64,000 nt of DNA, from assembly GCA_910575005.1 (NCBI GenBank), contig CAJTCL010000006.1, positions 62,001 through 126,000 of the forward strand, written 5' to 3'. How positions within the stretch are numbered: position 1 is the first letter of the stretch; every line of letters starts with the position of its first letter. The notes under the pieces are model-generated. The model searched no databases. It worked only from the letters and a program-made list of their open reading frames with translations, and had not been told where the DNA came from. Position numbers and translations under genes: made by a program. The DNA comes from Lachnospiraceae bacterium. GTDB taxonomy: Bacteria; Bacillota; Clostridia; Lachnospirales; Lachnospiraceae. This document shows positions 1 to 64,000 of this stretch, in pieces.

Positions 1-30
1 AATTATTGTATTCAATAATACTTCTTTCAT
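1..30 (-). CDS. Start of a gene running off the left edge
   Basis: The minus strand shows an ATG at position 30 followed by ten open codons (MKEVLLNTII). It is preceded by AAAGGTGATAAG at a workable ribosome-binding distance. This looks like the 5' end of a gene divergent from the chemoreceptor on its right. Too little is present to name a product. The perfect inverted repeat ATTATTG-4-CAATAAT at 2-19 falls inside these codons. Confidence 0.4.
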   Translation of the reverse strand, partial: MKEVLLNTII

Positions 31-200
31 CTTATCACCTTTCCAGTAAAGGGTCAATAAGCCTTCAGCGTGATTTTAATAAATTATTTTCACGGAGATT
101 TTTTGACTAAATTTACAAAAAATAGAATTTTCAGTGGAAGAAAAAGATAATTTGTACTATAATCAAAGAAAGATTTGTGGAAAGGTGGAGAAGAAATGCT

Positions 201-1694
201 ATGAATTCAGAAAAAAAGTTTCGTTTCAATGATAAATCAGAAAGATATCATATTATGAATCGTTTGTTCCATATAGCAGCACTGGCAGTATTTTGTGCCT
301 ATCTTGCTTATCTGTGGTTAAGTAGTGGTACTGGAAAGATGGCGTGGGCAACCTGCATTGGGAATACAGCCGCAATTATATTTTTTATTCTTTTAAATAC
401 TGTATTGTTTTTTCAAAACCGTGCTGGTGCGAAACTAAAGACAGCACTTAGTATAGAGTTTGGTTTTCTATTTTTGACAATGGCGGTACAGACAGATGCG
501 GAATTTATCAATATTGTGTTGTTGGGAGTGCTGGCAGTACAAATTCCCTATTCGGATTCTAAGAATTATATCAGAACAGGTATTGCATATATGTTCTTAT
601 ATATATTAGAGGTTGTAGTGCGAAGTGTAAAACATATGATTGTTTTAGATCCAGATTATATTTGTACGGTATATGTAATATTAGGAGTTTTTTATGTACT
701 GCTACGTGCAGGAAAAATTTCCAAATCATTTAGTGATCATGCACTGGGCGCAGTCACAGAGCAGAATGGTAAGCAACAGGAAATGATGAGTGGTATGCTT
801 TCTATTTCCCAGACAGTAAAACAGGAATCTGATAAGAGTACAGGTATGATGGAAGAACTAGTGGAATCTACCAAGGTAGTGGCACACAGTATGCAGGAGA
901 TTTCTACAGCTGCTGGAGTGACGGCAGAAAATATTTCAGAACAGAGTATCATGACGCAGAATATTCAGGAGTCTATTGAGGAGACGCTTGAGAAATCAGG
1001 GCAGATGGTCAATATTGCCAGGGAATCTAATGTCAGTATTCAGGACAATATGCATGTGATGGAGGAGTTAAAGGAGCAGTCAACACAGATTGCATCTACC
1101 AATGAACAAGTTACGGATGCTATGGGAAGACTGCAGGATAAAACCAGGGAGGCAGAGGAGATTGCAGATATGATTCTCTCTATTTCCAGTCAGACAAATC
1201 TCCTGGCATTGAATGCTTCGATTGAAAGTGCCAGAGCTGGTGAGGCGGGGCGTGGATTTGCAGTGGTTGCAGATCAGATTCGGCAATTGGCGGAACAGAC
1301 AAAGAATTCTACTGAAAATATCACCAGAATTATTGAAGAATTGAATCAAAAGGCCAGCCAGGTAGTACATTCTGTAGAAAAATCGGTGGATGCAGCTGCA
1401 AATCAGAATAAAATGATACATACCGCAGCGGACAGTTTTGAGAAATTAGATCGTAATATGGAAGAATTGATTGTTGATATTCAAGAGATTGATCAGAGAA
1501 TTAACCATCTGTCCGATGCGAATAATCGTATTGTGGAGAGTATTTCGCAGTTATCAGCGACTACCGAGGAAGTGACAGCCAGTGCAGAGCAGGCAAATGT
1601 GCTTAGTGAGAAGAATTTGAAATATGTAGAACAGACAAAAGATGCCATTGTCTTGATTCAGACGACAACACAGGAATTAGAGCAATATCTGTAA
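201..1694 (+). CDS. Methyl-accepting chemotaxis protein, polytopic membrane sensor
   Basis: A 497-residue chemoreceptor. The first ~170 residues hold about six hydrophobic segments with no large extracellular loop, so any signal is sensed in or near the membrane. The rest is a long coiled-coil signalling domain. Its hairpin tip ([18 protein letters not shown], about residues 331-348) is the CheA/CheW-binding region of MCPs. No HAMP domain is evident. I chose the ATG at 201 because GGTGGAG lies about 10 nt upstream; a GTG at 177 in the same frame lacks a ribosome-binding site. A TATAAT at 158-163 could be the -10 element. Its natural signal cannot be read from the sequence. The MCP family assignment is secure. 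Confidence 0.93.
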
Positions 1695-1709
1695 AACGTA
1701 ACAAAAAAT

Positions 1710-1777
1710 TGATATTAGGAAGATAAAGACAGAAAATAGAACTTAATAGAGAACTGATATTAGGAAGATAAAGACAG
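1710..1777 (+). repeat. Two copies of a 23-bp direct repeat
   Basis: The 23 bases at 1710-1732 (beginning TGATATTAGGAAG) recur exactly at 1755-1777, a 45-bp period, between the chemoreceptor stop and the AIM24 gene. The copies are identical, pointing to a recent duplication or a tandem regulatory site. Function unknown. Confidence 0.8.
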
Positions 1778-1861
1778 TATTATAAAGGATAGTGTGCTTT
1801 CAAGGGATTGGCAGAAAGCTGTCGATTCCTTCAAATAAAAAATAAGAAGAGGAGATTGTTT

Positions 1862-2542
1862 ATGAGATATGAGGTTTTAGGAGACACAATGCCGGCAGTT
1901 GAGGTGGTTTTTGATCAAGCAGGGGAGAGTATGTATACACAATCTGGCGGTATGGCTTGGATGAGTGAAGGCGTTGCAATGGATTCCAATATGCGTGGCG
2001 GCCTCGGAAAGAGTATTGGAAGGATGTTTTCTGGTGAATCTTTGTTTATGGCAACTTATAAGGCGGAGAGACCAGGGGCGATGATTGCTTTTGCATCTAC
2101 TGTGGCAGGAGAGGTATTGCCGATTGATGTAGGAGCTACAGGGGGGATGATCTGCCAGAAAGGTGCATTTTTGTGCGCGCAGGAAAGTGTAACCTTGAGC
2201 GTTGCTTTGACAAAAAAATTATCCGCCGGATTGTTCGGTGGAGAGGGTTTTATTTTACAGGATATCACAGGAAAAGGTATGGTATTTTTGGAGATTGACG
2301 GTAATAAGGTAGAGAAGAATCTTGGACCAGGAGAAGTGATTAAAGTAGATACTGGAAATGTAGTTGCTTTTGAGAAATCTATCAAATATGAGATTGAGAC
2401 GGTGAAAGGATTGAAAAATATCTTTTTTGGCGGCGAAGGATTGTTCCTCACAAAACTTACCGGACCAGGCAGAGTTATTTTGCAGACACAGAATTTTAAC
2501 GAGTTTGCAGGAAGAATTATCAGTATGGTTCCCAGCAGATAA
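1862..2542 (+). CDS. AIM24 / TIGR00266 family protein
   Basis: A 226-residue glycine-rich beta protein of the AIM24 (TIGR00266) family. Typical segments are the MTQSGGM-like start of the fold (YTQSGGMAWM), the GGLGKSIGRMFSGES loop and the FAGRIISMVPSR end. Members are widespread in bacteria and their biochemical role is unsettled. The ATG at 1862 follows AGAGGAGA. The open frame extends upstream to 1808 without a better signal. It has no signal peptide or membrane segment. A stem-loop follows the gene, so it is probably monocistronic or the end of a short unit. Confidence 0.85.
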   Translation: MRYEVLGDTMPAVEVVFDQAGESMYTQSGGMAWMSEGVAMDSNMRGGLGKSIGRMFSGESLFMATYKAERPGAMIAFASTVAGEVLPIDVGATGGMICQKGAFLCAQESVTLSVALTKKLSAGLFGGEGFILQDITGKGMVFLEIDGNKVEKNLGPGEVIKVDTGNVVAFEKSIKYEIETVKGLKNIFFGGEGLFLTKLTGPGRVILQTQNFNEFAGRIISMVPSR

Positions 2543-2582
2543 TCCTTTACAATAGTATATTTTGATGTAACATAAAATTGAT

Positions 2583-2624
2583 TGCCTGAGAATGAAGACT
2601 TGAAGATCGTTCTGTTCTCAGGCA
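2583..2624 (+). terminator. Stem-loop after the AIM24 gene
   Basis: A perfect 10-bp stem, TGCCTGAGAA (2583-2592) with TTCTCAGGCA (2615-2624), and a 22-nt loop. The tail (GTTGTTATTT) is only moderately U-rich, so it is a weak terminator. It lies just before the DUF503 ribosome-binding site. Confidence 0.5.
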
Positions 2625-2665
2625 GTTGTTATTTAATAAGAATTGGATTTAAGCAGGAAGAATTG

Positions 2666-2950
2666 ATGATTAAAGTAGCAGTTTTAAAAATAAAATTATA
2701 TACATCATGGGTTCATTCTTTAAAAGAAAAACGTATGGTCATTAAGAGCCTTATGGCAAAAATCAGGAATAAATTTCAAGTTTCGGTTGCAGAGGTGGAA
2801 GATCAGGATGTCCACCAATCTATGGTGATTGGTATCGCGGCGATTGTGCCGCACAGTGCGCAGGCTGATCATCTGATGGATGAAATGATCAAATTTGTAG
2901 AGTTAAATACAGAAGCGGAGATTGTGGCAGAGGAACGAGAGATTCGATAG
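2666..2950 (+). CDS. DUF503 (YlxP-like) protein
   Basis: A 94-residue protein of the DUF503 family, often called YlxP. The family pattern is visible: an N-terminal beta strand, then HSLKEKRMVIKSL, then FQVSVAEVEDQD. YlxP is usually found next to infB/rbfA and is thought to be linked to ribosome function. Here it stands apart from that operon. The ATG at 2666 follows AGCAGGAAG. The longer open frame from 2582 runs through the upstream stem-loop and is unlikely to be translated. Confidence 0.85.
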   Translation: MIKVAVLKIKLYTSWVHSLKEKRMVIKSLMAKIRNKFQVSVAEVEDQDVHQSMVIGIAAIVPHSAQADHLMDEMIKFVELNTEAEIVAEEREIR

Positions 2951-3172
2951 GATCAATTATTGATCTGCATGAGATGCTCAAAGTTGAAATTTTTTGTGCT
3001 AGGAAAAATTGATCTAGTTGTCGTAGAACATTTAGTGACAAGTTTTTTTGATTTCATATACTATTATAATAGACAGATAGCTTTTGTGCTTATCAATAAT
3101 GTCCGATAAAAGATATGGAAATATTTTTCAGATATCCAGTAATGTGTAAAGGAAGGAAAGGAGGGCAAAAGT

Positions 3173-3997
3173 ATGATGCAGATTAGCAATGTAAATGCGG
3201 CTGGAAATGGAAATACCATGCAGACAGCGAGACAGTCAGTAAATACAGAGATGGATTCTGTCAGTAAGGATATTCAAAGTAAAATTACGAATGCCAAGAA
3301 GCAGCAGCAGGATCTTTCGTCTAATAGAGAAATGACTGCAGAGGAAAAAGAGAATCAAAGGCAAAAGATTCAACAAGAAATCAGTGATCTGAAGCGTGAA
3401 TTGAGACAATATCAGGCTGAACAGAAGAAAAAGCAGCAGGAAGCACAAAAGGCGGAAGAGACCAAGAAAGAGCAGAAGGAACGTGAATCTAAGGAAGCTG
3501 TAAAAGATAATCAGCGAAGAGATCAGCTTACAGAGGATGTAAATGGACAGAGGCAAAATGTCTCACAATCGGATCCCAACAAAAAGACATTTGTTGCAGA
3601 TGACGAACAAGAGAACAAAGAGCCGCTGCCGCCAGATGGTATGCACAAGATTATTTTTACAGATGCATCCATAGAACAATTTCGAGTGGTAAGCAATGTC
3701 ACAGCACAGATGGATGGAAGGACCAGGATTCAGGATTCTGAGATTGCGCAGGATGCTGCTAGAGGCGTTGATGTGGAAAGCGCAAAGAAGGAGCAGCGGG
3801 CAGAGATCCAGAAAGAGACCAGAAGAATGCAGTCCATGCAGACGTTTATGTTTCGGAGAAAAAATCCGACCGCTGAGGCAGCTATTGGAATTGGCGGCCA
3901 ATATTCAAATTCTGTGTTACGAAAAGGATTATATAGTCAAAGTGGGACGATGTCTGGGAATAATTTTCCACCAGTGCAGATGGATCTGAGACAGTAG
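3173..3997 (+). CDS. FlxA-like coiled-coil protein
   Basis: A 274-residue cytoplasmic protein. Residues about 25-120 form a highly charged coiled coil rich in Glu, Lys and Gln; the C-terminal third is less regular. The start (MQISNVNAAGNGN) and coiled-coil body resemble FlxA-like proteins encoded with clostridial flagellar genes, but no catalytic motif is visible. GGAAAGGAGGG sets the start at 3173; ATG 3176 is an alternative. A CCGATAA at 3103-3109 resembles a sigma-28 -10 box but has no good -35. The assignment is tentative. A strong terminator follows. Confidence 0.6.
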   Translation: MMQISNVNAAGNGNTMQTARQSVNTEMDSVSKDIQSKITNAKKQQQDLSSNREMTAEEKENQRQKIQQEISDLKRELRQYQAEQKKKQQEAQKAEETKKEQKERESKEAVKDNQRRDQLTEDVNGQRQNVSQSDPNKKTFVADDEQENKEPLPPDGMHKIIFTDASIEQFRVVSNVTAQMDGRTRIQDSEIAQDAARGVDVESAKKEQRAEIQKETRRMQSMQTFMFRRKNPTAEAAIGIGGQYSNSVLRKGLYSQSGTMSGNNFPPVQMDLRQ

Positions 3998-4052
3998 GCA
4001 GATGCAAAGTATATGGTAAGTGTGAAACAATTTTGATTACGAATGTACCCAG

Positions 4053-4085
4053 CTGCTGTGCTAAGAGATTAGTACAGCAGTTTTT
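4053..4085 (+). terminator. Rho-independent terminator
   Basis: CTGCTGTGCTAA (4053-4064) pairs with TTAGTACAGCAG (4069-4080), one mismatched position, followed by TTTTT. It ends the FlxA-like transcript. Confidence 0.8.
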
Positions 4086-4130
4086 GGGGAGTGAGTTCTA
4101 ACAGTTAAGAGTCAAAAATTGTAACAATTC

Positions 4131-4212
4131 AGCCATGCCCCTTAGACAAGCCACAGACTGCCTGCAAAGCAGCCTGTAAGCTGCAAACGCAGCTTCTGTC
4201 TGAAGCTTAATA
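4131..4212. repeat. Structured intergenic segment
   Basis: A run of small overlapping hairpins, including GCTGC-AAAC-GCAGC, and CTGC pairing with GCAG, between the FlxA-like terminator and the tRNA promoter. It resembles the short palindromic intergenic elements of this bacterial group. No second copy was found in the window. Confidence 0.35.
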
Positions 4213-4254
4213 TAACAAATAGCTGAACTGTTACCAAAAAATAATAAAAAAGTA

Positions 4255-4283
4255 TTGACAAATCCTTTTTGAACGTGTAGAAT
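4255..4283 (+). promoter_or_regulatory. Sigma-A promoter of the tRNA cluster
   Basis: TTGACA (4255-4260), 17-bp spacer, TAGAAT (4278-4283), about 25 bp before the first tRNA. Confidence 0.8.
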
Positions 4284-4307
4284 AAGATCGTTGCTGAGAT
4301 ACAGCAG

Positions 4308-4380
<73 letters not shown>

Positions 4381-4400
4381 CTACATCAATTAAATATTGT

Positions 4401-4471
4401 GCGGGTGTAGTTCAATGGTAGAACACCAGCCTTCCAAGCTGGATACGTGGGTTCGATTCCCATCACCCGCT
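4401..4471 (+). tRNA. tRNA-Gly (TCC)
   Basis: A 71-nt cloverleaf. The acceptor is GCGGGTG/CACCCGC, the anticodon stem CCAGC/GCTGG encloses CTTCCAA (anticodon TCC), and the T loop is TTCGATT. It reads GGA and GGG codons. Confidence 0.96.
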
Positions 4472-4475
4472 TTGT

Positions 4476-4548
4476 GCGATAGTGGCGTAGTTGGTAACGC
4501 GCGACCTTGCCAAGGTCGAGACCGCGGGTTCGAGCCCCGTCTATCGCT
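4476..4548 (+). tRNA. tRNA-Gly (GCC)
   Basis: A 73-nt cloverleaf. The acceptor is GCGATAG/CTATCGC, the anticodon stem CGACC/GGTCG encloses TTGCCAA (anticodon GCC), and the T loop is TTCGAGC. It lies 4 nt after the previous tRNA-Gly, so the two are co-transcribed. Confidence 0.95.
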
Positions 4549-4560
4549 CTTCAAGATAAG

Positions 4561-4610
4561 AGCTGTAAGTCCAAGATTTTTTATTGAGATCAAGGGATTA
4601 CAGCTTTTTT
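4561..4610 (+). terminator. Terminator of the tRNA cluster
   Basis: AGCTGTAA at 4561 pairs with TTACAGCT ending near 4605, followed by a T run. The loop is long (~30 nt). Confidence 0.65.
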
Positions 4611-4694
4611 GTAGTTCTTTTTTGTTTAGCTTGGAATGTTGATGCACCAATTTCATAATTTGTTGGTTTATATAATACAAACACCTGTCAATGA

Positions 4695-4723
4695 TTGACA
4701 AATATTCTCTGGTTTTTTATACT
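4695..4723 (+). promoter_or_regulatory. Sigma-A promoter of the binding-protein/cyclase operon
   Basis: TTGACA (4695-4700), 17-bp spacer, TATACT (4718-4723), about 55 bp upstream of the lipoprotein start. Confidence 0.8.
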
Positions 4724-4781
4724 TATTGATAGAAGATGTTAAGTTGATAAATTTTGATATACTTTGAGAAAAGGGACTTTA

Positions 4782-5807
4782 ATGAGAAAAAAAATAATAA
4801 TGTTTTGGTTGGTGGTATTGATTTTTGGATTGGCAGGTTGTTCTATGCAGCCTGAAGAAAAAGAACCAGAGATTGTCCGCAGTGAATCCTTAGAGTTTGA
4901 TGATGATTTTTTGCATATTGGTTTGATTCAGACGGGTAAGGAATCTGGATGGCGGGATGCCAATAGTAATGATTATCAGGAGACCTTTACCAAAGAACGA
5001 GGTTATGATCTGATTTACATTGATGGCAATTCCAGCCCAGAGCGCCAGGTCAAGGCGATGCAGGATCTGATTCGGCAGCAGGTGGACTATATCATAGTCC
5101 AACCGATTGTAGAATATGGCTGGGATGAGGCAGTGGAATTTGCACAGGAAGCTGGGATTCCGGTGATTGTAGCAGATCGGCAGATTGCTGTTGACAGCGA
5201 TAAATATATGGCATGGACAGGTTCTGACTTTTATGAAGAGGGCTGCAAAGCGATTCAATGGCTGGAAGATTATCTTGAGGAAAATGACCGACAGGACGAG
5301 GCTTTGAATATTGTACTTTTAGAGGGAAATGAGGGTGCGACTGCCACTACAGGGCGCACTGGTGGTCTGATGAAACGGATAGAAAAACATGGAAATTGGA
5401 AAATTATCGCCAGTGCATGTGCCAATTTTACACAGGGAGAGGCGCAGACTGTCATGGAACAAATTTTGAACGAAGTCGATCCTGACCAGATTGATGTAGT
5501 GATTGCCGAGAATGATAATATGATGTTTGGAGCCATGAAAGCAATGGAGCGCAAAAATGTTTCCTTTGGACCTGAGGGAGATATTATCACAATTTCTTTC
5601 GATGCCTTGCGGGAGGCATTTGAAAAAATGGTCGATGGGAAATTACATGCTTCTATTGAGTGTAACCCGCATTTGGCTGCAAGCGTTGAAAAGATTATAA
5701 AGAAGTTGGAACGTGGGGAAAAATTGAAGAAAAAGTGTTATTACATCGAGGAAAAGGTATACGACTTTAAAAATGCTTCTCAATATATCAAAGACAGGAA
5801 TTATTAA
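4782..5807 (+). CDS. Sugar-type periplasmic-binding lipoprotein (YtfQ-like)
   Basis: A 341-residue lipoprotein. The signal peptide ends in the lipobox LAGC (Cys20). The mature part is a two-lobed sugar-binding fold of the Peripla_BP_4/YtfQ type, with HIGLIQTGKESGWRDA, DYIIVQPIVEYGWDEAV and IPVIVADRQI. The ligand is probably a sugar; galactofuranose or galactose would fit the family but cannot be decided here. The ATG at 4782 has an AAAAGGGA site; a TTG at 4764 in frame is less likely. No ABC ATPase or permease gene is nearby. The next gene, a membrane diguanylate cyclase, starts one base after this stop. The protein is therefore more likely a sensory receptor subunit than a transport component. 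Confidence 0.85.
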   Translation: MRKKIIMFWLVVLIFGLAGCSMQPEEKEPEIVRSESLEFDDDFLHIGLIQTGKESGWRDANSNDYQETFTKERGYDLIYIDGNSSPERQVKAMQDLIRQQVDYIIVQPIVEYGWDEAVEFAQEAGIPVIVADRQIAVDSDKYMAWTGSDFYEEGCKAIQWLEDYLEENDRQDEALNIVLLEGNEGATATTGRTGGLMKRIEKHGNWKIIASACANFTQGEAQTVMEQILNEVDPDQIDVVIAENDNMMFGAMKAMERKNVSFGPEGDIITISFDALREAFEKMVDGKLHASIECNPHLAASVEKIIKKLERGEKLKKKCYYIEEKVYDFKNASQYIKDRNY

Positions 5808-5808
5808 T

Positions 5809-7107
5809 ATGCAGAAGAAAAATAAGCAAAAAGTGAAAAGACCTCTTAAGAATAAAATTATCCTGGCGGTTGTGGCAATGTGCCTGATGGTGGATATTTT
5901 CTGTATTGTTTTTAACTATGCAAAGTTTGTATCTTTAAATAGTGATTATGCAAAAGAGATTGCAGAGACTATTATCAATACTTGCACGCTTGTCATTGAT
6001 GGGGATCAGGTGGAAGAGTATCTAAGAACTAGAAAACGAGATACAGAATATTATGTGACGTGGAATAAACTGATTGATTACCGCAACACGAACAAAAATA
6101 TTATGAAGCTCAGCGTGGTAAATTTTCAGAATGAGGGCGGCTACTATGTGTATGACACAGATTTGGGACAAGATGGTGCTTTTCTAGGGGATTTCCAGCC
6201 TTATGATAGCAGACAGGAAGCAGTAAAAGACGATTTGGTCAACTATACAATGGAGCGATCTTTGGTATATTCCAATCATACTGATATCTATATTCCCATC
6301 AAATCTCTCTATAATATTCCAGTAGCCTATGTTGTGGCAGGAATAGCGACAGACAATATACAGGCAGAACAAATGGAATATTTGCTGCGTTTGGTGTTCA
6401 GTGTAACTGGTATCACTATTTTATCTGGTGTTGTGCTGATTCTTTTTATGTATAAAAGTATGATTATTCCAATCAATACGATGGCGGCAGCGGCGGGAAA
6501 TTATGCCAAAAGCATGGAGGACGAGGGAGAAACTCTGCCACTAGAGCAGATACATATTAAAACAGGAGATGAATTAGAACGTCTCTGCGAGTCGCTAAAA
6601 AAGATGGAGAATGATATTTTGGTCTCGTCTGCGCGGCTGCTCAATGCAACCTGGAACAGTAACCATGACAGTATGACACAACTTTATAACAAGCGTTATT
6701 ACCATGAGCTTCTGTCTGAAATTCAGGAGGAAGAGGATTTAGGGATTATCTATCTGGATATTGATAATTTGAAACGCATGAATGATACATATGGGCATGA
6801 CGAGGGAGATGAGGTGATTTTGCGCGCAGCAAATATTATCCATCAATATGAGGAACCTGGTTTTGAGTGCTGCAGGGTAGGCGGTGATGAGTTTGTTATG
6901 GTGTTGCGTGAGACGACTGCACAGACAGTGGCAGATTTGGTCAAGAGGATGCGGGCAGACCAGCATAATACCTTGTCAGACATTCCCAAGGATTTTATCT
7001 GCCGGCTGGCAGTTGGAGGAGCTTTCCGACGCAGCAAAGAGACGGTGGCAGATGTGATTAAGCGCGCAGAAGAAGCAATGTATCAGAACAAACACGCAAG
7101 ACGCTGA
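5809..7107 (+). CDS. Membrane-bound diguanylate cyclase (HAMP-GGDEF)
   Basis: A 432-residue enzyme expected to make cyclic di-GMP from two GTP. A membrane segment lies at about residues 15-38, then an extracytoplasmic domain of ~165 residues, a second membrane segment near 210-230, a HAMP-like linker, and a C-terminal GGDEF domain. The active-site motif GGDEF is intact at residues 358-362, preceded by DIDNLKRMNDTYGHDEGD. It begins one base after the sugar-binding lipoprotein stop and has its own AGGAA site. The two are translationally linked, suggesting the lipoprotein reports ligand occupancy to this cyclase. Confidence 0.93.
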   Translation: MQKKNKQKVKRPLKNKIILAVVAMCLMVDIFCIVFNYAKFVSLNSDYAKEIAETIINTCTLVIDGDQVEEYLRTRKRDTEYYVTWNKLIDYRNTNKNIMKLSVVNFQNEGGYYVYDTDLGQDGAFLGDFQPYDSRQEAVKDDLVNYTMERSLVYSNHTDIYIPIKSLYNIPVAYVVAGIATDNIQAEQMEYLLRLVFSVTGITILSGVVLILFMYKSMIIPINTMAAAAGNYAKSMEDEGETLPLEQIHIKTGDELERLCESLKKMENDILVSSARLLNATWNSNHDSMTQLYNKRYYHELLSEIQEEEDLGIIYLDIDNLKRMNDTYGHDEGDEVILRAANIIHQYEEPGFECCRVGGDEFVMVLRETTAQTVADLVKRMRADQHNTLSDIPKDFICRLAVGGAFRRSKETVADVIKRAEEAMYQNKHARR

Positions 7108-7144
7108 GTCTGTTGTCGGATAACCGCAAAATTGGGGAATGAGC

Positions 7145-7182
7145 ATTTCTGTTTTTGGGAATAATGAATCAAAAACAGAAAT
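7145..7182 (+). promoter_or_regulatory. 13-bp perfect inverted repeat abutting a ribosome-binding site
   Basis: ATTTCTGTTTTTG (7145-7157) is the exact reverse complement of CAAAAACAGAAAT (7170-7182), with a 12-nt loop. The right arm touches the GAGGT site of the hydrogenase gene (start 7196). It could terminate cyclase transcripts, act as an operator, or mask the ribosome-binding site. Confidence 0.6.
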
Positions 7183-7195
7183 GAGGTTTGAAACG

Positions 7196-8425
7196 ATGAA
7201 AACGTTCCAACAATTATATCTTGACATCCTAAGACGGGAGACAGGAGAGGAAAGCACTCTTTTGGAAGAATATAATCCACATCATATGGACTGTCTTCTT
7301 CATCCTCAAAATTATGCTCCTGTGGTTTTTCAGGAACAATGTGAACAGTGTGCCTATGAGCGCGCCTGTGAGAATAGCTGCATTTTTGATGCCTTTGAGC
7401 GTGACGAGAATGGAAAAGTAGTGATTAATCCTGAAAAATGCGTTGGCTGCGGTGCCTGTGTAGATGCCTGCAGATTGGAGAGGTTGGTGGCAAACAAGGA
7501 TATCGTGCCGGTGCTTCAGGCGATCCGCGAGAAAAAAAGAGAGGTTTATGCTTTGATTGCACCAGCATTTTTAGGGCAGTTTGGCGAGGAAGTTACGGCT
7601 GGAAGGCTGCGCGCCGCATTTAAGGCTATGGGGTTTCAGGAAATGGTGGAAGTGGCTGTTTTTGCAGATATTCTCACACTTAAGGAGGCTTTGGAGTTTG
7701 ATGCCAATATCCATAAAGAACAGGATTATCAGCTTACAAGCTGCTGTTGTCCCGTGTGGATTGGTATGATTCGTAAGATTTATCACGAGCTTGTTCCCCA
7801 TGTGCCAGGTGCAGTGTCGCCGATGATTGCTGCAGGACGTGTGGTAAAACAGCTTCATCCTGAGGCGATGACCGTATTTATCGGTCCTTGTATGGCCAAA
7901 AAAGCTGAGGCCAGAGAGAAGGATATTGCGGATGCTGTCGATTATGTGCTTACCTTTCAGGAGGTGCAGGATATGTTTGAAGTGGCAGATATTCATCCCG
8001 AAGAACTGGGAGAGGATGAAAAGGAACATTCCTCCCGTGCAGGGCGTCTCTATGCCCGCACTGGTGGCGTCAGCGAAGCAGTGCGTTTTACGGTAAAACA
8101 GTTGAATCCAGAACGCAAAATTGAAGTGAGAGCGGAACAGGCGGACGGCGTGCCAGCCTGCAGAGCAATGATTGAACGGCTGAAAAATGGTGAGACAACA
8201 GCCAATTTTTTTGAAGGTATGGGCTGTAATGGCGGTTGTGTTGGAGGGCCGAAACGGATTATTTCTGTGGACGAGGGCAAGAAAAATGTAGACCGCTACA
8301 GTGATCGGGCAGAGTATAAGACACCATTGGAAAATCCATTTGTCTTGGAATTGCTTACTCGCCTTGGTTTTCATACCGTGGAGGAGTTTTTGGAAAAGAG
8401 TGATCTTTTGGTTCGGGAATTGTAA
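7196..8425 (+). CDS. Monomeric [FeFe] hydrogenase, group B type
   Basis: A 409-residue ferredoxin-type hydrogenase that interconverts protons and H2. The N-terminal part holds cysteine clusters for two [4Fe-4S] centres (CEQCAYERACENSC at 49-62, CVGCGACVDAC at 82-92). The H-cluster motifs are TSCCCP (181-186), GPCMAKKAE (from 230) and EGMGCNGGC (340-348). They supply the four conserved cysteines but differ from group A enzymes, which have MPC and EVMACxGGC. The pattern fits group B enzymes of clostridia, whose physiological role is poorly known. No maturase (HydE/F/G) or electron-bifurcating partner gene is nearby. GAGGT precedes ATG 7196. An in-frame extension to 7139 would run through the inverted repeat. 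Confidence 0.88.
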   Translation: MKTFQQLYLDILRRETGEESTLLEEYNPHHMDCLLHPQNYAPVVFQEQCEQCAYERACENSCIFDAFERDENGKVVINPEKCVGCGACVDACRLERLVANKDIVPVLQAIREKKREVYALIAPAFLGQFGEEVTAGRLRAAFKAMGFQEMVEVAVFADILTLKEALEFDANIHKEQDYQLTSCCCPVWIGMIRKIYHELVPHVPGAVSPMIAAGRVVKQLHPEAMTVFIGPCMAKKAEAREKDIADAVDYVLTFQEVQDMFEVADIHPEELGEDEKEHSSRAGRLYARTGGVSEAVRFTVKQLNPERKIEVRAEQADGVPACRAMIERLKNGETTANFFEGMGCNGGCVGGPKRIISVDEGKKNVDRYSDRAEYKTPLENPFVLELLTRLGFHTVEEFLEKSDLLVREL

Positions 8426-8506
8426 TATGCAATGATAAAGCAAAGTACAAGTGCAGAACCATTTGATATTCAATTGACATTTTAGATTTAGAGAAAAACA
8501 TTTATG

Positions 8507-8588
8507 CAAATCCCACAAAAGTTTCTTTTTATAAAGCTGTATATTTGGAAATTTTTGTGGGATTTGTATATGTTTTTTTTGTTTGCAA
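8507..8588 (+). terminator. Large stem-loop with T tract after the hydrogenase
   Basis: CAAATCCCACAAAA (8507-8520) is perfectly complementary to TTTTGTGGGATTTG (8563-8576). An eight-T run ends near 8588. The 42-nt loop is unusually long and contains a minor TTTC/GAAA pairing. It separates the hydrogenase from the araR promoter. Confidence 0.65.
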
Positions 8589-8593
8589 AAATC

Positions 8594-8625
8594 GCTTGTC
8601 TTTACATCCATACAAGTTGTAAAAT
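8594..8625 (+). promoter_or_regulatory. araR promoter overlapped by an AraR-type operator
   Basis: A 24-bp interrupted palindrome, GCTTGT-12-ACAAGT (8594-8617), covers the spacer of a promoter with -35 TTGTCT (8597-8602) and -10 TAAAAT (8620-8625). The same 6-12-6 architecture occurs before araA, so autoregulation by AraR is inferred. Confidence 0.7.
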
Positions 8626-8683
8626 AGAGAAAGATAGCAACAGTGCCAACGACATTTTTGAATTGGGAAAGGACACATGGGAA

Positions 8684-9784
8684 ATGGCAAAGAGTGATGG
8701 TCAGGGATTAAAGTATTATACGCTGGCGGAAGATTTAAAACGTATGATACTCGATGGCGGTATTCAGGCAGGGGAGAGGCTTCCCTCAGAAAATGAACTG
8801 TCCGAGCGTTATCAAATCAGCCGCCACACTGTGCGCAAAGCGTTGTCAATTTTGGCAAATGAAGGTTATATCTATGCAGAGCATGGCAAGGGAACTTTCT
8901 GTTCTGAGCTTGTGCGTCATACCAAGACTTCCCGAAATATCGCAGTGGTGACAACCTATCTGTCAGACTATATTTTTCCCAAAGTGGTACAGGGAATTGA
9001 CGGCATTATGGCGCAAAAAGGCTACAGCATTATACTGAAAAATACTCGTAACTCCAGAAAAGCAGAGGCAAAATGCTTAGAGGAGCTGCTGCAGAAGGAT
9101 ATCGAAGGGCTGATTATTGAGCCTAGTAAAAGTGAGATTTTCTGCAAGCATATTTCTCTCTATGAACGTCTGGAACAGTTTGGCATTCCCTATGTGTTTA
9201 TTCAGGGCTGCTATGAGCAGATGAAAGAGAAGCCGCAGGTGCGCATGGACGACTGTAAGGGAGGCTATCTTGTCACAAATCATTTGATTACCTTAGGACA
9301 CAAGAAGATTCTTGGCGTCTTTAAGGCGGATGATGCCCAGGGGCGGGAACGCCATCGGGGTTATGTGCAGGCACTGCAGGAGGCAGGAATTTTGTATGAC
9401 CCAGATAATATTATTTGGTTTCATACGGAAGACCGTGCGATTAAGCCTTTCGCTGCACTTCAGGAACTTGTTCGGCAGGAGAGAGAATTTGACGCTGTAG
9501 TTTGTTACAATGACCAGATTGCTGTGGAAATAGTCAAGGCCTTGGAGGAATGCCATATTAAGGTGCCAGAGCAGGTATCTGTTACAGGATATGACAATTC
9601 TTTTATTGCAGAAAACAGCCGAATCAAGCTGACTACAATTGCCCATCCTCAAGATAAACTGGGGGAAATGGCGGCAAAATTATTGTTGGAGCTGATTCAG
9701 AATCCCAATGCGTCATTGCAGGAAAGCAGAATATTTATCGACCCGGAATTGATCGTTCGGGATTCCTGTAGAAAGCGGGGATAA
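8684..9784 (+). CDS. araR: GntR-type arabinose repressor
   Basis: A 366-residue regulator with the two-part AraR design. Residues ~10-75 form a GntR winged helix (LKYYTLAEDLKRMIL, LPSENELSERYQISRHTVRKAL). The remainder is a LacI/GalR-type sugar-binding domain (IAVVTTYLSDYIFPKVVQGID, QVSVTGYDNS). In Bacillus subtilis AraR represses arabinose genes and L-arabinose relieves it. Here the gene sits directly upstream of araA, and a shared palindrome lies in both promoters. The ATG at 8684 follows GGGAAAGGA. The open frame back to 8504 would cross the promoter and is rejected as start. Confidence 0.88.
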   Translation: MAKSDGQGLKYYTLAEDLKRMILDGGIQAGERLPSENELSERYQISRHTVRKALSILANEGYIYAEHGKGTFCSELVRHTKTSRNIAVVTTYLSDYIFPKVVQGIDGIMAQKGYSIILKNTRNSRKAEAKCLEELLQKDIEGLIIEPSKSEIFCKHISLYERLEQFGIPYVFIQGCYEQMKEKPQVRMDDCKGGYLVTNHLITLGHKKILGVFKADDAQGRERHRGYVQALQEAGILYDPDNIIWFHTEDRAIKPFAALQELVRQEREFDAVVCYNDQIAVEIVKALEECHIKVPEQVSVTGYDNSFIAENSRIKLTTIAHPQDKLGEMAAKLLLELIQNPNASLQESRIFIDPELIVRDSCRKRG

Positions 9785-9810
9785 AGTTTTTTCAGGTTTT
9801 TAGAAAAACA

Positions 9811-9842
9811 ACTTGTATTGACGACCAGACAAGTAATAAAGT
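9811..9842 (+). promoter_or_regulatory. araA promoter with AraR-type operator
   Basis: ACTTGT-12-ACAAGT (9811-9834) overlaps a likely promoter, TTGTAT (9813-9818), 18-bp spacer, TAAAGT (9837-9842). It matches the palindrome before araR in half-sites and spacing. A repressor bound here would block RNA polymerase. Confidence 0.75.
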
Positions 9843-9922
9843 TAAGTTATCAAGACAAGCGCAGGTCTAAGCTAAGGCTGAGATGCTATCACAAAATTAA
9901 ATTATATTACAGGAGGGTTATC

Positions 9923-11422
9923 ATGAAATTACAGAAAGATTACAAGTTTTGGTTCTGCACAGGTTCACAGGATTTATATGGGGATGAATGTCTGAAAAAT
10001 GTAGCAGAGCATTCCAGAATCATTGTGGAACAGTTAAACAAGTCCGGAAAGCTTCCATTTGAAGTTGTGTTAAAGCCCACATTGATTACCAATGAATTGA
10101 TCAGAAAAACCTTCAATGAGGCTAATATTGACGAGGACTGTGCAGGCGTAATCGTATGGTGTCACACGTTCTCCCCAGCAAAATCCTGGATTTTGGGACT
10201 GCAGGAGTACAGAAAACCTTTGCTTCACTTACATACACAGTTTAATGAGGAGATTCCTTATGACACCATCGACATGGATTTCATGAATGAGAATCAGTCC
10301 GCACACGGTGACCGTGAATGGGGCCATATGGTAACACGTATGGGCATTGAGCGTAAAGTTGTGGTTGGACATTGGGACAGCGATGCTGTAAAGGATAAGA
10401 TTGCATCCTGGATGCGTACAGCAATCGGTATCGTGGAAAGCAGCCATGTACGTGTTATGCGTGTAGCTGACAACATGAGAAACGTAGCTGTTACCGAAGG
10501 CGATAAGGTAGAAGCGCAGTTGAAATTTGGCTGGGAGGTAGATGCTTATCCAGTAAATGAGATTGCAGAAGCTGTTGGAGCAGTATCTGAATCTGATACC
10601 AATGCATTGGTAGATGAGTACTATGACAAATATGAGATTTTGTTAGAAGGAAGAGATGCAGACGAGTTTAAGAGACACGTTGCAGTTCAGGCACAGATTG
10701 AGATTGGATTTGAGCGTTTCTTAGAAGAAAAGAATTATCAGGCAATCGTAACACACTTTGGCGATCTTGGTGCATTAAAGCAGCTTCCGGGACTTGCAAT
10801 TCAGCGTCTGATGGAAAAAGGATATGGCTTTGGTGCAGAAGGTGACTGGAAAGTTGCTGCTATGGTTCGTATTATGAAATTGATGTCTGCAGGCATGAAG
10901 GATGCAAAGGGCACTTCCATGTTAGAGGATTATACCTATAATTTGGTACCTGGCAAAGAAGGCATTCTGCAGGCTCATATGTTGGAAATCTGTCCATCAA
11001 TTTCGGAAGGCCCGATTAGTATCAAATGTCAGCCTCTTTCTATGGGTGACAGAGAAGATCCAGCACGTCTGGTATTTACTTCCAAGGAAGGTCCTGGTAT
11101 TGCAACATCCTTGATCGACTTAGGAGATCGTTTCCGCTTGATTATCAACAGTGTAGATTGCAAGAAGGTTGAAAAGCCAATGCCGAAGCTTCCGGTTGCA
11201 ACTGCATTCTGGACACCGCAGCCTGATTTTGCTACTGGCTGTGAAGCATGGATCCTTGCAGGCGGCGCTCACCATACTGCTTTCTCCTATGATGTTACTG
11301 CAGAGCAGATGGGAGACTGGGCAGCAGCTATGGGAATTGAAGCTGTATATATTGACAATAATACCAATATCCGTGACTTTAAGAAAGATTTGATGTTAGG
11401 TCAGGTTGTATTCGGAAAATAA
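9923..11422 (+). CDS. araA: L-arabinose isomerase
   Basis: A 499-residue cytoplasmic enzyme converting L-arabinose to L-ribulose, the normal length for AraA. Family segments seen include FWFCTGSQDLYGDE at the start, VIVWCHTFSPAKSWI, GFGAEGDWKVAAMVR, LEDYTYNL and GGAHHTAFS, which include the metal-binding Glu and His positions. A strong AGGAGGG site precedes ATG 9923. It is the first structural gene of the arabinose operon, about 80 bp downstream of the operator-containing promoter. Confidence 0.97.
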   Translation: MKLQKDYKFWFCTGSQDLYGDECLKNVAEHSRIIVEQLNKSGKLPFEVVLKPTLITNELIRKTFNEANIDEDCAGVIVWCHTFSPAKSWILGLQEYRKPLLHLHTQFNEEIPYDTIDMDFMNENQSAHGDREWGHMVTRMGIERKVVVGHWDSDAVKDKIASWMRTAIGIVESSHVRVMRVADNMRNVAVTEGDKVEAQLKFGWEVDAYPVNEIAEAVGAVSESDTNALVDEYYDKYEILLEGRDADEFKRHVAVQAQIEIGFERFLEEKNYQAIVTHFGDLGALKQLPGLAIQRLMEKGYGFGAEGDWKVAAMVRIMKLMSAGMKDAKGTSMLEDYTYNLVPGKEGILQAHMLEICPSISEGPISIKCQPLSMGDREDPARLVFTSKEGPGIATSLIDLGDRFRLIINSVDCKKVEKPMPKLPVATAFWTPQPDFATGCEAWILAGGAHHTAFSYDVTAEQMGDWAAAMGIEAVYIDNNTNIRDFKKDLMLGQVVFGK

Positions 11423-11449
11423 AATAATAAGTTCTCAAGATGTTTGGTG

Positions 11450-11516
11450 TTCGATAGGGAACAGATTGAGACTATAATGTGAAAGCGGGTGGCCAACGGG
11501 TGGTCATTCCGCTTTC
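11450..11516 (+). promoter_or_regulatory. Possible internal promoter and hairpin before talC
   Basis: TTCGAT (11450-11455), 17-bp spacer and a perfect -10 TATAAT (11473-11478) are followed by the hairpin GAAAGCGG (11481-11488) with CCGCTTTC (11509-11516). The -35 is weak. Alternatively the hairpin is an mRNA-stability element inside the operon. Confidence 0.4.
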
Positions 11517-11540
11517 GGTCAAAGAAAGAGAGGAAGTAAA

Positions 11541-12194
11541 ATGAAATTTTTTATTGACACAGCCAATGTAGAGGATATTCGCAAAGCAAATGACATGGGA
11601 GTGATCTGCGGTGTTACGACCAATCCATCTCTGATTGCAAAAGAAGGCAGAGATTTTAGCGAAGTAATCAAAGAGATCACAACGATCGTGGATGGCCCAA
11701 TCAGCGGTGAGGTAAAGGCAACGACTGTGGATGCAGAGGGTATGATTAAGGAAGGCCGTGAAATTGCAGCAATTCATAAAAATATGATTGTGAAGATCCC
11801 TATGACTGTAGAAGGGTTAAAGGCAGTGAAGGTTCTTGCAGCAGAAGGCATCAAGACGAATGTAACACTGATCTTTTCTGCAAATCAGGCATTGTTAGCA
11901 GCAAAAGCAGGCGCGACTTATGTATCTCCATTCCTGGGACGTCTGGATGATATCAGCCAGCCAGGAATTGATTTGATTGAAGATATTGTTGCCATCTTTA
12001 GTAATTATGATATCAAGACAGAGATCATCGCTGCAAGTGTTCGTAATCCAATCCATGTAACCGACTGTGCACTTGCCGGAGCTGATATTGCAACTGTTCC
12101 TTATAGTGTTATTGAGCAGATGACCAAGCATCCATTGACTGACCAGGGAATTGAAAAATTCCAGAAGGACTACAAGGCAGTATTCGGAGAGTAA
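11541..12194 (+). CDS. talC: Transaldolase / fructose-6-phosphate aldolase family (TalC-like)
   Basis: A 217-residue short transaldolase of the TalC/MipB/FSA family, a TIM barrel using a Schiff-base lysine in the VKIPMT segment (about residue 86). It begins [11 protein letters not shown] and contains GVTTNPSLI and [14 protein letters not shown]. In this pentose operon the transaldolase reaction of the non-oxidative pentose phosphate pathway is the likely job; aldolase activity cannot be excluded. AGAGAGGAAG precedes ATG 11541. A hairpin (11481-11516) separates it from araA. Confidence 0.93.
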
Positions 12195-12207
12195 ACAGAA
12201 CAGAGAA

Positions 12208-12269
12208 CCCGTCTAAGTCTGTTGGACAGACGGGAAGCAGGCAATCAAATTTTAATCAGGATTTGATTG
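12208..12269 (+). other. Two intra-operon hairpins before the transketolase genes
   Basis: CCCGTCT (12208-12214) pairs with AGACGGG (12228-12234). CAATCAAAT (12242-12250) pairs with ATTTGATTG (12261-12269). Neither has a U tract, so mRNA processing or stability is more likely than termination. Confidence 0.5.
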
Positions 12270-12290
12270 TAAATGAGAAGGAGAATTTAC

Positions 12291-13130
12291 ATGGAAAACT
12301 TAGAGCTTCAGAAAACTGCTAATGAAGTCCGCAAAGGTATTGTAACGGCTGTCCATGCTGCAAAGGCAGGGCATCCGGGCGGTTCTCTCTCAGCAGCAGA
12401 TGTATTTACTTACTTATATTTTGAAGAAATGAACATTGATCCCAAAGATCCTAAGAAGGCCGATCGTGACCGCTTTGTATTGTCTAAAGGACATACAGCG
12501 CCAGGATTATATTCTACCCTTGCCAACCGTGGATTTTTTCCAGTTGAAGATTTAAAGACGCTGCGTCAGATTGGTTCCCATTTACAGGGACATCCATGTC
12601 TGCAGCATACACCTGGGATTGATATGTCAAGCGGTTCCTTGGGACAGGGAATTTCTGCAGCAGTGGGAATGGCATTGTCTGCAAAACTGAGCAACGATAA
12701 TTATCGTGTCTATACACTGTTGGGAGATGGTGAGATCCAGGAAGGTCAGGTATGGGAGGCAGCAATGTTTGCCGGACACCGTAAGCTGGATAATCTGGTA
12801 GTGATTGTTGATAACAATGGCCTGCAGATTGATGGAAAGGTAGAGGATGTCTGCTCTCCTTATCCGATTGATGATAAATTTAAGGCATTCAATTTCCATG
12901 TGATCAATGTCGATGACGGCAATGATTATGATAAGCTCCGCGCCGCTTTTCAGGAGGCTAAGCAGACCAAAGGAATGCCTACTGCTATCGTTATGAAAAC
13001 GGTCAAAGGCAAAGGAGTTTCCTTTATGGAAAATCAGGCTGGGTGGCATGGAAAAGCTCCAAATGATGAAGAGTACGCTACCGCAATGGAAGAATTAGAG
13101 AAAGCAGGTGAAGCATTATGCCAGAAGTAA
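12291..13130 (+). CDS. Transketolase, N-terminal (thiamine-pyrophosphate) subunit
   Basis: A 279-residue subunit carrying the TPP-binding half of transketolase. Visible elements are GHPGGSLSAADV, SKGHTAPGLY and the TPP motif GDGEIQEGQVWEA with NNGLQIDG. It must pair with the C-terminal half encoded next, whose ATG at 13118 overlaps this stop by 13 nt. The complete enzyme moves two-carbon units between sugar phosphates such as xylulose 5-phosphate and ribose 5-phosphate. Split transketolases are common in clostridia. GAAGGAG precedes ATG 12291. Confidence 0.95.
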   Translation: MENLELQKTANEVRKGIVTAVHAAKAGHPGGSLSAADVFTYLYFEEMNIDPKDPKKADRDRFVLSKGHTAPGLYSTLANRGFFPVEDLKTLRQIGSHLQGHPCLQHTPGIDMSSGSLGQGISAAVGMALSAKLSNDNYRVYTLLGDGEIQEGQVWEAAMFAGHRKLDNLVVIVDNNGLQIDGKVEDVCSPYPIDDKFKAFNFHVINVDDGNDYDKLRAAFQEAKQTKGMPTAIVMKTVKGKGVSFMENQAGWHGKAPNDEEYATAMEELEKAGEALCQK

Positions 13131-14062
13131 AGAAGATCGCAACCAGAGACAGCTACGGTAACGCGCTGGTAGAGTTGGGCAAAGAGCATGATAATCTGGT
13201 AGTATTAGATGCCGATCTTGCAGCAGCTACCAAGACAGGAGTATTTAAGAAGGAATTTCCAGACAGGCATATTGACTGTGGAATTGCAGAGTGTAATATG
13301 ATGGGTATTGCAGCAGGAGTTGCTGCAACCGGCAAGGTTCCCTTTGTAAGTTCTTTTGCTATGTTTGCAGCAGGCAGAGCTTTTGAGCAGGTAAGAAATT
13401 CTGTTGGTTATCCTCATTTAAATGTCAAGATTGGTGCAACTCATGCCGGAATCTCTGTTGGAGAGGATGGAGCAACTCACCAGTGTAATGAAGATATAGC
13501 ACTGATGCGCACCATTCCTGGTATGACAGTCATCAATCCTTCGGATGATGTGGAAGCAAAAGCCGCAGTGAAAGCTGCTTATGAGATGGATGGTCCTGTT
13601 TATCTGAGATTTGGAAGACTTGCTGTGCCCGTAATTAACGATGGTGCAGACTATAAGTTTGAGATTGGAAAAGGCGTTCTCTTGAAAGAGGGCAGTGATG
13701 TGACAATTGTTGCCACTGGGCTTTGTGTGGGTGCAGCTTTAGAAGCAGCAGAGAAGCTTGCCGCAGATGGAATCAGTGCAGAGGTGATCAATATTCATAC
13801 CATCAAGCCTTTGGATGAAGAGATGATCCTCAATTCTGCTAAGAAGACAGGTAAGGTTGTGACAGCGGAAGAGCATTCTGTAATTGGTGGTCTCGGCAGT
13901 GCAGTTTGTGACTGTTTAAGTGAGAAGATGCCCACTCCAGTTTGCAAAATCGGTGTCAATGATGTATATGGTGAATCTGGTCCAGCAGTGAAGCTGCTTG
14001 AAAAATATGGATTGGATGCACAGGGTATTTATGAGAAGGTAAAGGCATTTGCCACAAAATAG
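13118..14062 (+). CDS. Transketolase, C-terminal subunit
   Basis: A 314-residue partner of the upstream half. It has the pyrimidine-binding domain (VVLDADLAAATKTGVF, FIDCGIAECNMMGIAAG-like segment, GATHAGISVGEDGATHQ) and a C-terminal transketolase domain ending in VYGESGPAVKLLEKYGLD. The 13-nt overlap indicates translational coupling and equal synthesis of both halves. The 148-nt gap that follows contains a 14-bp inverted repeat before the kinase gene. Confidence 0.95.
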   Translation: MPEVKKIATRDSYGNALVELGKEHDNLVVLDADLAAATKTGVFKKEFPDRHIDCGIAECNMMGIAAGVAATGKVPFVSSFAMFAAGRAFEQVRNSVGYPHLNVKIGATHAGISVGEDGATHQCNEDIALMRTIPGMTVINPSDDVEAKAAVKAAYEMDGPVYLRFGRLAVPVINDGADYKFEIGKGVLLKEGSDVTIVATGLCVGAALEAAEKLAADGISAEVINIHTIKPLDEEMILNSAKKTGKVVTAEEHSVIGGLGSAVCDCLSEKMPTPVCKIGVNDVYGESGPAVKLLEKYGLDAQGIYEKVKAFATK

Positions 14063-14074
14063 ATAAAAACGGAA

Positions 14075-14183
14075 CAGGTAACTGAAAATAGAAGCAATGT
14101 GTAACTGGTTGTTGAACACTCAACGATATTTATAATTGAATGTCTAGAAGCTGGGATATGTGTTGTTCTTTTTCAGTTACCTG
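14075..14183 (+). repeat. 14-bp inverted repeat spanning the transketolase-kinase gap
   Basis: CAGGTAACTGAAAA (14075-14088) and TTTTCAGTTACCTG (14170-14183) are exact reverse complements 81 nt apart. The right arm ends 11 nt before the GGAGGG of the kinase gene. In mRNA this would close a large loop just upstream of translation. Confidence 0.6.
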
Positions 14184-14210
14184 AATTTGAATATGGAGGG
14201 ATTTTTCAAA

Positions 14211-15812
14211 ATGGATAAGAATCTTATTATTGAAGACATTCAGAACGGGAAAACTGCGTTAGGTATTGAATTTGGCTCTACCAGAATCAAAGCTGTATTG
14301 GTGGGAAGCGACAATACACCGATCGCATCTGGCGCTCATGACTGGGAAAATCAATATGTAGACCATATCTGGACTTATAGCTTGGACGCCATTTGGAATG
14401 GTCTGCAGGACTGCTACAGCAAGATGGCTGAGGATGTGAAGAATCAGTATGGTGTGACACTGACCACAGTTGGTGCACTTGGATTCAGTGCGATGATGCA
14501 TGGTTACATGGCATTTGATAAAGATAATGAATTATTGGTTCCGTTCCGTACCTGGAGAAATACCATTACAGAGGAAGCTTCTAAAAAGCTGACAGAAGTA
14601 TTTCAATTCAATATTCCTCAGAGATGGAGCATTGCCCATCTGTATCAGGCGATCTTGAACAAAGAAGAGCATGTAAGCGCTATTACATATTTCACTACTC
14701 TTGCTGGTTATGTACATTGGAAATTGACTGGGCAGCAGGTATTAGGTGTTGGAGAGGCATCTGGAATGTTCCCAATCGATTCAGAATCAAGGGATTTTGA
14801 TCAGAAAATGATGGAGCAGTTTAATGATTTGATTGAAGGAGAAGGATTCTCCTGGAAATTAGATGATATTATCCCCAAGGTATTGTCGGCTGGAGAAAAT
14901 GCAGGTACCTTGACAGAGGAAGGTGCAAAACTGTTGGATGTAAGCGGAAACCTAAAGGCAGGAGTTCCAGTTTGTCCGCCAGAAGGTGATGCAGGAACAG
15001 GAATGACTGCAACAAAGAGTGTGGCACAGCGTACTGGAAATGTCTCCGCTGGTACTTCTGTATTTGCTATGGCAGTACTTGAGAAAAATCTGTCTAAAGT
15101 ACATGAGGAAATTGATATGGTCACAACTCCAGACGGAAGTCCGGTTGCTATGGTTCACTGCAACAACTGTACCTCTGATCTGAATGCATGGGTTAATCTG
15201 TTTAAAGAATTTGCAGAGAGCTTTGGTGTGGAAGTAGATATGACAAAATTGTTCTCTGTACTCTACAACAAGGCTATGGAGGGCGATCCAGAGTGTGGCG
15301 GCCTTTTGGCATACAATTATTTCTCTGGTGAGCATATTACAGGTTTTGAGGAGGGACGTCCTCTGTTTGTGCGCACGCCGAACAGCAAGTTTAATCTCGC
15401 CAACTTTATGCGTGTACATCTCTTTACCGCTTTGGGCGCATTGAAGACTGGACTGGACATTCTTCTGAAAGAGGAGCATGTAGAATTAGATGAATTGATG
15501 GGACATGGCGGACTCTTTAAGACAAAGGGTGTGGGCCAGAAGGTTATGGCTGCAGCCGTAAACGTACCTGTTTCTGTTATGGAGACTGCTGGAGAAGGCG
15601 GAGCATGGGGAATCGCATTGCTTGCTTCTTATATGGTAAATAAGGGGGCAGATGAGACATTGTCCCAGTATCTGGATGATAAGGTATTTGCAGGTCAGGA
15701 AAGCGTAACTTTAAGCCCAGATGCCAAGGATGTGGAAGGTTTTGATACCTTTATCAAGCGTTACAGTGAAGGACTTGCAATTGAGCGTGCAGCCGTAGAT
15801 TCTTTGAACTAA
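14211..15812 (+). CDS. FGGY-family pentulose kinase, likely L-ribulokinase by context
   Basis: A 533-residue FGGY carbohydrate kinase with two actin-like domains. Seen are [15 protein letters not shown] (phosphate-binding strand), [10 protein letters not shown] and the C-terminal [15 protein letters not shown]. The sequence looks closer to xylulokinase-type FGGY proteins than to Bacillus AraB, but araA and araD flank the group and no other kinase is present. L-ribulose phosphorylation to L-ribulose 5-phosphate is therefore the inferred reaction. ATG 14211 has GGAGGG 10 nt upstream. A xylulokinase role remains possible. Confidence 0.85.
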
Positions 15813-15825
15813 GAGGGAGGAAGTT

Positions 15826-16527
15826 ATGTTAGAGGAATTAAAGAAAGCAGTGTATGAAGCAAATATGGATTTGCCACGTTATGGCCTGGTGACATTCACC
15901 TGGGGCAATGTCAGCGCCATTGACAGAGAGAGTGGTTTATTTGTCATTAAACCCAGTGGAGTGGATTATGAGAAGTTGAAACCAGAAGATATGGTAGTGA
16001 TGGATCTCGAGGGAAATAAGGTAGAGGGCAAGTACAATCCTTCTTCTGATACGGCAACACATCTTGAATTGTACAAGGCATTTCCAGAAATTGGCGGAGT
16101 GGTACATACACATTCTTCCTATGCGACGAGCTGGGCACAGGCAGGGAGAAGTATTCCCTGTTATGGAACCACACATGCAGATTATATGTATGGTGAGATT
16201 CCCTGCGTGCGCTGCCTGACCAAAGAAGAGATTGACGGCGCATATGAAGAAAATACGGGACATTTGATTGTAAATTCTTTCAACGAAATGGGCAAGGATG
16301 TGATGGCTGTTCCAGCAGTGCTCTGCAAGAATCATGGGCCATTTGCATGGGGCAAGGATGCGCATGAGGCAGTTCACAATGCTGTGGTACTAGAAGAGGT
16401 GGCTAAGATGGCTTACCGTGCTGAGACCATCAATCCTCGTATTCAGCCAGCGCCTCAGGAATTGCAGGATAAGCATTATTACCGCAAGCATGGGGCAAAT
16501 GCTTACTATGGACAGAAGGAAGAGTAA
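15826..16527 (+). CDS. araD: L-ribulose-5-phosphate 4-epimerase
   Basis: A 233-residue class II aldolase-fold epimerase converting L-ribulose 5-phosphate to D-xylulose 5-phosphate. Diagnostic segments are [25 protein letters not shown], the zinc-binding [14 protein letters not shown] and [13 protein letters not shown]. It is 13 nt downstream of the kinase with a GAGGGAGGAAG site and is the last gene before a terminator. Its product feeds the transketolase and transaldolase encoded in the same operon. Confidence 0.96.
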
Positions 16528-16545
16528 ATTTAATGATTAAAGATG

Positions 16546-16610
16546 CAAGAATGCTTTAGTGTTCTTGGGGCGGTGCGCAGGTTAGTTTTGCTGACCTGCG
16601 CATTTTCCTC
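16546..16610 (+). terminator. Arabinose operon terminator, copy of a dispersed hairpin element
   Basis: GCGCAGGTTAG (16575-16585) pairs with CTGACCTGCGC (16591-16601), one G-U pair, followed by a T-rich tail. A CAAGAA/TTCTTG hairpin precedes it (16546-16567). The two-hairpin unit resembles 45117-45166. The minus-strand ftsZ-like gene ends just beyond, so the site may serve both strands. Confidence 0.75.
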
Positions 16611-17867
16611 TTATTTTATATGATTTTTGCTGTAGTTTGCTATAAATTTTGGGATTTTTAATTCTGTTTGTTTTGAATGTATTACCGCAGGCTGTTCTGG
16701 CAGGCTTCGTCTGGCCTGTCTGGGATCAGAAGTGCCAGAGGGTGTTTGGTAAGCAGATTTCTGACGTTTGGTATAAATAGAATCTGGAGGTTTGTGAGAA
16801 GCTGTTTTTATTTCATTTATATAATTTGATATAGGTTTTCTGGCATTATATTCGTTCCTGTAAGTGGGATTTTTTATAGAACCTGCTGAAGTTCGATTGT
16901 CGATTGTTTGGTTATTCTGATTCATACCAGTAGCAATAATGGTAATTACAATTTTATCAGTATCAAAATTATCTGGTTCTACTGTTCCCCAAATAAGATT
17001 GACATTTTCTCCGGCAAGTTCTCGCAGATAAGAGATCGCTGGGGCAAGTTCTTGTAAATTGATTTCTCCGCTTGAGTTAAAAAGAATGTTCGTGGCACCG
17101 GAAATATTGGTGTCCAAAAGAGGAGAGTTGATGGCTTGTTCCACGGCATCCTGAACAGAACCATCTGAGTTGACACTTCCAATTCCAAGATGTCCAATTC
17201 CTTTATTCAACAGGGTGGTGCGCAGATCGTTGAAATCCAGATTGATATCTCCTTGATTAAAAATAATATTAGTTATTCCTTCAATTGTGTACTTTAAGAC
17301 AGTATCAGCAGTTTCAAAGGCATTTTTCAAGAAAAAAGGTTTGTCTGACAGTCCAAGAAGTTTGTCATTGGGAATCACAAGCAGAGTGTCAGCATATTTT
17401 TCCAGTTCAGCAATTCCACTTTTGCTGGCATTGACGCGAGGAAGGCTTTCAAAAGAAAAGGGGGTTGTCACCACAGCGACGGTAAGGATGCTGGATTCTT
17501 TGCAGAGCCTGGCAATTACCGGTGTGGCGCCAGTTCCAGTTCCACCTCCCATACCACAAGTTAAAATTACCATATCGCCGTCTTTAATCAGTTCTCGAAT
17601 TTCATCTTCATTTTCAACGGCTGCAGCTTCGCCTATCGCTGGGTCAGCTCCGGCACCAAAACCATTGGTCAAGCGCTGGCCAATGGAGAGCTTTTTCTCA
17701 GCTTTACAGGTTTCTAGAACTTGCTGATCTGTGTTTATAGCGATAAATTGCACATTTGCCACATTAGAGTTAATCATTCGATTTAGGGCATTGTTGCCGC
17801 CGCCTCCAATGCCAATGACGTAGATTTTCGGTATATTTTTGAGGGTAGCATCTTTAATTTCTATCAT
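16611..17867 (-). CDS. Divergent FtsZ-family GTPase
   Basis: A 418-residue tubulin-like GTPase. The G-box GGGTGTG is at residues 107-113 and the nucleotide loop GIGGGGNNALNRM near 19-31. The T7 catalytic loop is intact (N209, D211, D214), so GTP hydrolysis on polymerisation is expected. A linker of ~85 residues leads to IPKFIANYSKN, which resembles the FtsZ tail that binds FtsA or SepF. The core departs from housekeeping clostridial FtsZ at many positions (GFGAGADPAIG; SFESLPRVNASKSG), and the gene is not in a division cluster. A second, specialised FtsZ is therefore likely. It faces an XRE/ImmA pair across repeated operator-like sites. Confidence 0.85.
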   Translation of the reverse strand: MIEIKDATLKNIPKIYVIGIGGGGNNALNRMINSNVANVQFIAINTDQQVLETCKAEKKLSIGQRLTNGFGAGADPAIGEAAAVENEDEIRELIKDGDMVILTCGMGGGTGTGATPVIARLCKESSILTVAVVTTPFSFESLPRVNASKSGIAELEKYADTLLVIPNDKLLGLSDKPFFLKNAFETADTVLKYTIEGITNIIFNQGDINLDFNDLRTTLLNKGIGHLGIGSVNSDGSVQDAVEQAINSPLLDTNISGATNILFNSSGEINLQELAPAISYLRELAGENVNLIWGTVEPDNFDTDKIVITIIATGMNQNNQTIDNRTSAGSIKNPTYRNEYNARKPISNYINEIKTASHKPPDSIYTKRQKSAYQTPSGTSDPRQARRSLPEQPAVIHSKQTELKIPKFIANYSKNHIK

Positions 17868-17998
17868 AATAATCTTACATCCTTTCTGTTCGATTTTTGA
17901 ATATCATTTGAGTCTTCCCACTTTTTACTACAATGAAATAATTGATAAATCATTTCCCCATTTTTATAGACATCAAGATAATTATGTATATGATAATT

Positions 17999-18094
17999 TT
18001 GCAAAAATGCAAGTAAAAAATGCAAAAATGCAAAACTTAAATTATATATAGCATTTCTGCAAAAGAAAGTCAAGAATATTTTGCAAAAATGCAA
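17999..18094. promoter_or_regulatory. Four operator-like repeats between ftsZ-like gene and XRE regulator
   Basis: The palindrome TTGCA-AAAA-TGCAA occurs exactly at 17999-18012 and 18081-18094. Close variants are ATGCA-AAAA-TGCAA (18020-18033) and TAGCA-TTTC-TGCAA (18049-18062). Starts are spaced 21, 29 and 32 bp, near two or three helical turns. The array lies upstream of both divergent genes and probably binds the XRE protein encoded on its right. Confidence 0.7.
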
Positions 18095-18101
18095 AAAAGG
18101 G

Positions 18102-18130
18102 TTGAAAAGAAAATAAAAATGGGGTACAAT
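18102..18130 (+). promoter_or_regulatory. Promoter of the XRE/ImmA operon
   Basis: TTGAAA (18102-18107), 17-bp spacer, TACAAT (18125-18130). It begins 8 bp after the fourth operator-like repeat. Confidence 0.75.
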
Positions 18131-18229
18131 GAAACGACAGAAGAGATAACACAAGAAACATATTATTTTGATGGTGATGTTGTTTCATATTTCATGATCA
18201 AAGTAATCATATAAGGCTGGAGAACGAAA

Positions 18230-18634
18230 ATGACAATTGGTGAGAGAATAAAACAGAAACGGAAAGAGAAGAAAATTTCTGTGGAGTATCTGGCAAAGGA
18301 ACTAGGGGTTTCCTGTTCCACTGTTTATCGGTATGAAGATGCTTCGATTGAGAAGATACCGTTGCGCGTGTTTGACCGGCTGTGCACAATTTTGGAGATG
18401 ACGCCGGCAGAGCTGATGGGAAATGTCGAAAGCGTGCCGGAATGGGGGAATGCCGGGAAGATGCCGGAACATTTTGATAATCCACAGGATGCTATGGAAT
18501 TTATTTTAAAGACACCGACATTGGCTGCATTTGGCGGATATGACCCGGAGAGTATGAGCGAAGAGACGATTGTAGAGTTTGCAAATGAGATATTAAGGCA
18601 GTTGGAAATTGTCAGTTATAAGTATCGGAAATAA
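18230..18634 (+). CDS. XRE-family DNA-binding regulator
   Basis: A 134-residue protein. The N-terminal ~65 residues are a Cro/CI helix-turn-helix (IGERIKQKRKEKKISVEYLAKELGVS, STVYRYEDASIEKIP). The remaining ~70 residues are acidic, without a recognised domain. CTGGAG precedes ATG 18230. The ImmA/IrrE-type peptidase gene follows after 14 nt. In many such pairs the peptidase cleaves the repressor. The four palindromes upstream of its own promoter and of the divergent ftsZ-like gene are the obvious candidate targets. Confidence 0.85.
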   Translation: MTIGERIKQKRKEKKISVEYLAKELGVSCSTVYRYEDASIEKIPLRVFDRLCTILEMTPAELMGNVESVPEWGNAGKMPEHFDNPQDAMEFILKTPTLAAFGGYDPESMSEETIVEFANEILRQLEIVSYKYRK

Positions 18635-18648
18635 ATCCGGGGGTGGAA

Positions 18649-19086
18649 ATGAGAGCACAACAGATTGTAAAATTAGCAAAGGATATTCGGCAGAGCTGGA
18701 ATACCAGTGATCCATATGAGATTGCCCGAAAGTTCGGAATTATAGTGATTGACAGAGATGTGGATGTGAAGGGCTTTAAGGCACATATTTTAAAGACAGA
18801 GGGCTATCCAGCAATTATAGCCATCAATAATGCCTATACAGAACGTTCCAGAAAGGTATTATGTGCCCATGAGCTTGGTCATGCACTTCTCCATTGGGAC
18901 AGTATCAATCATTTTTCAGTGACTGAGAAAAATTTGACAACTAGTGTAGAGTATGAGGCAGATCTGTTTGCGCTCGCTCTGCTGCTGGACGAATCACAGT
19001 TGACGATTCCTTTGGATAAAATGAGCAGTTCTATGATTCGTTATATTATGAATTATAATATTCAGCGTGGGAAAGATACTACATAA
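18649..19086 (+). CDS. ImmA/IrrE-family zinc metallopeptidase
   Basis: A 145-residue peptidase. The HExxH zinc motif is HELGH at 74-78, with a downstream EYEAD (about 101-105) supplying the third ligand. ImmA of ICEBs1 and IrrE of Deinococcus belong to this family and inactivate or cleave XRE-type repressors on a signal. Its operon partner is such an XRE protein. GGGGGTGG sets the start at ATG 18649; a GTG at 18643 is an alternative. No integrase or transfer genes adjoin the pair, unlike typical ICE or prophage cases. Confidence 0.88.
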   Translation: MRAQQIVKLAKDIRQSWNTSDPYEIARKFGIIVIDRDVDVKGFKAHILKTEGYPAIIAINNAYTERSRKVLCAHELGHALLHWDSINHFSVTEKNLTTSVEYEADLFALALLLDESQLTIPLDKMSSSMIRYIMNYNIQRGKDTT

Positions 19087-19161
19087 GTTAGAATTTAATG
19101 ATTCAGGATCCCATAGAAATGAGAAGACAGGAGCTTTCAATTTATTTGAGAACATGAATTT

Positions 19162-19266
19162 CCATTTTTTATGAGGGTGATAATTCCTTCAGCCACGGAC
19201 GAAAGCCCATTGAAAGACGTATGACAGCTTTACTGGAATGTCTATGGCTTTGGGGTTCTCAATAGT
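19162..19266 (-). repeat. Dispersed ~100-nt element, copy 1
   Basis: Read on the minus strand, this stretch aligns almost end to end with 61429-61521 on the plus strand. Shared blocks include AGCTGTCATA and GGCTTTCGTC, with substitutions and a one-base indel between them. It lies between immA (ends 19086) and the GNAT gene (start 19304). It may be a small structured RNA or a mobile palindromic repeat. No family was recognised. Confidence 0.6.
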
Positions 19267-19303
19267 CACGAAATCTTATCATCCATAGACAGGAGAAGCA
19301 TCT

Positions 19304-20089
19304 ATGAGTATATATCAATTAACCCCTCAGACCATTCATGTGGCGGAACCGCTCTTTGCAGGCTGGCAGGAGTCTTTGATCTGGTCTTGTCTCCAGGGAT
19401 ATATGGGGCAGGCTTTTGCAGATTCTTTGGAACATCCAGAATCTGCTAGGATTTTGCTTGCTGATTTCTGCTATTTTGCCGGAAAAGTAAATGAGGAGCT
19501 GGTGACGGCAAAGCTTCACAGCCAGAGCCGTAATTTTTTGATTCTGGTGCCTCCGCTCGACGAGACAGGGGAGGCTTGGGCACAGGCAATTGAGAGAGCG
19601 TATGGCAAAAACTGCAGGAGAGTGGAGCGGTATGCAATAAAAAAAGAACCAGGGATTTTCGATCGTAAAAAACTGGAGGATATTGTGGTAGGACTTCAAC
19701 CACAATATCAAGTAAAGCTCATAGATGAGGCGATTTTTTTACAGACGCGTGAGCAGCCGTGGGCGCTGGATTTTACCTCTCAATTTGTGGATTATCAAGA
19801 GTATCACAGGCGTGGACTGGGAGCGGCGGTACTTTATAATGGAGCGTTGGTTTCAGGGGCATCTTCCTACACCGTTTACCGAGAAGGAATTGAGATAGAG
19901 ATTGGAACCAGGGAGGAGTATCGCAGGCAAGGTCTGGCGGCTGTGTGTGGAGCAAGATTAATTTTGGAGTGTATGAAGCGTGGGCTTTATCCAAGCTGGG
20001 ATGCACAGAATAAATGGTCTGTGGCATTGGCAGAAAAACTGGGTTATCATTTTGACCGAACATATCCAGCGTATGAAGTTTTTATATAG
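19304..20089 (+). CDS. GNAT acetyltransferase (PF12746-like)
   Basis: A 261-residue protein. The C-terminal half has the acetyl-CoA-binding GNAT features (IEIEIGTREEYRRQGLAAVCGARLI, then YPSWDAQNKWSVALAEKLGY). The N-terminal ~125 residues are a variable domain. The WDAQN...S..LAEKLGY ending is typical of PF12746 acetyltransferases, whose substrates are mostly unknown. GACAGGAGAAG precedes ATG 19304. It appears to be a single-gene unit. Confidence 0.82.
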   Translation: MSIYQLTPQTIHVAEPLFAGWQESLIWSCLQGYMGQAFADSLEHPESARILLADFCYFAGKVNEELVTAKLHSQSRNFLILVPPLDETGEAWAQAIERAYGKNCRRVERYAIKKEPGIFDRKKLEDIVVGLQPQYQVKLIDEAIFLQTREQPWALDFTSQFVDYQEYHRRGLGAAVLYNGALVSGASSYTVYREGIEIEIGTREEYRRQGLAAVCGARLILECMKRGLYPSWDAQNKWSVALAEKLGYHFDRTYPAYEVFI

Positions 20090-20177
20090 TGTTTGGTAAA
20101 TTAATGATGTCAAATAAGATGGATGGCAATGAATAAATCAATAACGTATTTACCATGATATGCATATGGTCAACAAA

Positions 20178-20230
20178 AAGAAATGGGATATAGCATCGCT
20201 AAGGCGAAAGAATGCTATATCCCATTTCTT
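20178..20230 (-). terminator. 19-bp perfect stem, terminator of the purine permease
   Basis: AAGAAATGGGATATAGCAT (20178-20196) is exactly complementary to 20212-20230. On the minus strand the stem is followed by TTTTGTTG, so it terminates the permease gene ending at 20330. On the plus strand the tail is poorer, but it may also stop GNAT transcripts. Confidence 0.8.
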
Positions 20231-20329
20231 AATTTTAGATGATTCAGAGATGAAAAGTTCTAAAATTTCCATGCAGCTTTATTTATTTTATCATGCATCA
20301 GAATTTAAAAATTTTTGGCATTTTTATCT

Positions 20330-21703
20330 TTATAAGAAAATATATTTTAAGATAAATAATACAGTGAGCACATACATTAAAATGCTGATTTTCTTTTCTT
20401 TTGCTTTGCCAGTCAGAAGGTTGATTAATGTCCAAGAGATAACACCAACTGCAATACCCTCAGAAATACTGTAAGCAAGCGGCATGGCAATGATGCACAG
20501 GAAAGCTGGGATAGCATCTGTCATATTGTCAAAGTCAATCCGAGAGACGGAACCCATCATATAGAATCCTACAATAATCAAGGCTGGTGCGATAGCAAAG
20601 CTGGGGATGCTCAAAAACAATGGTGAGAAGATCACAGACAGCAGGAAGAGACATGCTGTGGTCAGAGAAGTCAATCCTGTTCGTCCGCCAGCCGTGACGC
20701 CAGAAGCACTTTCTACATAAGTGGTAGTGGTAGAGGTTCCGAAAACGGCACCAACACAGGTGGCAATGGCATCAGATAAAAGAGCTGGTTTGATACGAGG
20801 CAGTTTGCCATCCTCATCCAGCATGTCCGCCTTAGAGGAGACACCAATTAAGGTTCCCAGCGTATCAAACAGATCCACAAACAGGAAGGAGAACATAATG
20901 ACAATGAAGTCTCCAATCTTGACAGTGCCAAAATCTACTTGGGTAAACAAAGCGCCAAAGGTCTGTGAAAACGAAGAAAAGTCCAGGCTGACCAGTCCAG
21001 AAGGAATCACAGAATACATGCCAATCTCTGGATTGGGCACATAGATACCTGCAAATTCACAGATGATACCCAATAACCAAGTGATGATAATACCTGCTAA
21101 GATACCGCCTTTTACTTGTTTTGCCAAAAGAATGGCAGTAATCAATACACCAACTAACGCCAGGATAGCACCCACACCGATCGAGTGGAAATTTTCTCCC
21201 TTAAAGGTCTGGTAACTTACCAGTGTGGATTCATTTGCTACAATCAGTTTAGCATCTTGTAGACCGATAAATGCAATGAAGAGGCCAATACCTACACTGA
21301 CTGCTGCTTTTAGGGTTAAAGGAATCGCATTGAAAATCGCTTCACGTACATTGGTAAGCGATAGAATAATAAAGATAATACCCTCCACAAATACGGCAAA
21401 TAATGCGATTTGCCAAGTATAGCCCATCCGAATTACAACCGTAAAAGCAAAATATGCATTTAGGCCCATACCAGGTGCCAGTGCAAAGGGATAATTGGCT
21501 AACAGTGCCATTAACAGCGTACCTACAAAGGAAGCAAGCGCTGTGGCGATCAATACTGCATTTGCGTCCATACCGGCCGCAGATAAAATGTTTGGGTTTA
21601 CCGCAAGGATATAAGCCATAGTCATAAATGTGGTAAACCCTGCAACAACCTCAGTTCGTATGGTTGTGTTGTTGTCTCTGAGTCTGAAAAATTTTTCCAG
21701 CAT
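20330..21703 (-). CDS. AzgA/PbuG-type purine permease
   Basis: A 457-residue transporter with about 12-14 membrane helices. It starts MLEKFFRLRDNNTTIRTEVVAGFTTFMTMAYI and contains LANYPFALAPGMGLNAYFAF, both typical of the AzgA/PbuG guanine-hypoxanthine (NCS2-like) branch. The GTSTTTTYVESASGVTAGGRTGL segment matches the substrate-binding region. Substrates are probably hypoxanthine, guanine or adenine. AAGGAGAG lies before the start. I looked for and did not find a purine riboswitch in its upstream region. Confidence 0.9.
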   Translation of the reverse strand: MLEKFFRLRDNNTTIRTEVVAGFTTFMTMAYILAVNPNILSAAGMDANAVLIATALASFVGTLLMALLANYPFALAPGMGLNAYFAFTVVIRMGYTWQIALFAVFVEGIIFIILSLTNVREAIFNAIPLTLKAAVSVGIGLFIAFIGLQDAKLIVANESTLVSYQTFKGENFHSIGVGAILALVGVLITAILLAKQVKGGILAGIIITWLLGIICEFAGIYVPNPEIGMYSVIPSGLVSLDFSSFSQTFGALFTQVDFGTVKIGDFIVIMFSFLFVDLFDTLGTLIGVSSKADMLDEDGKLPRIKPALLSDAIATCVGAVFGTSTTTTYVESASGVTAGGRTGLTSLTTACLFLLSVIFSPLFLSIPSFAIAPALIIVGFYMMGSVSRIDFDNMTDAIPAFLCIIAMPLAYSISEGIAVGVISWTLINLLTGKAKEKKISILMYVLTVLFILKYIFL

Positions 21704-22164
21704 AAAATTTACTCTCCTTTCTTATAATTGTTTATTATAACATGTTTTGCAGATATAATATAGTATAAGATTCAGAAACGCAATACAACAAATATTGATG
21801 ATGTTCCCAATTTTTGGTTATCAATAGGGTATTAAACGCTCCTGTTTGCTGAGAAAGCAGAAAAACAGTGTATACAAATAGGGATGAAAATATAATATAG
21901 AAACGCATTTCTGTAGTATTTCATGTGTATATCGCATATTTTAAGTATAACAATGCTGGTAATCCTGTCTAAAAAAACGGATTTACACTTTGGGAAAAGG
22001 TGGGAAAATGTCTAATTTTTAAGGAATAAATATAATTTTTTGTGGAAAATACCAGTTTTCAGAAAGCTACTTGAAAAAGCCTGGTAGTTGGAGTATATTT
22101 TATATGGTACGAGACACATGAGAAACAGCTTGTATGATAGTATTACATGGGAAAGAGAGATAAG
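21704..22164. other. Divergent intergenic region
   Basis: About 460 bp between the purine permease and the HPr-like gene. It is A+T-rich. A minus-strand TATAAT-like element near 21735 probably belongs to the permease promoter, and a clear plus-strand promoter lies at 22071-22099. I see no ORF, riboswitch or repeat. Confidence 0.5.
22071..22099 (+). promoter_or_regulatory. Promoter of the HPr-like gene
   Basis: TTGAAA (22071-22076), 17-bp spacer, TATATT (22094-22099). Confidence 0.7.
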
Positions 22165-22419
22165 ATGAGTGAGAAAAAAATTATTGTATCTAATGTAGCT
22201 AAAGAGTACAGCAATCCCATTGCAGAGTTAGTTCAAGTGGCATGTCAGTTTGACAGCGAGATCCGTTTGGAGAGTGACGAAGCAAGAATCAATGCAAAGA
22301 GTATTATGGGAATCATGGCATTTAATCCGTCAAAAGGAATGACTGTAAATATAGTGGCTGATGGAAGCGATGAGGAAGAAGCTTTATTGGCAATGGAAAA
22401 ATTTCTGGTTTGTCAATAA
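22165..22419 (+). CDS. HPr-like protein lacking the phosphorylatable histidine
   Basis: An 84-residue HPr fold. The regulatory Ser46 region is intact (NAKSIMGIM, Ser at 46). The catalytic GIHARPA loop is replaced by KEYSNPI, putting Tyr at position 15 and Asn at 17. It therefore cannot carry phosphate between EI and the PTS EII enzymes. By analogy with Bacillus Crh, which has Gln15, a regulatory role through HPr kinase and CcpA at Ser46 is possible. ATG 22165 fits AAAGAGAGA; ATG 22147 in frame is an alternative. The DUF6465 gene follows after 22 nt. Confidence 0.85.
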   Translation: MSEKKIIVSNVAKEYSNPIAELVQVACQFDSEIRLESDEARINAKSIMGIMAFNPSKGMTVNIVADGSDEEEALLAMEKFLVCQ

Positions 22420-22441
22420 AAAAATTAGGGAGGAAATCAAT

Positions 22442-22873
22442 ATGGAAAAGAAAGAGACGAAAGTAACTCCGGTAAAAGTAACTTCAACCAAACCAGCGGC
22501 CGCAGAGGAAGAGAAGGCTGTAAAAGCTGCCAAGAAGGAAGCGACAGTTGAAAAAGAAGTGAAAGCGGAAGTGTCTGCGGCGGAAGAGCCGAAGAAAGAG
22601 AACACAAAGAAGGCAGCGCCGGCGAAAAAAACAACAACAAAGAAGACAGCGTCTGCAAAGAAGAAGGAAGTAGAGAGAATGGAAGAAATTTACTTGCAGT
22701 TCGGGGCACTGGAAGTTACCACAAAGGAAGTTATGGACAAAGCAAAACAGGCTTATGTTGCAGAAGGACACAGAGAATCTTCTATCAAATCTATCCGTTT
22801 ATATCTCAAGCCGGAAGAAGGCATGGCGTATTATGTAATCAATGATAAGTTTGCTGGTGGCATCTCTTTGTAA
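22442..22873 (+). CDS. DUF6465 protein with Lys/Ala-rich tail
   Basis: A 143-residue protein. The first ~80 residues are low-complexity Lys/Ala/Glu/Thr with KKAAPAKKTTTKKTASAKKK, resembling histone H1-like tails. The last ~60 residues form the conserved DUF6465 domain (EIYLQFGALEVTTKEVMDKAK, ending AYYVINDKFAGGISL). The basic tail could bind nucleic acid, but this is inference. GGGAGGAAA precedes ATG 22442. It is co-transcribed with the HPr-like gene and ends at the terminator near 22980. Confidence 0.75.
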   Translation: MEKKETKVTPVKVTSTKPAAAEEEKAVKAAKKEATVEKEVKAEVSAAEEPKKENTKKAAPAKKTTTKKTASAKKKEVERMEEIYLQFGALEVTTKEVMDKAKQAYVAEGHRESSIKSIRLYLKPEEGMAYYVINDKFAGGISL

Positions 22874-22963
22874 GCCTGGTCAATATCTCGCAGCAATCTG
22901 CAGATTTTACCCATGTGGCTGTGTTGTTCGTGAAAATATAATGTCATTAAAATAGAAGCAGGA

Positions 22964-22988
22964 GGATGCCGAGAGGCATCCTTTTTTG
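22964..22988 (+). terminator. Terminator after DUF6465
   Basis: AGGATGCC (22964-22971), loop GAGA, GGCATCCT (22976-22983), then T5. Confidence 0.85.
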
Positions 22989-23068
22989 TGAAGTATGAAT
23001 AAAAATAAATTTGGAAGCGGCTGAAATTATCTGAAATAGCAAAAAATAAATTTTTTCTATAAATTCTA

Positions 23069-23163
23069 TTGCAATTCAGCAGAAATTAGAGTATCTTATT
23101 AGCAGACATAAAACAAATGTGTAGAACAAGGGTGTTCCAATAGGATTGGAATGCCTTTTTTTA
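23069..23163 (+). promoter_or_regulatory. glnN promoter and leader with early terminator
   Basis: TTGCAA (23069-23074), 17-bp spacer, TATCTT (23092-23097). About 30 nt after the expected start comes GGTGTTCCAAT (23131-23141) pairing with ATTGGAATGCC (23145-23155; two G-U pairs) and a T run. A promoter followed by a terminator ahead of glnN (start 23291) suggests attenuation. A second possible promoter, TTGCCG near 23180 with TATACG, lies downstream. Confidence 0.55.
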
Positions 23164-23290
23164 TATCAGGGAGCAATTTTTGCCGTTGTATCATCTCAAA
23201 TTATACGCGTTTTCTTTGGTATAAAAATTCTATGCGCACATGCATAACATGAAAGATACTGTGTAATAAGCTAGAAAGGATGTAGAGGAT

Positions 23291-25408
23291 ATGAGTGAGT
23301 ATTTTAGTGTATCAGAGATTTTTGGAGAAAACGTATTTAATGATGCAGTGATGCAGGAACGTTTGCCGAAAAAGGTTTACAAGAAGTTAAAGCAAGTGAT
23401 TGAGGAAGATCGGGAGATGGATCTTGAGACTGCAGATGTGGTTGCCCATGAGATGAAAGAATGGGCCATTGAAAAGGGTGCAACACATTATACCCATTGG
23501 TTCCAGCCTTTGACAGGGGTGACGGCAGAAAAGCATGATTCTTTTATTACAGCTCCGATGCCAAGCGGAAAAGTTTTGATGAGTTTTTCAGGGAAAGAGT
23601 TAATTAAAGGTGAACCAGATGCTTCTTCTTTTCCGTCTGGTGGATTAAGGGCAACGTTTGAGGCCAGAGGTTATACAGCATGGGATTGTACTTCTCCAGC
23701 TTTTGTGAGACAGGATGCGGCAGGGGCGACGCTTTGCATTCCCACAGCGTTCTGTTCTTATACAGGGGAGGCACTTGACCAGAAAACACCATTGCTTCGT
23801 TCAATGGAAGCCATCAATGAACAGTCTTTACGTCTCTTACGTCTGTTTGGTAATACTACATCCAAGAAAGTGACACCATCTGTGGGACCTGAGCAGGAAT
23901 ATTTTCTGGTTGACAGGGAGAAATATTTAAAGAGAAAAGATTTGATTTTTACAGGACGTACGTTGTTTGGCGCGATGCCGCCCAAGGGCCAGGAGATGGA
24001 TGATCATTACTTTGGAGCGATTCGTGAGCGGATTGCCGCATATATGAAGGATGTCAACAAGGAGTTGTGGAAATTAGGCGTCAGCGCAAAGACACAGCAT
24101 AATGAGGTTGCTCCAGCACAGCATGAGCTGGCTCCCATCTATGCAGAAGCCAATATTGCGGTAGATCACAATCAACTGGTTATGGAGACGTTAAAGAAAG
24201 TTGCTGGACGTCATGGTATGCATTGTCTGCTGCATGAGAAGCCATTCGCTGGGGTGAATGGTTCTGGAAAGCATAATAACTGGTCAATCACAACAGATGA
24301 CGGCATCAATATGCTGGAGCCAGGCAAAACGCCTCATGAGAATATTCAGTTCCTGCTGATACTTACCTGTATTTTAAAAGCAGTGGATAAACATGCAGAT
24401 TTACTCAGAGAATCTGCGGCAGATGCGGGAAATGACCACAGATTAGGTGCAAATGAGGCTCCGCCAGCTATCATTTCTGTATTCTTAGGAGAGCAGCTTC
24501 AGGATGTAATGTCTCAGTTGATCAGTACTGGCGAGGCAACCAGAAGTTTGAAGGGTGAAGTGTTGCAGACTGGCGTGAAATCATTGCCAGACTTTATGAA
24601 AGATGCCACAGACCGTAACCGTACGTCACCGTTTGCGTTTACTGGAAATAAATTTGAATTTCGTATGGTTGGTTCCAATGATTCCATTGCAGCGCCCAAT
24701 GTGGTTTTAAATTCGATTGTTGCAGAAGCATTTTCAGACGCCTGCGATATTCTGGAGCAGGCAGCAGATTTCGATGAAGCAGTACATGACCTGATTAAAG
24801 AGCAGGCAACCGCACATCAGCGCATTGTATTTAATGGCAATGGATATTCAGATGAATGGATTGAGGAGGCAGAGCGCCGCGGACTTCTCAATATTAAAAA
24901 TATGGTAGATGCCGTGCCAGCTTTGACCACAGAAAAGGCAGTTACCTTATTTGAGAAATTCAATGTATTTACTAGGGCAGAATTGGAATCCAGAGGGGAG
25001 ATCCTTTATGAAAACTATGCAAAAGCGATCAATATTGAGGCGCGTACCATGATTGATATGGCTGGTAAACAGATTATTCCTGCCGTGATCAAATATACTA
25101 CCGTACTCGCAAATTCCGTCAATGCTGTGAAAGCAGCGGCGAATGAAGAGGTGGCGGCAGTACAGACCGAGCTTTTGCGCGAGGTTTCCAGTCTCTTATC
25201 TGAGGCTCAGGATGCGCTTAAAAAATTGGTAGATATTACAGAGAAGGCTTCTGCGATGCCAGAAGGAAGGGAGCGGGCAATTTGCTGCCGTGATGAGGTA
25301 AAGACTACAATGGATGCACTGCGGGCGCCAATTGACCGGCTGGAGATGATTGTCGACAAGGAGATGTGGCCAATGCCATCTTATGGAGATTTGATCTTTG
25401 AGGTTTAA
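23291..25408 (+). CDS. glnN: Type III glutamine synthetase
   Basis: A 705-residue GSIII, the large form that makes glutamine from glutamate, ammonia and ATP. GSIII features are the length, the N-terminal GlnN domain ([23 protein letters not shown]), [47 protein letters not shown] and [19 protein letters not shown], plus a C-terminal helical region. It opens the nitrogen block and lies upstream of the ammonium transporter. AGAAAGGATG precedes ATG 23291. Regulation through the leader is suggested by the early terminator at 23131-23163. Confidence 0.97.
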
Positions 25409-25437
25409 AAGGAAATAGTTTTGACAGAAAAGGGAGG

Positions 25438-25470
25438 ATGCCAGGCAGCTCTGGCCACCTGGCATTTATT
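25438..25470 (+). terminator. glnN terminator
   Basis: ATGCCAGG (25438-25445) pairs with CCTGGCAT (25458-25465), followed by TTATT. Confidence 0.75.
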
Positions 25471-25504
25471 ATGAAAAGTTTATTCAAATAGTAGTTTACT
25501 GAAA

Positions 25505-25670
25505 TTGTCATTTGCTATGATTTTATTATATGCAGAAGAAATGAAGTTTCCATGTTGGTAAAATGAAACTTTTTTGAATCTAAAATGAATAAACTGTGAA
25601 CAAAAAGCTAAAATATGACACTTTTTTTGGAACCACAAAGCTGTGGATGACAGGAAAAGTGTCATTTTTT
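25505..25670 (+). promoter_or_regulatory. amt leader with two terminators and a mutually exclusive hairpin pair
   Basis: A weak promoter (TTGTCA 25505-25510, 16 bp, TATATG) precedes a first terminator, AAGTTTC/GAAACTT with T6 (25544-25575). A second terminator pairs ATGACACTTTT (25615-25625) with AAAAGTGTCAT (25655-25665) and ends in T6. Its 3' arm can instead form ATGACA/TGTCAT (25647-25665), next to a CCAC-AAAGCT-GTGG hairpin (25633-25646) whose six-base loop has A at 1 and G at 4. That layout recalls ANTAR-type antitermination, although the second loop has seven bases. Confidence 0.5.
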
Positions 25671-25723
25671 ATATATAAAATGAAATAGAAACTTATTTAT
25701 GTAGTATTAAGGGAGGAATGACT

Positions 25724-27472
25724 ATGACACAAGAATCAATGATCAGTTTAGTAAGTGAACATACCTTTGGCATATGGTTTCTAATCGGGGCCGCCTTGGT
25801 GTTCTGGATGCAGGCCGGTTTTGCAATGGTGGAGGCCGGTTTTACCAGAGCCAAAAATGCCGGCAATATCCTCATGAAAAATCTTATGGATTTCTGCATC
25901 GGTACCGTTATGTTTATTTTAATTGGCTTTTCTCTGCTTTTGGGAGAAGATATGGTTGGCCTGATTGGAAAACCTGGATTTGATATCTTTACCGCTTATG
26001 CAGAGTTTGATTTTTCCAACTTTGTATTTAATCTGGTTTTCTGTGCTACCACAGCAACCATTGTATCAGGAGCTATGGCAGAACGGACAAAATTTTTATC
26101 TTATTGTATTTATTCTGGTGTGATTTCTGCCTTGATTTATCCGATTGAAGCACACTGGATTTGGGGTGGCGGCTGGTTAGCTCAGATGGGCTTCCATGAT
26201 TTTGCAGGTTCCTGTGCCATTCATATGGTAGGAGGGATTTCTGCACTGATTGGAGCAGCGATTCTTGGGCCAAGGATTGGCAAGTTTAGTAAAGATCATC
26301 AAGGTAAGATTACAAAAGTAAATGCGTTTCCAGGGCACAATCTGCCTTTGGGCTGTCTAGGCTGTTTTATTCTCTGGTTTGGCTGGTACGGATTTAATGG
26401 CGCTGCAGCTACTACCATTCCACAGTTAGGCTCTATTTTCTTGACTACCACAATTGCCCCTGCAATTGCCACAATGGTTTGTATGGTATTTACATGGGTG
26501 AAGTATGGAAAGCCAGATGTATCTATGTGTCTCAATGCTTCTCTGGCAGGACTTGTGGCGATTACCGCGCCTTGTGATGTCACGGATGCAGCGGGAGCGA
26601 TTGTGATCGGTGCAGTGGCAGGATTTTTGGTAATATTTGGGGTGTGGCTGCTGGATTACAAGCTTCATGTTGATGATCCAGTGGGTGCGGTGGCAGTACA
26701 TATGATGAACGGAATTTGGGGAACGATCGCGGTAGGACTGTTTGCAACATCTTCTGCTCCAGAGAGTGATATTGACGGTTTATTTTATGGCGGCGGATTT
26801 CATCAGCTTGGCCTTCAGTTGCTTGGTGTGGCAGCAGTGGCAGCTTGGGCGGCTGTCAGTATCACAATTACTTTTGTTATAATCAAGGCAACAATTGGAC
26901 TGCGGGTCACAGAGGAAGAGGAACTTGTGGGTCTGGATGCCACAGAGCATGGCTTAGCCTCCGCATACTCTGGTTTTAGTATTATGGATGTCTCCAGCAC
27001 AATGATGATGGATATTAATGAAAATACCAATCTAGGCACAGAAGTATATGCGAATGCTTCCCAGGCACAGAGAGATGCCGCGGTTAAAGTCATTTCCACA
27101 GTTCCACAGGCTGCCACAGGCATGTATAAGGTGGTGATTGTGGCAAAACTTTCACGTTATGATAAATTGCGCAAGTCTATGAATGATTTGGGAGTGACGG
27201 GAATGACTGTCACACAAGTGATGGGATGCGGGATTCAGAGAGGAGCCGGCGAGAAATATCGTGGTGTGGAAATGGATGCGACTTTGCTTCCTAAAGTAAA
27301 ATTGGAGATTATTGTCGGAAATATTCCAGTTGATAAAGTGATTGAGGCAGCGAAAAAAAGTCTTTATACTGGGCATATCGGCGATGGTAAGATTTTTGTA
27401 TATGATGTTGCAAAAGTTGTTAAGATTCGAACAGGTGAGGAGGATCTCTCTGCGTTGCTTGACGTAGAATAA
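25724..27472 (+). CDS. amt: Ammonium transporter fused to a PII (GlnK-like) domain
   Basis: A 582-residue fusion. Residues ~1-410 are an 11-helix Amt channel (MISLVSEHTFGIWFLIGAALVFWMQAGFAMVEAG; VAVHMMNGIWGTIAVGLFA). After a ~50-residue linker, residues ~466-582 form a PII domain (MYKVVIVAKLSRYDKLRKSM; LPKVKLEIIVGNIPVDKVIEA; GHIGDGKIFVYDV). In classical PII the T-loop reads YRGxEY and is uridylylated on Tyr51. Here it reads YRGVEM, with Met517 at that position, so uridylylation is excluded and control must be by ligands such as ATP/ADP and 2-oxoglutarate. GGGAGG sets the start at ATG 25724. Confidence 0.93.
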   Translation: MTQESMISLVSEHTFGIWFLIGAALVFWMQAGFAMVEAGFTRAKNAGNILMKNLMDFCIGTVMFILIGFSLLLGEDMVGLIGKPGFDIFTAYAEFDFSNFVFNLVFCATTATIVSGAMAERTKFLSYCIYSGVISALIYPIEAHWIWGGGWLAQMGFHDFAGSCAIHMVGGISALIGAAILGPRIGKFSKDHQGKITKVNAFPGHNLPLGCLGCFILWFGWYGFNGAAATTIPQLGSIFLTTTIAPAIATMVCMVFTWVKYGKPDVSMCLNASLAGLVAITAPCDVTDAAGAIVIGAVAGFLVIFGVWLLDYKLHVDDPVGAVAVHMMNGIWGTIAVGLFATSSAPESDIDGLFYGGGFHQLGLQLLGVAAVAAWAAVSITITFVIIKATIGLRVTEEEELVGLDATEHGLASAYSGFSIMDVSSTMMMDINENTNLGTEVYANASQAQRDAAVKVISTVPQAATGMYKVVIVAKLSRYDKLRKSMNDLGVTGMTVTQVMGCGIQRGAGEKYRGVEMDATLLPKVKLEIIVGNIPVDKVIEAAKKSLYTGHIGDGKIFVYDVAKVVKIRTGEEDLSALLDVE

Positions 27473-27478
27473 TATATG

Positions 27479-27589
27479 GTTACAGGAGTTGTTGAAAAAT
27501 GCAGATTATATAGAATATATGGATAGGATGCTTGCGTTCTAAATGCCATATTTTGTATATATCAGCTATTTTGCAGCAGCTCCTGTAAC
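27479..27589. repeat. ~110-bp imperfect palindrome
   Basis: The ends GTTACAGGAGTTGTTG (27479-27494) and CAGCAGCTCCTGTAAC (27574-27589) pair with only G-U wobbles. The interior continues with TATATAGAATATATGG against CCATATTTTGTATATA. The whole interval between amt and the pseudo-receiver gene folds as one long hairpin. It may be a MITE-like element or a terminator-like RNA. Confidence 0.7.
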
Positions 27590-27711
27590 TATTTATGTGT
27601 ATCATAAACAGTTTATCTTCAAAATGGGTAGATTTTTTGATGAAAGGCATCTATAATAGAAAGAAAGATTTTTACAAAGATAACCCCGTAATTGTACGGC
27701 AGGAGGTATTT

Positions 27712-28440
27712 ATGAAAAACAATCTGTTATTTATAAATCAAAGTCAAGAGATTATCCAAGAGTTTTTGGAGGCCATGCGTGGAGAGGATCTGGAGATTGA
27801 TACAGCGGACAATGGCCGTAAGGCGGTGACACTATTGAGAACAAAGAAGTATAAAGTAGTGGTTACTGGTATGGATCTTACTCCATTTGATGGGGCAAAA
27901 CTGATTGCCCATCTGAATCAGTATTTTCCAAAGATTGTTTGTATTGTATATACTAGACGTTTGGAATTGGCACATTTAAAATTGTTGGTCAATGAACGCA
28001 GCGTTTTTCGTATTTTTCAGAAGCCAGCGGATTTAAAAGGTGAAGTGCGCCAGGCGTTAATGGATGCTTTTGAATATTTTGATTTGCAGGATGCACAGCA
28101 ACAGGAGAAGCTGGAGTTAGAGAGAAAGTTCAGGGTTGGGCGTTTAGAGTTGGCAGAATTGGCGCGTACAGCATTGGGAAAAAAGGGGAAAGCAGAACTA
28201 GCCGTTTTTTTGCAGACAATATTAAAAGCCTATGCCGGAAATATTACAATATCATTGTCAACAAAAGAGAAACAGATGTTATTCTGGTATGAGACGGAAT
28301 TTTTGACACGGCTTCTGGAGAATGAATTTTGTGATTTGAAGAGCCTGGAAGTACTCAAGGAGAAATTAGAAGGTATGTGCACAACAACTGAGTGGAATCA
28401 TCTGGTGGTAGTGGTTGGACGGATTGAGCAAAGTTTATAA
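27712..28440 (+). CDS. Pseudo-receiver domain protein of the nitrogen block
   Basis: A 242-residue protein. The first ~125 residues have a response-regulator receiver fold, with the switch lysine in FQKPADL (Lys104). The phosphorylation pocket is degenerate: the N-terminal acidic pair is Asn9-Gln10 (LLFINQSQEI), and the phosphoacceptor position reads Gly53 in VVVTGMDLTPFDG unless Asp55 substitutes. The C-terminal ~110 residues are helical, with no DNA-binding or ANTAR signature I recognise. AGGAGG precedes ATG 27712. It follows amt beyond a long palindrome, so a role in nitrogen control is plausible but unproven. Confidence 0.65.
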   Translation: MKNNLLFINQSQEIIQEFLEAMRGEDLEIDTADNGRKAVTLLRTKKYKVVVTGMDLTPFDGAKLIAHLNQYFPKIVCIVYTRRLELAHLKLLVNERSVFRIFQKPADLKGEVRQALMDAFEYFDLQDAQQQEKLELERKFRVGRLELAELARTALGKKGKAELAVFLQTILKAYAGNITISLSTKEKQMLFWYETEFLTRLLENEFCDLKSLEVLKEKLEGMCTTTEWNHLVVVVGRIEQSL

Positions 28441-28535
28441 TATATTACACCAGCGATTAAGTTGCGGCGGAGTAATAAAGAAATGGTGTATGATAATTCA
28501 AGAATTGTAAAAGTGAATTATGAATGGAAATGCGC

Positions 28536-28589
28536 TACTGACCTGTTGATATTTTGACAGAGGGTTATCTAAATATCAGCAGGTCAGTA
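28536..28589. terminator. Convergent stem-loop between pseudo-receiver and PBP1A genes
   Basis: TACTGACCTGTTGATATT (28536-28553) pairs with AATATCAGCAGGTCAGTA (28572-28589) with one mismatch. It sits between two convergent genes. The tails are not strongly U-rich. Confidence 0.6.
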
Positions 28590-28613
28590 TATTAATGTCT
28601 TTACATTTGGAAT

Positions 28614-31355
28614 TTATTGCCTTTTTTTGTTAGGCTTGTCTTGCTCCTGTTTGGGTTTGTCAGATTCCTGATCGGGTTTGTTCTGTTCCACATCCTCTGT
28701 TGCTTCTTCGTCTTTTTTCTCATTCTCTTCTTTTTGATTTTCGCTTTGATTTTTGTTCTTATCCTCTTTTGTTTCTTTATCCTTTTTCTCATCTTCTTCT
28801 ATCTCTTCAGAAATTTCAGGAATCTCAGGAATCTCAGGTATGATAGAGGCAGCATTGTGGACAGTGCAGTAATTGTCTGCGGCAAGGTCATTGGGCAGCA
28901 GATACGCTCCATCGTCGCTATCACTAGATCCACCTACAATATAGACACGGGTATGCTTGGTTTCAGCAGGACAAAATTCATTGGCAAGCAGTCCAGAAGC
29001 AGTGCAGATCGTTGCACTGACATGATGATCGCAGTATTCTGTGGGTACAGTTCCGTCTGCGAAATATTCTGTCTCCACCATACTTCCTCTGGGATCTGCG
29101 CTGCACAGTCCTTTGACAGAAAGTTTTCCCGATTTCTTACATACAGCGGCGGTGACAATACTATTGGGTTGGGTAAATTCTTTCGGTTCCAGATTTTCAT
29201 GAATTCTTCCCATAATATTTTTCCAAAGCGTTTTAGGATTGGCCGTTAAAACGCCATCCTGGGGACTGTTGTCATCATAGCCGCACCATACCGTACAGGT
29301 ATAATAGGGGGTATAACCGGAAAATAGGACATCACGATTGCTGGTTGTGGTTCCGGTTTTGCCGGCAATTGGCATATTACCAAAATTAGCAGCGCCTCCA
29401 GTACCGGCGGTGACAACATCCTGCATAGCGTCAGTCAGCAGGAAGGCGGTAGATTCTTTGAGAACAGTGTGCCGTTCCTGTGTATTATCAATCAGGATAT
29501 TTCCGTTGTGATCTAAAATTCTGGAATAAAATCGTGGTTTTGTGTAAGTTCCAGAATTTGCAATTGTGGCATAAGCAGCGGTTAGTTCCAGGTTAGTGAC
29601 GCCTTGTGTGATGCCTCCTAGAGCCAGAGACTGCACAATATCATCTTGTACTAATGTGGTAAAGCCAAAATTCTGTAGATAATCATAACCGACCTGGGGA
29701 GAAATATCAGTCAATGTTTTGACTGTCACCACATTGATGGATTTGGTGATTGCATAGCGGATGGTAGTAAATCCACGGTAGGAATTATCATAATTGCGCA
29801 GAGAGGTGCCGTTGGTGTAAGAGTAAGGTGCATCATCCTCAACGGTGGCCAGTGTCATGCCTGCGGTGTCAAGAGCTGGGGCAAAAGCGGCCAGCACCTT
29901 AAAAGTAGATCCAGGCTGTCTTGTGGTATCAGTGGCACGGTTTAAAGTTCGGCTTCCGGTTTTATCTCCTCTGCCGCCGACAATTGCCTTCACATCCCCG
30001 CTATATTGATCAATGATTGTCACTGCTGCCTGTGGCTGCATGGTAAATACCACGGATTCACCGCCCTCAGGAATCATATCCCCATCCTGCAGAATTTCTG
30101 CTTTGTATGCATCAATAGCAGCCTGAGCCTCCTCCATGCTGGAAAAATTTAAAGAGTAGCCTGGTGAGGAGGCATTGTAGTGAGAGATCATGGTCTGATC
30201 GCTGTAATTTTTCATCTCGCCGTCTTTTTTCTTGACCGTGAGACGAAAAGAAAAAGAATACTGCGGGGCAGTGGAATAATTTTTTAGGTTATTAATTTCC
30301 TCATCGCAGATTTGCTGAATAGTTTTGTCTTGAGTGGATTCAATGGTTAATCCGCTGTTGTAGATAGCCTTATAAGCCTGAGTATCTGTGTAGCCTTTCT
30401 TCTCCACAAGATCCTCAGCCACCTGATCAATAACAGCATCTACAAAGTAAGAATTGGGATTCTCTTCTGCATATTCGATATTGATCTGTTGAATGCGGGA
30501 ATAGACATCATCCTTAAGAGCTTTTTGATATTCTTTTTCAGAAATATAACCTTGTTCCCGCATGTTTTTTAAGACTTGCCGGCGGCGTTTTTCATTGTCC
30601 TCAGGATGGCTGACGGGATTGTATGCGGAAGGATTTTTGGTAATCCCAGCGATAACCGCTCCCTCAGACAGTGTAAGTTCCGAGACATCTTTGCCAAAAT
30701 AACGGCGGGAGGCAGCTTGTACACCGAGCGTATTTTGTCCTAAATTGATGGTGTTTAAATAGTTTTCTAGTACCCAATTCTTTGATTTGACCTTAGAAAG
30801 CTCAATAGCCAAGTATTGTTCCTGGATTTTGCGCTCTACCTTTTCCATACCTGACTGGTCAACCCAGCCCTCAAAGACATTATTCTTCAACAATTGCTGA
30901 GTGATCGTGCTTGCCCCTTGGTTGAATTTAAATCCATTGCCAATGCCCTTTAGCCCAGCACGGATAATGCCTTTGATATCAATGCCGTTATGTTCGTAAA
31001 AACGCTCGTCCTCAATTGCTACAAAAGCATGTTGTACTGTTTTGGGAATCTCGTCCAGTGTCACGTAGACACGATTGGAGCCAGAAGCCACCAGTTTGGC
31101 GGTTTCATTTCCCTGGTTGTCCAACACAACAGACAGATAGCCAGTAGGGGAGGGATCAATATCAGAGATATCTGGGGCAGAATCAATGATTCCCTTAAAA
31201 ATGCCAATTCCAGCACATCCTCCAATAATGATCACAGCTAAAAAGCATACCAAAAGAGTCTTGAAGAACATAACTGTAAATTTCTTACGTACGAATGTCG
31301 TGGTGGAAGTGAGTTGTTTTTCCTTCCGAGCCACGCCCTTTTTCCCATAATCCAT
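28614..31355 (-). CDS. Class A penicillin-binding protein (PBP1A type)
   Basis: A 913-residue bifunctional peptidoglycan synthase. A cytoplasmic tail and one membrane segment (~30-55) are followed by the GT51 glycosyltransferase (EDERFYEHNGID with Glu115; GASTITQQLLKN). The transpeptidase has STFK (Ser483), the SIN motif and KTGT (Lys666). The last ~90 residues are a highly charged Glu/Lys/Asn/Gln tail (PEIPEIPEISEEIEEDEKKD). It acts on the outer membrane face, polymerising and crosslinking lipid II. AAGGAGG fixes the start at 31355. An in-frame extension to 31490 has no signal and is excluded. Confidence 0.95.
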   Translation of the reverse strand: MDYGKKGVARKEKQLTSTTTFVRKKFTVMFFKTLLVCFLAVIIIGGCAGIGIFKGIIDSAPDISDIDPSPTGYLSVVLDNQGNETAKLVASGSNRVYVTLDEIPKTVQHAFVAIEDERFYEHNGIDIKGIIRAGLKGIGNGFKFNQGASTITQQLLKNNVFEGWVDQSGMEKVERKIQEQYLAIELSKVKSKNWVLENYLNTINLGQNTLGVQAASRRYFGKDVSELTLSEGAVIAGITKNPSAYNPVSHPEDNEKRRRQVLKNMREQGYISEKEYQKALKDDVYSRIQQINIEYAEENPNSYFVDAVIDQVAEDLVEKKGYTDTQAYKAIYNSGLTIESTQDKTIQQICDEEINNLKNYSTAPQYSFSFRLTVKKKDGEMKNYSDQTMISHYNASSPGYSLNFSSMEEAQAAIDAYKAEILQDGDMIPEGGESVVFTMQPQAAVTIIDQYSGDVKAIVGGRGDKTGSRTLNRATDTTRQPGSTFKVLAAFAPALDTAGMTLATVEDDAPYSYTNGTSLRNYDNSYRGFTTIRYAITKSINVVTVKTLTDISPQVGYDYLQNFGFTTLVQDDIVQSLALGGITQGVTNLELTAAYATIANSGTYTKPRFYSRILDHNGNILIDNTQERHTVLKESTAFLLTDAMQDVVTAGTGGAANFGNMPIAGKTGTTTSNRDVLFSGYTPYYTCTVWCGYDDNSPQDGVLTANPKTLWKNIMGRIHENLEPKEFTQPNSIVTAAVCKKSGKLSVKGLCSADPRGSMVETEYFADGTVPTEYCDHHVSATICTASGLLANEFCPAETKHTRVYIVGGSSDSDDGAYLLPNDLAADNYCTVHNAASIIPEIPEIPEISEEIEEDEKKDKETKEDKNKNQSENQKEENEKKDEEATEDVEQNKPDQESDKPKQEQDKPNKKRQ

Positions 31356-31775
31356 AGTAAAGCCTCCTTCTAAAAAAACGGATAGCTTCCAGTTTGTGAA
31401 GCAGAATAATCCAAATTTGTTTATCCAAGTATTATAACAAATATGATATGGTAAATAAAGAAAAAAATCCTTAAGATGCGCTGAAATCATTTTTGTAGAT
31501 GCTTTGCGACATAATGCATGGTCTTTTGCTAAAATGTGACCAAAATTAGCTGCAACACAGTGAGAAAGCGCTGAAAATTGCTAAGTGCCAGTGTCATTTG
31601 TCCAGAAACGACCAGAATGAAAGGAAGAACCTTTGCGAATGGTGTGAGAGTAAACAATAAGATTTTCTATATATAATTGTTATAGACTTAAAATATCTCT
31701 AATTGCACTTTGTGGAAAAATATGCTAACATCAAGAGGATTGAAAGATTCAGCAGCAGTGAAAGGCGGCGCAAGC
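31356..31775. other. Divergent intergenic region PBP1A / yigZ
   Basis: About 420 bp, A+T-rich. A minus-strand -10 TATAAT (31431-31436) suits the PBP1A gene and a plus-strand TATAAT (31672-31677) suits yigZ; both have weak -35 elements. No ORF, repeat or structured RNA was recognised. Confidence 0.45.
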
Positions 31776-32429
31776 ATGGAGAATAGACCGATTAAAATAT
31801 TATATCAGGGCGGCAGCGGTGAGATCGTGGAGAAGAAATCCCGTTTTATTGCCACCATAGAGAAGATAGAGACAGAGGAGGAGGCCTTAGCCTTTATTGG
31901 CAAGATCAAGAAGCAGTACTGGGATGCAAGACATAATTGTTATGCATTTGTGGCAGGGAAAAATCAGGAGCTGCAAAGGTGCAGTGATGATGGCGAGCCA
32001 AACGGTACCGCGGGACGGCCGATGTTAGATGTGCTGCTGCGTGAGGATATCCACAATCTTGTTGTGGTTGTGACTCGCTATTTTGGCGGTACGTTATTGG
32101 GGACAGGCGGACTGGTACGCGCATATCAGAAGGCTGTGCAGGAAGGTCTTAAAAACTCTATTGTAATTGAGAAAATGCAGGGCAGGATGCTAAAAATTGA
32201 CACGGATTATAATAGTATTGGAAAGATTCAGTACATCTTGGCACAGCAGCAGATCACCGCGATGGACACAGCATATACAGATAAGGTAGAGATGCAGGTG
32301 ATGGTTCCTGTGGAGCAGTTGGAAACATTTCAGGAGGCTGTCACAGAAGGGACAAATGGAACTGCCTGTTTTGAGGCTGGTGAGCAAGTGGAGTATGCGT
32401 CTGTGGATGGAAAAATAGTTACGTTTTAG
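31776..32429 (+). CDS. yigZ: YigZ/IMPACT family protein (UPF0029)
   Basis: A 217-residue YigZ protein. The N-terminal Impact domain shows GEIVEKKSRFIATI, WDARHNCYAF, RCSDDGEPNGTAGRPML and VVTRYFGGTLLGTGGLVRAY; the C-terminal DUF1949 domain follows. Eukaryotic IMPACT is a translation regulator, while the bacterial role is unclear. The ATG at 31776 has only AAAGGCGG upstream. In-frame upstream codons to 31710 exist, so the start is less certain than the family. Confidence 0.9.
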   Translation: MENRPIKILYQGGSGEIVEKKSRFIATIEKIETEEEALAFIGKIKKQYWDARHNCYAFVAGKNQELQRCSDDGEPNGTAGRPMLDVLLREDIHNLVVVVTRYFGGTLLGTGGLVRAYQKAVQEGLKNSIVIEKMQGRMLKIDTDYNSIGKIQYILAQQQITAMDTAYTDKVEMQVMVPVEQLETFQEAVTEGTNGTACFEAGEQVEYASVDGKIVTF

Positions 32430-32466
32430 GAAGTGAAAAAAATTTTAAAAAAATTTAAAAAAAGAC

Positions 32467-32495
32467 TTGCATTTTTGATGGAATTGAGATATAAT
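32467..32495 (+). promoter_or_regulatory. tRNA-Gln promoter
   Basis: TTGCAT (32467-32472), 17-bp spacer, perfect TATAAT (32490-32495), 20 bp before the tRNA. Confidence 0.85.
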
Positions 32496-32514
32496 TCATT
32501 TTGTTGAAAAACAA

Positions 32515-32586
32515 TGGCCCATCGCCAAACGGTAAGGCAACGGACTCTGACTCCGTCATCTCAAGGTTCGAATCCTTGTGGGCCAG
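32515..32586 (+). tRNA. tRNA-Gln (CTG)
   Basis: A 72-nt cloverleaf. TGGCCCA/TGGGCCA is the acceptor; the anticodon stem ACGGA/TCCGT encloses CTCTGAC (anticodon CTG, codon CAG); the T loop is TTCGAAT. The discriminator is G. CCA is not encoded. A terminator follows at once. Confidence 0.95.
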
Positions 32587-32590
32587 CTAA

Positions 32591-32619
32591 AACCCATCAC
32601 ATATTGTGATGGGTTTTTT
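32591..32619 (+). terminator. tRNA-Gln terminator
   Basis: AACCCATCACA (32591-32601), TAT loop, TGTGATGGGTT (32605-32615), then T4 after the stem. Confidence 0.92.
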
Positions 32620-32626
32620 ATCTTAT

Positions 32627-32650
32627 TAGGAAATTCTTTCAAGTTTCCTA
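32627..32650. repeat. Small TAGGAAA hairpin, copy 1
   Basis: TAGGAAA (32627-32633) pairs with TTTCCTA (32644-32650), just before the thioesterase ribosome-binding site. A near-identical hairpin is at 38077-38100. Confidence 0.5.
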
Positions 32651-32665
32651 GATGGAGAAGAAATC

Positions 32666-33376
32666 ATGTATAGTTTTGACAGTAGGATACGTTATAGTGA
32701 AGTTGATAGTCAGGGAAAGATTACGCTGACAGCAATTTTAGATTATTTTCAGGATTGTAGTACGTTTCATTCTGAGGATTTAGGAGTGGGACTTTCTTAT
32801 TTGGCCAAGGAGAAAGTGGTATGGGTATTGTCCTCCTGGCAGATTGAGGTGAAGCGTTACCCTGAGTTTGGGGAACTGGTGACAGTAGGTACATGGCCAT
32901 ATGGTTTTCAGAGTTTTTTTGGCTATCGTAATTTCACATTGGAGAGTGATAAGGGAGAACTTTTGGCATATGCTAACTCTGTGTGGGTACTTTTGGATTT
33001 AAAAAAAGGAAGACCTGCAAAACTATCCCCAAAAATGCTGGAGGTCTATCAATTGTCACCGCAGTTGCCTATGGAATGTGAATCGAGAAAGATTTTACTT
33101 CCACAACAGATGGAGAAGCTGGAATCTTTTCCAGTGCATAAGTATCATATTGACACAAATCAGCATGTAAACAATGGGAAATATGTAAGTATGGCGTGGG
33201 AATATTTGCCTCGTGGCTTTCAAATTGGAAAGATGCGGGCGGAATATCGTAAGGCAGCAGTGTATGGTGATAGAATTTACCCATTTGTGGCATCTATGGA
33301 GGATAAAGTTACCGTTAATCTGGCAGATGAGGGTGGAAGACCGTATGCCATTGTAGAGTTGGAGGAAATGAAATGA
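32666..33376 (+). CDS. Acyl-ACP thioesterase (FatA/FatB family)
   Basis: A 236-residue double-hotdog thioesterase that releases fatty acids from acyl carrier protein. The catalytic segment is DTNQHVNNGKYV near residue 165, matching the DxNxHVNN pattern of acyl-ACP thioesterases. The N-terminal hotdog carries SEVDSQGKITLTAILDYFQDCS. ATGGAGAAG precedes ATG 32666. Its end overlaps the CvfB-like start by four bases (ATGA), so the two are translationally coupled. Confidence 0.9.
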   Translation: MYSFDSRIRYSEVDSQGKITLTAILDYFQDCSTFHSEDLGVGLSYLAKEKVVWVLSSWQIEVKRYPEFGELVTVGTWPYGFQSFFGYRNFTLESDKGELLAYANSVWVLLDLKKGRPAKLSPKMLEVYQLSPQLPMECESRKILLPQQMEKLESFPVHKYHIDTNQHVNNGKYVSMAWEYLPRGFQIGKMRAEYRKAAVYGDRIYPFVASMEDKVTVNLADEGGRPYAIVELEEMK

Positions 33377-34209
33377 TTCGATTAGGAGAAAACCAGGAGC
33401 TTGTGGTGGTAAAAAAAGTAGAGTTTGGTATCTATCTGGCAGAGGATAGTCAATCCGAGACACGTGTACTGCTTCCAGCAAAACAGGTACCAGAGCAAAT
33501 AGAGACAGGCGATAAGATGGAGGTTTTTGTATACAAGGATTCCAAAGACCGTATGATCTCCACCACACAGATACCAAAGTTGAGATTGGGAGAATTTGCC
33601 CCGCTTACCGTGGTGTCTGTTCAAAAAATAGGCGCGTTTTTAGATTGGGGTTTGGAAAAAGATTTGTTTCTTCCATATAAAGAACAGATTGGCAAAGTAC
33701 GAGAGCAAGATCAGGTGTTGGTGAGACTATATATTGATAAGAGTAAACGCCTCTGCGCCAGCATGAAGCAGATCTATGAGATGTTAGAACTCAACTCACC
33801 TTACCAGCGAGGTGATATGGTAAGCGGACGTGTCTATGAATTTAGTGATAATTTCGGAGCTTTTGTGGCGGTAGATGATCGATATTCAGCACTGATTCCC
33901 AGACATGAGGATCACAGCTTTCTGCGGATTGGAGATTGCATAGAGGCGAGAGTGACAGGGGTGAAACCGGATGGGAAACTGGATTTGACCTTGCGGGAAA
34001 AAGCATATATGCAGATGGACCAGGATGCAAAGCGAGTGCTCGAAATTCTAGAAGAGTATGCTGGCGTCCTTCCCTTTAATGACAAAGCATCCCCAGAAAT
34101 TATTATGCGGGAGACCAAAATGAGTAAGAATGCCTTTAAGCGTGCGGTAGGGCGTTTGTATAAGGAGCATCAGATTGAAATTACAGAAAAATGTATTCGC
34201 AAGATATAG
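33373..34209 (+). CDS. CvfB-like S1 RNA-binding protein
   Basis: A 278-residue protein of the CvfB/YitL type. Three S1-like beta-barrels follow one another (LVVVKKVEFGIYLAEDSQSETRVLLP; APLTVVSVQKIGAFLDWGLEKDLFLP; GDMVSGRVYEFSDNFGAFVAVDDRYSALIP), then a winged helix (FNDKASPEIIMRETKMSKNAFKRAVGRLYK). CvfB of Staphylococcus binds RNA and affects virulence gene expression. Here it shares an operon with the thioesterase and the CPBP protease. Confidence 0.9.
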   Translation: MIRLGENQELVVVKKVEFGIYLAEDSQSETRVLLPAKQVPEQIETGDKMEVFVYKDSKDRMISTTQIPKLRLGEFAPLTVVSVQKIGAFLDWGLEKDLFLPYKEQIGKVREQDQVLVRLYIDKSKRLCASMKQIYEMLELNSPYQRGDMVSGRVYEFSDNFGAFVAVDDRYSALIPRHEDHSFLRIGDCIEARVTGVKPDGKLDLTLREKAYMQMDQDAKRVLEILEEYAGVLPFNDKASPEIIMRETKMSKNAFKRAVGRLYKEHQIEITEKCIRKI

Positions 34210-34218
34210 GAGGGTATC

Positions 34219-35193
34219 ATGTCCTGCAACAAAAGTGTAAACCGTTTATTTTTGGCCGTTGTGGTTATTTATATTGTAGGAAGCCTTGGCTTTGGGATTT
34301 TATTTTCACAGATCCCTGTGTTGGCAAAATTGCCAATCTATGTTTCTCTGCTTGTCGCCCAGAGCTTGATTTTTCTCCCCTGTTTTATCTATTGTAAGTG
34401 GAAGATTGGGAGAATTAGGGATTTCATTCCATATCGAAAGATCAATTTTGTGACTATTATATTGATTGTAATATGTACGTATTTGATGTATCCATTGATT
34501 GTAGTACTCAATGCAATTTCAATGCTGTTTTCTAATTCAGGGACAGCTTCTGTGGCAGAGCTGATGCAAGGCCAGAATTTGGTCTTAAATTTACTGTTTA
34601 TGGCGGTGCTGCCAGCATGTGTGGAAGAATTTATGTTTCGCGGGGTGTTGTTCCAAACGTACCGCAAAAGTAAAATGCTTCCAGCAATTTTTTTGAGCAG
34701 TTTTATGTTTGGCTGTATGCATATGAATTTAAATCAATTTATCTATGCTTTTGCACTGGGGGTATATTTAGCATTTCTGGTGGAAGCTACTGGAAGCGTG
34801 TTCAGTTCCATGCTGGCACATTTTACTTTAAATGCCACCAGTACAGTTATGAGTTATTTTTTGCCATTGATCTATGAGCAGATAGGAATAGATATGACAG
34901 ATCAGTTGCAGCAAATTCAGCCCGGTGGATATGCAGCGACAATGGAAAACAGCCAGCTCATGATGTTTATTATGGGGATCCTTATATGGGCAGTGATTGC
35001 AATTGCCACTACTGCTGCAGCGATTGGACTTTATATTGCCATCTGTAAGATCAACGGACGTTGGGGATATGTCAAAGGTATGTTCAAGCAAGGAGATCGA
35101 GAGCGTATCATAACGATTCCGCTGGTACTAGGAGTGCTGATTGCTTTTGGATTTATGATATATTATATTTTATTAGAGCAAATTGCGATGTAG
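34219..35193 (+). CDS. CPBP-family intramembrane metalloprotease
   Basis: A 324-residue membrane protein with about eight helices. The CPBP (Abi/CAAX protease) motifs are present: EEFMFRGVLF (EExxxR) and FGCMHMNLNQFIYAFALGVYLAF with the metal-binding His and Asn. Bacterial members cleave within membranes; some give bacteriocin immunity, and the substrate here is unknown. AGGAGGG precedes ATG 34219, 9 nt after the CvfB-like stop. A strong hairpin follows. Confidence 0.9.
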   Translation: MSCNKSVNRLFLAVVVIYIVGSLGFGILFSQIPVLAKLPIYVSLLVAQSLIFLPCFIYCKWKIGRIRDFIPYRKINFVTIILIVICTYLMYPLIVVLNAISMLFSNSGTASVAELMQGQNLVLNLLFMAVLPACVEEFMFRGVLFQTYRKSKMLPAIFLSSFMFGCMHMNLNQFIYAFALGVYLAFLVEATGSVFSSMLAHFTLNATSTVMSYFLPLIYEQIGIDMTDQLQQIQPGGYAATMENSQLMMFIMGILIWAVIAIATTAAAIGLYIAICKINGRWGYVKGMFKQGDRERIITIPLVLGVLIAFGFMIYYILLEQIAM

Positions 35194-35199
35194 ATGTAG

Positions 35200-35236
35200 G
35201 CAGGAGCAGAATTCCCCAAGGGAGTTCTGCTCCTGC
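35200..35236. terminator. Convergent stem-loop after the CPBP gene
   Basis: GCAGGAGCAGAA (35200-35211) pairs with TTCTGCTCCTGC (35225-35236), plus an inner TCCC/GGGA. It sits between convergent CPBP and yjfB-like genes. The U tract is missing on both sides. Confidence 0.6.
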
Positions 35237-35253
35237 TGACAACAACATACTGC

Positions 35254-35430
35254 TTAAACGGAAATATCAATATTTCTGCCCAGGTGAGGAGTTGCGGACT
35301 GTTCCATAAGTTTGATCATGGAATCGCCCATAGCCTCTGCAGTATCAAGTTGTTTGCTCAGCATTAAGACGCCGATATCATTATTCAGTCTTGTCATGCT
35401 AAGAGCGGTAGATAAAGAAGCAATATCCAT
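35254..35430 (-). CDS. YjfB-family motility protein
   Basis: A 58-residue open frame. The protein begins MDIASLSTALSMTRL, has VLMLSKQLDTAEAMGD in the middle, and ends TPHLGRNIDISV. This is the pattern of YjfB-like putative motility proteins (PF14070), small proteins often encoded with flagellar or chemotaxis genes. AAAGGGGGATG precedes the ATG at 35430. The chemoreceptors and FlxA-like protein elsewhere in the window fit a motile host. Its molecular role is unknown. Confidence 0.85.
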   Translation of the reverse strand: MDIASLSTALSMTRLNNDIGVLMLSKQLDTAEAMGDSMIKLMEQSATPHLGRNIDISV

Positions 35431-35628
35431 TGCACATCCCCCTTTCCTTTTAGTTACTATGGTAGGTAATTGTGAAACTTAATAATTTATCATATACAAT
35501 TCAAAGAATCTAAGAAAGAAATTTAGGCATAATTCTATCAATCGTATATGAAATTGAAGTGATTTCCAATTACCTAATAATTATGACACAGGAGAATGGG
35601 AAACACAATATTTTTTGGAGGATTTACT

Positions 35629-36543
35629 ATGTTATATGATGTGATTATTTTAGGAAGCGGCCCAGCAGGTCTAAGTGCTGCTGTCTATGCACAGCGAGCT
35701 AGACTGCATACGCTTGTAATAGAGGAAAAACCTTTGAGTGGTGGTCAGATTCTAGACACCTATGAGGTAGATAACTATCCAGGGCTGCCAGGAATTTCAG
35801 GGTTTGAATTGGGACAAAAATTTCGTGCCCATGCAGATCAATTGGGCGCGGAATTTAGAATTGCACAGGTGGTCAGTATAGAGAATTTAGGAGATCAGAA
35901 GCAAGTGTGTACAAGTGAAGGAACTTATCAGACCAGGACACTGATTCTTGCCACTGGAGCCAGACATCGCAAGCTTATGGTTCCCGGTGAAGAGAAGCTG
36001 ACGGGGATGGGGGTTTCTTATTGTGCCACCTGTGATGGTGCTTTTTTCCGTGGAAAGACAGTGGCAGTAGTTGGAGGCGGGGATGTAGCGCTTGAGGATG
36101 CCTTGTTTCTTGCCAGGGGATGTGAAAAGGTCTATCTGATTCACCGCAGAGAAGAGTTCAGAGGAGCTGCCATCCTTCAGGAACGGGTCAAGCAAACGGA
36201 GAATATTGAACTGATCTTAAATAGTACTGTCAAGGAAATTTTTGGGGAGAATCAAGTGACTTCCGTAAGAATTTGTAACAAAATAGAAGATACTGAACAG
36301 GAACTTCAGGTAGAGGGAATGTTTATTGCTGTGGGAATTGAACCCAATGCCGCCGCCGCAAATGGTTTGGTGGAGCAGAATGAACAAGGTTATATTGTGG
36401 CTGGGGAAGATACGAAAACTAGTGTGTCTGGGATTTTTGCGGCTGGTGATGTGCGTACCAAACAGCTTCGGCAGGTGATTACAGCAGCGGCAGACGGAGC
36501 AAATGCTATTACATCTGTGCAGCAGTATCTCAGCGGCAGTTAA
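35629..36543 (+). CDS. trxB: Thioredoxin reductase (NADPH, flavin)
   Basis: A 304-residue flavoenzyme that reduces thioredoxin. The FAD motif GSGPAGLSAAVYA lies at the N-terminus, the redox dithiol CATC is at Cys132/Cys135, the NADPH-binding VVGGGDVALEDALFLA follows, and the C-terminal FAD segment is GIFAAGDVRTKQLRQVITAAADG. HRREEFR suggests NADPH preference. TTGGAGG precedes ATG 35629; the frame is open to 35596 without a signal. Confidence 0.94.
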   Translation: MLYDVIILGSGPAGLSAAVYAQRARLHTLVIEEKPLSGGQILDTYEVDNYPGLPGISGFELGQKFRAHADQLGAEFRIAQVVSIENLGDQKQVCTSEGTYQTRTLILATGARHRKLMVPGEEKLTGMGVSYCATCDGAFFRGKTVAVVGGGDVALEDALFLARGCEKVYLIHRREEFRGAAILQERVKQTENIELILNSTVKEIFGENQVTSVRICNKIEDTEQELQVEGMFIAVGIEPNAAAANGLVEQNEQGYIVAGEDTKTSVSGIFAAGDVRTKQLRQVITAAADGANAITSVQQYLSGS

Positions 36544-36659
36544 AGCTGCTGGGAGTTTCGTCTCAGATTTCTAGACTATAAGTAGCTCTTAGTCGACAGA
36601 AAGTTACAATAGTTACAATAACTAGATGAATATCTTAATTATTTTGTAAAAGATTACAG

Positions 36660-36688
36660 TTGACATAAGAAGTACCCTTTGCTATAAT
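36660..36688 (+). promoter_or_regulatory. Consensus sigma-A promoter of the NlpC/P60 gene
   Basis: Perfect TTGACA (36660-36665), 17-bp spacer, perfect TATAAT (36683-36688), about 85 bp before the start codon. Strong expression is expected. Confidence 0.9.
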
Positions 36689-36773
36689 GAATTTCGTAAT
36701 AAAATTGTAACATATCAAAAAATCCGATAGGAATTTGTAATAATAAAATAAAAGGGATAAAATGGAGGATAAG

Positions 36774-38012
36774 ATGAACAGAAATTCGATTAGAAGAGTG
36801 ACTACTTGTTGTCTGACAGCGGCAGTGGTATTGACTAGCAGTTCTTTTGTTTCACATGCAGCTGTAAATGCGGGGGCAGGCAGCTTGATTTCAGCAAATC
36901 AGAATGAAGTACAGATAGATGATAATCAGAAGACCGAGAAGGACAATTCTTCTACAGCTGGTGTTTCAGGTGCTATTGCCAAGTCTTTGGGCGAGAAGCC
37001 TGCTGATAAAAATGAGCAGGAGAAGGAAGCTCCGAAATCTGAATATGATGATATTGCAATTGCCCAGGTTGATAATTATGTAAATGTTCGCTCTTCTGCA
37101 AGTGAAGACGGTGAAGTACTTGGTAAGTTATATAATAATTCTGCATGTACTGTGCTGGGAACGGAAGGAGATTGGTATAAGATTCATTCCGGTGATGTAG
37201 AAGGTTATATTAAGGCAGAGTTTTTAGTATTAGGAGATGCGAATCTTGCGCAGTCTGTAGGCCGCAGAGTTGCAGATGTTAAAACAGAGTCTTTGAATGT
37301 TCGTTCAGACGCAAGTACAGAGGCAGAACTTTTGGGACAAGTTCCAGAAGGAGAAGAGCTCACTGTTGTAGAAGAGAAAGATGGCTGGGTTAAGGTAGCA
37401 ATAGAAGAAGGCGATGGCTGGGTTTCTGGTGAATTTGTTGACTGCAGTACTCATTATGTAGTGGCAGAGTCCAAGGAAGCAGAGGAGGCACGTCTTAAGA
37501 AAGAAGAAGAAGAGAGAAGAGCAGCAGAAGAAGCGGCAAGAAGAGCTGTTGCTGAGCAGTCTTCCAGTTCCAGTTCATCAAGTTCCTCCAGTTCCTCAGG
37601 TTCTTCTAGTTCCAGTTCTTCAGGCGGTTCCTCAGAATCTGGCAGAAGCTACGCTCCGCCAAGTGGTGGCAATGGACAGGCAGTTGCAGATTATGCATGT
37701 CAGTTTATTGGTAATCCTTATGTTTGGGGTGGTACAAGCTTGACAAACGGAGCCGATTGTTCTGGATTTGTTATGAGTGTATATGCAGCATTCGGTGTTG
37801 GTCTTCCACATTCTTCCAGTGCATTGGCAGGTGTTGGATATGGTGTCAGCCCTGATGCTATGCAGCCAGGAGATATTGTATGTTACAGCGGACATGTGGC
37901 AATTTACATCGGAGGAGATACCGTTGTTCATGCAAGTACAGAGTCTACTGGTATTAAGCTTACTTCTCCAGCAGCTTACAGAAGCATTGTTGCAGTAAGA
38001 AGAATTTTCTAA
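36774..38012 (+). CDS. Secreted SH3-NlpC/P60 peptidoglycan hydrolase
   Basis: A 412-residue exported cell-wall hydrolase. A signal peptide (to about SFVSHAA) is followed by two bacterial SH3 domains (VDNYVNVRSSASEDGEVLGKL; VKTESLNVRSDASTEAELLGQV), a charged helix and a Ser/Gly linker (~270-300). The C-terminal NlpC/P60 domain has catalytic Cys in GADCSGFVMSVY and His in CYSGHVAIYIG. Such enzymes cut the D-Glu to diamino-acid bond of stem peptides. GGAGG favours ATG 36774 over ATG 36762. It has its own promoter and terminator. Confidence 0.94.
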   Translation: MNRNSIRRVTTCCLTAAVVLTSSSFVSHAAVNAGAGSLISANQNEVQIDDNQKTEKDNSSTAGVSGAIAKSLGEKPADKNEQEKEAPKSEYDDIAIAQVDNYVNVRSSASEDGEVLGKLYNNSACTVLGTEGDWYKIHSGDVEGYIKAEFLVLGDANLAQSVGRRVADVKTESLNVRSDASTEAELLGQVPEGEELTVVEEKDGWVKVAIEEGDGWVSGEFVDCSTHYVVAESKEAEEARLKKEEEERRAAEEAARRAVAEQSSSSSSSSSSSSSGSSSSSSSGGSSESGRSYAPPSGGNGQAVADYACQFIGNPYVWGGTSLTNGADCSGFVMSVYAAFGVGLPHSSSALAGVGYGVSPDAMQPGDIVCYSGHVAIYIGGDTVVHASTESTGIKLTSPAAYRSIVAVRRIF

Positions 38013-38032
38013 GAATATAAAGGTTAAGAGTT

Positions 38033-38070
38033 CCCGAATTGAGACGAAAGTTTCAGTTCGGGATTTTTTT
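38033..38070 (+). terminator. Terminator of the NlpC/P60 gene
   Basis: CCCGAATTGAGAC (38033-38045), loop GAAA, GTTTCAGTTCGGG (38050-38062; two G-U pairs), then T7. Confidence 0.92.
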
Positions 38071-38076
38071 ATTTTA

Positions 38077-38173
38077 TAGGAAATTCCTCTGGATTTCCTA
38101 TAAGATAAAAAACAATGATTGCCCTGCGGCGGAAATAAAATATGTCGCAAAAGCGACCCGCCGCAGGAAGGGC
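38077..38173. repeat. TAGGAAA hairpin copy 2 and nested GC-rich cruciform
   Basis: TAGGAAAT (38077-38084) pairs with ATTTCCTA (38093-38100), matching the hairpin at 32627-32650. It is followed by CCTGCGGCGG (38123-38132) pairing exactly with CCGCCGCAGG (38158-38167). Outside is GCCC/GGGC and inside GTCGC-AAAA-GCGAC. The G+C-rich block stands out against A+T-rich surroundings and looks like a mobile palindromic element. Confidence 0.65.
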
Positions 38174-38595
38174 ATCCTGCTTTGCACTTCGTTTTGATCG
38201 TTGCCTAACATGTAATGCCAGCAGCTTGTTAGACCAGTGAAGTGAGGGTATGCGCAAAGAGAAAGTTACTGCTTTGTAGCCTGTGTGAATGAGGAGAATG
38301 ATATTCCCCTATTCGATTATTAGATAACAAAACTTTTTCATTTCTATAAGAAGTAAGTAAAGAGAGATATATTATTGATGGAATATGAATTTTGATCTAG
38401 TAAAGGATCCTTCTTTTATGGTGGAAAAGTTTTCCAGGTAGTTCTAATATCAAACAATAGGTGATACAAACTCTTTTTCAGTGCGCTAATTTTGTCGTTT
38501 CATGATAAAATCCTGTCGAAGCCTCGATGCTGGCGTCGTGATTTGTCATTTTGTGTCTATAACAAACTGCACAAAAATTTCTGTTTTTAAAAAAG

Positions 38596-38687
38596 TTATA
38601 CAAAGTTATAAAAAAGTTATCCACAATGAGAATCCTAGAAAATACCAAAAAATAAAGTTATACACCGAATTATCCACATTATCCACA
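38596..38687. promoter_or_regulatory. Cluster of DnaA-box-like sites
   Basis: Exact TTATCCACA boxes lie at 38617-38625, 38670-38678 and 38679-38687, the last two directly abutting. One-mismatch boxes are TTATACAAA (38596-38604) and TTATACACC (38658-38666). A+T-rich DNA flanks them to 38880. All are on the plus strand within a ~1 kb gap without genes. dnaA, dnaN, rpmH and gidA are not adjacent, so identity as oriC is uncertain. Confidence 0.6.
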
Positions 38688-38918
38688 AAATGAGGGTTTA
38701 AAAAACTGGTTTACATAGTAAAAAAAAGAAACATTTGTTTTGTATAGTTGTAATAAAGTTGATAATTTTGGAAAAAAATAAAAAAAAGTATTGACTTTTT
38801 TGATGACAAAAAATTAAAAATTTATTTCAAAAATTTCTGTCAATTTTATACAAAGATATAATGCATTCAGGGGAGTCATAAAAGATTGGCAGCACTGGAA
38901 TTGTCGAAAAAACGATAG

Positions 38919-38947
38919 TTGAAAAATATCTATTCATTTGGTATACT
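38919..38947 (+). promoter_or_regulatory. Promoter of the WecG/TagA gene
   Basis: TTGAAA (38919-38924), 17-bp spacer, TATACT (38942-38947). Confidence 0.75.
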
Positions 38948-39015
38948 TCTAAAGTGATTGAAAATTAGAGTGACTATTCGAGAGGATCATCAAAATAGAA
39001 TGAAATGAGTGTTTT

Positions 39016-39705
39016 ATGATTAAAAAGATAGAGATATTGGGCATAAGCCTGGATAATTACACAGTTCGGGAAGCAATGTTTCAGATCGAGGATTACTGGA
39101 TAGATACAAAAATGAGTACTGTGGAGGCCATTTCTATGGAAACCTTGGTCAAAGCGCAGACAGATGATTTACTGAAAACCTGTATAGAAAATCTGGATTT
39201 GGCAATTATTTGTGATAAGGAGATTTTAAAAGCGGCAGGAGTTACCTCAGTACAGCGAGTGAAAGAAACGGCTGACAATGAATTTTTTAAGGAATTTATG
39301 AAATTTGCTGTGCACAGCCATAAGACAGTATATTTGCTAGGAGATACCAGTGAGCAGACAAAACTTTTTCAGAGTTTTTTAAAGGAGGCCTACGCAAAAC
39401 TTAAGATTGTTGGATCTTATGCATTGTCAGATTGCAGCGGGGATTATGATGCGATAATCAATGAGGTAAATATTGCAGCGCCAGATTTAATATTATCTGT
39501 GCTTCCGATACCCAAGCAGGAATACTTTTTGCAAGAACATAAGGGAAAGTTAAATGCCAAGATTTGGTATGGTGTAGGAGAGCACTATATCAATAGGCGT
39601 GGAGTTTCAGAAGTGGCAGGATTTGCAAAAAAATTAATCCAGAAGGGAATTTTACACAGTATGCTTTTGCGTTATAAAAATGATAATGGAAACGGAGAGG
39701 AATGA
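39016..39705 (+). CDS. WecG/TagA/CpsF-family glycosyltransferase
   Basis: A 229-residue GT26-family enzyme. It begins IEILGISLDNYTVREAMFQIEDY and has VYLLGDTSEQTKLFQSFLKE and PDLILSVLPIPKQEYFLQEHKGKL, the usual WecG/TagA layout. Members add N-acetylmannosaminuronate or N-acetylmannosamine to undecaprenyl-linked sugars for surface polymers; the donor here is unknown. The ribosome-binding site is weak (GAGTG). No other polymer genes adjoin. The YitT gene follows by 8 nt. Confidence 0.85.
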   Translation: MIKKIEILGISLDNYTVREAMFQIEDYWIDTKMSTVEAISMETLVKAQTDDLLKTCIENLDLAIICDKEILKAAGVTSVQRVKETADNEFFKEFMKFAVHSHKTVYLLGDTSEQTKLFQSFLKEAYAKLKIVGSYALSDCSGDYDAIINEVNIAAPDLILSVLPIPKQEYFLQEHKGKLNAKIWYGVGEHYINRRGVSEVAGFAKKLIQKGILHSMLLRYKNDNGNGEE

Positions 39706-39712
39706 CTTTTCG

Positions 39713-40573
39713 ATGAATAAACGAAATCCTGTATTTTTGAGTCTAGTAATTATTGCGGGAACAGGGCTTCTGGCTTTTGCGATTAAGTGTATATTTGATC
39801 CGGTTGGCCTGGTGACAGGAGGTTTTACGGGAATTGCTATTTTGGTGAAAAATTTGACTGGAATATTTTTCAAGGGCGGTATTCCTCTATGGTTTGCCAA
39901 TCTAGTACTGAATGTTCCATTTTTTCTGCTTGCATTAAAGATCAAAGGCAAGAAATTTATTGGCAGAACTGCATTTGCCACAGTATTACTTTCCGTGTGG
40001 CTATATGTAATTCCAGAAATAGATTTTGTCAGTGGTGATTATTTTTTAGCCTCTATTTTTGGCGGTGTGCTGGCTGGAGTTGCTATGGGAATGATTCTAT
40101 GGGCCAATACAACCACTGGAGGTACCGAGATGGTGGCAGTATTGTTACAGTGCAAGCTGCGTCATTATTCTGTGGCACAGATTATGCAGGTGCTTGATGG
40201 AATGATTGTGCTGGCTGGCTTGTATGTATTTGGGCTGCGATCCTCTATGTATGCCATAGTTGCGATTTTTATTGTGTCCAAAGTGACTGATACCATTTTA
40301 GAGGGTATGAAATTTTCTAAGGCTGCCTTTATTATCACAGATCACTATGAGGAAATTGCCAAGCGGGTGATGGAGGAATTGGAACGGGGTGTCACAGGTC
40401 TGGAAGCTTATGGAATGTATTCTAAGGCCAGAAAGTGTATGCTCTATTGTGTAGTTTCCAAAAAAGAGATCGTATTTTTAAAAGAACTGGTTCATCAAAC
40501 AGATCCCAATGCCTTTGTGGTTGTAGGTGATGTGAGGGAAGTTCTCGGGGAAGGCTTCTTACTTCCAAAATAG
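39713..40573 (+). CDS. YitT-family membrane protein (DUF161/DUF2179)
   Basis: A 286-residue protein. Five or six helices (FLSLVIIAGTGLLAFAIKCIFDPVGLVTGG; GGVLAGVAMGMILWANTTTGGTEMVAVLL) precede a cytoplasmic C-terminal DUF2179 domain (KAAFIITDHYEEIAKRVMEELERGVTGLEAYGMYSKA). The family may transport ions or small solutes, but function is unproven. GGAGAGG within the end of the upstream gene serves ATG 39713; ATG 39680 in frame is less likely. Confidence 0.9.
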   Translation: MNKRNPVFLSLVIIAGTGLLAFAIKCIFDPVGLVTGGFTGIAILVKNLTGIFFKGGIPLWFANLVLNVPFFLLALKIKGKKFIGRTAFATVLLSVWLYVIPEIDFVSGDYFLASIFGGVLAGVAMGMILWANTTTGGTEMVAVLLQCKLRHYSVAQIMQVLDGMIVLAGLYVFGLRSSMYAIVAIFIVSKVTDTILEGMKFSKAAFIITDHYEEIAKRVMEELERGVTGLEAYGMYSKARKCMLYCVVSKKEIVFLKELVHQTDPNAFVVVGDVREVLGEGFLLPK

Positions 40574-40650
40574 TAGAGGGTGTATGGGAGATATTTTTGA
40601 TTTTGTGTACTATGACTATTGGAAAAATGGCAATATTTTAAAAGAAAATT

Positions 40651-40692
40651 GAGGAAATGCATAAAAATTTGCAGATTTCCTCTTTCTTTTTT
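40651..40692 (+). terminator. Terminator after yitT-like gene
   Basis: GAGGAAAT (40651-40658) pairs with ATTTCCTC (40675-40682), followed by TTTCTTTTTTT. The rest of the 325-bp gap up to 40899 contains only a possible promoter (TTGTGA 40756-40761, 18 bp, TATACA) for the next operon. Confidence 0.7.
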
Positions 40693-40899
40693 TGTGCTTT
40701 TGCATTAAAATACAAATTAGATTATTTCACATCTGCAAAAAAATAGAAATAAAATTTGTGAAAGTTGCATAGGAAATAATATACAGATGCTGTTTGGATA
40801 TATCCAATGTGAATTATTTCTACCTGGGGGAAACAGCAGCAGATGGAAGTGGCCGTAAAAGAACATCAGAAGAGAAGGAAAAGAAAAGGAGTGAAGAGA

Positions 40900-41988
40900 A
40901 TGATCTCAAATCAGATACTTCAAAATACCATTGATGGTTTAAAGGGGATTACCAGAATTGATTTATGCATAATTGATACAGAGGGAAAAGTATTGGCGGC
41001 AACTTTTCAAGATACGGACAACTATGTGACAGCGGCGCTGGCATTTGTCGATTCTCCAGCAGATAGTCAGGTCTTTTTAGGATGTCAGTTTTTTAAGGTG
41101 TTTGATGAACATCAATTGGAATATATTTTGCTTGCCAATGGTGACAGTGATGATGTGTATATGGTAGGAAAAATTGCCAGTTTCCAGCTTCAGAATCTTT
41201 TAGTAGCATATAAAGAACGTTTTGATAAGGATAATTTTGTCAAAAATTTGTTGTTGGATAATTTGCTGCTGGTAGATATCTATAACCGTGCAAAAAAACT
41301 GCATATTGATACAGAGGCTCGAAGAGTAGTATTTATTGTGGAGACTAATCGGGAAAAAGACGGAAATGAGCTGGAGAAAGTGCGTGGGTATTTGGGCAGT
41401 AAGTCCAAAGATTTTATCACTGCGGTGGACGAGAAAAATATTATTGTTGTCAAAGAAGTACTTGAAAATGAGAGCTACAATGACTTAAATAAGACGGCAG
41501 AGGTGATTTTAAATCTGTTTCACATCAATGATGATCAGGAGATTCATATTTCTTATGGTACCATTGTCAATGAGATTAAAGAGGTGTCCAGATCCTATAA
41601 GGAAGCGCGTATGGCTTTAGATGTCGGCAAAATCTTTTTTGAAGAGCGCAATATTGTAGCCTATTCCACTTTGGGGATTGGACGTTTGATCTATCAGCTT
41701 CCGATTCCGCTTTGTAAAATGTTTATCAAAGAGATTTTTGATGGCAAATCACCAGACGAATTTGACGAGGAGACGCTTACCACAATCAATAAATTTTTTG
41801 AGAACAGTTTAAATGTTTCTGAGACATCCAGGCAGCTTTATATTCATCGCAATACGCTGGTATATCGGCTGGATAAGCTGCAGAAAAGTACAGGGCTGGA
41901 TTTGCGTGTATTTGAGGATGCCATTACATTTAAGATTGCCTTGATGGTAGTAAAATATATGAAATATATGGAAACCTTGGATTATTAG
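40900..41988 (+). CDS. PucR/CdaR-type helix-turn-helix regulator
   Basis: A 362-residue transcription regulator. The N-terminal ~130 residues resemble a sugar-diacid recognition domain (ILQNTIDGLKGITRIDLCIIDTEGKVLAAT). A central GGDEF-like/CdaR region follows. The C-terminal PucR helix-turn-helix reads FFENSLNVSETSRQLYIHRNTLVYRLDKLQKSTGLDL. AAGGAG fixes ATG 40900. Only 16 nt separate it from ftsE, so it appears to head the ftsEX operon. That is unusual for this family, which normally sits beside metabolic genes. Its ligand is unknown. Confidence 0.85.
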   Translation: MISNQILQNTIDGLKGITRIDLCIIDTEGKVLAATFQDTDNYVTAALAFVDSPADSQVFLGCQFFKVFDEHQLEYILLANGDSDDVYMVGKIASFQLQNLLVAYKERFDKDNFVKNLLLDNLLLVDIYNRAKKLHIDTEARRVVFIVETNREKDGNELEKVRGYLGSKSKDFITAVDEKNIIVVKEVLENESYNDLNKTAEVILNLFHINDDQEIHISYGTIVNEIKEVSRSYKEARMALDVGKIFFEERNIVAYSTLGIGRLIYQLPIPLCKMFIKEIFDGKSPDEFDEETLTTINKFFENSLNVSETSRQLYIHRNTLVYRLDKLQKSTGLDLRVFEDAITFKIALMVVKYMKYMETLDY

Positions 41989-42004
41989 AATTTAGGAGGT
42001 TTAA

Positions 42005-42688
42005 ATGATAAAACTTGAAAATGTCAGCAAATCATATTCGGCGGGGATTCCGGCATTAAATGATGTCAGTCTGAATATTGATCCAGGTGAATTTGTTTTT
42101 GTGGTCGGAGACAGTGGTTCAGGGAAATCTACATTGATCAAATTACTACTCAAGGAGTTAGAGCCTACCAGCGGCAGTATCACGATCAATAATCAGAAAT
42201 TGGGAAGCATACGACATCGGGATGTACCTAGATTTCGCCGGCATGTCGGTGTAGTGTTTCAGGATTTCCGACTGTTGAAGGACCGCAATGTCTATGAGAA
42301 TGTAGCCTTTGCACAGCGTGTGATTGGCGCGCCCACGAAATCCATGCGCCGTAAAGTACCAGCAATGTTATCTATGGTGGGATTGGCTGCAAAATATAAA
42401 TCTTATCCACGGGAGATTTCCGGTGGTGAGCAGCAGCGTGTGGCCATTGCCAGGGCATTGGTAAATGAGCCGAAGATTCTACTTGCGGATGAACCTACCG
42501 GAAATTTGGATGCTCACAATGCCTGGGATATTATGAAGCTGCTAGAAGAGATCAATCAAAGAGGGACAACCGTACTGGTTGTCACACATAACCAGGAGAT
42601 TGTGCGGGCTATGAAAAAACGTGTTATCACTATGAAAAAAGGCGTGATCGTTGGGGACGAGAGGGCAGGTGATAGTTATGAGGATTAG
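42005..42688 (+). CDS. ftsE: FtsE, ATPase of the cell-division ABC complex
   Basis: A 227-residue ABC ATPase. Walker A is GDSGSGKST, the signature ISGGEQQRVAIARALV and Walker B ILLADEPTGNLD. It starts MIKLENVSKSYSAGIPALNDVSL, typical of FtsE. With FtsX it forms a membrane complex that activates peptidoglycan hydrolases at the division site. TTAGGAGG precedes ATG 42005. It overlaps ftsX by 11 bases. Confidence 0.96.
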   Translation: MIKLENVSKSYSAGIPALNDVSLNIDPGEFVFVVGDSGSGKSTLIKLLLKELEPTSGSITINNQKLGSIRHRDVPRFRRHVGVVFQDFRLLKDRNVYENVAFAQRVIGAPTKSMRRKVPAMLSMVGLAAKYKSYPREISGGEQQRVAIARALVNEPKILLADEPTGNLDAHNAWDIMKLLEEINQRGTTVLVVTHNQEIVRAMKKRVITMKKGVIVGDERAGDSYED

Positions 42689-43586
42689 CACGTTTTTATA
42701 TACTTTAAAGCAGGGGGTTAAGAATATCTGGAAGAACAAAATGTTTTCCCTAGCCTCTATTGCTACAATGTCCGCATGTATCTTTCTGTTTGGTGTATTC
42801 TATTCAGTGGTGGTAAATTTTCAGAAGGTAGTAAAGGAAGTGGAGTCCGGCGTCGCTGTCACCGTTTTTTTTGAGGATGATATCAAAGAGAGCAAGATGA
42901 AAGAGATTGGCAAACAAATTAGTAAGCGGGTGGAAGTATCAAAGAAAGTATTTGTATCAGCGGAGGACACCTGGAATGAATTTCAAAAAGTTTATTTTGA
43001 GGGAGCGGAAGAGTTTGCGGAGGATTTCGCCGACGACAATCCATTGATTCATTCCGCGCATTATGAAGTGTATATGAATGATATTTCCATGCAGGAATCT
43101 TTAGTTACATACCTTGAGTCTTTAGAGGGAGTCAAAGAAGTCAAGAGCTCTGATGCGGCGGCAAACACTCTGACAGATTTTAATCGGCTGATTGGCTATG
43201 TATCAGCAGGCATTATTTTGATTCTTCTGTGTGTGGCAGTGTTTTTGATCAGCAACACGGTGACTGTAGGTATTGCTGTGCGCCGAGAGGAGATAGCAAT
43301 TATGAAGCTGATTGGCGCAACAGATTATTTCGTTCGAGCTCCTTTTATTGTAGAAGGAATACTGATTGGGGTAATCGGTTCAGCCTTGCCGCTGGCGGTG
43401 TTGTATTTTATGTACCGCAGGATTATCTTCTATGTGGCGGAAAAGTTTCGTTGGCTTTCTGGGATGTTGGATTTTCTTCCAGTAGATCAGGTGTTTGCGG
43501 TTTTAGTACCAGTGGCTTTGATTTTAGGTGTGGGAATTGGATTTTTGGGCAGCCGCATGACATTACGAAAGCATTTGAAGGTCTAA
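42678..43586 (+). CDS. ftsX: FtsX, membrane subunit of the cell-division ABC complex
   Basis: A 302-residue membrane protein with four helices. A first helix near residues 20-42 is followed by an extracellular domain of ~120 residues (AVTVFFEDDIKESKMKEIGKQI), then three helices with the FtsX permease motif AVRREEIAIMKLIGATDYFVRAPFIVEG. The extracellular loop normally recruits a hydrolase such as PcsB or CwlO. None is adjacent; an S41 protease gene follows instead. ATG 42678 lies inside the ftsE end, giving translational coupling. Confidence 0.95.
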   Translation: MRISTFLYTLKQGVKNIWKNKMFSLASIATMSACIFLFGVFYSVVVNFQKVVKEVESGVAVTVFFEDDIKESKMKEIGKQISKRVEVSKKVFVSAEDTWNEFQKVYFEGAEEFAEDFADDNPLIHSAHYEVYMNDISMQESLVTYLESLEGVKEVKSSDAAANTLTDFNRLIGYVSAGIILILLCVAVFLISNTVTVGIAVRREEIAIMKLIGATDYFVRAPFIVEGILIGVIGSALPLAVLYFMYRRIIFYVAEKFRWLSGMLDFLPVDQVFAVLVPVALILGVGIGFLGSRMTLRKHLKV

Positions 43587-43699
43587 AAAAGCAAAGCAGG
43601 AAATGGGGAAGTGATAGCAAAAGGTATGGAATTAGTTCTGACAGAGCCTCTGGCAGATTGCAGGAGTGCATTTGAATTTATTAGGAAAAGAGGAAGAAT

Positions 43700-45058
43700 A
43701 TGGACACACAGCACAATCATTCACAGAATTTAGATCCCCAAGAGACACTTGCACAGGAATATGCTCTTCAAAAACAGCAGAGTAATAAGAACATGTCTTC
43801 TGGTAACAAGGGACCAGGCTTTGGCATTGGTATGCTGGTCGGAATTTTAGGTACACTGTTGGTTGTTATGACAGTTGGAGTTGCGGCAAGAATGACTTAT
43901 ATTCAGAAAGATACAGCCACAGCAGATCAAAGTGAAGTAAAGAAGCAGAAACAGAAAGACACAGACACTTCCAAGAATGCGATTAACCAAAAAGATGTCA
44001 AGGAAAAGGCGGCAGATCTAGCAGATTTGATTGATCAGTATTATTACGAGAAGGTAGACAGGGATGCACTGGTAGAAGGAATGTATGCTGGGATGGTTGA
44101 GGGATTGGGAGATCCATATTCTGCATATTTTTCAGCAGAAGAATTTGCCTCTTTTAATGACAGTACCACTGGCGTCTATTATGGGATTGGTACAGTATTG
44201 ACACAGAATGCAGATACCAAAGTGGTAATGATTTTGCATGTCTATCCAGGTACGCCTGCACAGGAGGCAGGACTGAAAGATGGAGATGTGATTGTCAAGG
44301 TGGAAGATATTGAGGCAGACAGTGTAGAACTCTCAGAACTGACTACCCATATCAAGGGAGAAGAAGGAACGACTGTTCATCTAGAAATTATGCGTGCTGG
44401 AGAACAAGAGAATCTGGGCTTTGATGTACAGCGCAGACAGATTGAAGTGCCAACCGTGCAGGCTCAGATGCTGGAGGGAAATGTGGGATGGATTCAGATT
44501 ACAGAATTTTCGGTTTCCACAGCAGAGCAGTTTGATCAGGCAGTCAAGGAACTGCAAAGTCAGGGAATGGTTTCCATGATTGTAGATTTGCGGGATAATC
44601 CAGGAGGTGTCTTACAGGCAGTCTGTGATATGCTTGATCAGATTTTGCCAGAAGGTTTGGTAGTGTACACGGAAGATAAATATGGCAGCCGCTCCGATTA
44701 CAAATCAGATGCAGAGTGCATGAATATACCAATGGCAGTGTTGATCAATGAGAACAGCGCCAGCGCTTCCGAGATTTTTGCAGGAGCGATCAAGGATTAT
44801 GACTATGGTACACTGATTGGAACAACGACTTTTGGCAAAGGAATTGTACAGAGTATTATCCCTTTGGACGATGGAAGCGCCTTGAAGGTGACAATGGCCA
44901 AATATTTTACTCCCAAGGGAAATTATATTCATGGAGTGGGAATTTCGCCAGACATTGAGCTTGAATATGAGTATCAAAGCCAGGAGGGGGAGAAGGAATA
45001 TGACCCCATGCATGACAATCAAATTTTGAAAGCTTTAGAAGTTTTGCAAGGACAATAA
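43700..45058 (+). CDS. S41 C-terminal processing peptidase (Ctp)
   Basis: A 452-residue membrane-anchored serine protease. A membrane segment at about residues 43-65 leads to an extracytoplasmic part with a PDZ domain (YPGTPAQEAGLKDGDVIVKVEDIEA). The S41 core has catalytic Ser in INENSASASEIFAGA and Lys in GTTTFGKGIVQS. Ctp proteases trim or degrade exported proteins, and in several bacteria control cell-wall hydrolases, which fits the neighbouring ftsEX. AGGAAAAGAGGAAG precedes ATG 43700. Confidence 0.95.
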   Translation: MDTQHNHSQNLDPQETLAQEYALQKQQSNKNMSSGNKGPGFGIGMLVGILGTLLVVMTVGVAARMTYIQKDTATADQSEVKKQKQKDTDTSKNAINQKDVKEKAADLADLIDQYYYEKVDRDALVEGMYAGMVEGLGDPYSAYFSAEEFASFNDSTTGVYYGIGTVLTQNADTKVVMILHVYPGTPAQEAGLKDGDVIVKVEDIEADSVELSELTTHIKGEEGTTVHLEIMRAGEQENLGFDVQRRQIEVPTVQAQMLEGNVGWIQITEFSVSTAEQFDQAVKELQSQGMVSMIVDLRDNPGGVLQAVCDMLDQILPEGLVVYTEDKYGSRSDYKSDAECMNIPMAVLINENSASASEIFAGAIKDYDYGTLIGTTTFGKGIVQSIIPLDDGSALKVTMAKYFTPKGNYIHGVGISPDIELEYEYQSQEGEKEYDPMHDNQILKALEVLQGQ

Positions 45059-45116
45059 TAGGCATTGACGTTTTATACTGCCTTATAGTAAGATTAGGAT
45101 AGATTCAGATGACATT

Positions 45117-45166
45117 CAAGAACGCCTTGGCGTTCTTGCGGCGGCGCGCAGGTCAGCTTTGCTGAC
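45117..45166 (+). repeat. Dispersed two-hairpin element, copy 2
   Basis: CAAGAACGCC (45117-45126) pairs exactly with GGCGTTCTTG (45129-45138), followed by GCGGCGCGCAG and GTCAGC-TTT-GCTGAC (45152-45166). The unit closely resembles 16546-16601 after araD. No T tract follows the second hairpin here, so this copy may not terminate well. Confidence 0.65.
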
Positions 45167-45214
45167 AATAACAATTTTATATTTTGGAATCTATTATTTA
45201 TGGAAGAAAGGGAC

Positions 45215-46276
45215 ATGATAGTGAAACAGTTTTTTGGAATGAACCAAAGCGGAAATTTAAAAGAAGCAGCCCGTGGGCTGAGTAATCCTCAGTTGATTAT
45301 GCTGATGTCTAACCAGGAGCAGTTCGAGACACATGTGAAAGAGTTAGAGAAACTTTATCCTGGAGTGCCAAGTATTGGATGTATTGGCATGAGTTATGAT
45401 ACTAGAGTAGTGGAAAAAGGTGTTGGCATTGTGGCATATACCGATGGGGTTGATGCGGCGGCAAATGTATTAGAAAATGTATCTACCATGCCAGTAAAGT
45501 ACATTCAGCGTCTGGAGCGGGATGTGGAAAAAGTGGGAGCTTCCCAAAATAATACGGTGTGCATTGATTTCTGTTCGGGAAACGATGCCTGCGCACTGAC
45601 CACAATCCATAGTGTTTTAAAACGGAAAAACATTGCCCTGGTGGGAGGTACCGGAGATGCGGGTAAGGTGTCTGCCAACGGTAAGATATATGAAGATGCG
45701 GTGGCCTATGCACTGATCAAAAATAAAAATGGTAAGGTTAAAGCTTACAAAGAGAATATCTATCATCAGTTTGGAGATTATCGTTTTATTGCCTCTAGAA
45801 CGGATCGGGCTAATTACATAATTGGAGAATTAAACGGTAAACCGGCAAAGCAGGTTTACCAGGAGATCCTTCATGTGACAGAACAGGACATTACGTCACA
45901 GACATTTAAAAATCCATTTGGGAAAATCAATGGAAATGATACCTGTATTATTTCCATTAAAGAGGTAAGCGGAAATGCTTTGACCTGTTATCGGCAGGTA
46001 AATGATTCAGATGTGCTTATTTTACTGGAACTTGGAGATTATCGTGCGATTGTCAAAGATACAATTCAGACCATTCGCAGTGATTTTTCCAGAATATCGG
46101 CAGTATTTTCTGTTAATTGTCTGTTTCGGTATCTATTATTCAGTCAGGAGCATTATATGCAAGAGTATCTGCGGGATATGGGAGTCTTGGGCAACCATGC
46201 AGGTCTTGTGGGATATGGAGAACACTACAACAACCGATTTGTGAATCAGTCTATGACCTGTGTGGTATTTGAATAA
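45215..46276 (+). CDS. FIST-domain sensory protein
   Basis: A 353-residue cytoplasmic protein with FIST_N (GLSNPQLIMLMSNQEQFETHVKEL; GVPSIGCIGMSYD; GVGIVAYTDG) and FIST_C (PAKQVYQEIL; GDYRAIVKDTIQTIR; VFSVNCLFRYLLFSQEHYMQEYL) domains. FIST is a proposed small-ligand-binding input module for signal transduction, often next to chemotaxis or histidine-kinase genes. AAGAAAGGGAC sets ATG 45215; ATG 45200 is in frame. A soluble chemoreceptor gene starts 12 nt downstream. Confidence 0.88.
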   Translation: MIVKQFFGMNQSGNLKEAARGLSNPQLIMLMSNQEQFETHVKELEKLYPGVPSIGCIGMSYDTRVVEKGVGIVAYTDGVDAAANVLENVSTMPVKYIQRLERDVEKVGASQNNTVCIDFCSGNDACALTTIHSVLKRKNIALVGGTGDAGKVSANGKIYEDAVAYALIKNKNGKVKAYKENIYHQFGDYRFIASRTDRANYIIGELNGKPAKQVYQEILHVTEQDITSQTFKNPFGKINGNDTCIISIKEVSGNALTCYRQVNDSDVLILLELGDYRAIVKDTIQTIRSDFSRISAVFSVNCLFRYLLFSQEHYMQEYLRDMGVLGNHAGLVGYGEHYNNRFVNQSMTCVVFE

Positions 46277-46288
46277 AGGGGGAACAAA

Positions 46289-47230
46289 ATGATATTCAGA
46301 AAAAAGTCCCAGGTGGGATTAGTGAAGAAACATGGCAAGGAAAAAAGCCTCTATCCTGTGGGATATGTGATTGGAAGCCTCAAGGATTATCATGGGGAAC
46401 TTGTGCAGAAAGAGGTGGATTCCCTTCAGGAATTGAGTATGGTAGGAAGTTCTTTTGACAGTGTTTTGGGAGAGTCAGAGCATTTTCAAGAAGAATTGCA
46501 GGATTTTGGGCAGAATTTTTCAAATATCAATGAGGTTTCTGGAGAGTTTGATGTGGTGAAAAGCGAGATTGCCCAATCAGTAGAAGAAGCACAGCAGGAA
46601 GTGGAAAGCTTAAAGGGCAGCTCCCAGCAGGTGAAGGAGCATTTCAGAAATATGGGAGAGACCTTTGATATTTTCCAGAAGTCTGTGAAAGAGATCAAGG
46701 GCAGTACCAGTAAAATTATTACGATTGCTGATCAGACAAATATTCTTGCCCTGAATGCCTCCATAGAGGCAGCAAGAGCCGGACAGCAGGGGAAAGGTTT
46801 TGCTGTTGTAGCGGTGGAGGTCAAGGAACTGGCGGATGAGATTAAGAATTTGGTCGCTGAGGTAAATGTAAATATCAGTGATGTAGAGCAAGGAACAGAG
46901 AAATTAAGCGCCAGTATTGAGGCATCTTATAAAGCGTTGGAGGAAAGCATCAATAAGGTTAATGAAACTTATAAAATGTTTGATAAGATCACAGGTGCAG
47001 CGGAAAATGCTACTTCCGTGCAGTCGGAGATTTCAAGAGTGATTGAGGAATCTAGAATGTCCCTGGAGACTTTGTGTGGTTTCTTTGAGAGGACGAGACA
47101 GCAGTATCAGGAGGTTATGAAACATATCAATTATGCAAATATCCTAGGCACTACCAAAAGTGCGATGTTTGAAGATATTGATAATATGCTCTCACAGATT
47201 CCGCCGATCATTGAAGATTATGAAGCGTGA
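46289..47230 (+). CDS. Soluble methyl-accepting chemotaxis protein
   Basis: A 313-residue chemoreceptor without membrane segments. It is almost entirely coiled coil, with hairpin tip [20 protein letters not shown] in the middle and [15 protein letters not shown] after it. The ~60-residue N-terminus is too short for a standard ligand domain. Since it is co-transcribed with the FIST gene, the FIST protein is the likely sensor acting through this cytoplasmic signalling module to CheA. AAAGGGGGAAC precedes ATG 46289. A strong bidirectional terminator follows. Confidence 0.92.
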
Positions 47231-47331
47231 CATGAGTGAAAGTTATTTGGGTTCCCAATTTTTTGTTTCTAACTTATTGTGCCAAAAGGGGGAGTCTAAT
47301 AATACCAATTTTTAGATCTTCTCATTCAAAA

Positions 47332-47394
47332 AAGAAGAGTCCCCCAGGGAAATCAAGCCTTGCAATCTCTTGATTCCCTAGGGGGACTCTTCTT
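47332..47394. terminator. Long bidirectional terminator
   Basis: The arms 47332-47357 and 47369-47394 pair almost perfectly over 26 bp (AAGAAGAGTCCCCC against GGGGGACTCTTCTT, continuing through GGGAAATCAAG). A and T runs lie on the two sides. It separates the convergent chemoreceptor and Fn3-protein genes. Confidence 0.88.
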
Positions 47395-47426
47395 TATATT
47401 CCATACTTTTTTAAATCTTTTAGCTG

Positions 47427-49718
47427 TTAAAATATGGCAGGTATAGCGTAAAGTTTAGTCTTTGTCTTGCCGTTTTTTTCGGTTGAAGATATCCAGATAA
47501 TGCGTCCTTTATCTAAAATGGGCTGTGAATCGCCGTCAAATACCATATTGGAATATTTTTTGGAGTAAATCTTTTTGCTGGTATCGCTGTACACTGCATA
47601 ATTTAAGCTGGTTTTCCCTTTCTGTGTAGTGGAATAAAGGATGGCAAAACGGCTGTCCGATAATTTTACCATACGCGTTTCCCCTACGATGACAGAGGTA
47701 GTTTTTGGATGATAGGTTGTCAGCCATTTAAATGTTACCTTACCAGTTTTGCGGTTGGCAAGAGCAAGGAATGCATTGTATTTCATATCATAACCGAAGC
47801 CGGAAATCTTTTTTATTTTGTTTTTATGAGGCTGAGAGGTTCCGCATACAAGCACATTCTCGCTCCCGATTTCCATGCCCCCAACCCTGCATCCGGTAAA
47901 GTTATTGCCGTGGTTTCCCGTAAGATTCAACATGGATAGAGAACTTACTTTCTGTATGTCTGAGCCGTAATCAGATACAGTTGTCAAATTAAGGCTGCGG
48001 GGGTTGGCGTCTCCGTGATCCAAAAGATAGAGCGCATCATCTTTGAATTTGGCAAACTGATTAAAGGAATGGCTGGCATAACTCTCGTTTGCTTCCTTTG
48101 CTTTCATCTTTTTGGTATTGATTTTAAAGGAGATATTAGACTGGTGGCGTACTCCTTCGCCAAAGTACTCAAACATCTGTCTTGAGGTCATCAGATAAAG
48201 GGTGTTTCCCTGCATATCCATGCGGCAGTTTCCGGCGTCAAAGGGTGCATAAATACCTTGAAAGGTATTCATAGCTCCGCCCTTGATGTTTGCTGTCTTT
48301 AACTTTTTCCATTTGCTGTTGTATTGGATTACTTGAATCACGGTTTTAGACGTGCTCTCTTTCGGGTTGTTATAGCCTATTGCCACGTAAAAATTGCCGT
48401 CTGTCCCCTGGTAAAATCCGCCCCAGACGTCGTATTTTAATTTTATGGTTTTTGTTTTTGTCACCTTGAAGGAAGAATTTAAGGTATAAATTTTCAAATT
48501 GCCGCTGTTCTGGACGCAGACTACATGGAGCTTGCCGCCAGACTGGTAGTAGTATGTAGTGTCTGGGTGTGCCCAGTAGGACAAATATTGTCCGTAGCCG
48601 TAAGAAGATTTCTGCTTTATTTTGCTGCATGATATTCTTTTGGTTTTGCTTTTTACAGAGATCATCTGGGATACAGATGGGGAGAAATCACTTTTGCCTA
48701 TTGCATCCATTGTAATCAGTTTGTAATAGTATGGGACGCCCTTGCTGACTTTCTGTTTATAGGAAGTTATATTGCCGCTCTTTGCAGTATATATGCACTT
48801 ATAAGTTCCATTTTCCTGGGTGGAACGATAAAGTTTATATCCCGTTGCGCCTTTGAAAGCGTTCCAGTTGACCTGCAGGCTGCTGCTGCCCGATTTTTTC
48901 ACGGAGGTAATAGTGGAACCCGCCATTTTCCGGGCTGTAAAAGATTCCGGCGCGTTAGGCAACCCTGTTATGGTGCGTACATCATCCTTTACATAACCGA
49001 TAATTTGGTAATAATATTCCACGTTCCAATCTACTGGTAAGGTAACTTTGTTGGTGTTAGCGCCTACCGTTTTGAGTGTTTTAAATTTACCATTACTTCC
49101 TGCGCGCTGCACATAGTAGCCGCTGCAGCCGGAAATTTTTTTCCATTTCAGAGTAATGTGGTTGAAATCTGTCTGTTTGGGAGCCGAAAGCGAAACTCCC
49201 CACGGCACTACATAAACACGTTGTTTGTAAGAGTTCTTTCCAATTGTAACAATGATATCTGCATAGCCAGCTTTTAGAACCTCATATTTAATTGATTCAA
49301 AATAATAGGCGCCGGCAGCCAAAGTTGTTTTTGTGCCTGAGGTGATTCTTAATACATTTGTGTTGGAACTGGAGATAGATACGGTAACAGGGCTGCTGCC
49401 TGCATTATTACCAGCGTAAGCTGTGGAGCTGGTGTTGCCACTAGAGCCAGGAGAGTAATATGCTTTGTCATATGGTCCGTCTTCGTTTGACACAAATTCA
49501 AACGTGAAGTCCTCTGCCTGCGTAGTAATGTTTTTGGCTGCCTGATCTGGCGTAACGGACGATACACTGTCGTTTTCATGTGGATTGGTTGACTGAGTAC
49601 CGTTGCTTTCTGTCGGAATCTTTGGCTGCATACTGTCAGTGGGATATGCCGCACATACTGATTGTATGGCGCTTACCAATAAGACAGCTGTTAATAATAG
49701 GGCTGTTATTTTTTTCAT
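47427..49718 (-). CDS. Secreted Fn3-repeat protein with propeller-like C-terminus
   Basis: A 763-residue exported protein. A signal peptide (MKKITALLLTAVLLVSAIQSVCA) is followed by a Ser/Thr/Asn-rich region and a beta domain (VSISSSNTNVLRITSGTKTTL). Two fibronectin type III-like domains come next (LKWKKISGCSGYYVQRAG; VNWNAFKGATGYKLYRST). The last ~380 residues are Tyr/Lys/Gly-rich repeats resembling a beta-propeller. No anchor, dockerin or catalytic motif was seen. It may bind a surface or polysaccharide, but this is inference. AAAGGAGAAAG precedes ATG 49718; a TTG at 49721 is the other option. Confidence 0.75.
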   Translation of the reverse strand: MKKITALLLTAVLLVSAIQSVCAAYPTDSMQPKIPTESNGTQSTNPHENDSVSSVTPDQAAKNITTQAEDFTFEFVSNEDGPYDKAYYSPGSSGNTSSTAYAGNNAGSSPVTVSISSSNTNVLRITSGTKTTLAAGAYYFESIKYEVLKAGYADIIVTIGKNSYKQRVYVVPWGVSLSAPKQTDFNHITLKWKKISGCSGYYVQRAGSNGKFKTLKTVGANTNKVTLPVDWNVEYYYQIIGYVKDDVRTITGLPNAPESFTARKMAGSTITSVKKSGSSSLQVNWNAFKGATGYKLYRSTQENGTYKCIYTAKSGNITSYKQKVSKGVPYYYKLITMDAIGKSDFSPSVSQMISVKSKTKRISCSKIKQKSSYGYGQYLSYWAHPDTTYYYQSGGKLHVVCVQNSGNLKIYTLNSSFKVTKTKTIKLKYDVWGGFYQGTDGNFYVAIGYNNPKESTSKTVIQVIQYNSKWKKLKTANIKGGAMNTFQGIYAPFDAGNCRMDMQGNTLYLMTSRQMFEYFGEGVRHQSNISFKINTKKMKAKEANESYASHSFNQFAKFKDDALYLLDHGDANPRSLNLTTVSDYGSDIQKVSSLSMLNLTGNHGNNFTGCRVGGMEIGSENVLVCGTSQPHKNKIKKISGFGYDMKYNAFLALANRKTGKVTFKWLTTYHPKTTSVIVGETRMVKLSDSRFAILYSTTQKGKTSLNYAVYSDTSKKIYSKKYSNMVFDGDSQPILDKGRIIWISSTEKNGKTKTKLYAIPAIF

Positions 49719-49804
49719 CAATTTTCTTTCTCCTTTTTATAGCTATTCTCTATAATTGTATCAAAAGGGCTATTTTTGTCAAGTAATTGCCATTAAAGTT
49801 GCTG

Positions 49805-49833
49805 TTGACAAAGTAACAGAAATTGTATAAGAT
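49805..49833 (+). promoter_or_regulatory. Promoter of the thiamine operon
   Basis: TTGACA (49805-49810), 17-bp spacer, TAAGAT (49828-49833), upstream of the TPP riboswitch. Confidence 0.8.
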
Positions 49834-49884
49834 AAGTATCAGTAATCCTCAGCAGTTTTTGAAGGTAAATGGGGACAAACAGAA

Positions 49885-49972
49885 TAAACGCAGAGGGACT
49901 GCATAGCAGTTGAGAAGGTTAAAACCTGACTCTTTGAACCTGTCAGTTAATACTGTTGTAGGGAGCGCAAAT
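49885..49972 (+). ncRNA. TPP riboswitch (THI element)
   Basis: The conserved thi-box blocks are present: AGGGACTGC, TTGAGAAGG, CTTTGAACCTG, then TTAATACTGTTGTAGGGAGC. CTGC/GCAG forms P3 and CCTG...CAGTTAATACTG the second helical arm. It lies between the promoter at 49805 and a terminator at 49988-50014, ahead of thiC. High thiamine pyrophosphate should favour termination. Confidence 0.93.
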
Positions 49973-49987
49973 CAAGTAAAGTAAGAG

Positions 49988-50014
49988 AGACGCTGTATCA
50001 ACAGCGTCTTTTTT
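49988..50014 (+). terminator. Riboswitch-controlled terminator
   Basis: AGACGCTGT (49988-49996), loop ATCA, ACAGCGTCT (50001-50009), T6. It is the expression platform of the TPP riboswitch. Confidence 0.92.
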
Positions 50015-50095
50015 GAGCGTGTCTGAAACTTATTCTTGTCATCTGCATTCCCTAATATTATGTATGTTCGTGCGAAAAATAAGAAGGAGAACAAT

Positions 50096-51400
50096 ATGAG
50101 AGAATATGCAACGCAGATGGAAGCAGCACGCAAAGGAATTGTCACAGAGGAATTAAAAAAGGTAGCTAAAAAGGAACAGATGACCACAGAGGAACTGATG
50201 CCGTTAGTTGCAGAGGGCAAGGTGGCAATCTGTGCCAATAAGAATCACACTTGTATTAACCCAGAAGGTGTGGGCTCAATGTTAAAGACCAAAATCAATG
50301 TCAATCTGGGAGTGTCAAGGGATTGCAAAGATTATGATATTGAGATGAAGAAGGTAATGGAGGCTGTCAATCTGGGGGCACATGCCATTATGGATCTGTC
50401 TTCTCATGGGGACACCATTCCTTTCCGCCGAAAACTAACTTCCGAATGTCCAGCAATGATTGGAACGGTGCCAGTGTATGATTCTGTAATTCATTACCAG
50501 AGGGATCTGGCAACGTTGACAGCCAAGGACTTTATTGATGTGGTGCGTCTCCATGCAGAGGATGGGGTAGATTTTGTGACTTTGCACTGTGGGATTACCA
50601 GAAAGACGATTGAACAGATTAAGAAACACAAGCGGAAAATGAATATTGTCTCCAGAGGTGGTTCTCTAGTGTTTGCCTGGATGAGCATGACAGGTGAGGA
50701 AAATCCATTTTATGAGTATTTTGATGAGATTTTAGAAATTTGCCGTGAATATGATGTGACGATTTCGCTTGGAGATGCCTGCCGTCCGGGATGTTTGGCG
50801 GATGGTTCCGATGTTTGTCAGATTGAAGAGTTGGTACGTCTGGGAGAATTGACGAAACGTGCTTGGGAACGTGATGTTCAGGTGATGGTGGAAGGACCAG
50901 GGCATATGCCTATGGATCAGATTGCAGCCAATATGAAACTGCAGCAGACAATCTGTATGGGCGCGCCTTTTTATGTACTTGGTCCCATTGTCACTGATAT
51001 TGCACCAGGATATGATCATATCACCTCAGCAATTGGAGGAGCGATTGCGGCACAAAACGGAGCAGCATTTTTGTGCTATGTGACACCAGCAGAGCACCTT
51101 GCACTGCCCAATGTTGAGGATGTAAAACAGGGAATTATCGCTTCTAAGATTGCAGCACATGCAGCAGATATTGCCAAAGGCGTGCGCGGCGCAAGAGAGA
51201 TAGATGATAAGATGGCGGATGCCCGCAGGAACTTAGATTGGGAAGCACAGTGGGAGTGTGCGATGGATCCAGAGACAGCCAAGAAGATTCGCGAGGACAG
51301 AAAACCAGAACATGATGATACCTGTTCTATGTGTGGGAAATTCTGTGCGGTGCGCAGTATGAACAAAGCATTGTCTGGAGAATATATTGATATTTTGTAA
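50096..51400 (+). CDS. thiC: Phosphomethylpyrimidine synthase ThiC
   Basis: A 434-residue radical SAM enzyme that turns aminoimidazole ribotide into HMP phosphate, the pyrimidine half of thiamine. Family features include [57 protein letters not shown] and the C-terminal cluster motif CSMCGKFC. The length matches the short bacterial ThiC form. AGAAGGAG precedes ATG 50096; the longer frame to 50036 would overlap the leader. It is the first gene after the TPP riboswitch. Confidence 0.97.
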
Positions 51401-51554
51401 CAATCCAGAAATATAAAAATTAAAAGAAAAAAAGAGATTTTGAAAAAAATATTTTATAGCGGTTTAGAAATACATAAAAACTGGAAATCAGGAACTTTAT
51501 TTTTATTTGAAAAGTTTGAATTTCTGTATTTGTAATTAAGATAAGGAGGCGGCC

Positions 51555-52088
51555 ATGAAATTAAATGTAAAGAAGTTAGCGCTTGCTGGAATGATGACGG
51601 CGCTAGGCGTATGTTTGTCGGCATTTTCAATTCCGATTGGGGCTTCCAAATGTTTTCCAGTACAGCATTTATTGAATGTATTGGCAGGTGTATTTTTGGG
51701 GCCAGGGTATGCCTTAGGTTTTTCTTTTTCCACAGCTTTGATTCGCAATCTTTTGGGCACGGGAAGTCTATTGGCATTTCCAGGAAGCATGGCAGGCGCT
51801 TTTCTATGTGCATTGCTGTATCGTTATACAAAGAAGATATGGACAGCATTTGCAGGTGAGATCATCGGTACAGGAATTTTCGGTGCGATGCTGTGTTATC
51901 CATTGGCACTGTTATTGATGGGAAATCAACAGGCTGCACTATTTACCTATATCATTCCTTTTTTGATTAGTACCGTTGGCGGTTGTATTATGGCAGCAGT
52001 TTTGCTGGGGGCATTGTATAAGTCCGGCGCTTTCCAATATCTGAAAACTATGATAGAGGAGAAGCCAAGTGTAGGGCGTTCATCATGA
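51555..52088 (+). CDS. thiW: ThiW, thiazole-uptake membrane protein
   Basis: A 177-residue membrane protein with about five helices. It starts VKKLALAGMMTALGVCLSAFSIPIG, with VQHLLNVLAGVFLGPGYALGFSF following, the pattern of ThiW. ThiW is the predicted S component of an energy-coupling-factor transporter for hydroxyethylthiazole, regulated by TPP riboswitches. AAGGAGG precedes ATG 51555. Its stop overlaps thiM by four bases (ATGA). The preceding 154-bp gap after thiC is A+T-rich and shows no clear signal. Confidence 0.93.
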   Translation: MKLNVKKLALAGMMTALGVCLSAFSIPIGASKCFPVQHLLNVLAGVFLGPGYALGFSFSTALIRNLLGTGSLLAFPGSMAGAFLCALLYRYTKKIWTAFAGEIIGTGIFGAMLCYPLALLLMGNQQAALFTYIIPFLISTVGGCIMAAVLLGALYKSGAFQYLKTMIEEKPSVGRSS

Positions 52089-52999
52089 GTATCAAACAGC
52101 AATGGGAAATAACACCGAGACAGATTGCCACAGTCTTTACAAAGATTTCCACATGCAGGCCCCTGATTCATATGATACCAAATACTGTTTCAGCAGCATT
52201 ATGCGCAGATGGGTTATCGGCATTGGGCGCGCGGCCTCTGATGGCTGTAGCAACACAGGAGATGGCAGAGATTAGCGCGCAGGCAGATGCCAGTGTCATC
52301 AATTTGGGGCAATTGGATCAACATAAAATAGAAGCTGCAAGACAAGTACTGATAAATATTTCAAAGAGTGGAAAACCTTTGGTACTCGACCCAGTGGGCT
52401 GTGGGGCATCTTTGTTCCGACTGCAGGCAGTACAGGAGTTTTTGGCGCTGCCCTGGAGAGGATTGGTAAAGGGAAACCGTTCTGAGATATACAGTATTCA
52501 GCAGAATCAGCTTACCAGGGAAGGCATTGACGCTGTACAAAAGCGACAAATGTCTGTGAACATTCCAAAGGGAAGCGTGTATCTGGTGACAGGAGAGCCA
52601 GATTGTATTTTGTGGAAAACTGGCAAAGCAAAACTTTATCATGGGACAGAAAATAGATATAATATTGTAGGCAGCGGCTGCCTTGCGGGGGCGGTTACTG
52701 GAGCTTGCAGCAGTATTGTATGTCAACAAGAATCAATCGATTTTTCGGCTGAACCTGAGATACGGATGAAAGATATACAGGAAGAAGAGCAGGTGAAAGC
52801 CTATGTTTTGTCGGCACTGGCGGCTTCTTTGGGGATGGCCTTTGCCTTAGAACAGGCTGCCCAGGCATCCGGCTATGGGAGGGCGAAGGTATCTCTATTA
52901 GATGGGCTGAGCCGACTGGCAGGGGAAGAATTTTACCAGTGGCTGAAACAGAGAAAAAATTTGTGGAATATGGAGATTTTTGATCCTATGGATTGTTAA
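52085..52999 (+). CDS. thiM: Hydroxyethylthiazole kinase
   Basis: A 304-residue ribokinase-like enzyme phosphorylating 4-methyl-5-hydroxyethylthiazole for salvage. Seen are PLIHMIPNTVSAALCADGLSALGARPLMA, INLGQLD, LVLDPVGCGAS, LVKGNRSEI and the active-site NIVGSGCLAGAVTGA. It is longer than many ThiM proteins because of extra residues in the later helices (SIVCQQESIDFSAEPEIRMKD). It overlaps thiW and precedes thiE by 21 nt. Confidence 0.95.
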   Translation: MSIKQQWEITPRQIATVFTKISTCRPLIHMIPNTVSAALCADGLSALGARPLMAVATQEMAEISAQADASVINLGQLDQHKIEAARQVLINISKSGKPLVLDPVGCGASLFRLQAVQEFLALPWRGLVKGNRSEIYSIQQNQLTREGIDAVQKRQMSVNIPKGSVYLVTGEPDCILWKTGKAKLYHGTENRYNIVGSGCLAGAVTGACSSIVCQQESIDFSAEPEIRMKDIQEEEQVKAYVLSALAASLGMAFALEQAAQASGYGRAKVSLLDGLSRLAGEEFYQWLKQRKNLWNMEIFDPMDC

Positions 53000-53020
53000 A
53001 TATAAAAGGAGGCCAGGAGG

Positions 53021-53626
53021 ATGGGTTGGTTATATTTGATCGCAGATTTCTCTTGTGGGGAAAATGTAATAGAGACAGTGCTTGCAGCAGGAGTTGATTA
53101 TATTCAGCTTAGGGAGAAAGATATTTCCTCAGCGGAATATTTGCGGCGGGCCAAGCGATTGCGGCAGATGACAGTGAACTGCAATACAAAATTAATAATC
53201 AATGACCGGCTGGATATTGCATTATTAAGTGGGGCAGATGGGGTACATTTGGGACAATCAGATATACCCGTGAAAGATGCCAGGACATATCTGGGAACAG
53301 GAAAAATAATTGGGGCGACAGCGAAAACAGTGGAACAGGCACGTCAGGCTATGGCGGATGGCGCCAATTATCTGGGCAGTGGCGCTTGGTTTCCAACAGA
53401 GACGAAGAAAGATGCTGTGCCAATCTCCGAGGAGGTTTATCGGGCGATTCTTACAGAAGCGCCTATTCCCAATGTTGCGGTGGGAGGAATTACGGCTGTA
53501 AATGGCAGAAAGCCACTGGAATGTGGGGCACATGGATTGGCCATTTCTGCGGGGATTTTGAAAGCAGAGGATCCGTATTTCGAGGTGAAAAAGATCCGCA
53601 GATTAATGGCGGAATTTGGCAGATAG
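53021..53626 (+). CDS. thiE: Thiamine-phosphate synthase
   Basis: A 201-residue TIM-barrel enzyme joining HMP pyrophosphate and thiazole phosphate into thiamine phosphate. Diagnostic stretches are VDYIQLREKDIS, LIINDRLDIAL, GVHLGQSD and NVAVGGITAVNGRKPLECGAHGLAI. AGGAGGCCAGGAGG precedes ATG 53021. It is the coupling step between the salvage enzymes and ThiC/ThiD in this operon. Confidence 0.96.
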   Translation: MGWLYLIADFSCGENVIETVLAAGVDYIQLREKDISSAEYLRRAKRLRQMTVNCNTKLIINDRLDIALLSGADGVHLGQSDIPVKDARTYLGTGKIIGATAKTVEQARQAMADGANYLGSGAWFPTETKKDAVPISEEVYRAILTEAPIPNVAVGGITAVNGRKPLECGAHGLAISAGILKAEDPYFEVKKIRRLMAEFGR

Positions 53627-53656
53627 TAAGAGAATGACGGAAATAGGAGGTAGAAC

Positions 53657-54445
53657 GTGAAAACAGTGCTTACAATAGCCGGCAGCGATTGCAGCGGCGG
53701 TGCGGGTATACAGGCAGATTTAAAGACAATTACAGCATTTGGGTTGTATGGTGAGAGTGTGATCACAGCTCTGACTGCACAGAACACGATGGGGGTAACG
53801 GATATTTTGCCGATACCCCCTGATTTTTTGAAAAAACAGTTGCAATCTGTGTTTACAGATATTGTTCCAGATGCAGTGAAGTTAGGAATGATAACTGGTG
53901 TAGAGCAAATGGAGGTGATTAGAGATTGTCTAGTCAAATATCAGGCAAAACATATCGTGATGGATACTGTGATGGTGTCCACCAGCGGCAAGAATCTCAT
54001 GCAGCCGGAAGCAGTTGATTTTTATAGACAAGAATTGCTCCCGCTCGCACAATTATATACTCCAAATCTGCCAGAAGCAGAGATGTTGTTAAAAAGAACC
54101 ATTAAAACAAAGGAAGAAAGGGTTGCGGCAGTGAGGGAGTTTGCGTTACAATATAAAGGTATGGTTTATTTAAAAGGCGGACATGATGAACTTTGTGCAG
54201 ATGATCTGCTTTATGATGGACGCAAGCTTACCTGGTTTTTGGCGCCCCACCTTGCAAGCAACAATACACATGGGACAGGATGTACGTTATCATCCGCCAT
54301 TGCCTGTGGATTGGCGATGGAGCTTGGGGGTGAGGAAAGTGCTAGGAAAGCGAAGGAATATCTTACAGGGGCTATTGCAGATGGCCTGGATTTGGGCAGA
54401 GGAAATGGACCATTAAATCACATGTATCGAATGAAGAACTTGTAA
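53657..54445 (+). CDS. thiD: HMP / HMP-phosphate kinase
   Basis: A 262-residue ribokinase-fold kinase making HMP pyrophosphate. Family segments are LTIAGSDCSGGAGIQADLKTITAFGLYG, YTPNLPEAEMLL, YLKGGHDE and NNTHGTGCTLSSAIACGLA. The start is a GTG at 53657, 8 nt after TAGGAGGT. It is the last thi gene. No thiG, thiH, thiS or thiF is in the window, so this operon makes the pyrimidine de novo but depends on salvage for the thiazole. Confidence 0.96.
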   Translation: MKTVLTIAGSDCSGGAGIQADLKTITAFGLYGESVITALTAQNTMGVTDILPIPPDFLKKQLQSVFTDIVPDAVKLGMITGVEQMEVIRDCLVKYQAKHIVMDTVMVSTSGKNLMQPEAVDFYRQELLPLAQLYTPNLPEAEMLLKRTIKTKEERVAAVREFALQYKGMVYLKGGHDELCADDLLYDGRKLTWFLAPHLASNNTHGTGCTLSSAIACGLAMELGGEESARKAKEYLTGAIADGLDLGRGNGPLNHMYRMKNL

Positions 54446-54459
54446 AGGGGGCCTTGCTG

Positions 54460-55401
54460 ATGAGAAAAAAAATTGTGATACTGGCATTAGGGCTTTGTCT
54501 TTTGGCTGCCGCCTGCGCTGGGAAAGGGCAAAAGAAGGATGAAACTGACAAAAATATTGAGGAGGCGGCAGGAGAGAAAGAGGAACAGAAAAAGGATAAC
54601 AAGACCAAAAAGCAAGAAGAAACACAGAAAGAGGAAGAGGTCTCTAAAGATAAAAAGAAAGATAAGAAAGATCAGGCATCCTCTGAGGAGGAGATGGAGG
54701 AACAGGGAAAGGAACTCACAAAAGTACCAGAAGTTACTTTTACAGATTACTCCCAGGATATTCAGGATCCAGACACTGGTGCATTGCTGTTGGCGGTTAC
54801 AGAAAATTGTCCCGTGATATCTATACCAGAAAATGAAGCTGTTGCGGAGAGGATGAATATGGTTTTTCAAGAGCTTCATGAGAATAATCAAGCAATTATT
54901 CAGGAAGATATCGTGGATGCTAAAGATGCTTATCAAGCATTGTCTGAGGAAGAATTGGCTTCTTGGAGCGGTTATGGGTATGGACTAAGCTATAAGGTAA
55001 TGTATGCCTCTACACGAATTTTAAGTATTGAGGCAGAGAGCTACGAGTGGCAGGGGTCTGCCAGCCCAAATACTTGGTCCTCCTCCTATTGTTTTGATGT
55101 CACAAATGGAACGCTTTTGTATCTGGCAGATATTTTTACTGATAAAGCAGAGGCAGGGAAAATTGTTGAAAAGCATATTTTAGACACCATTACCAAAGAA
55201 CCTTACAAAGATGCCTTGATGGAGGATTATGAGAGTTATGTCTCCGATATCTTGACCGAAGATGTCTTTTATTTGAATGAAAAGGGCTTGGTGGTGATTT
55301 GTAATCCTAATATGGTGACAATTGGGGCAGCAGGAGTAATCGAAATTGAGATACCTTATAAGGAATTAAAGGATGTCATGAATGAGCGCTATGTCCTTTA
55401 A
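54460..55401 (+). CDS. RsiV-like lipoprotein (DUF4163/DUF3298)
   Basis: A 313-residue lipoprotein. The signal peptide ends LLAAAC, and a ~70-residue Lys/Glu/Gln-rich linker follows. The C-terminal domain shows YASTRILSIEAESYEWQGSASPNTWSSSYCFDVTNGTLLYLADIF and IPYKELKDVM, the DUF4163/DUF3298 arrangement of RsiV-type proteins. RsiV senses lysozyme and controls SigV, but no sigma factor gene is adjacent and the protein lacks a cytoplasmic anti-sigma part. Its role is thus open. AAGGGGG precedes ATG 54460. Confidence 0.82.
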   Translation: MRKKIVILALGLCLLAAACAGKGQKKDETDKNIEEAAGEKEEQKKDNKTKKQEETQKEEEVSKDKKKDKKDQASSEEEMEEQGKELTKVPEVTFTDYSQDIQDPDTGALLLAVTENCPVISIPENEAVAERMNMVFQELHENNQAIIQEDIVDAKDAYQALSEEELASWSGYGYGLSYKVMYASTRILSIEAESYEWQGSASPNTWSSSYCFDVTNGTLLYLADIFTDKAEAGKIVEKHILDTITKEPYKDALMEDYESYVSDILTEDVFYLNEKGLVVICNPNMVTIGAAGVIEIEIPYKELKDVMNERYVL

Positions 55402-55412
55402 GGAGGAGAGCT

Positions 55413-55889
55413 ATGGAAAAATCACCAATGACCACGTTGTGTTATATTGAAAAAGATGGAAAATATCTTATGATGCACAGAGTGAAAAAGCAGAAGGATG
55501 TCAATAAAGACAAATGGATTGGAATTGGCGGGCATTTTGAGATGGGGGAAAGCCCAGAGGAATGCCTGCTTCGGGAAGTAAAAGAGGAGACAGGTTTGTT
55601 GCTGACTAGTTTTTATTTTCGAGGCATCATAACATTTCATACAACTGGGTGGCCTCCAGAATACATATGTCTTTATACAGCAGACCAATTTCAGGGAACA
55701 TTGTCAGAGTGTGACGAGGGAACCTTGGAGTGGGTAGAAAAAGAATGCTTGCTTTCTCTGAATCTTTGGGAAGGAGATAAGATTTTTTTAAAGCTTTTGA
55801 TGGAGGGGGCTCCGTTTTTTTCTTTAAAGCTGAGCTACGAGAAGGATAAATTAACGGAGGCCATTCTAAATGGTGCTGCCATAGAGTGA
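55413..55889 (+). CDS. Nudix hydrolase
   Basis: A 158-residue MutT-like hydrolase. The complete Nudix box is GHFEMGESPEECLLREVKEE plus TGL (about residues 40-62), supplying the metal-binding glutamates. The overall pattern (MTTLCYIEKDGKYLMMHR, DKWIGIGG) is like 8-oxo-dGTP diphosphatase-type proteins. Substrate specificity is unproven. TAAGGAGGAG precedes ATG 55413. Confidence 0.9.
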   Translation: MEKSPMTTLCYIEKDGKYLMMHRVKKQKDVNKDKWIGIGGHFEMGESPEECLLREVKEETGLLLTSFYFRGIITFHTTGWPPEYICLYTADQFQGTLSECDEGTLEWVEKECLLSLNLWEGDKIFLKLLMEGAPFFSLKLSYEKDKLTEAILNGAAIE

Positions 55890-55903
55890 AAGGAGGGAAT
55901 ACT

Positions 55904-58900
55904 GTGAAAAAGAAGAAACGATGCCGAAAATGGATATCACTGGCTTTGGTATTCAGTCTAGGTCTGGGAATGACAGCCAATGCTCAAAAAAGTGGGGATA
56001 ATACGGTAAAACAAAAACAGGTGGAACAGACAGAGGAGCAGTCAGGTCAAAAAAGAGAACAGATTAAAAAGCAAACAGATTCGTTGAAAGATGATAAGAA
56101 GAAAGAGCAGACAGAAGACCTAAAAGATCAAGTAAAGGCCGAGGAGCTGGAAGAGACACAAGCAGAGCAAGCAAACGAGCCATCTTTGCAGATTAAGAAA
56201 AAGAAGAAAGAAAAGGCGAAAGAAGCAAACACCGGAGAACTGCAGTGGACAGAGGAAGAGCAGGTTGGAAATGTTGGTGTGGAAGCGGAACCAGTGCCAG
56301 ATTTAAAAAATGATCAGTATGCAGATGAAGACGAGGTGCGTGTCTTCATTGTTTTAAATGGGGATTCTGTACTGGAAAAAGGATATTCGGTCAAGGGATT
56401 GAGCGAAAATGATAGTGCACAAACTCTCTCAAAAGAGATTGAGACTGGACAGGGGGCAGTGGTAGAACAGATTCAGCGTGCGTTGGGGAATCATGCTATG
56501 AATGTGCGGTATCAGTTCAGCTTGCTCACGAATGCGGTCTCTGCAACTGTACAATATGATGATTTGGAAAAGATTCAGAAGGTGGCCGGCGTCAAGAATG
56601 TGTACGTAGTACCAGAATATCAGCTTCAAGATACTGCTGCACCCAATACAATTACGGCCGGCGAGATGGTGGGCAGCTATCAGGCCTGGGATAGTGGTTA
56701 TACAGGAGCAGGTCAGAGAATTGCCATTGTGGACACTGGGATTGATGTCAATCATCCTTCCTTTGATCCAGGTGCTTTATCTTATGGAAAAAGAGTGACA
56801 GCAGAGAAAATGGGGCGACTGACATCAACGGAGGAAGTGTTGGGAACAGCGGACATTGCCAAAGTGTTAAGCCAGCTCAAGGTTAGTCAAAATGGGAATA
56901 CAGTAAGCCCAGAAGCGTTACATGTCAATGATAAAATTGCTTTTGCCTTTAATTATGCAGGAGAAAATCTGGATATTTCGCATGAAAGCAATGATCATGG
57001 AACCCATGTGGCTGGTATTGCGGCTGCAAATCAATATATCCCACAGACAAATGGTGTCTATCAGGAGCAGCCAGAAGGTGTGTCAGGAATTGCCAAGGAT
57101 GCGCAGCTTTTGGTGATGAAAGTGTTTGGAAAAGATCAGATAGCATATACAGATGATTATATGGCAGCGGTTGAAGATGCTCTTCTACTGGAGGCAGATG
57201 TAGTAAATTTAAGCTTGGGAACACCAAATCCTGGAGAAAGTAAGGCTTTTGCAGGGGAGGAGTATGTAAATGAGATTTTTGATAGGCTTTTGGCAAGCGA
57301 TATGGTGGTAAGTATTTCTGCCGGCAACAATGGAAGCTGGTCAGATTCCAGCAGTCTTAGCCATAATCGGGCCGAAGATGTCAATATGAATATGCTGGGA
57401 GCACCAGGCTCCTATACCAATGCACTGACTGTGGCCAGTGCAATCAATGCGGGTTATACTGGATGTGGATTTCAGATTGGAAAACGTACATATTTTTATG
57501 GAGAGGCAGAAGCGCAAGCCAATATTCCTTCTATAACGACACTGGACACCAGCGGCAACGGCACAGATTATGAATATGTCTTTTTTGAATCTTTTGGAAA
57601 AGCTGCAGACTATCAGGGGTGGGATGTGAGAGGGAAAATTGTATTTGTCAAAAAAGGCGAAATCTCTTACATAGAAAAACATCAAAATGCCCAGAATGCT
57701 GGAGCAGCGGCATTATTTATCGTCAATGATGATTTTGGTTTTCCAAAACTGAATCTCGCCGGTTCTAAGGCTACCATTCCCTGTGGGATTGTTGGCTGGG
57801 AGGATAGCTGGAAGCTTTTGTCCAAAGAAGGGCAAAAAATTATCCGTATTCTATCAAAACCAATTTCAGATCATAAGACTGCAGAAGGATATAAGATGAG
57901 TGAATTTTCTGCTTGGGGTGTGCCAGGTGATTTGGCATTAAAACCAGAGATCACTGCACCAGGAGAAAATATCTATGCACCACAGGCAAATGGCGGCTAC
58001 GGATGTATGAGCGGAACCTCTATGGCGGCGCCCAGTATTGCTGGAATGAGTGCGGTTGTCTCAGAATATATACAGCGCAATGGTCTTGAACAAAAAACAG
58101 GTCTCAGCAGCAGAGTTTTGATACAATCTTTATTGATGAGTACAGCGATACCTTTAAAAGAGAAAGATAAGGAGGAATATTCTCCCCGCAAACAGGGGAG
58201 CGGTCTTGCCAATGTAAAGGCTGCCACCAGTACGCCGTCCTACCTTCTGGTCGGAGAAAAGCAGGGAAATGATGGTAAAGTAAAGGCAGAACTTGGAGAT
58301 GACCCCAATAAGAGTGGGGAATATACATTTTCTTTCCAGGTTTGCAATATCTCTGGTAAAAATCAGTATTATACTTTGGACAGTTCGATTCTCACAGAGC
58401 AAGTGCTGGATAATAAATGGATTCAAGGCAGTTCTTACAAATTACAGCCACAGGTGACATTTTCCTCTGAAAATGAGGTTTTAATGTATGATCTCAATGG
58501 AGATCAGCGGGTAGATCAGCAGGATGCATTACAACTTTTGCGCCATATCAATGAATCTGTGAAATTGGAACGAGTGGAGGGTAATCCTCAGAAATTTGAT
58601 TTTAATGGAGATGGTGCGCTTAATACAGCAGATGTCAATTGGTTTATGCAGGAGCTTGTAAAACAGCAGCCCACATTGAATTTTCAGGAAAAGACATTGG
58701 AGGTCAAAGAGCAGGCGCAAGTTTCTGTAAAAGTAGTATTGTCCAAGGCAGACAGAGAGTATTTAGATACTTATTTTAAACATGGCATGTATATTGATGG
58801 GTTTGTGTATTTAAGAGGTGCAGTTGATCTGTCAATTCCGATGCTGGCATTTTATGGAAACTGGACAGAATCTTCTATGTTTGAGCCATTTGATTATTTG

Positions 58901-60736
58901 CAATTTAGTAATCATGGTGATGATACATCAGCGATGTCCTATTCCGCTGTGGAGAGAACCAATTATCTAAGTTATTACGAAGCAGAGGCAGATAGTACAT
59001 ACTGCTATGCTTCCAATCTCTATCTTAAAGGCGGAGATCAGAAGTATCTGCCAGAGCGCAATGCATTTTCAAATGAATCTGGCGACAGTATTGAAAGTGT
59101 AGTATATACTTTAATCCGAAATGCGGCGATTGTGGAAACTTCGATTGTCAATGAAGAAACAGGGGAAGTTTATTATCAGGAACAGCAGGAGAACCTAGAA
59201 GGCGCATATTACGATTCTCAGGAGGGTAGATGGTGTAATACGGAATATATTTCTGCTCTGGACTGGAGAGGAACAGATGCAAAGGGGAAACCATTGCCTG
59301 AAGGAACTACTGTGCGTGTTACAATAACAGCTTTGCCAGAATATTATAAGGATAAGCCAGATCAGGCGGCAGACGGGGCAAGATTTAGTATTCCGATTAC
59401 AATAGACAATACCAAACCTAAGTTGATGGATATGCAGGACACAGCAGATGGAAAGATTCGCCTTGCTGTTGAGGATAACCGTTATACAGCAGCAGTAAAA
59501 GTCTACGCCAAAGATCAGGAAACTTTGTTAAAGACTTATGGAGTAAATCAGGAACAGCCTGGGGGAACAGTAGAACTTGATATCAAAGATCCGAAAAAAG
59601 TATTCTATTTGACATTAGTGGATTATGCTGGAAATACAACTTCCTATCGTGTCAACAGAAGTCAGAGTCCAGATACACCTTATGCAGATGGTGTTACTCT
59701 TGATCAGTCAACTATGAGACTGATTAAGGGAAATACAGGTCGCCTAAAGGCCACAGTAACGCCAGAAGGAGTTTTGGATGATACTGTAACCTGGAGCAGT
59801 GAAGATCCGACAATTGCTACCGTGAATAAAAAGGGTGTGGTGACAGGCATTATGCCTGGAACAACTAGAATCACAGCTACGGCCAACGCTGTAAATTCTA
59901 CGGGTGGATTGGAAACGGCAGTCTGTGAGGTAACAGTGGAAGAGATCTCCGTATTGCTAAATGGTTTGATCTGGTCTGGCAGTGGAGAAGTATATTTTTA
60001 TAATATTGATACAGCACGTTTGCCAGAATATAAGATATTATCAGGAAACCAGAAGACATATTATCAGGCAGCTGCTATGGTAAAAGAAAAGGTCTTTGCG
60101 ACAGTTGATCAAACGCAAGGAAATGTCCCACAATCAGAATTGTTTTTGATCGATCCAGCGGATAATTACAAAGCAGTTTCGCAAGGGAAAATGGATTGGT
60201 GTCCGGCAGATCTCGCATATAGTCCTAACACAAATATGGTATTTGGCGTGGAAGGAACTTATCTGCAATGGTTTGCAGCGGATGATCCGCAGGGAGAACA
60301 GGGAGCTGTGGATGTAGGCGGCCATACAGTTGGGGAAAACTTGGTTGGTATCGCTTATGCAGGATTTACCGATGAACAAAAATATGGGTCTGCGGAATGG
60401 TTTTATGCAGTCTCCCAGACGGGCGAGCTATTTCAGATTGGTTATAGAATAGAAGAAGATATCTTTGTCTATCGCGATCTGGGCAGCACAGGAATTGTTA
60501 CTGGGGATGAGAATAAATTTAATTCTCTTTATTATGATCAGGCAAGCGGATATATTTTCTGGAGTGTATATGATGGCGGTGACGCAGCAAAATTGTATGC
60601 GCTGGAAGTAGAAAATGACGGGGCAGGAAACAGCACTTATATCAGAACAAATCTTTTGGGAGCTTTCCCAGAAAATACTTGGCCGGCAATGCTGCTTGGT
60701 ACAGTGCCTAGCGGCAAAGATACTGAAAATGAGTAA
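55904..60736 (+). CDS. Giant extracellular subtilase carrying an internal dockerin
   Basis: A 1610-residue secreted S8 protease. Signal peptide; Lys/Glu/Gln-rich region to ~120; I9-like propeptide ~144-242. The catalytic triad is Asp277 (IVDTGIDVNHPSFD), His365 (HGTHVAG) and Ser706 (GTSMAAP). A PA insert lies near 544-612. Two calcium-binding dockerin repeats follow, DLNGDQRVDQQDALQLL (from 863) and DFNGDGALNTADVNWF (from 899). Then come lactocepin-like beta domains, a Big_2 domain (~1266-1350) and a propeller-like C-terminus. It has no cell-wall anchor. A cohesin-like membrane protein is encoded 17 nt downstream, so the dockerin may tether the protease there. GTG 55904 follows AGGAGGG; GTG 55886 is an alternative. 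Confidence 0.9.
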   Translation: MKKKKRCRKWISLALVFSLGLGMTANAQKSGDNTVKQKQVEQTEEQSGQKREQIKKQTDSLKDDKKKEQTEDLKDQVKAEELEETQAEQANEPSLQIKKKKKEKAKEANTGELQWTEEEQVGNVGVEAEPVPDLKNDQYADEDEVRVFIVLNGDSVLEKGYSVKGLSENDSAQTLSKEIETGQGAVVEQIQRALGNHAMNVRYQFSLLTNAVSATVQYDDLEKIQKVAGVKNVYVVPEYQLQDTAAPNTITAGEMVGSYQAWDSGYTGAGQRIAIVDTGIDVNHPSFDPGALSYGKRVTAEKMGRLTSTEEVLGTADIAKVLSQLKVSQNGNTVSPEALHVNDKIAFAFNYAGENLDISHESNDHGTHVAGIAAANQYIPQTNGVYQEQPEGVSGIAKDAQLLVMKVFGKDQIAYTDDYMAAVEDALLLEADVVNLSLGTPNPGESKAFAGEEYVNEIFDRLLASDMVVSISAGNNGSWSDSSSLSHNRAEDVNMNMLGAPGSYTNALTVASAINAGYTGCGFQIGKRTYFYGEAEAQANIPSITTLDTSGNGTDYEYVFFESFGKAADYQGWDVRGKIVFVKKGEISYIEKHQNAQNAGAAALFIVNDDFGFPKLNLAGSKATIPCGIVGWEDSWKLLSKEGQKIIRILSKPISDHKTAEGYKMSEFSAWGVPGDLALKPEITAPGENIYAPQANGGYGCMSGTSMAAPSIAGMSAVVSEYIQRNGLEQKTGLSSRVLIQSLLMSTAIPLKEKDKEEYSPRKQGSGLANVKAATSTPSYLLVGEKQGNDGKVKAELGDDPNKSGEYTFSFQVCNISGKNQYYTLDSSILTEQVLDNKWIQGSSYKLQPQVTFSSENEVLMYDLNGDQRVDQQDALQLLRHINESVKLERVEGNPQKFDFNGDGALNTADVNWFMQELVKQQPTLNFQEKTLEVKEQAQVSVKVVLSKADREYLDTYFKHGMYIDGFVYLRGAVDLSIPMLAFYGNWTESSMFEPFDYLQFSNHGDDTSAMSYSAVERTNYLSYYEAEADSTYCYASNLYLKGGDQKYLPERNAFSNESGDSIESVVYTLIRNAAIVETSIVNEETGEVYYQEQQENLEGAYYDSQEGRWCNTEYISALDWRGTDAKGKPLPEGTTVRVTITALPEYYKDKPDQAADGARFSIPITIDNTKPKLMDMQDTADGKIRLAVEDNRYTAAVKVYAKDQETLLKTYGVNQEQPGGTVELDIKDPKKVFYLTLVDYAGNTTSYRVNRSQSPDTPYADGVTLDQSTMRLIKGNTGRLKATVTPEGVLDDTVTWSSEDPTIATVNKKGVVTGIMPGTTRITATANAVNSTGGLETAVCEVTVEEISVLLNGLIWSGSGEVYFYNIDTARLPEYKILSGNQKTYYQAAAMVKEKVFATVDQTQGNVPQSELFLIDPADNYKAVSQGKMDWCPADLAYSPNTNMVFGVEGTYLQWFAADDPQGEQGAVDVGGHTVGENLVGIAYAGFTDEQKYGSAEWFYAVSQTGELFQIGYRIEEDIFVYRDLGSTGIVTGDENKFNSLYYDQASGYIFWSVYDGGDAAKLYALEVENDGAGNSTYIRTNLLGAFPENTWPAMLLGTVPSGKDTENE

Positions 60737-60753
60737 AAGAAGGAGGCTGGAAC

Positions 60754-61410
60754 ATGCAGAGAAATAAAATCAATTGTCAAAAGTGTTACCATAGTTTTGT
60801 TGTTCTGTCATTCGTGTTGCTGGCTGCAATTCTCTTACAGAGCTGGGGAATTTCAGTAAAAGCTGCCGATCCTGGTAATCCAGAACAGCCTATCACTACT
60901 AAGATTAGTGGACAGGGAAGAAATGTTACATTGACGATAAATCTTGAATCATATAGCCAAGCGACCAGCGGCAGGTTAAAAATACGTTACCCCAAGGATT
61001 TGTTAGTATTGTCATCTACACAGAGTGGGAATCTTTGGAAGGTAGAGGATCTCAATACTGGAATGGAGGAGTCAACGCAGAAAGTAATTGCCTATGCCTG
61101 GGCAGACACCGAAGCAAAAACGAATGCGGGAACAATTTTGACCTTGAACTTGGAGGCTCAAAATACGGCAAGTGGAAGAGAAATTACAGTGGAGACAGAG
61201 ATTGTAGAACTGTATTCCCAGCAAGAAAGAATTGTGCCGAAGAATGATAAAATCATCGATCGGCTGCGAACAGATTTTACTGTCACATCATCACAGGCAG
61301 GAGGTGCTGTCCGCACTGGAGATGATACCAATGTGGCATTATATGTCTTGTTAGGATTAGGTTCTATTCTGGTAATGGTGGGATTGGTTCGCAGTAAAGT
61401 AGAACACTAA
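60754..61410 (+). CDS. Membrane-anchored cohesin-like protein
   Basis: A 218-residue surface protein. A signal/membrane segment (~14-37) is followed by a single beta-rich domain (~45-155) with cohesin-type blocks: VTLTINLESYSQATSGRLKIRYP, then LLVLSSTQSGNLW, IAYAWADT, NAGTILTLNLEAQ and ITVETEIVELY. A C-terminal membrane helix (VALYVLLGLGSILVMVGLV) with a basic end is preceded by AVRTGDDTN, which may be a degenerate sortase signal. AAGGAGG precedes ATG 60754. The gene follows the dockerin-bearing protease in the same operon, so it is the natural candidate receptor. The cohesin call is by eye and needs a profile search. Confidence 0.65.
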   Translation: MQRNKINCQKCYHSFVVLSFVLLAAILLQSWGISVKAADPGNPEQPITTKISGQGRNVTLTINLESYSQATSGRLKIRYPKDLLVLSSTQSGNLWKVEDLNTGMEESTQKVIAYAWADTEAKTNAGTILTLNLEAQNTASGREITVETEIVELYSQQERIVPKNDKIIDRLRTDFTVTSSQAGGAVRTGDDTNVALYVLLGLGSILVMVGLVRSKVEH

Positions 61411-61428
61411 TAGAGAAAAATTAAGACA

Positions 61429-61521
61429 ACTATTCACAATTCCAAGCTAAAGACATGCGAACAGAGCTGTCATATGTCTCTAAGAGGCTTTCGTCTATGG
61501 ATTAGGGATTGTCATCCTCAT
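61429..61521 (+). repeat. Dispersed ~100-nt element, copy 2
   Basis: It aligns with the reverse complement of 19162-19266 over nearly its whole length. AGACAT/ATGTCT can pair within it. It lies right after the cohesin-like gene and directly before the strong terminator at 61521-61578. It could be a 3' UTR element or an independent small RNA. Confidence 0.6.
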
Positions 61522-61578
61522 GGAAAAGAAAATCAGACCTTTTCATCTTTTTTGAAAAGGTCTGATTTTCTTTTTCCA
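61521..61578. terminator. Strong bidirectional terminator
   Basis: GAAAATCAGACCTTTTC (61528-61544) pairs perfectly with 61554-61570. The stem extends with GGAAAA/TTTTCC to about 24 bp with one bulge, and T and A runs lie on both sides. It separates the protease/cohesin operon from the convergent glycosylase gene. Confidence 0.92.
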
Positions 61579-61590
61579 TAGATTCTATAA

Positions 61591-62115
61591 TTACTGAAAT
61601 ATTAGATATGGAGATAACTTTTGCTGCCAATCAGCTGTCAGGCGTTCTAGGGACCAGGAGGCATTGGCAGGGCTGGTTGAGGGTAGTTTTTGGATTTTGT
61701 GAAGTTCAGGGAACTTAGCAAGCGCAGGAACAGTATACTTTTCAAACAGTTCACAGGCTTTATTGCCATTACCAAAGATAGTGGTGATTGAGGTTTGAGT
61801 AAGCAGACCAGGGATATCAGCGGGGATAACATTGCGAATACTGCTGTCAGAGGAACCGATGATCTCGCAGCTTTGAATTACATCCCAAATGGCAATATGA
61901 TTTGAGAGAAGAAATTGTTTTTTCTCAGAGATCGTTATCGGGAGAGGTTTTTTTGTGGCAGCTGCCAGTACTTTCCAGAAACGGTTCTGGGGATGTCCAT
62001 AATAAAAATGCTGCTCTCTAGATTTTACGGAAGGGAAAGTGCCTAAAATCAATATCTGGGAATTTTTGTCAAAAACAGGGTGAAATTCATGTTTGAGTTG
62101 TTGGTAATCTGCCAT
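61591..62115 (-). CDS. DNA-deoxyinosine glycosylase (UDG superfamily)
   Basis: A 174-residue DNA repair enzyme of the hypoxanthine-DNA glycosylase branch. The N-terminal motif is ILILGTFPSVKSRE, then YYGHPQNRFWKVLAAA and IAIWDVIQSCEIIGSSDSSI; the C-terminal segment LPSTSPANASW carries the SPA-type motif. It removes deaminated adenine (hypoxanthine), starting base-excision repair. AAAGGATTG precedes the ATG at 62115. It marks the last chromosomal-type gene before the element on the right. Confidence 0.88.
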   Translation of the reverse strand: MADYQQLKHEFHPVFDKNSQILILGTFPSVKSREQHFYYGHPQNRFWKVLAAATKKPLPITISEKKQFLLSNHIAIWDVIQSCEIIGSSDSSIRNVIPADIPGLLTQTSITTIFGNGNKACELFEKYTVPALAKFPELHKIQKLPSTSPANASWSLERLTADWQQKLSPYLIFQ

Positions 62116-62200
62116 AATACAATCCTTTCAAATATATTTAGAGAGATTTATAGATACAGTTTTCAAAAGATTTCATAGTTTGTTATTTTTTACAATCATA

Positions 62201-62232
62201 TTACAATACGCAAGGAGCCTTGTGTATTGTAA
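62201..62232. repeat. 15-bp inverted repeat near the element boundary
   Basis: TTACAATACGCAAGG (62201-62215) pairs with CCTTGTGTATTGTAA (62218-62232), one G-U pair and a 2-nt spacer. It lies between the glycosylase and the repressor gene. A terminator for the minus-strand repressor, or a marker of the element end, are both possible. Confidence 0.5.
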
Positions 62233-62319
62233 AAGTGAATTGAAAAATAATAGTTCTAAACTTACCAAATTGCTTAGTAATGAAGCATTCTTATTCATAT
62301 AGGTGCCGAATGATAGAAA

Positions 62320-62838
62320 TTATTCTTCAGGAAATGGTTCTGACTCTATCAATTTAATCCAATTGTTATCTATTTCAATTTCATTACTTTTATTTTCAGA
62401 AAAATGTTGTTGTGGAAATTTGTCCGGCGTTGTGTATCTTGCAATTTCGGTTAGTTCTTCTATGCGTTCTATTGCTTTTATTTTTCCTGAATCATTCAGT
62501 TTTTTAAATATATTAATCATTTGTATATCAATAATATCCCAGTCAATATTCTTTGTAAGCACTTCATTTTTATATGCAGCAGCTAACTCATCGTCTAATG
62601 CATTACTTTTTTTGAAGCAATTATAAACAGGAGAATTATCTAGATCACTTTCTAACAAATGATTAATACTGATTTCTAAAGCAATAGCAATTTTTTGTAA
62701 ATGTTCTACTTTTGGTTTTCTTTTTTCATTTTCCCAAAGATTCAAAGCAGATTGAGAGAATCCACATAAATCAGCAAGTTGTTTTTGAGTTAAATTTCTC
62801 TCAGTTCTTAATTTAAAAATTTTTTTGCCTGTGGTCAT
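62320..62838 (-). CDS. XRE/CI-like repressor of an integrative element
   Basis: A 172-residue regulator. An N-terminal helix-turn-helix (TGKKIFKLRTERNLTQKQLADLCGFSQSALNLWENEKRKP) is followed by an acidic helical C-terminus with no peptidase fold. It is visibly more A+T-rich than the genes to its left. It is divergent from a small helix-turn-helix gene, with paired promoters and three palindromes between them. This is the layout of a temperate phage or ICE control region. CGGAGGTAT precedes the ATG at 62838. Confidence 0.82.
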   Translation of the reverse strand: MTTGKKIFKLRTERNLTQKQLADLCGFSQSALNLWENEKRKPKVEHLQKIAIALEISINHLLESDLDNSPVYNCFKKSNALDDELAAAYKNEVLTKNIDWDIIDIQMINIFKKLNDSGKIKAIERIEELTEIARYTTPDKFPQQHFSENKSNEIEIDNNWIKLIESEPFPEE

Positions 62839-62859
62839 ATTAATACCTCCGTGACCAGA

Positions 62860-62987
62860 ATAACAAAAGTTATATTTGATGTAAACATCTAGAGTATATC
62901 ACGTTTGTAATAAAGTGTCAATTAAAATATTGCAAAAGTAATTGACAAGATAAAAAATATATTGTAATATATTATTGCAAAAGTAAT
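62860..62987. promoter_or_regulatory. Divergent promoters with three operators (repressor switch)
   Basis: Minus promoter: -35 TTGACA at 62916-62921, 17 bp, -10 TATACT at 62893-62898. Plus promoter: TTGACA 62942-62947, 17 bp, TAATAT 62965-62970. Operators: ATAAC-AAAA-GTTAT (62860-62873, perfect palindrome) and ATTGC-AAAA-GTAAT at 62929-62942 and 62974-62987. The last two flank the plus promoter and the first lies downstream of the minus promoter. Confidence 0.85.
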
Positions 62988-63110
62988 ATTTCAATTGTAA
63001 TTTTATGGGGGGTGATCATACTAATACAAAGTGTCAACGTTAGATCATATTGAAAATATTTAGAAAGGAAAATGTATAACAAATATAATGCATTATACTA
63101 AGGTAAGTAC

Positions 63111-63305
63111 ATGAAAATAAGCAGAGAAAAAATTAACATTCAAATGGCAAGAAACAAAATGACAGTCAAGCAGCTTGCAGAAGCCTATGGAGTGAGCAGG
63201 GCAAGAATCCATGTTATTCTGAATCAAAGAGAAATATCTGTTATTGCAGCTGGAAGATTGTCGGACGCTCTTGGTGTGGATGTGACAGAAATTATTGAAG
63301 ATTAG
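63111..63305 (+). CDS. Small Cro-like helix-turn-helix protein
   Basis: A 64-residue DNA-binding protein that is nearly all helix-turn-helix (INIQMARNKMTVKQLAEAYGVSRARIHVILNQ, then AAGRLSDALGVDVTEIIED). Its place, first in the rightward unit opposite a CI-like repressor, matches Cro or an accessory regulator of a prophage or ICE. The ribosome-binding site is modest (AAGGTAAG). It is driven by the operator-flanked promoter at 62942-62970. Confidence 0.82.
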   Translation: MKISREKINIQMARNKMTVKQLAEAYGVSRARIHVILNQREISVIAAGRLSDALGVDVTEIIED

Positions 63306-63445
63306 CAGGAGACAGTAGAGTGGTTGAGTGTAGTAGAAGGTTAATGTGCATCAATGATCTGTGCATCTTAAAGCAGATCATAAGTTTTTGTTTACAAAAG
63401 TAGACGGATGAATTATTTGTATATTAGTAAATGGAGGGAGATTTA

Positions 63446-63835
63446 GTGACGTCCAAGGAAGAACTGCTTGCAAGCATCCAGTCTAATATGAAACTGACAA
63501 AGAATTTCCTGAAAAGAGTTTATTGCTATGGCGTCACAGATGCATCCTTCCCAGATCAGGCAATACTAGCGTTAGAAGAAGCTGGATGCAGCAGGGCAAG
63601 ACAGTATTATGAAGATTGGGTTGCAGCGTATGAAGCAGCTTATAGAGCAGAAATAAAAGAAGTTGCTGCTTGGTATATGAAAGAATGTGAGAAAAATTGG
63701 GAAAAGAGACGAAAGGAAGGTGAGAATGCAAGGTGGAAGGAGATATATTCAGTCAATTCAGCGCAGAGCAATTACTTGCTGCAGCAGAAAGAAAAATTAA
63801 CGGAATTAAAGAACAAGATTCAAACATTGAATTAG
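63446..63835 (+). CDS. Hypothetical helical protein of the element
   Basis: A 129-residue protein I do not recognise. It is rich in Lys, Glu and Ala, and the second half (EIKEVAAWYMKECEKNWEKRRKEGENARWKE; LLQQKEKLTELKNKIQ) is likely coiled coil. The GTG at 63446, 5 nt after GGAGGGAG, is preferred to the ATG at 63431, which overlaps that site. The next gene starts inside its 3' end in another frame. In early regions of prophages and ICEs such proteins often precede replication genes, but no function is claimed. Confidence 0.65.
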   Translation: MTSKEELLASIQSNMKLTKNFLKRVYCYGVTDASFPDQAILALEEAGCSRARQYYEDWVAAYEAAYRAEIKEVAAWYMKECEKNWEKRRKEGENARWKEIYSVNSAQSNYLLQQKEKLTELKNKIQTLN

Positions 63836-64000
63836 TATGTATGGATGATGTGGAAGAGGAAAAAACAATCTGGCTTTATCCGCCATACATACCGAGAGGG
63901 AAGGTTTCTTTATGTGCAGCATATCCAGGAGCAGGAAAAACATACCTTATGTGTTATGCAACTGCGTGTGTATCTACAGGGAGGCAGTTTTTTGACATAA
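63733..64000 (+). CDS. AAA/RepA-like ATPase, cut by the window end
   Basis: The first 89 codons of a P-loop ATPase. IPRGKVSLCAAYPGAGKTYLMCYATACVSTG contains Walker A (PGAGKT), in the style of RepA/AAA_25 replication ATPases of phages and ICEs. The frame opens at a GTG (63733) that overlaps the upstream gene by ~100 nt, with GGAAGG about 12 nt before it. An ATG at 63841 is a possible shorter start. The C-terminus is missing because the window ends. Role as an element replication or primase-loading ATPase is inferred. Confidence 0.7.
   Translation, partial: MEGDIFSQFSAEQLLAAAERKINGIKEQDSNIELVCMDDVEEEKTIWLYPPYIPRGKVSLCAAYPGAGKTYLMCYATACVSTGRQFFDI

Follow-up and report, generated by a model that had tools for sequence, protein, structure and literature searches.

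The protease gene and the cohesin gene

The window (the whole stretch of DNA analysed, 64,000 nucleotides from a gut bacterium of the Lachnospiraceae) carries two adjacent genes on the forward strand, the first encoding a secreted subtilase with a dockerin in mid-protein, and the second a small protein with one cohesin domain. The features of this locus are as follows.

55904..60736, plus strand: secreted C5a-peptidase-like subtilase, 1610 aa, without C-terminal anchor
56705..58204, plus strand: Peptidase_S8 catalytic domain (Pfam 148.7 bits, residues 268-767)
57599..57811, plus strand: PA domain, an insertion within the S8 domain (Pfam 42.6 bits, residues 566-636)
58211..58915, plus strand: Fn3-like domain, the Fn1 of C5a peptidases, holding a helical insert (AlphaFold2 pLDDT 89.9, pTM 0.82)
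58487..58657, plus strand: predicted dockerin type I module with two calcium loops, within the Fn3-like domain (Pfam residues 862-918; helices at model 103-150)
59687..59899, plus strand: Big_2 Ig-like domain (Pfam 53.7 bits)
60740..60746, plus strand: AAGGAGG, Shine-Dalgarno-like, for the cohesin gene (sequence reading)
60754..61410, plus strand: small cohesin protein, 218 aa, with signal segment, cohesin and membrane tail
60907..61233, plus strand: cohesin domain (Pfam residues 52-160; nine-stranded model; cohesins in Foldseek)
61309..61407, plus strand: VRTGD, hydrophobic segment and RSK tail, a putative variant sorting signal (with a presumed sortase role) or membrane anchor
61520..61580, plus strand: strong hairpin, probable terminator 3' of both genes

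The likely start of the protease gene is the GTG at 55904, with AAAGGAGGG immediately 5' of it; an alternative longer frame from the GTG at 55886 would overlap the stop of the upstream NUDIX gene. The protease stop codon occupies 60734-60736, and the 17 nt that separate the two genes contain the AAGGAGG. A pattern scan listed no terminator between the genes and only a weaker site, 61476-61488, 3' of the cohesin gene; the hairpin at 61515-61585 (-36.2 kcal/mol, z -9.57) is absent from the list of that scan. With no terminator listed between the genes and a strong hairpin after the second, protease and cohesin protein are thus probably encoded on one transcript.

The subtilase is built in the order signal segment, S8 domain with PA insert, Fn3-like domain, Big_2 domain and a C-terminal part without a recognised family. 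D277, H365, N475 and S706 are invariant across all 13 aligned proteases, in contexts that we take to be the usual S8 motifs. The profile match together with the Asp/His/Ser triad (D277, H365, S706, kept in 13 of 13) makes the protein an S8 subtilase, and the full catalytic triad read in the first-pass annotation is borne out. The protein falls outside NF040553, the family of the SGO_0316 LPXTG-anchored serine peptidase, as it scores 214 bits where 1400 are required and has no hydrophobic tail.

Dockerins are known as calcium-dependent modules. Pfam Dockerin_1 (PF00404) matches the protease at 34.2 bits (cut-off 22.9, E 3e-8, model positions 2-56 of 57), with loop 1 from residue 863 (DLNGDQRVDQQD) and loop 2 from residue 899 (DFNGDGALNTAD) in the 1610-aa numbering, the same positions at which two dockerin-like repeats had been noticed earlier. 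All 13 proteases of the aligned pairs match Dockerin_1 at E<=0.01. An AlphaFold2 model of protease residues 776-1010 (35 sequences; numbering from 55886) predicts a beta domain with inter-strand helices at the dockerin position, and the blocks around the helical insert reach pLDDT 91-98. With this Fn3-like segment, Foldseek places streptococcal C5a peptidases and chemokine proteases in its first 11 rows (TM 0.47-0.50 of the query), and there is no dockerin in the 50 matches listed, so that the putative dockerin identity of the insert rests on the Pfam match and the helix pattern. In the model, the dockerin interrupts the Fn3-like domain that comes after the catalytic domain and is not attached at a protein end. 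Such an internal dockerin had been called odd. This does not hold for an internal position as such, as a passage of PMC2930009 counts 32 internal, 156 C-terminal and 19 N-terminal dockerins in R. flavefaciens; the placement within an Fn3-like domain is the less usual part.

The small protein matches Pfam Cohesin (PF00963) at 27.0 bits (cut-off 24.1, E 5.8e-6). Residues 38-180, modelled by AlphaFold2 from six sequences, form nine strands (pLDDT 88.7, pTM 0.83) in a cohesin fold: 48 of the 50 Foldseek matches listed against the PDB are cohesin or cohesin-dockerin entries, the remaining two being YcnI and a DUF4466 protein. The top match is a non-cellulosomal Archaeoglobus fulgidus cohesin (E 1.9e-6, TM 0.62), and 2xdh, 2vo8 and 2jh2 are among the closest solved folds. 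A PDB sequence search with the small protein gave no cohesin and only chance kinase matches. Profile and predicted fold agree in supporting the cohesin-like domain that had been read in this gene. The 8-3-6-5 face, presumably the dockerin-binding face as in type I complexes, is not significantly better conserved than the opposite sheet (a difference as large arises in 1075 of 10000 shuffles), and we do not use it as support for dockerin binding.

The two proteins end differently. The best 17-residue hydrophobic mean at the C-terminus is 0.62 for the protease and 2.51 for the small protein, with 1.6 as the threshold for a hydrophobic C-terminal segment; the protease indeed has no anchor of its own, as first annotated. 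The membrane helix proposed at the end of the small protein holds as a hydrophobic tail, but the VRTGD in front of it looks like a variant sortase signal. The small protein stays below the cut-off of the LPXTG family TIGR01167 (NCBIfam; 12.0 bits against 15.9), and five sortase matches are found in its genome. Considering that TG tails occur on other proteins and that the tail part of the partner profile also matches very large proteins across the family, the sequence looks more like a variant sortase signal than like a simple membrane helix. V-x-T-G-D was considered as the main sorting signal of the family and rejected, since among 20 distinct TG tails outside cohesin proteins in the fetched DNA the second motif position is V in 8 and P in 6; V is common, not dominant. 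Taken together, Pfam, fold and coordinates confirm the observation as a whole, a dockerin subtilase with an adjacent gene for a membrane cohesin.

Conservation of the couple

Within the genus, the small protein is matched in 11 of 29 genomes and the protease in 14, over most of its length in the same 11 and over the catalytic part alone in 3. The cohesin gene lies directly 3' of the protease gene in all 11 genomes with the small protein; the three catalytic-only genomes have no small-protein match, and local profiles find neither dockerin nor cohesin there in 4.9-5.4 kb each. A family search with the small protein gave matches in 9 of 250 genomes. Seven of these are cohesins by a local profile built from 13 small proteins (4 of the 7 belong to its training set), and all seven are clustered with a dockerin gene; the other two (L033, L037) are not cohesins by this profile and were left out of the pairing count. 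Four of the seven cohesins stand beside subtilases (the window, G176, G130, G049). Two are clustered with GH3 enzymes whose C-terminal dockerins score 37.0 (L035) and 28.5 bits (L036), with a second cohesin-like gene in between within the L035 cluster, and one (L034) neighbours a repeat protein whose N-terminal dockerin scores 38.9 bits. As related cohesins are found beside unrelated dockerin proteins, the cohesin tracks the dockerin, not the subtilase.

A search of the order with the 13-protein alignment A1, scoring at most 6 candidates per genome, gave matches in 51 of 392 genomes. Eleven of the 61 rows have E below 1e-20, and 35 of the other 50 begin at profile position >=114, mostly in the C-terminal tail. 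Strong matches to the protease and strong matches to the small protein mark the identical 11 of 392 genomes, where the protease matches have 44-100% identity and E below 1e-290. Four further order genomes have weaker protease matches of other architecture (G140, G279, G289, G548); G140 also carries a GH3 cluster. Ten of the strong order loci lie outside the genus, in two other genera, and the cohesin gene is directly 3' in each. All 21 small-protein matches with E below 1e-20 (11 in the genus, 10 further ones in the order) thus stand directly after a dockerin subtilase, as do two weaker family matches, giving 23 pairs in five genera, Butyrivibrio included. These come from 34 loci fetched for small-protein matches (11 genus, 7 other family, 16 other order). 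The other 11 fetched loci (L033-L037, L177-L182) are weaker matches without such a subtilase beside them; among those excluded from the pair count, L177, L178 and L180 hold cohesin and dockerin in a single protein, L181 is another adjacent couple, and L179 and L182 are excluded as well.

Seven genes that flank the pair in the window were followed in the other 22 loci: 10 loci, every one from the genus, have 2 to 7 of them near the pair, and the remaining 12 have 0. The couple thus stays together where its surroundings change. The trees of the protease and the small protein have 13 of 20 splits in common, and common descent means that the 23 pairs are no independent events. With the window counted, the adjacency is kept at 23 loci in five genera.

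In nine of the ten Butyrivibrio-type loci (L167-L176), the final codons of the protease gene contain the GGAGGA of the cohesin gene, whose start seems to fall at the protease stop or within it (start codons picked by eye); in the tenth, L171, the GGAGGA is 3' of the protease stop. With the GGAGGA in the last protease codons and the cohesin start at or within the stop, the sequences make coupled translation likely in those nine loci. A recurrent Gly-Gly near the protease C-terminus of the Butyrivibrio type was considered as a processing motif and rejected, because the codons in question are the ribosome-binding site GGAGGA from which the overlapping cohesin gene is read.

No protease of the 23 pairs has a hydrophobic C-terminal segment above 1.6, the largest value being 1.26 (L031). 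Twelve of the 23 partners have such a tail, every one behind a T-G-D motif; the other 11 (L032 and the Butyrivibrio-type loci) end in an Fn3-like stretch, a label given by eye, Pfam naming no Fn3 in six scanned. Since 11 of 23 partners are without a membrane tail, tethering to the producing cell is not a general rule and is well founded only for the 12 partners with the TGD/membrane tail. The two-gene unit of protease plus receptor that was first proposed is thus partly supported, by the dockerin and the cohesin fold, adjacency, co-occurrence, the missing anchor of the protease, the single dockerin and the tail in the genus, but not as a general rule. The tailless partners also bear on a different explanation, in which the cohesin protein assists or regulates the protease (as exosite, chaperone or substrate binder) and does not anchor it. 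The Fn3-like ending of the Butyrivibrio-type partners fits this, as does the location of the dockerin in the domain that follows the catalytic one; however, a TGD/membrane tail of the surface-display kind is present on 12 of 23 partners and absent from the protease, and we consider an accessory role unlikely.

The pair is also largely private. In its own genome, Pfam finds one Dockerin match at E<=1 (14 of 14 candidates scored), and the 13-protein profile finds one cohesin match (6 of 18 candidates scored); the dockerin of the protease is the sole match when other dockerin proteins are sought in the genome. Counting cohesins in the own genome with Pfam was unhelpful, as the known domain itself is missed. 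A dockerin above the cut-off is found in 22 of the 23 pair genomes, and in all 22 it is in the protease; in the exception, G572, the dockerin is found by the local profile. There is exactly one dockerin match in 16 of 23 pair genomes. A few pair genomes have extra dockerin or cohesin proteins. The possibility that the pair belongs to a bigger assembly of the cellulosome kind, in which several enzymes carry dockerins, draws on the 6 of 23 genomes with at least two dockerin matches, among them G255, where the several matches are partly in one protein and a 2646-aa protein holds both a cohesin and a dockerin match. Against this stand the one dockerin in the own genome and in 16 of 23, and the single cohesin in the partner: the partner is no multi-cohesin scaffoldin, and no second dockerin is found in the own genome at E<=1. 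With one dockerin in the genome, we read a one-to-one unit and reject a cellulosome-like complex there; for the pair at large, we regard such a complex as very improbable.

The Pfam scores of the partner cohesins are modest, and this counts against the reading of the pair as a cohesin-dockerin couple. Cohesin is matched by 12 of the 13 small proteins of the aligned pairs (Pfam, E<=0.01). A six-frame Pfam search (E<=1) recovered the partner from 21 of the 23 pair genomes but failed on the one in the window, and a cohesin is above the cut-off in 13 of 23. The L174 partner has no match in either Pfam search, and the L031 partner has none in hmmscan, yet reaches 27.6 bits in the genome search. Such counts can miss divergent partner cohesins, many of them below the Pfam cut-off, each beside a dockerin enzyme.

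Giant anchored relatives and the role of the insert

A scan of named genomes (best 80 of 335 relatives) showed many giant proteases of about 2000-2700 aa in Oscillospiraceae, Erysipelotrichaceae and others. The aligned giants extend through the insert, mostly with calcium-loop-like residues, and anchored giants, too, have an insertion inside the Fn3-like domain; in four relatives (L091, L103, L106, L124) the segment profile aligns only from position 155-162 on, which fits a missing insert. The insert is above the Pfam dockerin cut-off in one of five giants scanned (L083). By eye, the giant tails include SLH in L062 and L064 and an LPXTG-type signal in L071 and L073. No separate cohesin gene was found with the local profile in the loci of the best 80 relatives, several of which end inside or soon after the protease, except in five pairs of the present type (L058, L059, L086, L087, L094) whose genomes are already counted. 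Since anchored giants keep the insert and no separate cohesin gene was found for them, the insert can have another role, and the giants are the main evidence that it can work without a cohesin partner.

This leads to an explanation in which the dockerin-like insert merely belongs to the structure of the Fn3-like domain, stabilised by calcium, while the cohesin next door binds elsewhere or binds nothing on the protease. It is consistent with the aligned insert of the anchored giants L062, L064, L071 and L073, with no separate cohesin gene found in their loci, and with the insert and the Fn3-like domain being modelled as one confident unit. However, the cohesin gene adjoins 21 of 21 strong protease matches, strong matches to both proteins mark the same 11 of 392 genomes, and related cohesins are clustered with dockerin proteins of unrelated kinds (GH3, repeat protein). 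We therefore judge a purely structural insert quite unlikely for the pairs.

One giant, L082, unites protease, Pfam cohesin (36.9 bits) and hydrophobic tail in a single chain, while its own insert is not recognised by Pfam. This single example hints at a split or fusion relation between such a chain and the subtilase unit. A cohesin in cis as a general feature of the giants was rejected: Pfam on L083, L082, L068, L071 and L065 found a cohesin in L082 only, and the local cohesin profile gave only weak matches in L083, L068 and L071.

A proposed private display unit and known systems

We propose that the pair is a private one-to-one cohesin-dockerin unit that displays the protease, which is the best reading of the locus and, in our judgement, fairly probable. 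The subtilase would be secreted without an anchor, and the calcium-dependent dockerin in its Fn3-like domain would bind the single cohesin from the next gene. In the window's genus, the TGD-type tail, possibly after processing by a sortase, would hold the cohesin protein in the envelope, and the protease would thereby be displayed on the producing cell, where it may serve nutrition by breaking down protein at the surface. The Butyrivibrio type has the same couple, with the cohesin carrier ending in an Fn3-like stretch.

Beyond the present unit, it is possible, though we put it somewhat below an even chance, that Lachnospiraceae and relatives generally use private cohesin-dockerin gene pairs, outside any cellulosome, to display single enzymes (subtilases, GH3, repeat proteins), with the subtilase unit linked to single-chain anchored proteases by split or fusion, as L082 suggests; this may also explain the reported cell-bound serine protease activity of Butyrivibrio. 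If binding is shown, the pairs would explain, in a directly testable way, how these gut and rumen bacteria keep a protease on their surface, and protein engineering would gain a natural collection of one-to-one couples.

Cohesin-dockerin pairs are best known from cellulose-digesting machines and are mostly catalogued as cellulosome parts. The present pair is like the cellulosome, amylosome and mucinolysome in having a type I dockerin on a secreted enzyme, the cohesin on another protein and, presumably, surface anchoring through the cohesin protein; it differs in having one cohesin, one dockerin and one protease from adjacent genes, with no multi-cohesin scaffoldin found. The S8 domain, the PA insert and the following Fn3-like domain are shared with the family of streptococcal C5a peptidase, SpyCEP and SGO_0316; the streptococcal cell-envelope proteases have this full architecture (S8, PA, Fn3-like). 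C5a peptidase and SpyCEP have their own anchors and the SGO_0316 family is named as LPXTG-anchored, whereas the present protease has no anchor and carries a dockerin inside the Fn3-like domain. Among the solved folds closest to that of the partner are those of the non-cellulosomal cohesins of Archaeoglobus fulgidus and Clostridium perfringens, which have other hosts and partners.

Judged by title and abstract opening, none of the literature matches listed describes a subtilase that has its own cohesin encoded next to it. Dockerin-bearing peptidases are described in passages on R. flavefaciens and Limousia (PMC2930009, PMC12997984), where they belong to multi-cohesin scaffoldin systems, unlike the present protease. 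In Ruminococcus albus, according to a passage of PMC6118326 (Hungate1000), isolated dockerin enzymes are believed to be kept on the cell surface by a single cohesin; in that species one cohesin serves a great many dockerins, whereas here the couple is private and side by side. The nearest published relatives in kind, among the literature matches listed, are both in passages of PMC11557425: an Acetivibrio mesophilus scaffoldin that combines a cohesin-dockerin unit with an S8-peptidase-like domain, and the single-cohesin proteins of Lachnoclostridium sp. MSJ-17, which end in C-terminal membrane helices. The partner described here resembles the MSJ-17 proteins in having one cohesin and a C-terminal membrane helix. 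The MSJ-17 genome has four cohesin proteins for up to 39 dockerin partners, in a passage that makes no mention of one adjacent enzyme, whereas the cohesin protein of the present pair stands beside a single adjacent protease.

Surroundings and tail of the pair

The dockerin-bearing subtilase and the adjoining gene for the small cohesin protein are preceded on the same strand by three further genes:

53657-55889, + strand: phosphomethylpyrimidine kinase, DUF3298/PdaC-like protein and NUDIX gene

According to a comparison of flanking genes, relatives of these also occur near the pair elsewhere in the genus.

The small cohesin protein ends (61309-61407) in a type of tail that recurs on large surface proteins of the family, namely V-[KRQ]-T-G-D followed by a hydrophobic segment and then a basic end; such tails were also found at many loci in a profile search of the order. 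This arrangement suggests a sortase-type signal, with V replacing P.

Giant subtilases in other genomes

Several of the giant subtilases related to the window protease, from gut and rumen Clostridia (loci L065, L068, L069, L072, L080 and L107), resemble one another at the C-terminal end, where roughly 70 residues follow the sequence type AALTYANKILA...KALYIYNEMAEIYF. No known anchor was recognised in these C-terminal residues in the six loci; it is possible that the stretch is an undescribed surface-retention domain. At three loci, two giant subtilase genes lie near each other:

L068:9677-25418, same strand: giant subtilase gene duo
L069:9803-25419, same strand: giant subtilase gene duo
L082:2378-18139, same strand: giant subtilase gene duo

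Other cohesin-dockerin arrangements

GH3 enzymes with a C-terminal dockerin cluster with two cohesin-like genes at each of two loci:

L035:6897-13034: GH3-dockerin and cohesin-like gene cluster
L036:291-6618: GH3-dockerin and cohesin-like gene cluster

One cohesin protein of L035 reaches the Pfam Gram-positive anchor model (20.0 bits, against a cut-off of 20). In proteins of L177, L178 and L180, cohesin-like and dockerin modules are adjacent within one chain, close to the C-terminus. A further adjacent cohesin/dockerin couple, from outside the family, is found at L181:8739-14726, where one protein contains cohesin domains (scored by Pfam at 70.6 bits) and its neighbour is a Big_2 protein bearing a C-terminal dockerin.
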